This document shows, one piece after another, positions 1 to 38,127 of a stretch of DNA of 38,127 bases. Within the stretch, counting starts at the first letter, position 1, and each line of letters opens with the position of its first letter. Source of the DNA: Fidelibacterota bacterium TCS55 (GTDB taxonomy: Bacteria > Fidelibacterota > Marinisomatia > Marinisomatales > TCS55); assembly GCA_001577025.1 (NCBI GenBank), contig LSCF01000007.1:1-38127 (forward strand), given 5' to 3'. The position numbers and the translations under genes were made by a program. The notes under the pieces are model-generated. The model saw only the letters and a list, made by a program, of their open reading frames with translations, was not told where the DNA came from and did not search any database.

Positions 1-366
1 CTGCCATTCCGGTTCGCCGCCGAACCGGAAATACTCTTCAATAGCTCTCGCGGAGGCCCACTCGCCCCGCTCTGCGGCATATTCAACCAGCAATTTAACC
101 ACATTGGGCATCTCGTATACTTCGCCCGGTTGCATCATCAGCATCCGGTCATCCCATTCCCCGCAACGCGATGTCCTAACCGGAAGCAAGAGCTTCCATT
201 CCCATGCCATCAACAGCACATCCTCGGCATCCTCTCCGGCAATTGTTTCGATCGATTCGTAAGTGACCGTGCCGGATTTGCCGGCCTCGGTCAGAATTCG
301 CGCCAGCCGGTTCGTCCCTTCCCCGGGGCCTGCGACGTCACTCAGTGCTCGTTCCAGGGAACACAT
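1..366 (-). CDS. Hypothetical protein, 3' end outside the window
   Basis: The frame is open on the minus strand from an ATG at 366 to the window edge, giving 122 residues without a stop. It begins MCSLERALSDVAG and is acidic and helix-rich, with MAWEWKLLLPV and EYAAERGEWASARAIEEY segments. The second half resembles a winged-helix or TPR-like helical array, but I do not recognise the family. A TTG at 369 is an alternative start. The frame begins directly at the stop codon of the thiamine-binding-protein gene (370), so the two are probably co-transcribed. Base composition is G+C-rich like its two upstream neighbours and unlike the rest of the window. No function is proposed. Confidence 0.6.
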   Translation of the reverse strand, partial: MCSLERALSDVAGPGEGTNRLARILTEAGKSGTVTYESIETIAGEDAEDVLLMAWEWKLLLPVRTSRCGEWDDRMLMMQPGEVYEMPNVVKLLVEYAAERGEWASARAIEEYFRFGGEPEWQ

Positions 367-369
367 CAA

Positions 370-672
370 CTAACCAAGTTTCCTTTCGAGCGAGCTCAAT
401 TTGCCCTGCATACTTAGCGGTTTATCCCGCCGATCGTCAATTCGAATCGTCGTCACCACTCGTTGAACGTCGTCATTGAATGCCGTTTCGTGCATTTTTT
501 GAACCGCTGCCAGCACCCTGCTCAAATCGCCTTCAATGATCGTGCCCATAGCCGTGGATTGGTATTCGATATCCGTTTCGCCTTGAAGCGTTTGAAGCGC
601 CCGCGCCACATGCGAGCTCACTGAAGGACTTCCGGTACCCAGCGGCACCACACTCACTTCGACAACTGCCAT
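370..672 (-). CDS. MTH1187 family thiamine-binding protein
   Basis: This 100-residue protein matches the MTH1187/YkoF-like family of small ferredoxin-fold proteins that bind thiamine. The start MAVVEVSVVPLGTGSPSVS, the central YQSTAMGTIIEGD block and the C-terminal RVVTTIRIDDRRDK strand are the recognised family features, and the length is normal for the family. The role is probably thiamine binding or sensing in the cytoplasm, but the cellular function is not settled. A strong Shine-Dalgarno (AAGGAGAG, 677-684) sits just upstream of the ATG. It lies next to the nitroreductase stop codon, so the three left-end genes form a minus-strand operon. The recognition is by family resemblance read from the sequence. 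Confidence 0.85.
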   Translation of the reverse strand: MAVVEVSVVPLGTGSPSVSSHVARALQTLQGETDIEYQSTAMGTIIEGDLSRVLAAVQKMHETAFNDDVQRVVTTIRIDDRRDKPLSMQGKLSSLERKLG

Positions 673-682
673 AGCTCTCTCC

Positions 683-1363
683 TTATTGTTTCCATGTCAC
701 CAGGGAATCCAGTTCTTCGCGACCGCTCCGGAAACGGTTGGCAGGCAGGGACCAATCGGGATAGCCGATAGCGATGGAGACAATGAGCCGTTTGGATTCC
801 GTAATAGCCAGGGCCTTTCTCAACGCATCGGGGTAGAAGATAGTATCCTGCTGAATGCAGGTCCCGAGGTCGAATTCGAGCGCGGTCAGGGCAATGCTCT
901 GGGTTACGATTCCCAGGTCGACTAATGATATATGATGCTGCGGATTGAAGATCGCTTCATCCGCTATGATCCAGATCGCCGCCGGCGCATCAAAAAACCT
1001 CTTTCCCTTGAGTTGCCACTCTTTGCGTTTGGGTCGGTCGTTGCGTTCAATCCCGATTGTGCTGAACAGGTCTCGGGCCAGGGTCGATTGGCGTTCCCCG
1101 TAGGATTCCGGAAATTCGTTCGGTGGGAGGGCCCGGAAATCCGGGGCAATCGGTGCGCCCTGTTCGGCCTGTTCAATATTGACTCGTTTGGCCGTCTCCA
1201 GTGACGGCCCGGTCAGCACGATAAATTCCCAGGGCTGGCAGTTGGTCGCCGAAGGCGCCATGCGGGCGATATCGAGAATCCGGCTGAGCGTCTGCTGAGG
1301 TACCGGAGCCGACGTGAACCCGCGGATACTCCGTCTGGACCGGATCGCGTCGATAAGCTCCAT
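683..1363 (-). CDS. Nitroreductase family FMN-dependent oxidoreductase
   Basis: This 226-residue protein has the nitroreductase N-terminus: DAIRSRRSIRGF, the FMN-phosphate-binding Arg pair, followed by ARMAPSATNCQPWEFIV. The C-terminal half carries the LGTCIQQ and IVSIAIGYPDW segments typical of these homodimeric flavoproteins, which reduce nitro compounds, quinones or other acceptors with NAD(P)H. The substrate cannot be told from sequence. The start is supported by GGAGAGGG at 1370-1377, six bases before the ATG. It is the first gene of the minus-strand left-end operon, ten bases before the thiamine-binding gene. Composition is G+C-rich compared with the segment to its right. Confidence 0.9.
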   Translation of the reverse strand: MELIDAIRSRRSIRGFTSAPVPQQTLSRILDIARMAPSATNCQPWEFIVLTGPSLETAKRVNIEQAEQGAPIAPDFRALPPNEFPESYGERQSTLARDLFSTIGIERNDRPKRKEWQLKGKRFFDAPAAIWIIADEAIFNPQHHISLVDLGIVTQSIALTALEFDLGTCIQQDTIFYPDALRKALAITESKRLIVSIAIGYPDWSLPANRFRSGREELDSLVTWKQ

Positions 1364-1662
1364 GTGATTCCCTCTCCGCTGCCTATTCTATCATAAACAG
1401 AAGGACGAATCCGAATATATCAACAGGTGGCTATCAGCGGTCGGCCTCCACCTCCTTCCGTGAGGCGAATCGACGGAAATATCTTTCCCTTTTTGATGCT
1501 GACTGCAACCGGCACTGGTGACTGCCCCCTCGATTTTTTAAACGATTGGTGAAGGAACTCGCCCCCTTTTCTTTTCCAATTCTTCCAAATCACGGAAGCC
1601 TTCAATTCCAGCACGGTCAAATTCAATACGCTTGTTGGTGAAAATATAATCTTCCTTCCAGA
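1364..1662. other. Gene-poor stretch containing a probable sequence junction
   Basis: These ~300 bases separate the G+C-rich left-end genes from the AT-leaning copper cluster. They include the nitroreductase Shine-Dalgarno (1370-1377). A 68-codon minus-strand frame (1420-1626) is of low quality: Lys/Gly-rich, with no family match. I see no tRNA, terminator hairpin, insertion-sequence end or convincing promoter here. The composition changes across the stretch, and the barrel gene to the right has lost its start codon. A join between two different sequences may therefore lie close to 1640-1663. Confidence 0.5.
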
Positions 1663-1686
1663 ATTTGGTTTTCTTTATTTCTGGTT

Positions 1687-2655
1687 TTGTCTATTGGATT
1701 GTCAATTGCAGAAGATAAACTTCCCTTTTCATTAAGTGTTTTGAGTGATTTTTCCTATTCATCTGAAGATTCTGCTTTTCGGTCCACTGGGCTCGAATGG
1801 GTGTCCATGGGAAAACTGGGTAAACAAACAATGGTGATGGCTTACCTGCATAGTCCAATAAACGGTACACCTATGGTTGAAGAAGTTTTTGTGGATTATA
1901 AGAGTTCCAAGCAAGTTAAGGTAGGATATTTTCGCCCGAATATCGGTTGGCTGAATAAAGCCCATTTCCATACATATAATTTTATTTCATCACCACAAGG
2001 ATATCGTCTATTAATGGGTGAAAATCATTGGGCATCTCTTGGTACTTCAGCTGGAATATCTTTACCATTACCATGGAAAAGTGAAATATCAGCTCAATTA
2101 TTGAATAATCACTTTGGAGAAGTGGAGATAGAGGATGGCCATAGTCATGGGATTATCTTATCCGATTCATTGCGACAGGGCATGGTTAGTGGAATTTCTT
2201 CCGTCCATTCATTTACATCCATTTCACATGGGACCATAACTCTCAAAGCCAGTACACTATCTGGACGGTCAAAAAAATTGCAAGGATTGGCAATTCAGTG
2301 GAAATATAAAAATGATCCTTACCGATCGTGGATCATCCAAGGGGAGTATCTAAAAGGTGATATATCTGATTCACATCATGGAATTTCTTTTCATCCTGAT
2401 GAGGAATTAAATACGGCTTATATTCTTTTGGGTCGTCAGTTTAATAAAAAACTACATTTAGGTGTGTTAGTGGACCAATGGGCATACCGTTTAAAATCAA
2501 CTAGTGGTTATTCAGCAGCAATATATTTTGCATTTGCTCCTATAAATGACAGCTGGGTGATTAGAGGAAAAATTGTTAATGAACTTGATTCACAATTAAA
2601 AGGGGTCATTCAGTTCAATTGGGCGTTAGGGACCCATAAGCCACAGCGTTATTAA
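1687..2655 (+). CDS. Outer-membrane beta-barrel protein with His-rich stretches, start codon missing
   Basis: This frame encodes about 322 residues from a TTG at 1687. It stays open back to 1642, and the added codons read as the hydrophobic part of a signal peptide (IWFSLFLVLSIGLSIA before EDKLPF). No ATG, GTG or Shine-Dalgarno is found for it, so the true 5' end appears lost. The body alternates polar and aromatic strands as in porin-like barrels (VGYFRPNIGW, YILLGRQF, YSAAIYFAFAP). It has two His-rich stretches, EDGHSHG and DSHHGISFHPDEE, that could bind metal in a loop. It lies 38 bases before the Cys-rich gene at the head of the copper cluster. The family is not recognised. A metal-related channel role is inferred from context only. 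Confidence 0.7.
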   Translation: MSIGLSIAEDKLPFSLSVLSDFSYSSEDSAFRSTGLEWVSMGKLGKQTMVMAYLHSPINGTPMVEEVFVDYKSSKQVKVGYFRPNIGWLNKAHFHTYNFISSPQGYRLLMGENHWASLGTSAGISLPLPWKSEISAQLLNNHFGEVEIEDGHSHGIILSDSLRQGMVSGISSVHSFTSISHGTITLKASTLSGRSKKLQGLAIQWKYKNDPYRSWIIQGEYLKGDISDSHHGISFHPDEELNTAYILLGRQFNKKLHLGVLVDQWAYRLKSTSGYSAAIYFAFAPINDSWVIRGKIVNELDSQLKGVIQFNWALGTHKPQRY

Positions 2656-2693
2656 AAATAGAACAAATTGTCCATTCATGGGTAAATTCAAGC

Positions 2694-3059
2694 ATGCTTA
2701 AACGCACCATATCTATCGGATTGGTTTTGATTATGGCATTCGCCATGGCAACACCCCTATTACATATCGACTGTGATATGCCTTGTTGCGAGGCTAAAGA
2801 AATGACTTGTTGTGACAAGGAAAAATCTGTCAATAAAGCAAAAGAATGCACCATGAGAAACGAGTCCTGTGAGCATTCCCAGTTTGTTCCAATCGTTTCC
2901 GGTCCTAAATCAAAACAAAAATCCGCCCAAGTTGACATGGATAAAACAATCTGTTCCATGAAAACAGATGCGCCCAAATGTCAACTTTCCAAAAAAACGG
3001 TTTTTCAAAGCCAACCGTCTGATTCCCAGGCGAAATTTTCTCTCCCGCTCCGATTATAA
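2694..3059 (+). CDS. Small Cys-rich exported protein, putative metal binder
   Basis: This 121-residue protein starts with a basic-hydrophobic signal sequence (MLKRTISIGLVLIMAFAMAT). The mature part has nine cysteines, at residues 27, 31, 32, 39, 40, 52, 59, 87 and 96. Seven of them are packed into a 33-residue stretch with CDMPCC and MTCCDK motifs and nearby Met and His residues. The C-terminal quarter is Ser/Gln/Lys-rich and looks disordered. No known family is recognised, and it does not resemble CusF, CopZ or metallothioneins of known type. It sits between a barrel gene and the TolC-type gene of the copper exporter. A periplasmic copper-buffering or delivery role is inferred from cysteine density plus context. 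Confidence 0.7.
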   Translation: MLKRTISIGLVLIMAFAMATPLLHIDCDMPCCEAKEMTCCDKEKSVNKAKECTMRNESCEHSQFVPIVSGPKSKQKSAQVDMDKTICSMKTDAPKCQLSKKTVFQSQPSDSQAKFSLPLRL

Positions 3060-3070
3060 TATTATCCTGA

Positions 3071-3116
3071 CCTAGGACGATTGCGTCCATTACTAGGGAT
3101 CCGTACGTCTCGGATC
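3071..3116. repeat. Two hairpins, the first a degenerate REP-like element
   Basis: The gap between the Cys-rich gene and the TolC-type gene contains GGACG-ATTG-CGTCC (3075-3088), flanked by CCTA and TAGG arms (3071-3074 and 3094-3097). It is followed by GATCCG (3098-3103) pairing with CGGATC (3111-3116). The ATTGCGTCC core is shared with the hairpin at 13129-13158. Neither stem is followed by a T-run, so they look like a decayed repeat or an RNA-stability element rather than terminators. Confidence 0.5.
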
Positions 3117-3146
3117 TATTAATTCCATTCAACAATAAGGATAATT

Positions 3147-4409
3147 ATGAACCTTTTTATAAGACAACAAAACCATATTAAATCGCTGATCATTTTAATG
3201 ATCAGTTCGACTACTCTGATGGCATTTCAGGGTGATTTGGACATCTATATTCAAAAGGCGCGGGAAAATAATCCTTCCTTAAAACGTGCCAAAACCCAGT
3301 GGCAATCGGCCGAAGTCAATATTGCCGCTGCCAAAGGATTGTCTAATCCAACCGTCAGTGTGGGTTACTTTTTGGAAAGTGTGGAAACAGCCGCCGGTCC
3401 CCAACAGTATAAAATAGGCCTCATGCAAAAATTTCCTTTCCTTGGTAAACGGAAATTGCAGGGAAAAATTCAGGCTTCAAAAGCAGAGACTTTCTATTTT
3501 AATTATGTAGTTCATCAATTAAAGCTTGATCATGCAGTGCGGTCAACCTGGTATGATTATTACTACTTAGCGCGAGTCACGGAATTAACAGTCCAAAATT
3601 TCAAACTAATTCAAAATTGGGATGGAGTGATTCGTTCCAAATATGTGACAGCACGGACCGGTCATCCCGATTTGATCAAAACCCAGATTGAACTTATCCA
3701 GCTCGAAGATGAGTTATCCACATTAGAAAATAAAAAGAAACCCATTCTTGAACGATTTAGAACCCTGGTGAATGATCCATCTATGACAGATATTGTAGTG
3801 CCGGACTCGCTGGCTTTCGAATTGGGTAAATCAGACAAATCAATCATTCAACGCCAAATCTTGAAAAACAACCCCAATATCTTAGGCGTTAAAGCAGCCA
3901 TTGAAATGGAAAGGGCGAAAGTCAAGCGATCAAAATTGAATAGAATGCCAGATTTTGGTTTGGGTGTAGAATTAATCGGTACAGGTGAAAAGGATGGTAG
4001 TTCCGTCAGTGGAAAGGATCCGCTAGTGGCGAAACTTTCTATTGATATTCCCATCTGGATCAGAAAAACGAATTCAGAAATTACATCGGCAAATTATACG
4101 TTGACTGGCACTGAAGCCCGGGCAGAATCCATACAAAATGAACTAAGGTCAGAATTGGAGATGGTTTTATTTGATTTGGATGAATCCAGCCGCCAGATTC
4201 GTTTATATAAAGACATTCTCATTCCAAAAGGGCTGGAATCACTGAGCGCATCTGAAATCGCTTATCGGGGAGATAAGATTGAATTTATTTCCCTGGTGGA
4301 TGCACAACGGCGTTTACTTCAGTTCCAGATGAAGTATGAAAAAGCGGTGGTAGATTATTTAAAAGCAAAATCGAAATTGTCTGTTTTGACAGGGGAGAAA
4401 CAATCATGA
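3147..4409 (+). CDS. TolC-family outer-membrane efflux channel (CusC-type)
   Basis: This 420-residue protein has a signal peptide followed by two outer-membrane-efflux-protein repeats. Each has long amphipathic helices around a short strand segment. The first begins near DIYIQKARENNPSLKRAKTQ and the second near RQILKNNPNILGVKAAIEME, with PIWIRKTNSEI in the second membrane strand region. Such proteins trimerise into the outer-membrane exit duct of RND pumps. Its gene has AAGGA before the ATG and overlaps the CusB-like adaptor gene by four bases (ATGA at 4406-4409), so the two are translationally coupled. Its metal role comes from its partners. The family itself does not report the substrate. 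Confidence 0.92.
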   Translation: MNLFIRQQNHIKSLIILMISSTTLMAFQGDLDIYIQKARENNPSLKRAKTQWQSAEVNIAAAKGLSNPTVSVGYFLESVETAAGPQQYKIGLMQKFPFLGKRKLQGKIQASKAETFYFNYVVHQLKLDHAVRSTWYDYYYLARVTELTVQNFKLIQNWDGVIRSKYVTARTGHPDLIKTQIELIQLEDELSTLENKKKPILERFRTLVNDPSMTDIVVPDSLAFELGKSDKSIIQRQILKNNPNILGVKAAIEMERAKVKRSKLNRMPDFGLGVELIGTGEKDGSSVSGKDPLVAKLSIDIPIWIRKTNSEITSANYTLTGTEARAESIQNELRSELEMVLFDLDESSRQIRLYKDILIPKGLESLSASEIAYRGDKIEFISLVDAQRRLLQFQMKYEKAVVDYLKAKSKLSVLTGEKQS

Positions 4410-5851
4410 ATTTGAAACAAATTTTTAAAGATAACCAATTGACCATCGGATTGGTATTAATCGCCTTTTTATTGGGTTCATGGTTTACGGGCGGCAGTTC
4501 TACCTCTGAAAGTGTCACTCATAGTACTCACAGCACTTCATCCCAAGCGTGGATATGCTCGATGCATCCAAATGTGCAATTACCTGAAAAAGGCCAGTGC
4601 CCCATTTGCTTTATGGACTTGATTCCATTAGAACGTACTGGGGGCGGATTGAAGCCAAATCAATTATCCATGTCAGAAGATGCAGTAAAGTTAGCCAATA
4701 TCGAAACCGTGGCCATATCATATGGTAAAGCAGAAATGGACATTCAATTATCTGGAAAAGTGGTTTACGATGAATCCAGAATCGGGAATATCACTGCTTG
4801 GGTTCCGGGTCGCGTAGAAAGGATGTTTGTGGACTATACAGGCATCACGGTGAATAAAGGGGATCACATGATCGAACTCTACAGTCCGGATCTGTATGCA
4901 GCACAGGAGGAATTGATTCAAGCGCGAAAATTAGTTGGTACTGGTTCATCTCAATCCGCTTCATATCAAAAATCTATGGAATCAAATTTGTTGGCAGTGC
5001 GGGAAAAACTTCGCCTAATGGGGTTGGTGGATGAACAAATCAAGGCCATTGAAATGGGTGAAACGCCCTCCGATGTGGTTACAGTTTATAGTCCTATGTC
5101 CGGCGTGGTGATTCAAAAAAATAGTGTTGAAGGTGCCTATGTAAAAACGGGTACCAATTTATATACCATTGCCGATTTGGACAAGGTATGGGTCATCTTG
5201 GAGGCTTATGAAACCGATCTGCCGTGGTTGGCATTCGGGCAGGATGTATCCTTTACCACAAGCGGAATTCCCGGGAAGACATTTATGGGAAGAGTCATAT
5301 TTATTGATCCGATAGTTGATGAGAAGACCCGAACCGTAAAAGTACGTATCAATGTTGCCAATCCGGATGGTGAATTGAAACCGGGTATGTTCGTTCACGG
5401 TACGATTCATGTGTCTGTTGGTGGTGAAGGTAAGGCAATTAACCCGGAATTGGCCAATAAGTGGGTGTGCCCTATGCATCCAGGAGTGATACAAGATTCG
5501 CCAGGTAGTTGCCGTGTATGCGGGATGGATTTGGTCAAGTCTGAATCTATGGGTATTGTGCATAAACCGGGGCATCGCCACGAGAGTTTACTTGTACCGG
5601 CGAGTGCAGTATTAAAAACAGGTGAACGTGCAATTGTTTACATAAAGATCTCCGGAGTCGAACCGACCTTTGAGGGGCGCGAAATTGTTTTGGGTGTTCG
5701 TGTTGGCGATGCCTATGTAGTCAAATCTGGACTTTCCGAAGGAGAAGAAGTGGTTATGAAAGGCAATTTTAAAATTGATAGTGCCATGCAAATTTCGGCA
5801 AAGCCCAGTATGATGAATGGCAGTCCCGATCTGGATATAGTGAAACCATAA
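4406..5851 (+). CDS. cusB: CusB-like periplasmic adaptor with two heavy-metal-binding domains
   Basis: This 481-residue membrane-fusion protein has an N-terminal membrane anchor (LTIGLVLIAFLLGSWF, about residues 12-27). A heavy-metal-binding knuckle follows at about 49-73 (WICSMHP ... CPICFMDL). Then come the lipoyl/hairpin and beta-barrel regions (VYSPMSGVVIQKNSVEGAYV, IADLDKVWVILEAYE, VKVRINVANPDGELKPGMFV). A second knuckle at about 353-378 (WVCPMHPGV ... CRVCGMDL) is inserted before the final membrane-proximal part. Adaptors of this class join the inner-membrane RND pump to the TolC channel and hand over Cu(I) or Ag(I). Having two copies of the Cys/His/Met knuckle is unusual. The gene overlaps the channel gene and lies 21 bases before the pump gene. 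Confidence 0.95.
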   Translation: MNLKQIFKDNQLTIGLVLIAFLLGSWFTGGSSTSESVTHSTHSTSSQAWICSMHPNVQLPEKGQCPICFMDLIPLERTGGGLKPNQLSMSEDAVKLANIETVAISYGKAEMDIQLSGKVVYDESRIGNITAWVPGRVERMFVDYTGITVNKGDHMIELYSPDLYAAQEELIQARKLVGTGSSQSASYQKSMESNLLAVREKLRLMGLVDEQIKAIEMGETPSDVVTVYSPMSGVVIQKNSVEGAYVKTGTNLYTIADLDKVWVILEAYETDLPWLAFGQDVSFTTSGIPGKTFMGRVIFIDPIVDEKTRTVKVRINVANPDGELKPGMFVHGTIHVSVGGEGKAINPELANKWVCPMHPGVIQDSPGSCRVCGMDLVKSESMGIVHKPGHRHESLLVPASAVLKTGERAIVYIKISGVEPTFEGREIVLGVRVGDAYVVKSGLSEGEEVVMKGNFKIDSAMQISAKPSMMNGSPDLDIVKP

Positions 5852-5872
5852 TACACCAACATTGAGATAATC

Positions 5873-8341
5873 ATGATAGATAAACTTATTCAATACTGTC
5901 TAAACAATAAACTTGTGGTCGGAATATTTTTAACCGCCATAGTTGTTTGGGGCATGATGGTGGCACCATTCGATTGGCATTTGGGTGCTTTACCCAGAGA
6001 TCCGATTCCCGTGGATGCGATCCCTGACATCGGTGAAAATCAGCAAATCGTTTTTACAAAATGGGTAGGCAGAAGTCCCCAGGATATTGAGGATCAAGTC
6101 ACTTATCCGTTAACGACTGCATTGTTGGGATTACCTGATGTAAAAACGGTTCGTTCATTCTCCATGTTTGGTTTTTCCACTATTTATGTCATTTTTAATG
6201 AAGATGTTGAATTTTACTGGTCCCGATCACGAATCCTTGAAAAGCTGAACTCACTTCCCACCGGTACATTACCTCAAGGCGTTCAGCCAGCCTTGGGGCC
6301 GGATGCAACTGCATTAGGACAGGTATTTTGGTATACCCTCGAAGGCAGGGATGAAAAGGGAAACCTTACCGGCGGATGGGATCTTCAGGAATTGAGAAGT
6401 ATCCAAGACTGGACGGTGCGGTATGCACTTCAATCTTCAGAAGGGGTGGCTGAAGTGGCCTCTATTGGTGGATTTGTTAAGGAATATCAAATAGATGTTG
6501 ATCCCATTGTCATGCGTGAACATGGGGTGCAATTGTCTGATGTATTTAATGCAGTGCGCCAATCCAACCTGGATGTGGGTGCCCGGACGGTCGAAGTCAA
6601 TCGTGTGGAATATATGGTACGGGGGTTGGGGTTTATCAAATCATTAGAAGATATAGAATACACTGTAATTAAATCTCGAAACAATGTACCCATATATATC
6701 AAAGATGTGGCCCATGTGGCTTTAGGACCCGCATTGAGGCGCGGTGTGCTGGACAAGGAGGGGGCTGAAGCAGTTGGCGGTGTTGTGGTGGCACGATACG
6801 GAGAAAACCCCCTGGCTACGATTAAACATGTGAAAGCTAAGATTAAAGAAATTTCACCAGGCTTGCCCGAAAAAATCCTTGCAGACGGTACCAAAAGCCA
6901 AGTCACCATTGTTCCATTTTATGACCGAACAGGTTTAATCAATGAAACATTTAATACATTAAACCATGCCCTGAGAGATGAAATCCTGATTACCATTATT
7001 GTGATTATGATTATGGTGATGCATTTCCGAACATCTCTATTGATTTCAAGCATGTTGCCATTGACCGTTCTCATGGTATTTATCGGGATGAAATTATTCA
7101 AGGTTGACGCCAATATTGTGGCCCTTTCGGGCATTGCCATTGCCATCGGAACCATTGTGGATATGGGAATTGTGGTCACAGAAAACATATTAAAACATCT
7201 TCAGTCGGCCAAAAAGAAGGGTAAAAATGTTATTTTTAAGGCCGTGTCCGAGGTGAGTGGGGCAGTGGTGACGGCCGTGTCTACAACTGTGATTAGTTTT
7301 TTACCTGTATTCACCATGATTGGAGCCGAAGGAAAACTGTTTAAGCCATTGGCCTACACCAAAACATTTGCTTTGGTGGCCTCGGTCATAATTGCTTTAA
7401 CCGTTTTACCGGTTCTGGCCAATTGGCTTTTGCGGATGAAGAAGAAACCATCCTTTATAAAAACACCGGAATTATTTCAGCGAATCCCATGGATGGGCAA
7501 TGGATTGGTCATTGCCATCGGCGTTATAATTTTAGCCATGACGTGGATGCCCCTGGGACTGCAAAAAGGATTTTTTCTGAATATAATTTTCGCCGCCGCT
7601 ATCGTAGCCATTATTATGGGTGGCGTAACGGCCTTTACCCGGGTCTATCCCAAAATATTGGCCTGGGCTCTAGAGCATAAATTAAAAGCCATATTCTTGC
7701 CGGTTTTTGTTACAGTCTTCGGATTGGTTGTTTGGCTGGGGTTTGACGCATTCACAGGGTGGATGCCGAAATTCATTCGATCTTCCCGACCCATGACGGC
7801 TTTAAACCACGCCTTCCCGGGGTTAGGGAAGGAATTCATGCCACCACTGGATGAAGGGGCATTCCTCTATATGCCCACAACCATGCCACACGCCGGTATG
7901 GAAGAATCCATTGACGTACTTCAAACCCTAGACAAGGCATTGTATTCGGTCCCTGAAGTGGAGTCGGTGGTAGGCAAAATTGGAAGGGTGGATTCACCGC
8001 TGGATCCGGCTCCATTAAGTATGGTGGAAACGATTGTGGCCTTTAAACCTGAGTATGGTGTGGACCGGAGAGGGAAACCATTTCGCCAATGGAGGAGTCA
8101 TATTAAATCATCCGAAGATATTTGGGATGAACTGGTGAAAGTGGCCCAAATCCCAGGGACGACTTCCGCCCCAAAACTCCAACCTATTTCAGCAAGATTG
8201 GTCATGCTCCAATGCGGGATGCGGGCCCCCATGGGCATTAAGGTGAAAGGGCCAGATTTAACTACTATAGAATCTTTTGGATTGGCATTGGAAAATCTTG
8301 AAAAAAGCTCCTGGCGTAAAAGCAGACATGGTTTTTGCTGA
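5873..8341 (+). CDS. cusA: CusA/CzcA-family RND pump, N-terminal part of a frameshifted gene
   Basis: This 822-codon frame encodes the first two thirds of a heavy-metal RND transporter. It includes TM1 (LVVGIFLTAIVVWGMMVAP), the first porter region, and TM4 with the proton-relay acids (VDMGIVVTEN, about residues 429-438). All three methionines equivalent to the CusA Cu/Ag site are present: M667 in LYMPTTMP, M717 in APLSMVET and M778 in ARLVMLQCG. An extra pair of membrane spans between about 540 and 640 makes it longer than E. coli CusA. After GLALENLEK the frame runs off into SSWRKSRHGFC and stops. The missing part continues in the next frame (see 8277-9428). One surplus A in the A6 run at 8301-8306 accounts for the break. 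Confidence 0.93.
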   Translation: MIDKLIQYCLNNKLVVGIFLTAIVVWGMMVAPFDWHLGALPRDPIPVDAIPDIGENQQIVFTKWVGRSPQDIEDQVTYPLTTALLGLPDVKTVRSFSMFGFSTIYVIFNEDVEFYWSRSRILEKLNSLPTGTLPQGVQPALGPDATALGQVFWYTLEGRDEKGNLTGGWDLQELRSIQDWTVRYALQSSEGVAEVASIGGFVKEYQIDVDPIVMREHGVQLSDVFNAVRQSNLDVGARTVEVNRVEYMVRGLGFIKSLEDIEYTVIKSRNNVPIYIKDVAHVALGPALRRGVLDKEGAEAVGGVVVARYGENPLATIKHVKAKIKEISPGLPEKILADGTKSQVTIVPFYDRTGLINETFNTLNHALRDEILITIIVIMIMVMHFRTSLLISSMLPLTVLMVFIGMKLFKVDANIVALSGIAIAIGTIVDMGIVVTENILKHLQSAKKKGKNVIFKAVSEVSGAVVTAVSTTVISFLPVFTMIGAEGKLFKPLAYTKTFALVASVIIALTVLPVLANWLLRMKKKPSFIKTPELFQRIPWMGNGLVIAIGVIILAMTWMPLGLQKGFFLNIIFAAAIVAIIMGGVTAFTRVYPKILAWALEHKLKAIFLPVFVTVFGLVVWLGFDAFTGWMPKFIRSSRPMTALNHAFPGLGKEFMPPLDEGAFLYMPTTMPHAGMEESIDVLQTLDKALYSVPEVESVVGKIGRVDSPLDPAPLSMVETIVAFKPEYGVDRRGKPFRQWRSHIKSSEDIWDELVKVAQIPGTTSAPKLQPISARLVMLQCGMRAPMGIKVKGPDLTTIESFGLALENLEKSSWRKSRHGFC

Positions 8342-9428
8342 CCGAATTGTGGGTAAACCCTACCTTGAAATTGATATTAATCGAAAGGCCATCGCCCGCT
8401 ATGGTATTGCCTTAAAACAAGTGCAGCACGCCATTGAGGTGGCGGTGGGCGGCATGCCCATAACTATGACAGTAGAAGGCCGAGAACGGTATCCGGTTCG
8501 GGTGCGCTATATGCGCGAATTCCGCGATGAAATAGAATCCTTGGATAAAATATTGATTCCAACACCCAAAGGTGCCCAAATACCCTTAATTCAGTTAGCG
8601 GATATAAATTATGTTCGCGGTCCTCAGGTGATTAAAAGTGAAGATACCTTTAAGATGGGTTATGTCCTTTTTGATAAACAAAGCGATTGGGCAGAAGTGG
8701 ACGTGGTGGAATCGGCACAACACCATTTAAATGAACGGATCAAAAGTGGTGAGTTGGATGTGCCTGATGGGGTGAGCTATGCATTTGCCGGGAGTTATAA
8801 AAATCAAATACGCGCATCAAAAAAATTAGCCGTGGTTCTACCGCTGGCTTTGGTATTAATATTTTTAATCCTATTCTTTCAGTTCAATAAGGTATCCACA
8901 ACATTAATCGTAAATATTGGAATTTTTGTAGCATGGTCCGGCGGGTTTGTCATGTTATGGCTTTATGGACAGAGTTGGTTTTTAAACTTCAGTATGTTCG
9001 GCGAAAATATGAGAGATTTATTTCAAATGCATCCGGTGAATTTGAGTGTGGCTGTGTGGGTGGGATTCTTGGCATTATTCGGTATTGCTAGTGATAATGG
9101 CGTTATTATCAGCACCTACTTGGATCAGAGTTTTAAGGAGCGAAAACCTCGTACCATACAAGACGTGAGGGAAGCAGTTGTTTTTGCAGGAGAAAGAAGA
9201 ATCCGTCCAGCCATGATGACGGCAGCCACGACAATTTTAGCTTTAATCCCGGTTCTCATGTCTACTGGTCGCGGTGCCGATGTGATGGTGCCAATGGCCA
9301 TTCCCTCATTTGGCGGAATGATTTTTGCCATCCTAACCACTTTTGTTGTGCCCATTCTTTACGCTTGGTGGGCAGAAAGAAAAATGAATATGAATCATGC
9401 GGAAGCAAACAAGAAAAAACCCAGGTAA
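8277..9428 (+). CDS. cusA: CusA/CzcA-family RND pump, C-terminal part of a frameshifted gene
   Basis: This frame continues the pump from APGVKADMVFADRIVGKPY onward. It contains the second porter half (YLEIDINRKAIARYGI, VRVRYMREFRDEIESL) and the last six membrane spans, with the conserved block GERRIRPAMMTAATTILALIP. The annotated start (TTG, 8277) is only where the frame opens. The natural product is the fusion of residues 1-810 of the upstream frame with about 373 residues here, roughly 1,180 in all. The two halves read as intact and conserved, so decay is either very recent or the shift is a base-calling error. The stop is followed by a barrel remnant rather than another intact pump gene. 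Confidence 0.93.
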   Translation: MDWHWKILKKAPGVKADMVFADRIVGKPYLEIDINRKAIARYGIALKQVQHAIEVAVGGMPITMTVEGRERYPVRVRYMREFRDEIESLDKILIPTPKGAQIPLIQLADINYVRGPQVIKSEDTFKMGYVLFDKQSDWAEVDVVESAQHHLNERIKSGELDVPDGVSYAFAGSYKNQIRASKKLAVVLPLALVLIFLILFFQFNKVSTTLIVNIGIFVAWSGGFVMLWLYGQSWFLNFSMFGENMRDLFQMHPVNLSVAVWVGFLALFGIASDNGVIISTYLDQSFKERKPRTIQDVREAVVFAGERRIRPAMMTAATTILALIPVLMSTGRGADVMVPMAIPSFGGMIFAILTTFVVPILYAWWAERKMNMNHAEANKKKPR

Positions 9429-9456
9429 CCAAAAGGTGACAATAAAAAGACCCTTA

Positions 9457-9636
9457 ATGAAATCCGACAAAGATGGGAATATGGATACGCGACTATTTAC
9501 GGGACCAATTGCTGCGCTATTTAGAAAAGGAATTATGGCGCGGATAGATGTAAAATTCCCTGTGAATAAATCGGTAGATAGAGCCAGTTTATCGAAAGGG
9601 GTTATTGTACAAACCGGAATCGGGTTTGTATTTTAA
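9457..9636 (+). pseudogene. Possible C-terminal remnant of an outer-membrane protein
   Basis: From an ATG at 9457 there are 59 codons. The second half (IMARIDVKFPVNKSVDRASL followed by a Gly-Val-rich strand ending in GIGFVF and stop) looks like the last two strands of an outer-membrane barrel with a terminal Phe. No signal peptide or upstream barrel is present. The frame is open back into the pump gene but does not read as coding there. I interpret it as the 3' stump of a barrel gene whose body was deleted, though a short real protein cannot be excluded. The family is not identified. Confidence 0.4.
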
Positions 9637-9677
9637 TCCAAAACAAAAATGAATAATTTTGAAATAAGGAAAATAAA

Positions 9678-10007
9678 ATGAAAACAATCATCAGTATATT
9701 GGCTGCCGGTCTTTTGATCAGCTGTAGTAGCGATACCAAAACAGCAGAATTAAAATTAGAATCCATGCAATGCCTGATGTGTTCGCTTAATATAGAAGAT
9801 GCAGTGGCAGAATTAGAAGGGGTTAAAAAGGTGGAAGTCGATCTGAAAGGCAAAAAAGGGAAGGTGACTTACAAAGCATCCCTGATTGATATGCCCGCCA
9901 TAGAAAAAACCATCACATCTATCGGCTATAGCGTTAATGATAAAAAAGCAGACCCTGAAGCATATTCCAAATTGGAAATCTGCTGTAAAGCACCGGAAGA
10001 TCAGTAA
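9678..10007 (+). CDS. HMA-domain lipoprotein (periplasmic copper-binding)
   Basis: This 109-residue protein has a lipoprotein signal (MKTIISILAAGLLISC, lipobox LISC with Cys16). A ferredoxin-like heavy-metal-associated domain follows, with MQCLMC (Cys32 and Cys35, the MxCxxC metal site), then GVKKVEVDLKGKKGKVTY and ITSIGYSV in the usual order. A second Cys pair (EICC) stands near the C-terminus. HMA domains of this kind bind Cu(I) or similar soft metals. The lipid anchor places it in the periplasm, like a tethered MerP. It has an AAGGA site before the ATG and follows the RND pump, so delivery of metal to CusB/CusA is a reasonable inference, taking the place of the absent CusF. Confidence 0.88.
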   Translation: MKTIISILAAGLLISCSSDTKTAELKLESMQCLMCSLNIEDAVAELEGVKKVEVDLKGKKGKVTYKASLIDMPAIEKTITSIGYSVNDKKADPEAYSKLEICCKAPEDQ

Positions 10008-10014
10008 TTAAATA

Positions 10015-10044
10015 TGTAGAGACGCAGTACAATGCGTCTCTATA
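10015..10044. repeat. REP-like hairpin (TAGAGACGCA stem)
   Basis: TAGAGACGCA (10017-10026) pairs perfectly with TGCGTCTCTA (10033-10042) across a six-base loop. One more A-T pair and a G-T wobble extend the stem to 10015-10044. It lies directly after the HMA gene and overlaps the first possible ATG (10032) of the next frame, so that ATG is unlikely to be the real start. The arms resemble those at 13129-13158. No T-run follows, which argues against a simple terminator. Confidence 0.7.
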
Positions 10045-10052
10045 AACAAATC

Positions 10053-11240
10053 ATGAAAAAAATCACACTCCTATCCTTATTCTTATTGGGGTGTTCAACG
10101 CCGGAATTTTCGAATCCTACAGTGGCCGATGGCAGTCGCTACCCCCGTGTCGCACCGACAGAGGAGGGCGGCCTTCTTATGTCCTGGTTTGAGAAAACTG
10201 ATTCAGTAAACTGGGCATTAAAATGGTCCGAATTTGCTGATGAAGAATGGACAGAAGCCAAGACCATTACATCCAATGAAAATTACTTTGTGAATTGGGC
10301 GGACTTTCCATCCATCTACCATTTTGGCGGCGACACGATCTCAGCTCATTGGCTTCAAAAATCCGGAGAGGGCACTTTTGATTATGATGTTACAGTGGTG
10401 AGATCCACAGATCGCGGTGTCACTTGGTCAAAACCCCAAGTGCCTCACCGTGACGGCGTAAAAGGGGAGCATGGGTTTGTTTCATTTTTTAGGGATATGA
10501 GTGATCGCCTTGGCTTGGTCTGGCTGGATGGCCGTGAAATGAAACCAAGTCATGATGGCCACGGTTATGGTGCCATGAATTTGTACCAAACTACTTATGG
10601 AAATGGTGACGAATTCAATTGGGAAATGCGGCTGGATGATAAAATTTGTGAATGCTGTCCCACATCTGCAATTCGAACGGATAATGCACTAATCTTGGCT
10701 TATCGGGATCGTTCAGATGAAGAAATACGGAATATTAATATTATTCGATATGCCAATGGCCATTGGTACGAATCGTACCCGGTGAATGATGATGGATGGA
10801 AAATTGCAGGATGCCCCGTTAATGGCCCCATGCTGGCATCTCATGAGAATGATGTGGCCATCGCTTGGTACACGTCTCCCGATGCAACACCGACCGTAAA
10901 TGTGGCTTTTTCTAAGGATGAAGGTGCATCGTTTGAAGCACCTATTCGTGTGGATCTAACTCAACCCATTGGCCGCGTGGATCTCATTTGGCTGAATGAA
11001 AATGAAGTCATGGCCAGTTGGATTGAGTCAGCAGAAGAAACCACCAATATTGTTTCTGCAATTATTTCTAAAGATGGAGAAGCGCAACAACCGCGGATCG
11101 TTTCTGAGATTCAGCCGGGACGTGTCTCAGGTTATCCTCAGATGGAAATGGTGAATGATCAATTATTCTTCGCTTGGACAGAAGGGGGCGAAGATGGCGG
11201 TGTAAAATCGAAATGGGTCCCCGTTTCTGCTTTTCGATAA
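10053..11240 (+). CDS. Sialidase-like beta-propeller lipoprotein with a CxCC motif
   Basis: I start this protein at the ATG at 10053 because it gives a clean lipoprotein signal (MKKITLLSLFLLGC, lipobox LLGC). The ATG at 10032 lies in a hairpin. The 395-residue product has repeated Asp-box-like turns (STDRGVTWSKP, SKDEGASFEAPIR) and Trp-rich strands typical of exo-alpha-sialidase-like propellers. It lacks a recognisable sialidase Arg triad that I can assign. Instead it carries ICECCPTS (Cys199, Cys201, Cys202) and GCPVNGP (Cys254), features I know from an uncharacterised bacterial family. Following the HMA lipoprotein, it may bind metal or act as a periplasmic scaffold. Catalysis is not claimed. 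Confidence 0.75.
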   Translation: MKKITLLSLFLLGCSTPEFSNPTVADGSRYPRVAPTEEGGLLMSWFEKTDSVNWALKWSEFADEEWTEAKTITSNENYFVNWADFPSIYHFGGDTISAHWLQKSGEGTFDYDVTVVRSTDRGVTWSKPQVPHRDGVKGEHGFVSFFRDMSDRLGLVWLDGREMKPSHDGHGYGAMNLYQTTYGNGDEFNWEMRLDDKICECCPTSAIRTDNALILAYRDRSDEEIRNINIIRYANGHWYESYPVNDDGWKIAGCPVNGPMLASHENDVAIAWYTSPDATPTVNVAFSKDEGASFEAPIRVDLTQPIGRVDLIWLNENEVMASWIESAEETTNIVSAIISKDGEAQQPRIVSEIQPGRVSGYPQMEMVNDQLFFAWTEGGEDGGVKSKWVPVSAFR

Positions 11241-11288
11241 AATAGCCCTTTCTATACTGTCGGTCTGTCGTAAATTCGATTCCGTACC

Positions 11289-13115
11289 ATGCGACTGATT
11301 TACCTCTGGACCACCCGAATCATTCTCGCCATTGCTGTGGTGGGAATCCTGCCTGTTCAAAATAATGCATCTGTTTTGGTTGCACAGTCTAAAAAACAGA
11401 AAGCGGCTCAGGCATCTAAATATGCCAAAAGAGGCAACACCAAAGCGAAGAAAAAAGATTATAAGGGCGCCCTTTCTGATTATAAAAAAGCCTATAAGCT
11501 GAGACCGTCTGCAAATTATAAAAAGAAAGTTCAGCAGCTCACATCCTTAGCAAAAAAAAGCAGCAATAGTGCATCTACTAAAAAGAAACCATCCAAAAAA
11601 CAAATGGCCCAGGCATCCGCTTATTCAAAAAGAGGCAATTCCAAAGCGAAACAAAAAGACTATGCTGGTGCATTAAAGGATTTCCAAAGAGCATATAATC
11701 TCAATCCATCCTCATCCAACAAAAAAAAGATTCAACAACTCACATCCATCTTAAGCAAACAGGGGAGAAATGTAGCATCTACACCCACCAAGGCAAAAAT
11801 GCCACCCGTTTCAGATATTCCCACTATTAGCCCGGTAAAGTATGCGAATGATATTTATAATATTGCCGAAGCCTTTGAGCTCAGTTCCCGAAATCTTGCA
11901 CGTGCAACTAATGTATTAGAATCCACGAATGCCAAAAAGGTTGAGCGGGTGGAAATGCGGCGGGCACCATCCACGGCTGATCTTGAACGGGCTGCAAGGG
12001 TAGAACCTAATGACTTTAGAAAACAGGTGGATTTGGCTCGCCATTACGAAGCCGGCGGCCGATTTGAAGATGCAAAAGAAATTTACTTAAAGCTGGCGGC
12101 ACAGCATCCCTTTAATGCAGATGCCCATTTCCATTTAGGCTCCTTTTATGCGCGGTTTAGTCAATTGACAAAAGCACGTCATGCCTTTGATGAAGCCATG
12201 GATGTCCAACCAAATCATCGGGCCACTATCGAAGCTATGGCTACATTATTTGGCTCCGTTGAAAAGCAAAATTTATCTCAAGATATCCTGACGAAGTCAG
12301 CACAAAGAGACCCCACCGGTCCCGGACAGCGTATGAAGACCATTCGAACCAGTCTGGATAATGGCGACTATGAATACGCGGTCAAATTGGCCATTGGGGG
12401 GCAAGATATGTTTCCTAGACAGAGTGGCTTTGTGTATTTAAAAGGATTGGCATACGAAGGGTTGGGCAATTTGGATAAAGCGAAGGCGAGTTATCAGGAG
12501 GCCATTAAACAGGATCCCACTCATCATGAATCTTATGTGGCATTGGCCAATCTTTATTTTGCCCAAGGGAAGCATGTCTATGCTGCTTTGACCTATGGGG
12601 ATGCCATACGAATTGATCCATCGGATAAAGATTCTCGATTCAAACAGGGATACAGTTATTTTAAGGCCAATGAATGGGCGAGAGCAGCCAATACGTGGGA
12701 GGACTTGCTCCACTACGATCCCCACAATCAAAAGGTGCGGATGCTGTTGCCTCAAGCCTATTATATTTTAGCAGTAGAATATAACCGAGCCGGTGAATCT
12801 GGATTGGGTCAAACATCCTTCCGTAAAGCACTGAGTGTGAATAAAAATTCAGGTGTGTGGTTGCCCGGATCAATGCAAATCCTAGGCGGTATGTATCGGG
12901 ATAAGGGTATGTTTAGGGAATCCTTAGCAGCCTATCAAGAAGCCATCGAATTAAAACCATCAGACGCTCAAACTTATCTTGGGTTAGGTATTACCTATTG
13001 GAAGATGAAAGAATCAGGATTAGCTCGAGCCGCGTGGAATCGATCTATGGAGTTGGACCCTGCCAACAATGATGCACGTGGGTGGCTGCTGTTAGCCGGT
13101 AAAACTTCGGGTTAA
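11289..13115 (+). CDS. Exported TPR-repeat protein with duplicated N-terminal module
   Basis: This 608-residue protein has an N-terminal hydrophobic segment (IILAIAVVGILPV) that serves as signal or anchor. Two very similar basic 63-residue modules follow, at about 35-97 and 103-165, each with RGNxKAKxKDYxGAL and KKxQQLTS. A linker comes next, then a long TPR array at about 245-605 (VYLKGLAYEGLGNLDKAKAS, DAQTYLGLGITYWKMKES). TPR arrays mediate protein-protein contacts, and this one probably works in the periplasm. No enzymatic domain is visible. The start ATG has no Shine-Dalgarno, as for several neighbours. A hairpin follows the stop codon by 13 bases. The binding partner is unknown. Confidence 0.82.
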   Translation: MRLIYLWTTRIILAIAVVGILPVQNNASVLVAQSKKQKAAQASKYAKRGNTKAKKKDYKGALSDYKKAYKLRPSANYKKKVQQLTSLAKKSSNSASTKKKPSKKQMAQASAYSKRGNSKAKQKDYAGALKDFQRAYNLNPSSSNKKKIQQLTSILSKQGRNVASTPTKAKMPPVSDIPTISPVKYANDIYNIAEAFELSSRNLARATNVLESTNAKKVERVEMRRAPSTADLERAARVEPNDFRKQVDLARHYEAGGRFEDAKEIYLKLAAQHPFNADAHFHLGSFYARFSQLTKARHAFDEAMDVQPNHRATIEAMATLFGSVEKQNLSQDILTKSAQRDPTGPGQRMKTIRTSLDNGDYEYAVKLAIGGQDMFPRQSGFVYLKGLAYEGLGNLDKAKASYQEAIKQDPTHHESYVALANLYFAQGKHVYAALTYGDAIRIDPSDKDSRFKQGYSYFKANEWARAANTWEDLLHYDPHNQKVRMLLPQAYYILAVEYNRAGESGLGQTSFRKALSVNKNSGVWLPGSMQILGGMYRDKGMFRESLAAYQEAIELKPSDAQTYLGLGITYWKMKESGLARAAWNRSMELDPANNDARGWLLLAGKTSG

Positions 13116-13128
13116 AATCTAATTTAAT

Positions 13129-13158
13129 TGTAGGGAACGCATTATTGCGTCCCCTACA
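13129..13158. repeat. REP-like hairpin after the TPR gene
   Basis: TGTAGGG-A-ACGCA (13129-13141) pairs with TGCGT-C-CCCTACA (13146-13158) with a single A-C mismatch and a four-base loop. A short T-run (TTTT) follows two bases later, so this copy could also end transcription of the TPR gene at 13115. The arms match the hairpin at 10015-10044 in design (TGTAG ... ACGCA) and share the ATTGCGTCC core with the element at 3071. Confidence 0.7.
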
Positions 13159-13205
13159 TTTTAATCATCTCTGCTTTCTACTGAATCATCCTAATTTATA
13201 CCCCT

Positions 13206-14315
13206 GTGAAACACATCATTTTATCCATTTCTTTTTTCACCATTCTGTTTGGTCAGCGACCGGGAGATAAAGCTGTTCGCGCCGGTGCGGATGCATTTTA
13301 TAATTACGAATATGAAAAGAGCATCCGCATTTTGACCAAAGCAAGAAAAGATTTCCCTGAACATCCTGGCGTCCATGTGGCATGGGCAGCAGCCCATTGG
13401 CGGAAGGATGAAACCCATCTCCCCCTAGATACGATCTATGCAAAATTTGAACGAAATCTTGCTGAGATTGTTGTTGTATATGATACATTAGTAGCACGTT
13501 ATCCCAATGATCAGGAGTATAAAATATATTATGGTTCGGCTAAGGGATTAAAGGCCCGGATTTACCTCGGGCAGAAAAAATGGATTCCCACTTTGGTTTC
13601 TGCTTATCAAGGCTTTCGTATTATTCAAGATGCATTTGAGACGGACTCCACATTAACTGACGCATATCTCCCAATAGGCATTGTAGAATATTATGCAGGC
13701 ATGAGTAATCTATTGGTAAAAGCAGGGGCCGAAATGTTTGGATTGGAAGCATCCCGGGAAGAAGGCATTCGAAAGATGGAAATTGCCGCTTACGAAAGCC
13801 AATGGGCGTGGACGGAATCCATGAGCATTCTATCCTTTATTTATCAATTCATTGATATTGATCATGAAAAGGGATTAAAGCTGAGCAAAATTGTGTCCGA
13901 TAAATATCCGAATAATTTTGATTTTCAGGTTCATTATACATTCAGCCTCATGGTGACAGGCGATTTGAAAGGTGCCAAAAAGCAACTAAAGCGATTAAAC
14001 CCTCAATTGGCGAAAATGGGTTCGCGCCATCAAAAATTATATACATCCTATCTCAATTATCTCTGGGGATATTATTATTATCTGACCGGAGATTATGAGA
14101 AGGCGTTGGGCTTTATGGATCAGTGCATCAATCTATATACATCCGAAATGGAAGGATTTCTCGCCAATGCTCACCTTCACAAAGGGATGATCCTTGATAA
14201 AATGAGAAATCGGAGGGCAGCAGTAAATGCCTATAAAAACTGTGTGAAACTGCCAGGACATTATGATGCGACAAAATGGGCAAAACAATATTTGGATAAA
14301 CCATTTCAAGGTTAG
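13206..14315 (+). CDS. Exported TPR-like hypothetical protein
   Basis: This 369-residue protein starts at a GTG. It has a short signal peptide (MKHIILSISFFTILFGQ) and then helical-repeat sequence rich in Tyr and Trp. TPR-like units are recognisable near residues 30-60 (AFYNYEYEKSIRILTKARKD), 280-315 (LNYLWGYYYYLTGDYEKALG) and 320-350 (HKGMILDKMRNRRAAVNAYK). The central part, with YLPIGIVEYYAGMSNLLVKA, is less regular. Such proteins usually act as periplasmic or outer-membrane-associated scaffolds. I recognise no named family. It lies between another TPR protein and ispG, and the 28-base gap before ispG suggests co-transcription. Confidence 0.8.
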   Translation: MKHIILSISFFTILFGQRPGDKAVRAGADAFYNYEYEKSIRILTKARKDFPEHPGVHVAWAAAHWRKDETHLPLDTIYAKFERNLAEIVVVYDTLVARYPNDQEYKIYYGSAKGLKARIYLGQKKWIPTLVSAYQGFRIIQDAFETDSTLTDAYLPIGIVEYYAGMSNLLVKAGAEMFGLEASREEGIRKMEIAAYESQWAWTESMSILSFIYQFIDIDHEKGLKLSKIVSDKYPNNFDFQVHYTFSLMVTGDLKGAKKQLKRLNPQLAKMGSRHQKLYTSYLNYLWGYYYYLTGDYEKALGFMDQCINLYTSEMEGFLANAHLHKGMILDKMRNRRAAVNAYKNCVKLPGHYDATKWAKQYLDKPFQG

Positions 14316-14343
14316 TCCGTTGTAATTTCGCCACCTTAAAATT

Positions 14344-15417
14344 ATGATTAATCGCAGAAAAACAAGAGAAGTGAAGGTTGGAGATCTCATCGTGGGCGGC
14401 GAACATGCCATCACGGTGCAGTCCATGACCACCACTAAAACGCATGATGTAACCGCTACATTAAAAGAAGTGGAACGGTTAGAGGAGGCGGGATGCCAAA
14501 TCATCCGTATTACTGTGCCGGACCAACCAGCGGCTGACGCTCTCTACGAAATTAAAAAGCGGATGAATGTACCATTGGTTGCAGATATTCATTTTAATTA
14601 CCGTATGGCCTTAGAAGCGGTGGATGCGGGCGCCGATAAGATTCGGATCAATCCCGGCAATATTGGCGGTAAAAAGTGCGTCAAAGAAGTGCTGGATAAA
14701 GTGAAGGGTGCCAATCTGCCTATTCGAATTGGCGTCAATGCAGGGAGCCTGGAAAAAGACCTCATCGATAAATATGGCTATCCCACAGCAGAAGCCATGG
14801 TGGAGAGCGCTAAACGCCATATCGACATCTGTAAAGAGCATGATTTTGAAGATATTATTGTTTCCTTAAAAGCATCCGATGTAAATCTTATGATGGCATC
14901 TTACGAATTGTTTTCAGAAAAATATGATTATCCCCTTCATTTGGGCGTGACAGAAGCTGGGCCCACCAAATCTGGTTCCATCAAATCTTCCGTCGGTATT
15001 GGCGCTTTATTGTCCAAAGGTATCGGCGATACGATTCGCGTGAGTTTGACGGACGATCCTGTGGAAGAAGTACGGGTGGGTTTCGAAATTTTGAAATCCT
15101 TAGGGCTAGCCAGCAAAGGGGTCACCATCGTGGCATGTCCCACTTGCGGCCGATTAGAAGTGGATCTCTTCAAAATCGCCGGTGAAATGGAAGAAAAGCT
15201 TCAGGATGTGAAAACACCTATGACGGTGGCCCTCATGGGTTGTGCTGTAAATGGACCCGGAGAAGCATCGCATACAGATTTAGGAATCGCCTTTGGTAAA
15301 GGGGCCGGACATTTGTATTATCAAGGTGAAAATCGAGGTAAGGTTTCGGAAGAAGAGGCCATGGATAAGTTAGAAGACATGATTTCAGAATTCGAAACTG
15401 CACAACAAGAAGACTAA
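14344..15417 (+). CDS. ispG: 4-hydroxy-3-methylbut-2-enyl diphosphate synthase (IspG/GcpE)
   Basis: This 357-residue enzyme of the methylerythritol-phosphate isoprenoid pathway reductively opens the cyclic diphosphate MEcPP to HMBPP with a [4Fe-4S] cluster. The N-terminal TIM-barrel signatures are present ([35 protein letters not shown]). The cluster ligands Cys265, Cys268 (CPTCGR), Cys300 and Glu307 (GCAVNGPGE) are all there, each five positions below the E. coli residues. Length is normal for the short bacterial form. No Shine-Dalgarno is seen. The next gene begins two bases after its stop, indicating an operon with the small exported hypothetical. Its presence shows that isoprenoids are made by the MEP route. 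Confidence 0.98.
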
Positions 15418-15419
15418 AT

Positions 15420-15860
15420 ATGAAGTTTCTAATTACACTTATTTGCACATTGATGCTGTTACCGGCACAGGAAAAAAAATCTGATCCTGCCCCTAATGCC
15501 ATTGCGGTCTATTGGAAGACGCTGGATGATAAAGAAAAGGAAATATTTTTATTTTCCTATCTTACACAGGTCTATGATACCCACCAGGAGATGATAAAAA
15601 ATCTTGGTTATGGAGAAGTAACCACTTGGTATTTCGATAATAAAGCTGAAATGGTCTATGGCATCTTTGATCAGGTAGATCAATCGGGAATGAACGAATT
15701 CATCGGCTGGATTGATGAATATTATACCCATGAAGAATTTTCCGGAAATTCATTTGACGATGCACTTTCATTCGCTTTTCGGTTTCAGCAAGCCGCCGGA
15801 GAGACCCTTTGGGAAAAATACGAAAATCTCAAATACGGGAAAATTAAACCGAAAAACTGA
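15420..15860 (+). CDS. Small exported hypothetical protein
   Basis: This 146-residue protein has a signal peptide ([17 protein letters not shown]) and an acidic, aromatic-rich mature part. The mature part includes [18 protein letters not shown], a repeated pair of helix-like segments and [11 protein letters not shown]. No cysteines follow the signal, and no catalytic motif or known family is recognised. The start lies two bases after the ispG stop, and its own stop overlaps the ATG of the next short gene (15860), so the three are probably one transcript. The role is unknown. The tight linkage to ispG need not mean a shared function. Confidence 0.75.
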
Positions 15861-16051
15861 TGTCTTTATACCGTCCGAAATTCATTAATGAATGGCGAGA
15901 CATTAAAAGAGAAGGGGGATATAAACTCCTCATGAAAAAGAAGGGGTTTCAAGTGATTGCTGCCTTTTTTATTTTTTATCTCATCCGCGATTCTATTCTC
16001 TATATTATCATTCCTTACTTTGGATATACCGCGCTGAAAGGCTGTTTCTAA
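15860..16051 (+). CDS. Small single-span membrane protein
   Basis: This 63-residue protein has a basic N-terminal half ([20 protein letters not shown] ... MKKKGFQ). One strongly hydrophobic segment follows (VIAAFFIFYLIRDSILYIII), then a short tail, so the N-terminus is expected inside the cell. Its start overlaps the stop of the preceding gene by one base, which supports real translation. The family is not recognised. It is followed by a 170-base structured gap before comM. Confidence 0.65.
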   Translation: MSLYRPKFINEWRDIKREGGYKLLMKKKGFQVIAAFFIFYLIRDSILYIIIPYFGYTALKGCF

Positions 16052-16222
16052 GTCTATCTTTTTACAGGGATTACCCTGTACCACTACCCTATTTTAATAT
16101 CTTGACCTGTGATACCACAGGGTCTCAAATTCATTACCCTATTGATAAATAGATGATATGTATAAACCCAAATTCAAAATAATGAATTCCTGTGTCTTGA
16201 AAAATACAGGCAATATTTTTTA
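16052..16222 (+). promoter_or_regulatory. Structured intergenic leader before comM
   Basis: This gap holds three inverted repeats built on the same CCTGT/ACAGG core. They are TACAGGG-ATTA-CCCTGTA (16063-16080), GACCTGTG-ATAC-CACAGGGTC with one bulge (16104-16124), and CCTGT/ACAGG (16189-16193 with 16206-16210). The 9-mer TACCCTATT occurs twice (16085-16093 and 16135-16143). A TTGACC at 16102 could be a -35 box, but the matching -10 (TCAAAT) is weak. The arrangement could be operator sites, a terminator of the upstream transcript, or an RNA leader. No known riboswitch is recognised. Confidence 0.45.
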
Positions 16223-17761
16223 ATGCCCGCCAAAGTCCTCAGTAGTGCTATTCTTGGTATTGACGCCTATGTGGTGGATGTAGAGGCGAGTCTATCCGGG
16301 GCGAAACTACCACGATTTATAACAGTGGGACTGCCGGAAGGGGCAGTGAAAGAAAGTAAAGAACGGGTCACGGCAGCCATCAAGAATAGTGGTTTTCGAT
16401 TTCCCATCAAGCATGTGACGGTGAATCTTGCGCCTGCAGATATCCGTAAAGAAGGTTCCGCATTCGATCTCCCCATTGCCATTGGTATTCTGGCCACCAT
16501 GGGGAATGTGAAAAAAGAATATTTAGATAAACTCATGATGCTGGGGGAATTGGCATTGGATGGTTCATTGCGTCCGATTCGGGGCGCATTGCCCATTGCT
16601 ATTTGCGCCAGAGACAAGGGTATTAAAGGAATAATCGTTCCCAAAGAAAATGCCAAAGAAGCAGCTGTGGTGAATGAAGTGAAAGTGGTAGGGGCCGATT
16701 CGTTAAATGAAGTGGTAGATGTTCTAAATGATGAAGTAATCAAAGAATCAGTCTTTGTGGATCGGCAGGAGATGTTTCGGTCCAGCCGCAACTACTATGT
16801 GGATTTTACCGATGTAAAAGGGCAGGAGCATGTAAAACGGGCATTAGAAGTGGCTGCTGCAGGAAGCCATAACCTCATTATGATAGGACCTCCCGGGAGC
16901 GGTAAAACCATGCTGTCAAAACGAATCCCCACCATTCTTCCGGATCTCACTTTAGAAGAAGCGCTTCAGACCACGAAGATCCATTCTGTAGCGGGACTTA
17001 TGCCACAAGGTGAGGGCATCATTGCTACACGGCCATTTCGATCGCCTCATCATACTATTTCAGATGCAGGATTGATCGGCGGTGGCGCAGTCCCTCGACC
17101 GGGAGAAGTAAGCTTGTCTCACAATGGCGTTCTCTTTTTGGACGAACTGCCTGAATTTAAAAAGAATGTATTGGAGGTCATGCGTCAGCCATTGGAGGAT
17201 GGCGTGGTGTCCATAGCGCGCGCCGCCGTGAGTTTGAGCTATCCGTCCAGGTTTATGCTGGTGGCGGCCATGAATCCATGCCCATGCGGCTATGCCACGG
17301 ATAGTCATAACGAATGTAGCTGCACATCCCAGATGATACAAAAATATATGAGCCGTATATCCGGACCATTATTGGATCGAATTGATATTCACGTAGAAGT
17401 ACCGGCAGTCCCATTTACAGAATTGGCGGAACGAGAACCGGGAGAACCATCCGCCGCCGTGAAAAAGCGTGTGCAGGGGGCAAGAGAAGTCCAGTTGAAT
17501 CGATATGAGGAATCGCACATTTTTGCCAACGCCCAGATGGAATCAAATGATTTGAAGCAATTTTGTAAATTATCGAAAGAGGGGGCTGCATTATTAAAAA
17601 CCGCTATGGATAAATTGGGGTTATCTGCCCGGGCATACGATCGTATTTTAAAAGTATCGCGTACAATTGCCGATTTGCAAGCTTCATCGGATATAGAAAT
17701 CGATCATATCAGCGAAGCCATTCAATATCGGAGTTTAGATCGACAGCTTTGGCTTGGATAG
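16223..17761 (+). CDS. comM: YifB/ComM family Mg-chelatase-like AAA+ ATPase
   Basis: This 512-residue protein has the ComM/YifB layout. An N-terminal Lon-protease-like domain (GLPEGAVKESKERV, VNLAPADIRKEGSAFDLPIA) comes first. The Mg-chelatase-type AAA+ core has Walker A GPPGSGKT at about residue 222, Walker B VLFLDELPEF, and a Cys-rich insert (NPCPCGY ... ECSC). A C-terminal helical domain (LSARAYDRILKVSRTIADL) ends it. ComM is a ring helicase that drives branch migration during natural transformation in species where it has been studied. Here its role in DNA uptake is inferred from the family. The start follows a hairpin-rich leader. It is followed by a RAYT transposase gene 37 bases on. 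Confidence 0.95.
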   Translation: MPAKVLSSAILGIDAYVVDVEASLSGAKLPRFITVGLPEGAVKESKERVTAAIKNSGFRFPIKHVTVNLAPADIRKEGSAFDLPIAIGILATMGNVKKEYLDKLMMLGELALDGSLRPIRGALPIAICARDKGIKGIIVPKENAKEAAVVNEVKVVGADSLNEVVDVLNDEVIKESVFVDRQEMFRSSRNYYVDFTDVKGQEHVKRALEVAAAGSHNLIMIGPPGSGKTMLSKRIPTILPDLTLEEALQTTKIHSVAGLMPQGEGIIATRPFRSPHHTISDAGLIGGGAVPRPGEVSLSHNGVLFLDELPEFKKNVLEVMRQPLEDGVVSIARAAVSLSYPSRFMLVAAMNPCPCGYATDSHNECSCTSQMIQKYMSRISGPLLDRIDIHVEVPAVPFTELAEREPGEPSAAVKKRVQGAREVQLNRYEESHIFANAQMESNDLKQFCKLSKEGAALLKTAMDKLGLSARAYDRILKVSRTIADLQASSDIEIDHISEAIQYRSLDRQLWLG

Positions 17762-17798
17762 TTTATGGAATTAAATAATTTCCTGGTTTCAAAAAATT

Positions 17799-18329
17799 AT
17801 GAAGCATTTTGATTATAGAAAACATATCCGATTGCCGGAATTCGATTATTCAAATCCGGGTATATATTTTGTAACAATTTGTTCATACAAGAAAAAGCAC
17901 ACTTTTGGCAAAACCTTGGATGGACAAATTGAATTATCAGCATTAGGAGAAATTGTTAATAAAAATTGGTTTAAAATTCCTGACCATGTTTATGGATTCC
18001 AATCAATAGAGTTTTGCGTAATGCCAAATCACATTCATGGGTTAATTGAATTAAATGAAAATAATAATTCAATATTAGGTTCAATTATTGGATCATATAA
18101 ATCATCTGTAACACGGGAATATAATAATCGTAGAAGCGAGGCATGCCTCGCGGCTACAAAAGTGTGGCAACCTAATTATTATGAACATGTGGTGCGGAAT
18201 GAGAATGCATTTGATTGGATTACTGAATATATCCGTATGAATCCTGAAAATTGGACTATGGATGAAGAAAATAGACATGCCTCCAAATCGAACCCCTTTT
18301 ATCATTGGCTCAATACCTATTGGAAGTAA
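17799..18329 (+). CDS. rayT: REP-associated tyrosine transposase (RAYT, Y1 family)
   Basis: This 176-residue Y1/HUH transposase has the usual N-terminus (RLPEFDYSNPGIYFVTICSY) and the metal-binding HUH motif in MPNHIHGL (His78 and His80). The catalytic-Tyr region follows in WQPNYYEHVVRNE (Tyr127 or Tyr128), with a C-terminal Trp-rich end. RAYTs nick single-stranded REP palindromes and act in trans on dispersed repeats. Residues 111-119 (RRSEACLAA) are encoded by a palindrome (18131-18156) that looks like a repeat inserted in frame. The protein is full length, so it may be active. Several REP-like hairpins elsewhere in the window could be its substrates. It follows comM and is not flanked by insertion-sequence ends. 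Confidence 0.93.
   Translation: MKHFDYRKHIRLPEFDYSNPGIYFVTICSYKKKHTFGKTLDGQIELSALGEIVNKNWFKIPDHVYGFQSIEFCVMPNHIHGLIELNENNNSILGSIIGSYKSSVTREYNNRRSEACLAATKVWQPNYYEHVVRNENAFDWITEYIRMNPENWTMDEENRHASKSNPFYHWLNTYWK
18131..18156. repeat. Palindrome inside the RAYT reading frame
   Basis: GCGAGGCATGCCTCGC (18136-18151) is a perfect 16-base palindrome. It is flanked by TAG (18131-18133) and CTA (18154-18156), which extend it as an imperfect inverted repeat. It falls between the HUH motif and the catalytic Tyr and is translated as part of RRSEACLAAT without breaking the frame. Its TAG...CTA outer arms resemble the intergenic hairpins, but the core differs. Confidence 0.75.
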
Positions 18330-18345
18330 ACACTAATTTGACCCC

Positions 18346-18372
18346 TTGTCTAAGACGAAGAGGGTGTATAAT
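18346..18372 (+). promoter_or_regulatory. Candidate promoter before the acyltransferase-like gene
   Basis: A consensus -10 box TATAAT stands at 18367-18372, 17 bases before the ATG at 18390. The best -35 (TTGTCT, 18346-18351) leaves a short 15-base spacer. A better TTGACC at 18338-18343 is too far away, at 23 bases. The intergenic position after the RAYT gene and the perfect -10 make a start site near 18380 plausible. Confidence 0.35.
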
Positions 18373-18389
18373 TTCTGCAAAGGCAACTC

Positions 18390-19097
18390 ATGGCAACCAC
18401 CGATTATAAATCAACCCCTCAAGCCAAAAACCTCTTGGCACACCTCCATTCTATGAATTCCGGGTTTGATATTGATATTATCCACCCCAAACAGCGATGG
18501 CCAGAAATCGAAACCCGTAAATCTCCTGAGGTCATGGACGTTATTCGCCAACACCACAAGGTATCAAAAAACGGGTTGGGGAATGACATCGGTTTTGATG
18601 CATTTGTCCACCGAAATCGCGATGCGGATTTATGGATTCACATTTTGGACAAAGATAAAAATATCATCGGATTTTCAATCAATGAAGGATATAAAATAGA
18701 TGGGAAAATTATCAATTATTTTCGGGCGACGATTTTTAATAAATCCATCCAAAAATCAGGTATTTACCCATTATTAAACGAATTGAAAGTTCTCATCATT
18801 CCCGCTGATATTTTGATGGTACGGACCCAAAATCCAGTGGTATATAAATATTTTGTGCAACTCTGCCATGACCATGGATTGGCCGTTTCACCCACAGTCG
18901 ATCGAATCGATCCGGATATGGTAAAATTGGCGAGACAGTTGGATCCGGATGTGGATGATGATTCTGTCCATCGTCAACTTTTTGACGGTGAAGCATTAAT
19001 CGGTACCCCAAAACCACCGCCTGATATTGCCCCTATATGGAACCGGGTGAATATTTATAAAGGGGATACTATGGTGATTGTGGGTTTTCCCGAATAG
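18390..19097 (+). CDS. Hypothetical protein, possibly GNAT acyltransferase-like
   Basis: This 235-residue cytoplasmic protein has no signal peptide. The middle (LWIHILDKDKNIIGFSINEG, then INYFRATIFNKSIQKSGIYP and ILMVRTQNPVVYKYF) follows the strand-helix order of GNAT acyltransferases. ILMVRTQNPVVYKYF resembles the strand 5-helix 4 region, where a side-chain-contacting Tyr often stands. However, the acyl-CoA-binding R/Q-x-x-G-x-G/A loop is not clear. The C-terminus is Asp- and Pro-rich and reads TPKPPPDIAPIWNRV. The function is not known, and the fold guess is weak. It converges with the metalloprotease gene, leaving nine bases between the two stops. Confidence 0.65.
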   Translation: MATTDYKSTPQAKNLLAHLHSMNSGFDIDIIHPKQRWPEIETRKSPEVMDVIRQHHKVSKNGLGNDIGFDAFVHRNRDADLWIHILDKDKNIIGFSINEGYKIDGKIINYFRATIFNKSIQKSGIYPLLNELKVLIIPADILMVRTQNPVVYKYFVQLCHDHGLAVSPTVDRIDPDMVKLARQLDPDVDDDSVHRQLFDGEALIGTPKPPPDIAPIWNRVNIYKGDTMVIVGFPE

Positions 19098-19106
19098 AGA
19101 AAAGAT

Positions 19107-20855
19107 CTACTTAACAAATGTAATAGGGTGCCATTCCTGCGTTTTGCCGCCAATGGCCTTGATATAATAAACACCTGAAGCCATACTATTTCCGTTATCA
19201 CTTTTGCCATGCCATGATAGTTGATGGTTTCCTGGGCTTAAGCTACCCCGATGAAGGCGAGCCACTCGTCGCCCGGAAATATCCACGATATCAACGGTAA
19301 CATTCGATTCTTTTAGCATATATAGAGAAAACTTCACAACGCCATTAAATGGGTTGGGATATGGGTTGCCCAACGAAAACACTTGGGGTAGGTTGGCATC
19401 CGTTCCCGGGACGCCATCCTCGATAGCGATATTATAATCCCAATTACCACCCATGGTATCTTGGCTCACTACAGCCAAGTGAATGGACTTTAATCCTACA
19501 GGATCAATATTGATTGACGGACTACCGATAACCAAATATGAATTGTCCGCCCGTTTCAGGATGGCATTGAGTTGCAGGTCAGACATGGTATTGGATAAAT
19601 TATTTAGTTTCACCTGAACCGGCTTAGAAGTAACAATTTGGGTATATTGACTGGCAAATCGATCCAAGTTTGTGGATTTAACAGTATCTTTTTTTCCCAC
19701 CTCAAAATTGACAGTTTTATAGATGTAAGGCCCATCTACTGGATATCCTTCTGCTTCTTCGTAAGCATAATTGCCAGCACCAGGGAGAGAGGACATAATT
19801 TTATTGGCCACAGCCATGCCATTTAAAGCTTGCTGAAAGGAATGGCCGCTTTGGTTCAATGCCAAATCTACGGCAAGGTGAGAGCCATCCCGTTCACGGC
19901 TATTGGATTGGACAGAGTATTCCATGATATTGCGGATCATTTTACTCCCGCCCATGTGCTGTTCGATAAATTCAAAAAATATGAAGGAGCCGTACCAATG
20001 GTACCCTGTTTCATCCAATGCGCGATGGGGACTCTCAAACCACTTTTTCATATACTGATAACAGTCGTTAATACTGTCGTAGAGTTCTTCTTCCATCCAC
20101 ACGGCGGATGATTCTAATAGCCAGGGTTTTTCCCACCCGTCATACCCAAACTGTATAGCATGGAAATATTCATGTGCGGCGGTTACTTTGATATTCTCCA
20201 TTTGGGGGAGGGGAAAGCTCCTGTAATTATTTCGCATGGTCATATAACTGGTGAATGCATTCACTTCTGTTACAGTACTGGATTGTTCATTGTCGCCCTT
20301 CCCCTGAGCGTATTCTTCCGGCTGGACATACCCATAATATCGTGAAGAAAGGTTTCGGACGTACACATCATAGTGAGCCGAGCCACCTTTGTCTCGGGTG
20401 GATGAATAATATCCATCTCCCGGCGGTTTTAAATAACCCATCTCATTATGAAGTTTTTGACTCACTTCATTGAATACAGTAGCCATAGAATCGATATAAT
20501 CAGGGATATCATTCCCATTTAAATCGGTCGCATCCACCGCATGATAACCTAATTTTGTATAGTGAAACCGGAAAAGGCCATGATCATAGGCTTGATCTAG
20601 TCCTATAGATTCTGCCCGTTCTGCACTGCTTCGATTGACTAGTGGCCTATCAAATTGAAATCCCAGTCGTTTCAGTTCTAATTTTTCTTCCAATGGATAC
20701 TGGTGTCCGTGCTTGGCGATATCCATGAGATAGGGTGTCAAGTGGTGATCTGAATTGCCGCCGATGGCAAATGCATCCTGAACCACTTCCAAAGCAATAG
20801 AGTGCTGAGATAAGCCAGTAGAGGCCAAAAGTATGGTTGCAAATAATTGCTTCAT
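19107..20855 (-). CDS. Secreted metalloprotease-like protein with T9SS type A sorting domain
   Basis: This 582-residue protein resembles the MXAN_6640-type putative metalloproteases. It has a signal peptide (MKQLFATILLASTGLSQ), a DLNGNDIPDYIDSM calcium-loop-like segment at about residue 125, and a zinc site HEYFH (His228, Glu229, His232). ESSAVWMEEELYD follows, where the third ligand is expected. The last ~91 residues (492-582) form a type IX secretion C-terminal domain: LGNPYPNPFNGVVKFSL, VDIVDISGRRVARL, SGVYYIKAI. The protein is therefore exported and probably attached to or released from the cell surface. Its ATG overlaps the stop of a 39-codon gene, making it the last member of a four-gene minus-strand unit. 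Confidence 0.9.
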   Translation of the reverse strand: MKQLFATILLASTGLSQHSIALEVVQDAFAIGGNSDHHLTPYLMDIAKHGHQYPLEEKLELKRLGFQFDRPLVNRSSAERAESIGLDQAYDHGLFRFHYTKLGYHAVDATDLNGNDIPDYIDSMATVFNEVSQKLHNEMGYLKPPGDGYYSSTRDKGGSAHYDVYVRNLSSRYYGYVQPEEYAQGKGDNEQSSTVTEVNAFTSYMTMRNNYRSFPLPQMENIKVTAAHEYFHAIQFGYDGWEKPWLLESSAVWMEEELYDSINDCYQYMKKWFESPHRALDETGYHWYGSFIFFEFIEQHMGGSKMIRNIMEYSVQSNSRERDGSHLAVDLALNQSGHSFQQALNGMAVANKIMSSLPGAGNYAYEEAEGYPVDGPYIYKTVNFEVGKKDTVKSTNLDRFASQYTQIVTSKPVQVKLNNLSNTMSDLQLNAILKRADNSYLVIGSPSINIDPVGLKSIHLAVVSQDTMGGNWDYNIAIEDGVPGTDANLPQVFSLGNPYPNPFNGVVKFSLYMLKESNVTVDIVDISGRRVARLHRGSLSPGNHQLSWHGKSDNGNSMASGVYYIKAIGGKTQEWHPITFVK

Positions 20856-20971
20856 TCTGAATCTTTAATATTGCGTTGGCGTTTTTTGTAGAGATACAAT
20901 CGGATAAACAGGGCCATAAGGACCATACCAACCACATAAAACCATGCAAAATAGGGTAGGAGTGATTTCAC
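20852..20971 (-). CDS. 39-residue single-span membrane microprotein
   Basis: A GTG at 20971 opens a 39-codon frame reading MKSLLPYFAWFYVVGMVLMA, then LFIRLYLYKKRQRNIKDSE. It has one hydrophobic span followed by a basic tail, so the C-terminus is cytoplasmic. Both ends overlap neighbours by four bases: GTGA with the upstream gene's stop, and ATGA with the metalloprotease start. Such double overlap is strong evidence for real, coupled translation. It resembles CcmD-like or other small membrane adaptors only in size and layout. No family is claimed. Confidence 0.75.
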   Translation of the reverse strand: MKSLLPYFAWFYVVGMVLMALFIRLYLYKKRQRNIKDSE

Positions 20972-21579
20972 TTCTTCTTTCCTATAATAATATTTTCATA
21001 GACATAGGCCACGGCAATCAATCCCATGCCTACCGTCACTTCCCATCCTTTTTGATCTTCACCGGCGAGAAAGCCGGCCCCTGTAAGTCCAGCACCCATA
21101 AAATAAAGTGCTTTGGGCCAAATGGGCTTCTCCTGTATGACGGCTGGCAAATCTGGTGCGCGTGCCCGTTTTTCTTCTGCCATGGATGCCATAATATCCG
21201 ATAGAGGGAACCGAAGTGCAGTCAATACTTCTGGCGGAGAATTGGAATGGTAAAATTCAAATTGCTCTACAGGGATGGCCATTCGAAAACCCAATTGAAG
21301 GGATTCACCCACGTGCATAACTTCTACTTCTCTGATTGGATATTCTATTTTAACGGATTCAAGCCGAGTTGTATCTCCAGTGGCTTCAAAGATGGTAATA
21401 TAGTACCATGATGATGAAGTGTTGTACCATCCTGTGATTTGAGTCGAATGGATGGGTTTATCAGAACGCAGTTGGATGGATACGCCATTTTTCTTGGATG
21501 AAATGGCTACATCCTGAACGTTCAGAGATTGCCCCATGAGTCCAGAAATTAGTAAAATCACGATCCACGATCTATTCAT
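20968..21579 (-). CDS. Exported hypothetical protein with C-terminal membrane segments
   Basis: I choose the ATG at 21579 because it gives a clean signal peptide (MNRSWIVILLISGLMGQ) and only an eight-base overlap with the upstream gene. The frame is open further, to 21630. The 203-residue product begins with a beta-rich region (VSIQLRSDKPIHSTQITGWY, ESLQLGFRMAIPVEQFEFY) that resembles an AMIN-like peptidoglycan- or pilus-binding fold. A linker follows, then two short hydrophobic stretches near the end (ALYFMGAGLTGAGFLAGE, VTVGMGLIAVAYVY). It probably sits in the inner membrane facing the periplasm. No family is assigned with confidence. It overlaps the microprotein gene by four bases. Confidence 0.7.
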   Translation of the reverse strand: MNRSWIVILLISGLMGQSLNVQDVAISSKKNGVSIQLRSDKPIHSTQITGWYNTSSSWYYITIFEATGDTTRLESVKIEYPIREVEVMHVGESLQLGFRMAIPVEQFEFYHSNSPPEVLTALRFPLSDIMASMAEEKRARAPDLPAVIQEKPIWPKALYFMGAGLTGAGFLAGEDQKGWEVTVGMGLIAVAYVYENIIIGKKK

Positions 21580-21883
21580 TGGTATTTTCCACATTTGATT
21601 GATAGTCTTTAATACCTTTTTCAAATCCATCCATAATGGCCTCTATAACAGTTTCAGATCGAATGTTATTAATCATTGCCAGAACCAGTATGGGGTATAC
21701 TTCTTGCGGCAGGATGGGTTCCAGTATCTCAAAAGGATCTTTTTTGTCCAATATGTTGTCCATGGTTAAACCGGACTCCAATTGGTTTTGAAGATCATCC
21801 TGCAGAGAAAAGATGTATGCAGTCAAGTCCTCCCGAGAGAAGGAAAGTAAATCATGGGTGGTGGGATTGGATATTTTGGTCAT
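21572..21883 (-). CDS. Small cytoplasmic hypothetical protein
   Basis: The ATG at 21883 gives 103 residues, beginning MTKISNPTTHDLLSFSREDL. A longer version starting at 22015 would run into the divergent barrel gene, and its extra N-terminus looks non-coding. The protein is acidic and helical (TAYIFSLQDDLQNQLESG, YPILVLAMINNIRSETVIEA) and has no signal peptide. I recognise no family. It is the first gene of the minus-strand unit ending in the T9SS metalloprotease. A 91-base divergent gap separates it from the barrel gene at 21975, so both promoters must lie there. Confidence 0.65.
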   Translation of the reverse strand: MTKISNPTTHDLLSFSREDLTAYIFSLQDDLQNQLESGLTMDNILDKKDPFEILEPILPQEVYPILVLAMINNIRSETVIEAIMDGFEKGIKDYQSNVENTNE

Positions 21884-21974
21884 GGAACCCTGGAATTTAG
21901 GGGGATAAGACCATGGAGAAAACAGGGATTTATAGATTGAACCCCATTTAACACTCAAGGTAATTTCGACACCT

Positions 21975-23534
21975 ATGAGAAGACCTCGGAACCCATTTCT
22001 CATCATCACCCTCATATCCTTATTGGCTATGCCGATTCACGCCCAGATTAAAAATCAGGGTGCAGTTGGTTCTGTCACCATCGACGGTAAGGTGTGGAAT
22101 CAAATTGCCATGCGTCCGGTCATCCCTATTGGGAAGTGGGGTGTTGCCCTTGACCTTGTGGTCTATTTTGATGCCCAGGGGAATATCCATTCTGATGAAT
22201 GGGATTTCTCATCGGGACGCGCCATAAAAAATACTCTCATCGATAAAATTTATTATATACGATATGGATTCCCCGGCGATCCCATTTATGGAAAAATCGG
22301 TGCAATTGATCGTGTGGATTTAGGTTATGGCATTTTGGTCAATGGATATTCCAATAATATGCTCTATCCCCAAGAGCGAAAAATTGGTCTGAATTTTGAG
22401 CGGAATACACGATCCTATAATTTTGAAGGATTCGTGAACGATTTTAAGGAAAATGCCGGATTATTTGGTGGAAGAATCAGTACTCGAAAAATCATGGGTC
22501 TGCCCTTAGGGTTTACAGTGGTCACAGATCGGAATCAATATCTAGGATTAAAAGACAGTGATGGAGACGGCCGCCCCAATATTGTGGATGATTTTCCTGA
22601 TGATGATAATTGGTGGGTGGATACTGACGGAGACGGTATTGCAGATAATGATGCGCGAGAATGGGATATTGATGGTGATGGGATAACAGATACGTTAGGA
22701 TCCCACATTCCCGGTTATGATGGTCCTATGGTGGCGCTGGATACTGATATCCAACGAAAAGGTGATCCCATCAATGTGAGCAAGGATACAGACAATATTA
22801 TGGCCTTTGCCCTTGATATTGGCTATCCATTGGTGGCGCGGGATAAATTTTCAGTATCCATGTATGCCCAAATGGCCCAGATGATTGGTGAAACGTATCA
22901 CCCGGGCACTGGAGAAAAAATGAGTTTGGGTATGGGGTTGGTACCTTTTGGATTATCCTCAAGGTTCGGCCCTGCACGGTTTTATTTTGAATACCGTATG
23001 ATGCCCAATGGTCGATTTGAATTCAATTATTGGAATCGCCTTTATGAAATAGAAAGAGTTGGCTTCACCAAAGGGCAGGGGAACCAAATTGCTTTAAAAA
23101 CAAAAGAATCAGGATTGGGTCGATATGGCGAGCAAAAAGGCTATTTTGCCAGAATGGTGCTAAATTTGGGATCCATGCTGGAGGCCAGTGCCTCTTATCA
23201 TGATATGATAGGAGATCTATGGTCCATAACCGACCAAGCATTCATTGAGGACAACAATCAATCCTTTCTTGCATCTTTACGGTTAAAAAAGGCCATCAGT
23301 AAAATTCAGTATGCCCGTGCATTTTATCAGCAGAGAAATGTACCAAATCCGTTTAAATTCGACTATTCAGAAAGTACGATCCTTGGCTATCAATTGGGGT
23401 TTGCCATGGGGAATGGATTGGTGCTGAACTATACATTTCGTCGCTCTTTCAGGGATGTGAATGGTGACGGAACCATCAGTGGTGATAACGAAACAATAGA
23501 CATAACAACCATAGAAACATCTTTTTCATTTTGA
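21975..23534 (+). CDS. Outer-membrane beta-barrel protein with Asp-rich calcium repeats
   Basis: This 519-residue exported protein has a signal peptide (PFLIITLISLLAMPIHAQ) and long alternating amphipathic strands, ending in the aromatic ITTIETSFSF that suits barrel assembly. Between about residues 195 and 245 it carries a set of thrombospondin-type-3-like calcium loops: DSDGDGRPNIVDDFPDDD, DTDGDGIADNDA and DIDGDGITDT. A further D-N-G-D-G loop (DVNGDGTISGDNE) lies near the C-terminus. Such loops bind Ca2+ and would form an extracellular or periplasmic insert in the barrel. The gene is four bases before alaS, so barrel and AlaS are co-transcribed. The ligand or cargo is unknown. Confidence 0.85.
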   Translation: MRRPRNPFLIITLISLLAMPIHAQIKNQGAVGSVTIDGKVWNQIAMRPVIPIGKWGVALDLVVYFDAQGNIHSDEWDFSSGRAIKNTLIDKIYYIRYGFPGDPIYGKIGAIDRVDLGYGILVNGYSNNMLYPQERKIGLNFERNTRSYNFEGFVNDFKENAGLFGGRISTRKIMGLPLGFTVVTDRNQYLGLKDSDGDGRPNIVDDFPDDDNWWVDTDGDGIADNDAREWDIDGDGITDTLGSHIPGYDGPMVALDTDIQRKGDPINVSKDTDNIMAFALDIGYPLVARDKFSVSMYAQMAQMIGETYHPGTGEKMSLGMGLVPFGLSSRFGPARFYFEYRMMPNGRFEFNYWNRLYEIERVGFTKGQGNQIALKTKESGLGRYGEQKGYFARMVLNLGSMLEASASYHDMIGDLWSITDQAFIEDNNQSFLASLRLKKAISKIQYARAFYQQRNVPNPFKFDYSESTILGYQLGFAMGNGLVLNYTFRRSFRDVNGDGTISGDNETIDITTIETSFSF

Positions 23535-23538
23535 TTTC

Positions 23539-26121
23539 ATGAATAGCCAAGACATACGCAACGCATTTATCGATTTCTTCAAGAGTAAAGATCATAAATT
23601 TGTTCGCAGTTCCCCTGTAGTGCCCATCGATGATCCAACCTTGCTATTCACCAATGCGGGGATGAACCAGTTTAAACCTATTTTTCTCGATCAAAAACAG
23701 GCAGACCATCCTCGGGCAGTGAATAGCCAAAAATGTATCCGTGTGAGTGGAAAACATAATGACCTGGAGGAAGTGGGTATCGATACATTTCACCATACAT
23801 TTTTTGAAATGCTGGGGAATTGGTCCTTTGGGGATTATTATAAAGCAGAAGCTATCGAATGGGCATGGGAATTATTTACTGAAGTATGGGGATTGGATAA
23901 GAATCGACTATGGGCTACAGTTTACCATGAAGATGATGAAGCCTTCAAGTTATGGCCAAAAGTAACGGATATGGATCCGTCCCGCGTGTTAAAATGCGGT
24001 AAAAAAGACAATTTTTGGGAAATGGGTGAAACGGGGCCTTGCGGACCCTGTTCTGAAATTCATTACTATATTGGGGATGATCCCAGCCAGCAAAGTGCTG
24101 ATGGTGTGAATGTTAGCGATGAATATTGGGAATTGTGGAATTTGGTATTTATTCAGAATAACCGATTGGCTGATGGAAATTTAGAAGATTTACCTGCAAA
24201 ACATGTGGATACAGGCGCCGGTTTTGAGCGGATTGTATCCGTCATGCAGAAAAAGTATAATAATTATGCCACAGACCTTTTTATGCCGATTATTGAAAAG
24301 ACAGAAGCGTTAACTGGAATGTCTTATTCTCAAAATCCGGTTCCGTTTCAAGTAATAGCAGACCATATACGGATGCTGAGCTTTTCAATTGCGGATGGGG
24401 GTATGCCGGGAAACGAGGGACGAGGATACGTACTTCGCCGGATTCTAAGAAGAGCCGCACGGTTTGGCCGTAATTTGAATCAGCATGATCCTTTTATATA
24501 CGATTTGGTGGGGACAGTTGGGGATGTGATGGGAGAAATTTTCCCGGAAGTGGTGGAAAAACGATCCCACATTGAGAAGGTCATCCAAGCAGAAGAATCG
24601 GCGTTTGGCGACACACTGGATCGCGGATTAAACCATTTTGATAAAGTTTTAACTAATCTTTCTGGAAAAATAATTTCTGGCGAAGAAGCATTCAAGCTCT
24701 ATGACACATTTGGTTTTCCACTGGATTTAACCCAACTCATGGCACGAGAAAAGGGACTATCTGTGGATGAATCCGGGTTTAATGATGCCATGGATGCACA
24801 AAAGCAACGGGCGAAAGCTGCTGGTAAATTTGCTGCAGAATCTTCTGATTTGGAATGGGAGATTGTCTCAGAAGGAAAAGACTCTGAATTTAAAGGATAC
24901 GAAACGACCACTGCAGATGCCCAAATTCGCCGATATGCTGTGCAGGGCGATGATACCCTAGTGATCTTGGATCAAACACCATTCTATGCTGAGTCCGGAG
25001 GTCAGATCGGCGATACAGGAACCATTAAAGGTGATGGTGTTGATCTTTCCGTATATGATGTGAAAAAGGATGGTGATTCGTTTATTCATTATTGCGGCGG
25101 ATCCATTGTGAGCGATGGCGCTGGACCAGTCTCATGCGAAGTGGATTTTAATCGTCGACAAAATATCCGTAAAAACCATACGGCAACCCACCTTATGCAT
25201 AAAGCACTAAAGACGGTTTTGGGCGATCATGTACAACAGGCAGGCTCATTGGTTCACCCGGATTACCTTCGTTTTGACTTAACCCACTTTGAAAAGATTG
25301 CTCCTGAAGAAATTCGAGAAATTGAAAAAGTAGTTAATATTCAAGTAATGATAAATAGAGAGTTAAGCGTATCAGTTAAATCATTTGATGATGCGAAAAA
25401 AGAAGGTGCTGTTGCCATGTTTGGGGAAAAATATGGTGATGAAGTAAGGGTGATTACGGTAGGGGACTTTTCAAAAGAACTGTGTGGCGGTACCCATGTA
25501 GAACGCACTGGCGATATTGGGTTTTTCAAAATTATCGAAGAATCATCTCTAGCGGCCGGTGTTCGCCGAATCGTGGCAGTAACCGGGCCGAAAGCTTTAG
25601 AATATGTTCAAGACAAATCTAACGCATTGGCATCGGTTACATCTCAATTGAATTGCAGTACTGATCAATTGGATGAACGGGTGAGGCAACTTCTTTCCCA
25701 GAAAAAATCCTTAGAAAAAGAATTAAAACAACGCAATAAAACTGGATCGGCATTTAATGTAAATGCATTGGTGGATGAAGGAAAATCCGTCGGGAGTCAT
25801 ACCGTAGTGGTTCAGATGACAGAAGCGGGATCTATGGATGAATTAAAAGATTTAAGTGATGCATTATTGAGTGGACTCAAGAGCGGGGTAGGTGTCCTCG
25901 GGGCAGAAGGTGAAAAGCCAATGCTAGTTGTGGTGGTAAGTCCTGATTTGGTAAAAGTGGGAGTAAAAGCCGGCAGTTTGGCGAAAGAGATTGGTGCTGT
26001 TATGGGCGGTGGCGGTGGTGGTAAACCCCATATGGCCACAGCCGGGGGAAAAGATTTAAATGGATTAAAATCTGGTATTGAAGCCAGTTTTGATATTATT
26101 AAAAACGCAATTGAGGGATAG
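23539..26121 (+). CDS. alaS: Alanyl-tRNA synthetase
   Basis: This 860-residue class II synthetase charges tRNA-Ala and edits Ser/Gly mistakes. The N-terminal catalytic part has RSSPVVPIDDPTLLFTNAGM, HTFFEMLGNWSFGDY and GRGYVLRRILRRAARFGR. The editing domain has the zinc motifs NHTATHLMH (about residue 546) and CGGTH (about residue 649). The C-terminal region has a coiled coil (LLSQKKSLEKELKQRNK) and the glycine-rich GAVMGGGGGGKPHMATAGGK of the DHHA1 domain. Length is normal. The gene lies four bases after a barrel gene and eight before the PPC-domain gene, forming a compact plus-strand operon. Confidence 0.98.
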   Translation: MNSQDIRNAFIDFFKSKDHKFVRSSPVVPIDDPTLLFTNAGMNQFKPIFLDQKQADHPRAVNSQKCIRVSGKHNDLEEVGIDTFHHTFFEMLGNWSFGDYYKAEAIEWAWELFTEVWGLDKNRLWATVYHEDDEAFKLWPKVTDMDPSRVLKCGKKDNFWEMGETGPCGPCSEIHYYIGDDPSQQSADGVNVSDEYWELWNLVFIQNNRLADGNLEDLPAKHVDTGAGFERIVSVMQKKYNNYATDLFMPIIEKTEALTGMSYSQNPVPFQVIADHIRMLSFSIADGGMPGNEGRGYVLRRILRRAARFGRNLNQHDPFIYDLVGTVGDVMGEIFPEVVEKRSHIEKVIQAEESAFGDTLDRGLNHFDKVLTNLSGKIISGEEAFKLYDTFGFPLDLTQLMAREKGLSVDESGFNDAMDAQKQRAKAAGKFAAESSDLEWEIVSEGKDSEFKGYETTTADAQIRRYAVQGDDTLVILDQTPFYAESGGQIGDTGTIKGDGVDLSVYDVKKDGDSFIHYCGGSIVSDGAGPVSCEVDFNRRQNIRKNHTATHLMHKALKTVLGDHVQQAGSLVHPDYLRFDLTHFEKIAPEEIREIEKVVNIQVMINRELSVSVKSFDDAKKEGAVAMFGEKYGDEVRVITVGDFSKELCGGTHVERTGDIGFFKIIEESSLAAGVRRIVAVTGPKALEYVQDKSNALASVTSQLNCSTDQLDERVRQLLSQKKSLEKELKQRNKTGSAFNVNALVDEGKSVGSHTVVVQMTEAGSMDELKDLSDALLSGLKSGVGVLGAEGEKPMLVVVVSPDLVKVGVKAGSLAKEIGAVMGGGGGGKPHMATAGGKDLNGLKSGIEASFDIIKNAIEG

Positions 26122-26129
26122 AACAGTAA

Positions 26130-26555
26130 ATGCAATACAAACAAGATGGTGAAACTTTTATCATTTATGTTGAACAGGATGAGTCCATTATGGAAACATT
26201 AACCCAATTCTGCAAAGATCACAATGTGGACAATGGACAATTATCCGGCATTGGTGCCATTAAAGAGATTGATTTTGGTGCTTATGATTTAGAGAATCAA
26301 GAATACATCCGACATCAATATAATGGCCTTTGGGAATTGACTTCTTTCCAAGGGAATATACTCCTAAAGGATGGGGAACCATTTATCCATGCCCACATTA
26401 CATTGAGTGATCATAATTTAAATATGAAAGGTGGTCATTTGTTTGAAGCAAAAGTGGGGGCAGTCGGTGAATTTGTCCTCAGAAAAATTAATACAGACGG
26501 CAAACGAGAACATGATCCAAACATTGGCTTGTTTTGCATGGCCTTTAACGATTAG
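26130..26555 (+). CDS. PPC-domain (DUF296) DNA-binding-like protein
   Basis: This 141-residue protein has the plant-and-prokaryote-conserved (PPC/DUF296) fold. Its markers are SGIGAIKEIDFGAYDLENQE, the middle strand LLKDGEPFIHAHITLSDHNL and the Gly-His motif KGGHLFEAKVGAVGEFVL. Bacterial members are trimers with bound metal in some structures, and their function is mostly unknown. The DNA-binding name comes from the plant AT-hook proteins, and no AT-hook is seen here. It lies eight bases after alaS and nine before ridA, so it belongs to the same transcript. Confidence 0.9.
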   Translation: MQYKQDGETFIIYVEQDESIMETLTQFCKDHNVDNGQLSGIGAIKEIDFGAYDLENQEYIRHQYNGLWELTSFQGNILLKDGEPFIHAHITLSDHNLNMKGGHLFEAKVGAVGEFVLRKINTDGKREHDPNIGLFCMAFND

Positions 26556-26563
26556 AGCAAAAG

Positions 26564-26947
26564 ATGAGTAAAACAGTTATTACCGATGCCCATGCGCCCA
26601 ATCCCATCGGATCGTATAATCAGGCAGTCGTTGCCAATGGATTTGTATTCACGGCCGGACAAATTGCCATTGACCCGGATACGGGCGAAATGGTCACTAA
26701 AAGCTTTAAGGCTCGGGTAGAACAGGTATTTAAGAATCTCTCAGCCATATTGGAACGGGCTGGGACTGATTTAAACCATGTGGTCAAATTCACCGTATTT
26801 TTAACGGATATGGGCAATTATGCTGAAGTAAATGAAGTATTCAATGCCTGGCTGGATGAAGCCAATGCACCGGCAAGATCATTGGTATCTGTAAAAGGCC
26901 TTCCCGCCGGTACAGATGTTGAAATTGAGTGTATCGCCACAGTTTAA
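26564..26947 (+). CDS. ridA: RidA family enamine/imine deaminase
   Basis: This 127-residue trimeric protein matches RidA (YjgF/UK114). It has APNPIGSYNQAVVANGFVFT, QIAIDPDTGEMV and the end block NAPARSLVSVKGLPAGTDVE, with the active-site Arg in ARSLV. RidA clears 2-aminoacrylate and related enamines released by PLP enzymes such as threonine dehydratase, producing 2-oxoacids and ammonia. The start follows the PPC gene by eight bases. The 3' end overlaps the ATG of the next small membrane protein by 32 bases. The location beside an amino-acid transporter fits a role in amino-acid use. Confidence 0.95.
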   Translation: MSKTVITDAHAPNPIGSYNQAVVANGFVFTAGQIAIDPDTGEMVTKSFKARVEQVFKNLSAILERAGTDLNHVVKFTVFLTDMGNYAEVNEVFNAWLDEANAPARSLVSVKGLPAGTDVEIECIATV

Positions 26948-27380
26948 ATCCCCATTGATTCGTGGGGTGATACTGTTTCTGATTGCGTTTAGTATCGTAT
27001 CAGGACAGGAACAAGATTCAACCCAATACAAAACACCTAGTGAAGCTGTAAAGCGTGCATTGCTATTTCCAGGCGGGGGCCAATTCTACAATGATCAGCC
27101 GTTCAAAGGTTCATTGCTGGTAGCAGGTGCCATTGGTTCTGCGCTTCTTTATCTGGATAATTCCAATAAATACAGCAATTTTTCTGGTGAAGATCTATCC
27201 CAAAAAGGTGAGTATTTAAAGCTGAGAAACAAATATGGATGGTGGATTGGGATTGTCTATATTTACGGCCTTCTGGATGCTATTGTCGAGGCACATTTGC
27301 ATCCATTTAACGACGTCATGTCAGAAGATTTAGAGAAACCGAAAACAGAGGACAAAGAGGAAAATGAGTCAAAATCGTGA
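26916..27380 (+). CDS. Small membrane protein, DUF5683-like
   Basis: This 154-residue protein begins at an ATG inside the 3' end of ridA, in a different frame. The N-terminus gives a plausible signal or anchor (RGVILFLIAFSIVSG), which supports the overlapping start. A GTG at 26967 is an alternative. The middle carries ALLFPGGGQFYNDQPFKGSL, the Gly-rich turn of small proteins annotated as DUF5683 in Bacteroidetes-like genomes, followed by a hydrophobic LLVAGAIGSALLYL and IGIVYIYGLLDAIVEAHL. The C-terminus is acidic and lysine-rich. Its 3' end overlaps the transporter start by 17 bases. The function is not known. Confidence 0.75.
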   Translation: MLKLSVSPQFKSPLIRGVILFLIAFSIVSGQEQDSTQYKTPSEAVKRALLFPGGGQFYNDQPFKGSLLVAGAIGSALLYLDNSNKYSNFSGEDLSQKGEYLKLRNKYGWWIGIVYIYGLLDAIVEAHLHPFNDVMSEDLEKPKTEDKEENESKS

Positions 27381-28740
27381 ACAATGGGGTTCGAAGCTCG
27401 GGTTTATTCTCGCAGCATCTGGCTCAGCAGTTGGTATAGGAAATATTTGGAAATATCCCCATATGGCCGGGGAAAATGGTGGTGCGGCTTTTACCATCGT
27501 TTATTTGGCATGCATTTTCGTAGTGGGATTATCCATTGTGGTTGCTGAATTTGTAATTGGTCGTAAAACACAGCTGAGCCCTGTTGGTGCATTTGAAACA
27601 TTGGCCCCCAACACCAATTGGAAATGGGTGGGATACCTTGGTGTAGCGTCTGCATTTGTAATTCTCTCTTATTACGGTGTTGTTGGTGGGTGGATCTTAA
27701 AATATATCATTAACTCAATTAGTGGAGGGTTTTCAGGACTAGCAGGAAATCCAGATGCAGCTGGAGACACATTTAATGGATTTATAACCAGTTCATATGG
27801 TCCTTTGTTCTATCAACTCATTTTTATGGGACTTACCATTTTTGTTATTATTCGCGGAGTGAAAGGCGGAATTGAAAAATGGTCTAAAATCATGATGCCT
27901 TTAATTGTGGTTCTTTTGGGTGTATTGGCTGTTCGCGGTATGACCCTAGAAGGTGGAATGAAGGGTATTTCATTTTTGTTTAACCCTCGATTTGAAGACT
28001 TGACTGCATCGGCAATTGTATTGGCATTGGGTCATTCATTTTTCACGGTGAGTCTCGGCATGGGGACCATGATCACCTATGGGAGTTATCTCGATAAAAA
28101 ACAAAATTTAATGAATTCTGCTCTATGGGTTCTCTTTTTGGATACAGCCATTGCCATGCTGGCTGGTGTAGCGATTTTTACCACCGTGTTTGCTTTAGGC
28201 GCCAATCCAGCTGAAGGCCCGGGGTTGATATTTGTTGTGTTACCAACAGTCTTTGGACAATTGACCGGAGGTACAATATGGGGAACCATGTTCTTCATCC
28301 TTTTATTTATGGCAGCCCTCACATCTGCCATTTCTATTTTAGAAGTGGTAACGGCATATTTTATTGATCAGATGGGATGGTCTCGTAAAAAAGCCACCAT
28401 CCAATTTGGAGCCCTCATTACAGTGGTCGGCGCATTTTGCTCACTCTCATATGGAGGTGGTATCAATATTACCGGATTTTTAGGCATGCCATTTTTTGAT
28501 GTAATGGATTATCTCTCATCCAAATACATGTTGCCGATTGGCGGTATGCTTACAGCGATTTTTATTCTGAAAAAATGGGGTATTGGCGAATACATGAAAG
28601 AATTGAAAACTGGCATGGGAGACGCAGACATTTCTGAAAACTTAATTAAAGTATTTCTGATTATTGCGGCTACCGTCGTTGCATTTATCATCTTTAACGA
28701 GGTCTATTTCGAGATCACAGGAAAGGCATTGATCGGTTAA
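27364..28740 (+). CDS. Sodium-dependent NSS-family amino-acid transporter
   Basis: This 458-residue protein is a LeuT-fold neurotransmitter:sodium symporter. The diagnostic N-terminus is WGSKLGFILAASGSAVGIGN, then IWKYPHMAGENGGAAF, which forms TM1 with its unwound Na+ and substrate site. TM2 (FVVGLSIVVAEFVIGRK), TM6 (LGHSFFTVSLGMGTMI) and TM8 (FFILLFMAALTSAISILEVV) also fit. About 11-12 spans are predicted by eye, and the length is normal for bacterial members. The substrate is probably an amino acid, but the residue that would tell which is not decisive here. It overlaps the upstream membrane protein and precedes another polytopic membrane protein by three bases. Confidence 0.96.
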   Translation: MSQNREQWGSKLGFILAASGSAVGIGNIWKYPHMAGENGGAAFTIVYLACIFVVGLSIVVAEFVIGRKTQLSPVGAFETLAPNTNWKWVGYLGVASAFVILSYYGVVGGWILKYIINSISGGFSGLAGNPDAAGDTFNGFITSSYGPLFYQLIFMGLTIFVIIRGVKGGIEKWSKIMMPLIVVLLGVLAVRGMTLEGGMKGISFLFNPRFEDLTASAIVLALGHSFFTVSLGMGTMITYGSYLDKKQNLMNSALWVLFLDTAIAMLAGVAIFTTVFALGANPAEGPGLIFVVLPTVFGQLTGGTIWGTMFFILLFMAALTSAISILEVVTAYFIDQMGWSRKKATIQFGALITVVGAFCSLSYGGGINITGFLGMPFFDVMDYLSSKYMLPIGGMLTAIFILKKWGIGEYMKELKTGMGDADISENLIKVFLIIAATVVAFIIFNEVYFEITGKALIG

Positions 28741-28743
28741 CCA

Positions 28744-29541
28744 TTGCTGGCAGAAAAGTATTTTCCAAAAGGATCGAGCCGATATCAATCCTTAGGAAAG
28801 CTATTTAAAAAACTGGACGGATTTGGCGCTCTGAAGCCAGGGCGCTGGTTCTCCATTTGGACCATGGTTCTGGCAGGGGCCAATGTTACTGCACATATTG
28901 ATGACCGGTGGTTCTATTGGCAATGGTCCTCATTTTCTTACCTCTTGATTGTAATTATGATTTTTGCCCTATGGTGGGATCGATTTATGATCAGGTTTCC
29001 AGTTTTTCCTCAATCAGTCACCAATGTGAAAACTGGTATATTTACTCTGATTGTAGGATTTATTTTATTCACACTCGGCACCATTCCCGGTGGATTTGAT
29101 TATCTTGTATTTGTCTACGGATTGCCTTATTTGATCTATTTTCTCGTTGGGCACATGACATGGAGCATTCCCATCAATAAGGAAAACAAATCGGTGCCTT
29201 CAAAAGGTGAGATGGCGCCTATGCTTGGGTCCATCATTGGATTAACACTCCTGGCTTCCGTGGCGGGATTTCTCCACGATGATCCTATGATAGCCACCAT
29301 TGCAGCGGTGTACAGTCCATTTCCCATTGTTGCGTTGACATTTCCTGCAGCCATTCGCCATATTCAGCGGGCGCGAATGCATGTGATATTTATTCCTGCC
29401 ATGTTTATGGCTGTACGTTTTCCTTGGTTTTTATTCATGATTGTGCCTTTGTTTTGGTTGCTCAGGCATTATCATTATTTCGTCCACGGAGAGGTAAAGC
29501 CTTGCTTTAAGGTGGATCTCCCTCACGAAGCGAAAGATTAG
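28744..29541 (+). CDS. Polytopic membrane protein of unknown function
   Basis: This 265-residue protein is read from a TTG at 28744, three bases after the transporter stop. No ATG is available near the start. It contains about seven hydrophobic segments, including FSYLLIVIMIFALWW, TGIFTLIVGFILFTLG, YLVFVYGLPYLIYFLVG, GSIIGLTLLASVAGFL and FPWFLFMIVPLFWLLRHYHY. A conserved-looking His-rich end (RHYHYFVHGE) is present. It contains no motif I can assign, such as a peptidase, CAAX or lipid enzyme signature. It is likely an inner-membrane protein co-expressed with the NSS transporter. A link to the transporter is inferred from position only. Confidence 0.75.
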   Translation: MLAEKYFPKGSSRYQSLGKLFKKLDGFGALKPGRWFSIWTMVLAGANVTAHIDDRWFYWQWSSFSYLLIVIMIFALWWDRFMIRFPVFPQSVTNVKTGIFTLIVGFILFTLGTIPGGFDYLVFVYGLPYLIYFLVGHMTWSIPINKENKSVPSKGEMAPMLGSIIGLTLLASVAGFLHDDPMIATIAAVYSPFPIVALTFPAAIRHIQRARMHVIFIPAMFMAVRFPWFLFMIVPLFWLLRHYHYFVHGEVKPCFKVDLPHEAKD

Positions 29542-29556
29542 ATTGGCCGGTTTTGA

Positions 29557-32388
29557 ATGAACCGCACTGATCTATTAAAAACACTTCACTTAGATCAATT
29601 TATAGCACTCGATTTTGAAACGACCGGTCTTCAGGTTGAGACGGATCGCATCATCGAAGTGGCAGCCATTCTTTTTGAGAATGGAGAACCCACAAAACGA
29701 TTTACAACATTGGTGAATCCGGGTATTCCTATACCAGAACTCATTGAAGAAATCACAGGGATTACGAATCAAATGGTGGTGGATGCCCCGCGAGAAAAAG
29801 ATGTGGTGAATGATTTCTTTTCATTTATAGGCGACCTACCGATTGTGGCACATAATACACCCTTTGATTTATCTTTTCTGCAGGACATGGCGTCTCGTTA
29901 TGATAAAGAGCTTCTTGAACGAAAATATTACGATACACTCACCCTTTCTCGTGCCTTTCTCTATTTTCAGCCGGCGCACAATCTGAGCGCCGTTTCCGAT
30001 TATTTTAATTTATCGACGGAGGGCGCACACCGTGCAGAATACGATACAGAGAATTGCGGACAAATCTTTGTAGAATTGATTGAGGAAGTGGCAAGCTACA
30101 ACTTGGATCTCATTTCCAGGATTATTGCACTATTAAAACCATTCCACGTCCACAATAAAGATTTATTTATTGATATGGGCAATGCGTTGACCCAACGGGG
30201 CGATTTAAAAACAGGATTGGTGGAATCACGAATCCCCAAACCAATGAATACCAATATGTTTATCCACGGTGGCGACAAGGATATTTCTAATGCATCCGGA
30301 TATGACGTATTCGGGCCTGAGGGACAATTAAGCAAAGCATTTGAATCGTTTGAAGACCGCCCCAATCAGGTGGGTTATAGCCAATTTGTAGATGATATTA
30401 TGTCCAGTCCTGGTGGAATTGGTGTGGTAGAAGCCGGGACAGGACTAGGGAAAAGTATGGCTTATCTTTATCCGGCCATTAAGCATAATGCCACCCATCC
30501 TGATGACGGGCCGGTGGTTATATCCTGTTTTACAAAACATCTTCAAGATCAGCTTTTTGGGAAGGATTTACCTCGATTGGCAAACGCAATAGATGCGCCG
30601 GTCCAGGCTGTGGTGATGAAGGGGCGGAATAATTATATATGTAAATCCCGTTTAAATTGGCTTATAAGCGGCGCGGATAAAATGCTGAATGGGGAAGAGG
30701 CCATGAATCTGATGCCCCTTATGGTGTGGTTGGAGCATACAAAAACTGGGGATATGGATGAATGTCCCGGTTTTACAAATGGATTTACATTTAGATTGAT
30801 GGCATTGGTTCAAAGTGAACCGGGATTCTGTACCTCGCCCATTTGCGCCAAACATGGGGGATGTTTTTTCGGCCCACTGCGGAAAATGGTTTATCAAGCC
30901 AATCTCGTTGTGGTGAATCATGCCCTACTCATTTCGGAAGCGAAAGCACGATCTGTGGCAGATGAAGGAATGGGATTTCTACCGGAACATAAATCGGTCA
31001 TTATCGATGAGGCTCACAACCTGCCCCAAGCGGCCTACCACCAATTGACGGCCATTTTAGATCAGCGATCATTAGGTTATTTCTTAGATCGAATTGATCC
31101 GGATCATAGTCACTCTGTTCGTTGGAATAATCAATTAAAATCCTTGGGTGGCCTCCATCCGCAGTTTGAAGGGCACCGCCGGGATTTGGTCAGATCCGTT
31201 GCCGGTTGCCGAGAAGGATTGAAAGCATTTTTTGATCAAATGGTGGGAAACTGTCTTCACAAATTCGATCCCGATGCGAAGTATTCTACTAAACTAATCA
31301 TTAAAGATTTAATTGAAGAATTCGCCCCATTGCAAAGTGAATTGGAAATGATGAATCGGGGATTTCATTCCGTACGAAATCAAGTACGCCGTTTGAGAGA
31401 ATCTCTTCTGGATATTGATGAAACTCGGGAAGATTTTATCGAACTCCACCAATTGTTGGATCGGGGCGAAGGCTTCATAACGGATGCCTTGATGCTCATC
31501 CAAATGGTGACCACCAATCAGCAAGAGGATGGCGTTTATTGGTATGAAGGCAATTTCAAAAATTTCGGCGGGAAGACCCAGTTGATTTTAACGGTAAATG
31601 CGGCCCCGATTGACCTGGCAGAAGATTTGTCAAAAGGATTATTTAAATCTCTGGATCATTGCATACTTACCAGTGCAACGCTGAGGACGGATCAAACATT
31701 TGATTATTACCTCCAGAGAACGGGATTGAATGGTGTGGAATTTGACGATGTAAAGACTGCCGTCTTTGATAGTCCATTTCACTATAATGAACAGGTAACC
31801 TATTATCAGTATTCCGGCTCAGATGGTCAACGGCCTGAGGTGTTGGCCAATATGATTTATACCTGCCATGAGCGGTATAATAAACGAATGATGGTTTTAT
31901 TCACCAATCGAAGTCAATTGGAAGCCACCCTTCAATTATTGCAGCAGAAACAGGGTGGACGTGATTTACCCATTTTTGCACAAAAACGACAGACATCCCG
32001 CTCCGGATTGGTACGAGGCATGCATCAAACATCCAATGGAATATTACTTGGAACGAATGCCTTTTGGGAAGGGGTGGACTTACCGGGCGATCTCCTGGAA
32101 ATTTTATTTATTGTAAAAATGCCCTTTGATGTACCCACAGAACCATTGGTGAAGGCCTATGGCGATATGATTGAATCTCAAGGAGGGAACCGGTTTATGC
32201 AATATGCCCTACCCGAATCGGTAATCCGATTCAGACAAGGCTTTGGCCGACTGATTCGAACTGCATATGATGAGGGAATCTTTATTGTTATGGATGACAG
32301 GGTAATAAATAAACGGTATGGTGTGGCATTCAGTGATGCGATTCCGGTAGATATGAAAGAGTTCAATCGGGTGAATTCAATTGATTAA
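29557..32388 (+). CDS. dinG: DnaQ-like exonuclease fused to DinG-type Fe-S helicase
   Basis: This 943-residue fusion begins with a DEDDh 3'-5' exonuclease (FIALDFETTGL at about residues 15-25, IVAHNTPFDLSFL, HRAEYDTENCGQIF). It continues as an XPD/DinG superfamily-2 helicase with Walker A EAGTGLGKS at about 292-300, a Cys-rich insert (ICKSR, ECPGF, CTSPICAKHGGC) that probably holds the [4Fe-4S] cluster, DEAH near 484, TSATL, and the final motif FRQGFGRLIRT. The same fusion occurs in Firmicutes DinG. It acts on DNA during repair, probably resolving R-loops and forks. It starts 15 bases after the membrane protein gene and ends 12 bases before the convergent DUF2200 gene. Confidence 0.93.
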   Translation: MNRTDLLKTLHLDQFIALDFETTGLQVETDRIIEVAAILFENGEPTKRFTTLVNPGIPIPELIEEITGITNQMVVDAPREKDVVNDFFSFIGDLPIVAHNTPFDLSFLQDMASRYDKELLERKYYDTLTLSRAFLYFQPAHNLSAVSDYFNLSTEGAHRAEYDTENCGQIFVELIEEVASYNLDLISRIIALLKPFHVHNKDLFIDMGNALTQRGDLKTGLVESRIPKPMNTNMFIHGGDKDISNASGYDVFGPEGQLSKAFESFEDRPNQVGYSQFVDDIMSSPGGIGVVEAGTGLGKSMAYLYPAIKHNATHPDDGPVVISCFTKHLQDQLFGKDLPRLANAIDAPVQAVVMKGRNNYICKSRLNWLISGADKMLNGEEAMNLMPLMVWLEHTKTGDMDECPGFTNGFTFRLMALVQSEPGFCTSPICAKHGGCFFGPLRKMVYQANLVVVNHALLISEAKARSVADEGMGFLPEHKSVIIDEAHNLPQAAYHQLTAILDQRSLGYFLDRIDPDHSHSVRWNNQLKSLGGLHPQFEGHRRDLVRSVAGCREGLKAFFDQMVGNCLHKFDPDAKYSTKLIIKDLIEEFAPLQSELEMMNRGFHSVRNQVRRLRESLLDIDETREDFIELHQLLDRGEGFITDALMLIQMVTTNQQEDGVYWYEGNFKNFGGKTQLILTVNAAPIDLAEDLSKGLFKSLDHCILTSATLRTDQTFDYYLQRTGLNGVEFDDVKTAVFDSPFHYNEQVTYYQYSGSDGQRPEVLANMIYTCHERYNKRMMVLFTNRSQLEATLQLLQQKQGGRDLPIFAQKRQTSRSGLVRGMHQTSNGILLGTNAFWEGVDLPGDLLEILFIVKMPFDVPTEPLVKAYGDMIESQGGNRFMQYALPESVIRFRQGFGRLIRTAYDEGIFIVMDDRVINKRYGVAFSDAIPVDMKEFNRVNSID

Positions 32389-32400
32389 ACTCTGATTGAT

Positions 32401-32766
32401 TTAAGGCTTCCGCAAGATTTTCTCAATTTTTTGGCCCCTCGTCAGTTCATCGATTAATTTGTCTAAGTATCGCACCTGTTGCGTTAAAGGGGTTTCAATT
32501 TCTTCTACACGATGTCCGCAGATGACCCCTTTAATCAGACTTGCATTTGGGTTTAGCGTTGCTTCGGCGAAAAATTGCTGAAATGTAGCACCCTTTTTAA
32601 CATAATCTTGAATTTCATTATCGCTAAACCCAGTGAGCCATGAGATTACCTTATGAAGTTCTTCAATAGTTCTACCTTTCTTTTCAACCTTTGCAAGGTA
32701 GAGTGGATAGATCAACCCAAATTTCATATTGGCAATCCGTTCATCATGTTTTTGAGTCGATTTCAT
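32401..32766 (-). CDS. DUF2200 family protein
   Basis: This 121-residue protein matches DUF2200 closely: TQKHDERIANMKFGLIYPLY, AKVEKKGRTIEELHKVISWL, ATLNPNASLIKGVICGHRVE and LTQQVRYLDKLIDELTRGQK. Members are small cytoplasmic proteins of unknown function that are common in Bacteroidetes and Firmicutes. The start overlaps the stop of the ureohydrolase gene by four bases, so the two are coupled. It is the last gene of the minus-strand operon that begins with the M3 peptidase. Confidence 0.95.
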   Translation of the reverse strand: MKSTQKHDERIANMKFGLIYPLYLAKVEKKGRTIEELHKVISWLTGFSDNEIQDYVKKGATFQQFFAEATLNPNASLIKGVICGHRVEEIETPLTQQVRYLDKLIDELTRGQKIEKILRKP

Positions 32767-33551
32767 TTTATTATTTTCCCAATTAATTCTTTCAATAATT
32801 TTGCGCTTACCGTTGCGGTTATGTCATTGATATCCCTATCAGGATTGAATTCCACGATATCACCGCCTACCACTTGGCCATCCATATGATGAATGAGGTT
32901 TATCAATTCCCGTGTAGAGAGTCCACCCGGCTCATGGTGGGAAACACCGGGGGCAAAGGCCGGATCAAGGCCATCTAAGTCAATAGATACATACACTGGA
33001 CCATCAAAACTGAGTGAGATTGATGAGTCGAAGTCTCTCATTTCAATCACCTCTACACCAAATCGTTCCACCTGTTCTTTTTGGTGATCATTCAAAGTGC
33101 GAATACCTACTTGTACCAACCGCTTTACCAATCCATTTTCCATAATTCGGGCAAAAGGGGAGGCGTGGGAATAAGGGTTGTTCTCAAAATTGTCATAAAG
33201 ATCAGGATGGGCATCCACATGGAGAATATTTAAATCTGGATAGGATTGGCTATAGGCTTGAATGATGGGGAAGGTGACAGAATGATCCCCGCCTAGTGAA
33301 ATGACTTTTTGCTCGTGATTCAACTCTTTTTGCACGGTCTTTCGGATGGAAACCATGGATAATTCACCGGTAGAAAGCTGCATGTCTCCCAAATCGGTAA
33401 TGGTATTTGGATCGGCACAATTCACCCCGTTTTCTGAAAACATATTGGATGCATCTGAATGAAATGCATCCATGATGAGTCGGGGTGCCTTAGCCGTCCC
33501 TTTTAGAAAAGATGAATTTTCATCTAAGGGGATGCCAAGAATTGAGATCAT
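32763..33551 (-). CDS. Ureohydrolase (agmatinase/arginase family)
   Basis: This 262-residue enzyme has the binuclear-Mn ureohydrolase motifs. GGDHS has His90, HVDAHPDLYD has Asp113, His115 and Asp117, and SIDLDGLDPAFAPG has Asp191 and Asp193. The family splits a guanidino substrate (agmatine, arginine or similar) into urea and an amine. The substrate loop VSHHEPGGL resembles agmatinase-like members, so agmatinase is the better guess, without proof. It is cytoplasmic and overlaps the DUF2200 gene by four bases. Its neighbours (peptidase, HutH) suggest use of amino-acid nitrogen. Confidence 0.93.
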   Translation of the reverse strand: MISILGIPLDENSSFLKGTAKAPRLIMDAFHSDASNMFSENGVNCADPNTITDLGDMQLSTGELSMVSIRKTVQKELNHEQKVISLGGDHSVTFPIIQAYSQSYPDLNILHVDAHPDLYDNFENNPYSHASPFARIMENGLVKRLVQVGIRTLNDHQKEQVERFGVEVIEMRDFDSSISLSFDGPVYVSIDLDGLDPAFAPGVSHHEPGGLSTRELINLIHHMDGQVVGGDIVEFNPDRDINDITATVSAKLLKELIGKIIK

Positions 33552-33570
33552 TATTTTATTCTAATTGGCT

Positions 33571-34023
33571 TTACTTCCGCCAACTGATATTTAAGGCCGG
33601 AAAAGAGACAATATCAGTATCTCGATCTGCATAGAGCCGCACTACGGTGCTAATCCCCAAATTCAAATATAGCTTCTTGGTTATTTTCTTTTCGCCACCT
33701 ATAGATAAATATGGGGCCACCACTTCCCCGCCCATTGCATTGATTTGTTGGATAGAAATAACCGAGTAGTATTGAATAGGGCCTTCATTTATATAATATT
33801 TCCAACCTAGAGATAGTGTGCCCGCAGGCATTATACCCAATCCAGCAAAAATTTCATGTTGATTGGTTTGATATAATGCCCACGTATTGCCAAATATACT
33901 CAACCCCGTTTTATGATCGAACAATCCAAGACCTGTATATCTTTTTGGTCGTGCCTTTTTTTCTTCTTGAGCCAGCCCTATTGAGAAAAAACAGAGCATC
34001 AGAACTATAAGATATTTAGCCAT
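33571..34023 (-). CDS. Small exported hypothetical beta-rich protein
   Basis: This 150-residue protein has a signal peptide (MAKYLIVLMLCFFSIGLAQ) followed by a basic patch (EEKKARPKRYTGLG). Alternating short strands then end in VSFPALNISWRK, which resembles a small outer-membrane barrel. Strands such as YYSVISIQQI and LYLNLGISTVVRLYAD support a beta structure. No cysteines or catalytic motif are present, and no named family is recognised. It stands between the M3 peptidase gene (seven bases downstream of its stop) and the ureohydrolase, in the same operon. Confidence 0.75.
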   Translation of the reverse strand: MAKYLIVLMLCFFSIGLAQEEKKARPKRYTGLGLFDHKTGLSIFGNTWALYQTNQHEIFAGLGIMPAGTLSLGWKYYINEGPIQYYSVISIQQINAMGGEVVAPYLSIGGEKKITKKLYLNLGISTVVRLYADRDTDIVSFPALNISWRK

Positions 34024-34029
34024 TAACCC

Positions 34030-36177
34030 TTAATTTAATCCTCTCCTGTCCAAAAGGGGTTGGATATTGGGTTCGGCGCCACGGAATTCCTTAAAGATTG
34101 TCAATGCATCTTTACTGCCTCCTCGTGAAAGCAGTGTTTTTCTAAAATGGTCACCATTTTCACGTTTCAATCCACCATTCTCTTTGAACCATTCCACAGT
34201 GTCTGCATCCAATACTTCACTCCAAATATAGGAGTAATAACCAGCGGAATAGCCGCCGATAATGTGGGAGAAATAGGTGCTGCGATAACGGGGTGGTACT
34301 GCATGAAATGAGATGCCGCCTGTTTTGAGTACATCCGATTCAAAGGCAATTAAATCATCTGCTGTCGGTACCTGATCAGGTGTGAGTTGATGGAGAGATT
34401 GATCTAAGATCGATGCTGCTAAATATTCAGTGGTTATAAATCCTTGGTTAAACTTCTGAGTAGCCAACACCTTATCCAGCAATGCCTTCGGCATGGCTTC
34501 GCCCGTTTCATAATGGACGGCATAATTCTTCAGCACAGAAGGCCATATGGCCCACATTTCATTCACTTGAGATGGATATTCTACAAAATCCCGTGGGACG
34601 GATGTTCCCGCAAAGTATGGGTAATGAACATCAGAAAACATGCCATGAAGGGCATGGCCAAATTCATGAAACATGGTGATGACTTCTTCAAAGGACATGA
34701 GAGTGGGTTCACCCTCAGGCGGTTTCACCACATTTTGATGATTCGCCACCACAGGGAGATTTCCTTTAAGTTTAGACTGAGACACATATGCATTCATCCA
34801 TGCGCCACCTCGTTTTGATGAACGTGCATAGCCATCAAAAATAAAGAGTGCCAAGGTAGATCCATCTTCATCGAACACCTCAAACGTACGCACATCTTCT
34901 TGATAAACAGGGAGGTCAAACCGTTCTCGGAAAGTAATACCAAAGAGTTGAGTGGCGGCATAGAAGACACCATTTTGAAGCACATTGTCCATTTCAAAAT
35001 AGGGTTTCAGCTGGGAAGCATCAAAATTGTATCGATCTGCCCGAACTTTTTCTGTATAAAAATCCCAATCCCAGGATGCCAATTCAAAATCGCCTCCTTC
35101 GGCATCAATCATTTTTTGAAGGTCTGCTGCTTCCTTTTTTGCATTGGTCAACGCTTTGGGAGCAAGACTGCTCAACCGTTCATTTACGGCCGCTGGCGTA
35201 AGAGCAGTTTGACTTTCTAATCGATAGGCAGCATGATTGGCGTATCCCATGAGTTGGGCCCGTTCGGCACGGAGTTTCAATACTTTCGTCAAATTCTCTC
35301 GATTATCAAACTCGCCGCCACGGCTCCCCCGTGAAAGTGATGTTTTATGAATTCGTTCTCTTAATGCACGGTTGGTGAGAGAAGACATGGGTGGCTGCCC
35401 GCTGGTGTTTTTTAGGGCCAATACATATTTGCCGGATAATTCGCGTTTTTCCGCTTCCTCGGCAGCTGCATCAATGGCACTTTCAGACAAGCCGTCTAAT
35501 TCAGCTTTCGTATCCACAACCACAGCTAATGCATTTACTTCTTTTAATACATTTTGGCTGAATTGGGTTTGGAGGACGGCAATTTCGCCATTGATCGTTT
35601 TGAGGCGCTCTTTTTCTTCCGATGATAGTTTTGCGCCGGCCCGGACGAAATCTGTGTAATATTTTTCTACAAGGCGGATACCTTCAGCATCCAACCCTAA
35701 ATTATTTCGATTCTCATGTAAACTGCTCACTCGTTCGAAAAGAGATCCATTTAATAAAATTTGATCACTGTGCGCCGACAGTTTAGGCGCCATGTCACTG
35801 CGGACCGCTTCCATCTCATCATTGGTATGAGCAGAGATAAGGGCAAAAAAGACGGTGGCTACCCGATCTAAAAGTGCGCCGGATTTTTCCATAGCTATAA
35901 TTGTATTTTCAAATGTGGGTGCATCGGCATTATTGGCAATAGCGTTGATTTCTACCATATGTTCCGCCATTCCCTTTTCGAAGGCTGGGGCATAGTGTTC
36001 ATTTTTCACCCGATCGAAGGGCGGATATTTCATATAGAGATCGCTCTCAGCATAAAATGGATTTTCCGCAACTGTGGATGGCGCCACTGCGGTTGGTTCA
36101 GATTTAGTATTTTGCACAGCGCATCCCCCGATGATGATTACACATGATACGATTCCTGTAAATAGTTTTGTTTTCAT
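34030..36177 (-). CDS. M3 family oligopeptidase, lipoprotein
   Basis: This 715-residue zinc peptidase of the M3A type (Dcp/oligopeptidase A-like) has a lipoprotein signal (MKTKLFTGIVSCVIIIGGC). The N-terminal helical domain opens with KYPPFDRVKNEHYAPAFEKG. The zinc site is HEFGH (His504, Glu505, His508) with the third ligand Glu533 in RDFVEYPSQ. A C-terminal Tyr/Gly-rich substrate region (IIGGYSAGYYSYIWSEVLD) follows. M3 enzymes trim short peptides. The lipid anchor puts this one in the periplasm, where it would feed amino acids to transporters. It is the first gene of a minus-strand operon, divergent from hutH. Confidence 0.95.
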   Translation of the reverse strand: MKTKLFTGIVSCVIIIGGCAVQNTKSEPTAVAPSTVAENPFYAESDLYMKYPPFDRVKNEHYAPAFEKGMAEHMVEINAIANNADAPTFENTIIAMEKSGALLDRVATVFFALISAHTNDEMEAVRSDMAPKLSAHSDQILLNGSLFERVSSLHENRNNLGLDAEGIRLVEKYYTDFVRAGAKLSSEEKERLKTINGEIAVLQTQFSQNVLKEVNALAVVVDTKAELDGLSESAIDAAAEEAEKRELSGKYVLALKNTSGQPPMSSLTNRALRERIHKTSLSRGSRGGEFDNRENLTKVLKLRAERAQLMGYANHAAYRLESQTALTPAAVNERLSSLAPKALTNAKKEAADLQKMIDAEGGDFELASWDWDFYTEKVRADRYNFDASQLKPYFEMDNVLQNGVFYAATQLFGITFRERFDLPVYQEDVRTFEVFDEDGSTLALFIFDGYARSSKRGGAWMNAYVSQSKLKGNLPVVANHQNVVKPPEGEPTLMSFEEVITMFHEFGHALHGMFSDVHYPYFAGTSVPRDFVEYPSQVNEMWAIWPSVLKNYAVHYETGEAMPKALLDKVLATQKFNQGFITTEYLAASILDQSLHQLTPDQVPTADDLIAFESDVLKTGGISFHAVPPRYRSTYFSHIIGGYSAGYYSYIWSEVLDADTVEWFKENGGLKRENGDHFRKTLLSRGGSKDALTIFKEFRGAEPNIQPLLDRRGLN

Positions 36178-36258
36178 TGGTGATAAACTCCCCGTTTAAA
36201 TGTTTCATTTGTAGAGCGAAAATAAGGGAAAGGAGGGAAAATAATGAAGAATGAATTT

Positions 36259-36308
36259 TGATTAATGATTTAATCTGCAATCAACAATTAAATATAATTA
36301 TTAATCAA
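36259..36308. promoter_or_regulatory. Inverted repeat in the M3/hutH divergent region
   Basis: TTGATTAAT (36258-36266) is mirrored by ATTAATCAA (36300-36308), a nine-base inverted repeat in a very AT-rich 190-base gap. A tighter palindrome, GATTAA-TGAT-TTAATC (36260-36275), lies in its left half. The position between two divergent genes suits an operator for a regulator of one or both. No regulator gene is adjacent, so the binding protein is unknown. Confidence 0.35.
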
Positions 36309-36323
36309 CATCAAATAAATTCA

Positions 36324-36352
36324 TTTCACTATGCTTGGTCAATGTTTATAAA
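36324..36352 (+). promoter_or_regulatory. Candidate hutH promoter
   Basis: TTTCAC (36324-36329) and TATAAA (36347-36352) are separated by 17 bases, a good sigma-70-like arrangement. The ATG of hutH (36370) follows 17 bases after the -10 box. The start site would lie near 36358, giving a leader of about 12 bases, which is short but common in this window where Shine-Dalgarno sites are scarce. Confidence 0.45.
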
Positions 36353-36369
36353 AAGTCCTAAATTACTTG

Positions 36370-37896
36370 ATGGGTAGACTAACGATTTCAACAAATTCGA
36401 TTCACTGGTGTGATCTTGCGCCACTTCTGAACAGTCCTGCACGCGTGAGCCTCAGCCCTGAGGCAAAGAAATCCATTAAAGATTCTCATAAAGTACTGAA
36501 GAAAGTCCTCTCATCGGGGCAGCAAGTTTATGGTGTCAATACGGGTTTTGGCCAGCTGAGTACGGTTTCCATTGATGCGGCCGATCTCAAGCAACTTCAA
36601 TTGAACCTCGTCCGATCTCACGCCTCTGGTGTGGGCAAACCGTTGGATTTAGGCGTAACGCGGATTACCATGATTCTAAAGCTCTTGACATGGGCCAAAG
36701 GGCACAGCGGTATTCGACCTGAATTGGCGAAGTTAATGGTGGGGATGCTAAATCATGACATTTTGCCCCTTATTCCCCGACAAGGTTCCGTAGGAGCATC
36801 AGGCGATTTAGCGCCATTGTCTCACATGGCACGGGCCATGATCGGCGAAGGAGATGTACATTTTCAAGACCGTATCATGCCCGCCATGATTGCCTTAAAA
36901 GAAGCTAATTTAGAGCCCACAGTTCTTGAGGCAAAAGAAGGCTTGAGCCTCATCAATGGTACACAAGTATCCACCGCTTTGGCTATCCGGGCATTGGCTG
37001 AATCGAAAAAGATTCTAGAAACAGCGGACATTGCCGGTGCCCTAAGTGCAGAAGCGAGCCTTTCTACCCGCACGGTATTCACACCCAAAATTCATCGATT
37101 AAAAAAGCACAGTGGCCAATTGGCTTCTGCTGCCAATGTATATCAACTCCTTAGAGACAGTGAGGTGGCTCAATCTCATGATGATTGCGGCCGCATTCAA
37201 GATCCATATTGTGTTCGGTGTATTCCTCATGTTCACGGCTCCAGTCGAGAAGTGTTCACTAATGCAGAGAAGATTATTCAAAATGAAGTGAATTCCGTAT
37301 CGGATAATCCGCTGGTTTTTCCCAATGGAAAAGTAATGAATTCTGGCCATTTCCATGCGGAACCCGTGGCGCAAGCATTGGATACATTATCAATTGCCCT
37401 TGCAGAAATTGGTGCCATTGCAGAACGACGGGTGAATTATTTTATGAAAGGAATTGGAGATCGTGTTCCCATGTTCGGTGCTGTAGATCCGGGATTAGAA
37501 TCTGGTTTTATGCTGGCCCAAGTGACGGCAGCTTCATTGGCATCTGAGAATAAAACATTGGCCCATCCCGCCAGTGTGGATTCGATTTCTACTTCTGCAG
37601 GGCAAGAAGACTTTGTTAGTATGGCTCCATGGGCAGGTCGAAAATGTTTGCGGATTTTACAGAATGTAAATATGATTTTGGCCATTGAGCTCTTGGTGGC
37701 AGGGAATGTGAATTACCGCTTCCATAGGCAATATAAATCGTCTCCGGGACTCATGCCGGTTATGCGATTGCTCATGCGATCGAAAGTGCTTCACAAAGCA
37801 GATAGGCCTTTGTCCGAAGATATTCAAACTGTTTCCAATTTGATCCAATCCGGAACGATTTTAGATCGAGTTCAAAAAATTAATCCATTAAAGTAA
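36370..37896 (+). CDS. hutH: Histidine ammonia-lyase
   Basis: This 508-residue enzyme deaminates L-histidine to trans-urocanate, the first step of histidine breakdown. The MIO cofactor triad Ala143-Ser144-Gly145 is in GSVGASGDLAPLSH. Other family blocks are VYGVNTGFGQLSTVSI, LNLVRSHASGVGKPL, DPYCVRCIPHVHGSSRE and the end block DSISTSAGQEDFVSMAPW. Length is normal. The ATG at 36370 is preferred over the TTG just before it. No other hut genes are adjacent, and guaB follows after three bases, so hutH here is not in a classical hut operon. This gene keeps the AT-leaning composition of the main segment. Confidence 0.97.
   Translation: MGRLTISTNSIHWCDLAPLLNSPARVSLSPEAKKSIKDSHKVLKKVLSSGQQVYGVNTGFGQLSTVSIDAADLKQLQLNLVRSHASGVGKPLDLGVTRITMILKLLTWAKGHSGIRPELAKLMVGMLNHDILPLIPRQGSVGASGDLAPLSHMARAMIGEGDVHFQDRIMPAMIALKEANLEPTVLEAKEGLSLINGTQVSTALAIRALAESKKILETADIAGALSAEASLSTRTVFTPKIHRLKKHSGQLASAANVYQLLRDSEVAQSHDDCGRIQDPYCVRCIPHVHGSSREVFTNAEKIIQNEVNSVSDNPLVFPNGKVMNSGHFHAEPVAQALDTLSIALAEIGAIAERRVNYFMKGIGDRVPMFGAVDPGLESGFMLAQVTAASLASENKTLAHPASVDSISTSAGQEDFVSMAPWAGRKCLRILQNVNMILAIELLVAGNVNYRFHRQYKSSPGLMPVMRLLMRSKVLHKADRPLSEDIQTVSNLIQSGTILDRVQKINPLK

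Positions 37897-38127
<231 letters not shown>

Follow-up and report, generated by a model that had tools for sequence, protein, structure and literature searches.

The closest described relatives of the system considered here are the TnpA-REP proteins of subclass 2.4 (Quentin et al. 2018, PMC6006769), which the same work equates with RAYT group 4 of Bertels 2017. Members of this subclass go with double-foot REPs, and REPs are also found in-frame inside the tnpAREP genes themselves, generally between the HuH and the Y motifs; tolerance of such in-gene REPs in a peripheral extension of the protein has been proposed (PMC6006769). According to the same study, residues W94, Q95, E100, H101 and R104 of E. 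coli TnpA-REP contact the GTAG guide, and where other subclasses have an insertion between alphaC and beta4, it sits near the REP recognition region. In E. coli, the gene has flanking REPs (PMC2817692). REPs have also been described inside non-transposase genes, as GTAG/CGTC REPs and as Rickettsia palindromic elements (Di Nocera et al. 2013, PMC3733652).

Here we consider a RAYT gene in a 38,127-nt stretch of DNA (the window, taken at its full length), one contig of a Candidatus Marinimicrobia genome assembly (G000: 1.72 Mb, 98 contigs, 92% complete). The gene contains a double-foot REP that is read in frame. In our preferred reading, to which we assign a probability of roughly 0.8, this REP lodged in-frame in an ancestral RAYT gene, was tolerated and vertically inherited, and has since been preserved or rewritten in palindromic form at the DNA level.

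The RAYT gene and the palindrome within it

Table 1. Positions in the window of the features discussed in the text
Feature	Position	Strand	Remarks
Second GTAG..CTAC palindrome, core GTAGGGAACGCATTATTGCGTCCCCTAC	13130..13157		Intergenic; core unlike that of the in-gene REP
comM-like gene	16223..17761	+	RAYT is the next gene in G000, G063 and G059
RAYT / TnpA-REP-like Y1 (HUH-Tyr) transposase, 176 aa	17799..18329	+	Pfam PF01797 Y1_Tnp, 2.6e-9
HUH motif PNHIH, residues 76-80	18024..18038	+	P76, N77, H78 and H80 invariant in 36 homologues
Double-foot REP GTAG-AA-GCGAGGCATGCCTCGC-GG-CTAC	18130..18157		In-frame RRSEACLAAT, RAYT residues 111-120
Perfect palindromic 16-bp core GCGAGGCATGCCTCGC	18136..18151		Same in the G063 orthologue
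WQ...YYEHVVRN, residues 123-134	18165..18200	+	Alignment to 4er8
Tyr144 codon in YIRMNP	18228..18230	+	Y144 invariant in 36 homologues

The transposase (Table 1) is encoded by the only Y1_Tnp gene detected in its genome assembly. Its score against the NCBIfam model NF047646 (REP_Tyr_transpos), 72 bits with a cut-off of 80, far exceeds its score against the IS200 model, 25 bits with a cut-off of 55. From what is known of the family, we take Tyr144 to be the catalytic residue. The AlphaFold2 model of the protein (pLDDT 86) has as its top Foldseek match in the PDB the RAYT-REP hairpin complex 4er8 (E 1.5e-7, TM 0.54-0.58), and in the alignment to this entry residues W123, Q124, E129, H130 and R133 match the identical W94, Q95, E100, H101 and R104 of E. 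coli TnpA-REP. Residues 112-127 are essentially coil in the model, with helix 93-111 (alphaC) before them and strand 128-131 (beta4) after them, and two residues separate the end of the REP-encoded loop from W123. It is plausible that this alphaC-beta4 loop is a harmless linker, as a first-pass annotation of the sequence had it, but harmlessness is not to be assumed, because alphaC-beta4 insertions are placed near the REP recognition region (PMC6006769).

The same annotation had described a perfect 16-bp palindrome that is read in frame as RRSEACLAAT and lies between PNHIH and Tyr144, and the sequence and the open reading frame bear this out in full. The TAG and CTA that it gave as flanks are present, but each true foot has one more base at its outer end, GTAG at 18130-18133 and CTAC at 18154-18157, and these satisfy the double-foot layout of REPs (GT[AG]G foot, stem, C[TC]AC foot). 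Between the feet and the core, AA faces GG and stays unpaired (A.G twice). Folded as single-stranded DNA, the REP gives a hairpin of -7.5 kcal/mol (z -2.6) with a 2x2 internal loop.

Could such a palindrome in coding DNA be a product of chance? When the codons of the RAYT gene are shuffled 20,000 times, a bare 16-bp palindrome turns up in 452 of the shuffles (2.3%), which leaves a little room for this explanation; the complete double-foot 28-mer, with 12 or more of its 14 pairs, however, turns up in none of 20,000, and relatives of the palindrome are found elsewhere in the genome, in the REP family and in orthologues of the gene. Because of these related copies, which are described below, we reject chance and give it next to no probability. 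In the 38-kb window, the in-gene core is the only perfect 16-bp palindrome.

Copies in the genome and in the order

The first-pass annotation had also proposed to test whether the palindrome is dispersed as a repeat in the genome, and pattern searches of the genomes show that it is. The core is present in three copies in total in G000, with about eight matches to the wider class. The two further copies, GTAGGGTCGAGGCGTGCCTCGACCCTAC and ATAACCGCGAGGCATGCCTCGCTAATAC, are located outside open reading frames of at least 110 aa, and neither is in a convincing one; one of them, on C17, is found 17 nt past the stop of a gene. The 28-mer family, with up to two mismatches, is present in 12 of the 130 genomes of the order, mainly in those of the same family, while the reversed control pattern gives no match. 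The dispersed relatives are variable, too, at the two pairs that are unpaired in the window copy. The remaining extra core copy, on C42 of G000 (L003 1387-1578), is accompanied by a side observation: this region holds four different GTAG..CTAC-type palindromes in about 200 bases.

High copy numbers (above 100) of double-foot REPs are not seen in G000, and current activity of the REP in this genome is doubtful because the core has only three copies. No REP flanks the window RAYT. The sole other GTAG..CTAC palindrome in the 38 kb is about 4.6 kb upstream and has a different core (Table 1); it starts 14 bases past the stop of the open reading frame 11289-13115. For lack of a flanking REP, the window RAYT is not a classical REPtron.

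An orthologous intergenic site allows two genomes of the genus to be compared: it is filled by a REP, at the same 17 nt past the stop, in G000 and in its near relative G070 and is empty in five other members. A both-sided change distinguishes the stems in G000 and G070, and the form in G070 matches other REPs of that genome. Judged from this single pair of sequences, the REPs of a genome look to be evolving in concert. The core in the RAYT of G070 is unlike the main dispersed REPs of that genome, which breaks any rule that the core of a genome's own RAYT equals all of its dispersed cores.

Orthologues and homologues of the gene

The RAYT of G063 is the closest relative of the window RAYT, and in both the G063 and the G059 orthologue behind comM the REP is found at identical codons. 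Between G000 and G063 the cores are identical at 16 of 16 positions with 62% identity in the rest of the gene, and outside the REP region no aligned 16-nt window is fully identical. Between G063 and G059 two adjacent pairs of the core are changed on both sides, by which EACLA becomes EIYRA; the G059 core recurs, perfectly paired, elsewhere in the G059 genome. In a RAYT tree built without both insertion regions, whose overall resolution is poor, the copies at the site used by the window's clade form one group with one origin (SH-aLRT 90).

These orthologues bear on the question of what is conserved at this site. If the palindrome were a by-product of a conserved loop peptide, a frame and a position common to three orthologues would be expected, as is the case. 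The peptide, however, varies while the pairing is retained (EACLA to EIYRA), the palindromes of homologues are read in two frames, which yield unrelated peptides (for example VGATHASPLP and CRGGSRTAPT), and the same DNA motif is also found in intergenic DNA; we therefore reject this explanation as very improbable. Since the both-sided pair changes kept the pairing while the peptide changed, the persisting entity is the DNA palindrome and not the peptide. The same observations leave the earlier suggestion of palindromes evolving into protein weak.

How the REP came into the gene is less directly visible. Because the net gain in length over REP-less homologues is only a few residues, the sequences do not demonstrate a simple, clean insertion of 28 bp, a length that is not a multiple of 3. 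The comM gene is followed directly by the next gene, with no RAYT between, in G070, G071, G072, G073 and G065. G070, with a comM 97% identical, was considered as a REP-less allele for a clean test of insertion and is ruled out, for the entire RAYT is missing at that locus; its empty locus does not separate gain from loss. The first-pass annotation had set its idea of an inserted repeat against a segment ancestral to the family whose palindrome is found nowhere else. Ancestry holds, within the three-member clade, and absence elsewhere does not, as copies are found.

Two neighbouring observations are recorded here in their own right. On C21 of G058, a remnant of a RAYT follows comM, from which the part between the start and about the centre of the palindrome is deleted while the palindrome's right half and the C-terminal end are kept; this suggests a break at the hairpin. 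The RAYT on C23 of G063, in which the 28-bp palindrome is perfect, has a premature TAG past the catalytic core and may be decaying.

For a wider view, we examine 80 RAYT loci from many phyla. Internal double-foot REPs are present in 30 of them (31 copies, of which 26 are perfect palindromes), and REP density per Mb is 760 in the RAYT genes, compared with 448 in flanks of 300 bp and 52 in the remainder. The 31 internal copies are divided over the reading frames as 16, 15 and 0, and the zero is expected because the third frame reads a TAG stop. Nearly all are found just past the HUH strand; the exception is the window's clade, where the REP lies just before WQ..YYEH. An internal core has at most one mismatch to REPs of its own locus in 12 of 17 pairs (8 of 11 loci), as against 4% between loci.

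The survey also raises the possibility that the in-gene REP is selected as a cis element, either for self-regulation of the RAYT through binding of the hairpin or as a standing source of new REPs. Internal REPs are frequent, are perfect palindromes and extend over many phyla; at 19 of the 30 loci that have one, no REP lies within 300 bp, so that the internal copy is the only nearby one; and the core is fully conserved between G000 and G063. Against this stand the 50 loci of 80 without a recognisable internal REP and the turnover of the copies, whose presence needs 17 changes on the RAYT tree, and recurrent insertion with tolerance predicts much of the same pattern. The form of the structure can be narrowed as well. 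In a set of 30 distinct internal REPs, pairing is seen in 98.6% of cells, with 113 cells changed on both sides and G-U in 1 of 420, where the high pairing is expected of a set chosen for palindromy. The scarcity of G-U in these sequences leans towards DNA over mRNA structure and argues against selection for mRNA folding; an mRNA hairpin as the selected form is therefore disfavoured, which is not proof given how the set was picked. On balance we regard a selected cis element as possible but clearly the less probable explanation, and retain the tolerated, inherited REP as our reading.

Origin of the in-gene REP and comparison with known systems

In the mechanism that we propose, a REP would have lodged in-frame in the alphaC-beta4 loop of the RAYT behind comM in an ancestor of this Marinimicrobia family, and the reading frame would have stayed open as the loop tolerated a linker of about ten residues. 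The RAYT locus would thereafter have been inherited vertically, with frequent loss, and the palindromic DNA retained or rewritten to the REP variant of each lineage while the peptide drifts. The REP presumably forms a hairpin in single-stranded DNA that the transposase binds through the GTAG foot, and copying or conversion from REP to REP, by or around the transposase, could account for both the origin and the homogenisation of the in-gene REP. We infer that the window RAYT acts on its in-gene REP and that the REP-encoded linker is neutral. As to the earlier idea of a RAYT-type repeat inserted into its own mobilising gene, the dispersed repeat and its in-frame place in a RAYT loop stand, while insertion by the window RAYT protein itself, and with it self-mobilisation, is presumed.

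The same locus and the same codons in three species, together with one remnant, make it observable how an in-gene REP changes as DNA while the protein drifts. The orthologous series also makes the role of in-gene REPs testable, be it that of a bystander, of a source copy or of a regulatory site of the RAYT.

A separate lead comes from secreted proteins. Three genera of the same family, g4, g5 and g8 (genomes G058, G059, G062, G083, G084 and G086), have copies of the REP family in-frame in the C-terminal sorting domain of type IX secretion (T9SS; PF18962) of unrelated secreted proteins. The point at which these copies lie (TTTIRF..VGARHASPLQ..IYDITGR) and their reading frame are always the same, and several different cores occur among them. 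A minority of the sorting tails carry one: 4 of 53 in G059, 2 of 75 in G086 and none of 15 in G000; one of the G059 tails has the same core as the REP in the RAYT of G059. Judging by the sequences, either repeated insertion or exchange between tails may have produced them. Our limited literature search found no prior report of REPs in T9SS sorting tails, and these copies are the more novel lead compared with the in-gene REP. If confirmed, they would show that a mobile palindrome has entered many secreted proteins that are unrelated to one another, each time at the same position. More speculative, and a shade less probable even than selection as a cis element, is a combined picture in which the in-frame RAYT hairpin is a standing cis element rewritten together with its dispersed counterparts, and these hairpins also serve as interchangeable coding modules of T9SS tails, a mobile palindrome thus repeatedly supplying a loop of a functional protein.

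Compared with the known systems, the locus is nearest to subclass 2.4, with which it has in common an HUH-Tyr RAYT and an in-frame double-foot GTAG..CTAC REP between HuH and Y. The subclass motifs are NH[IFV]H, WQ and YIxNNP, of which the window RAYT has NHIH and WQ but YIRMNP. The REP site of the subclass is in the beta3-alphaC variable domain, an insertion domain that the window RAYT does not have, the segment being short, whereas the window REP is in the alphaC-beta4 loop before the GTAG-contact motif; in further contrast to the subclass, no REP flanks the gene. E. coli TnpA-REP (YafM, 4er8) is the best fold match and the only PDB sequence match, with identical GTAG-contact residues, but has 18% identity to the window RAYT, and its REP stem differs. 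With the intragenic REPs and the Rickettsia palindromic elements the locus shares a short palindromic repeat that is translated as a protein linker; it differs in that the host gene is the presumed mobiliser of the repeat, and in that the family is also found in T9SS tails. That a RAYT-associated repeat is lodged in this RAYT gene is well supported and largely of a known kind, in-frame REPs in RAYT genes having been described already (PMC6006769). What sets this case apart is the loop in which the REP lies, the absence of REPs beside the gene and a series of orthologues that share one locus.
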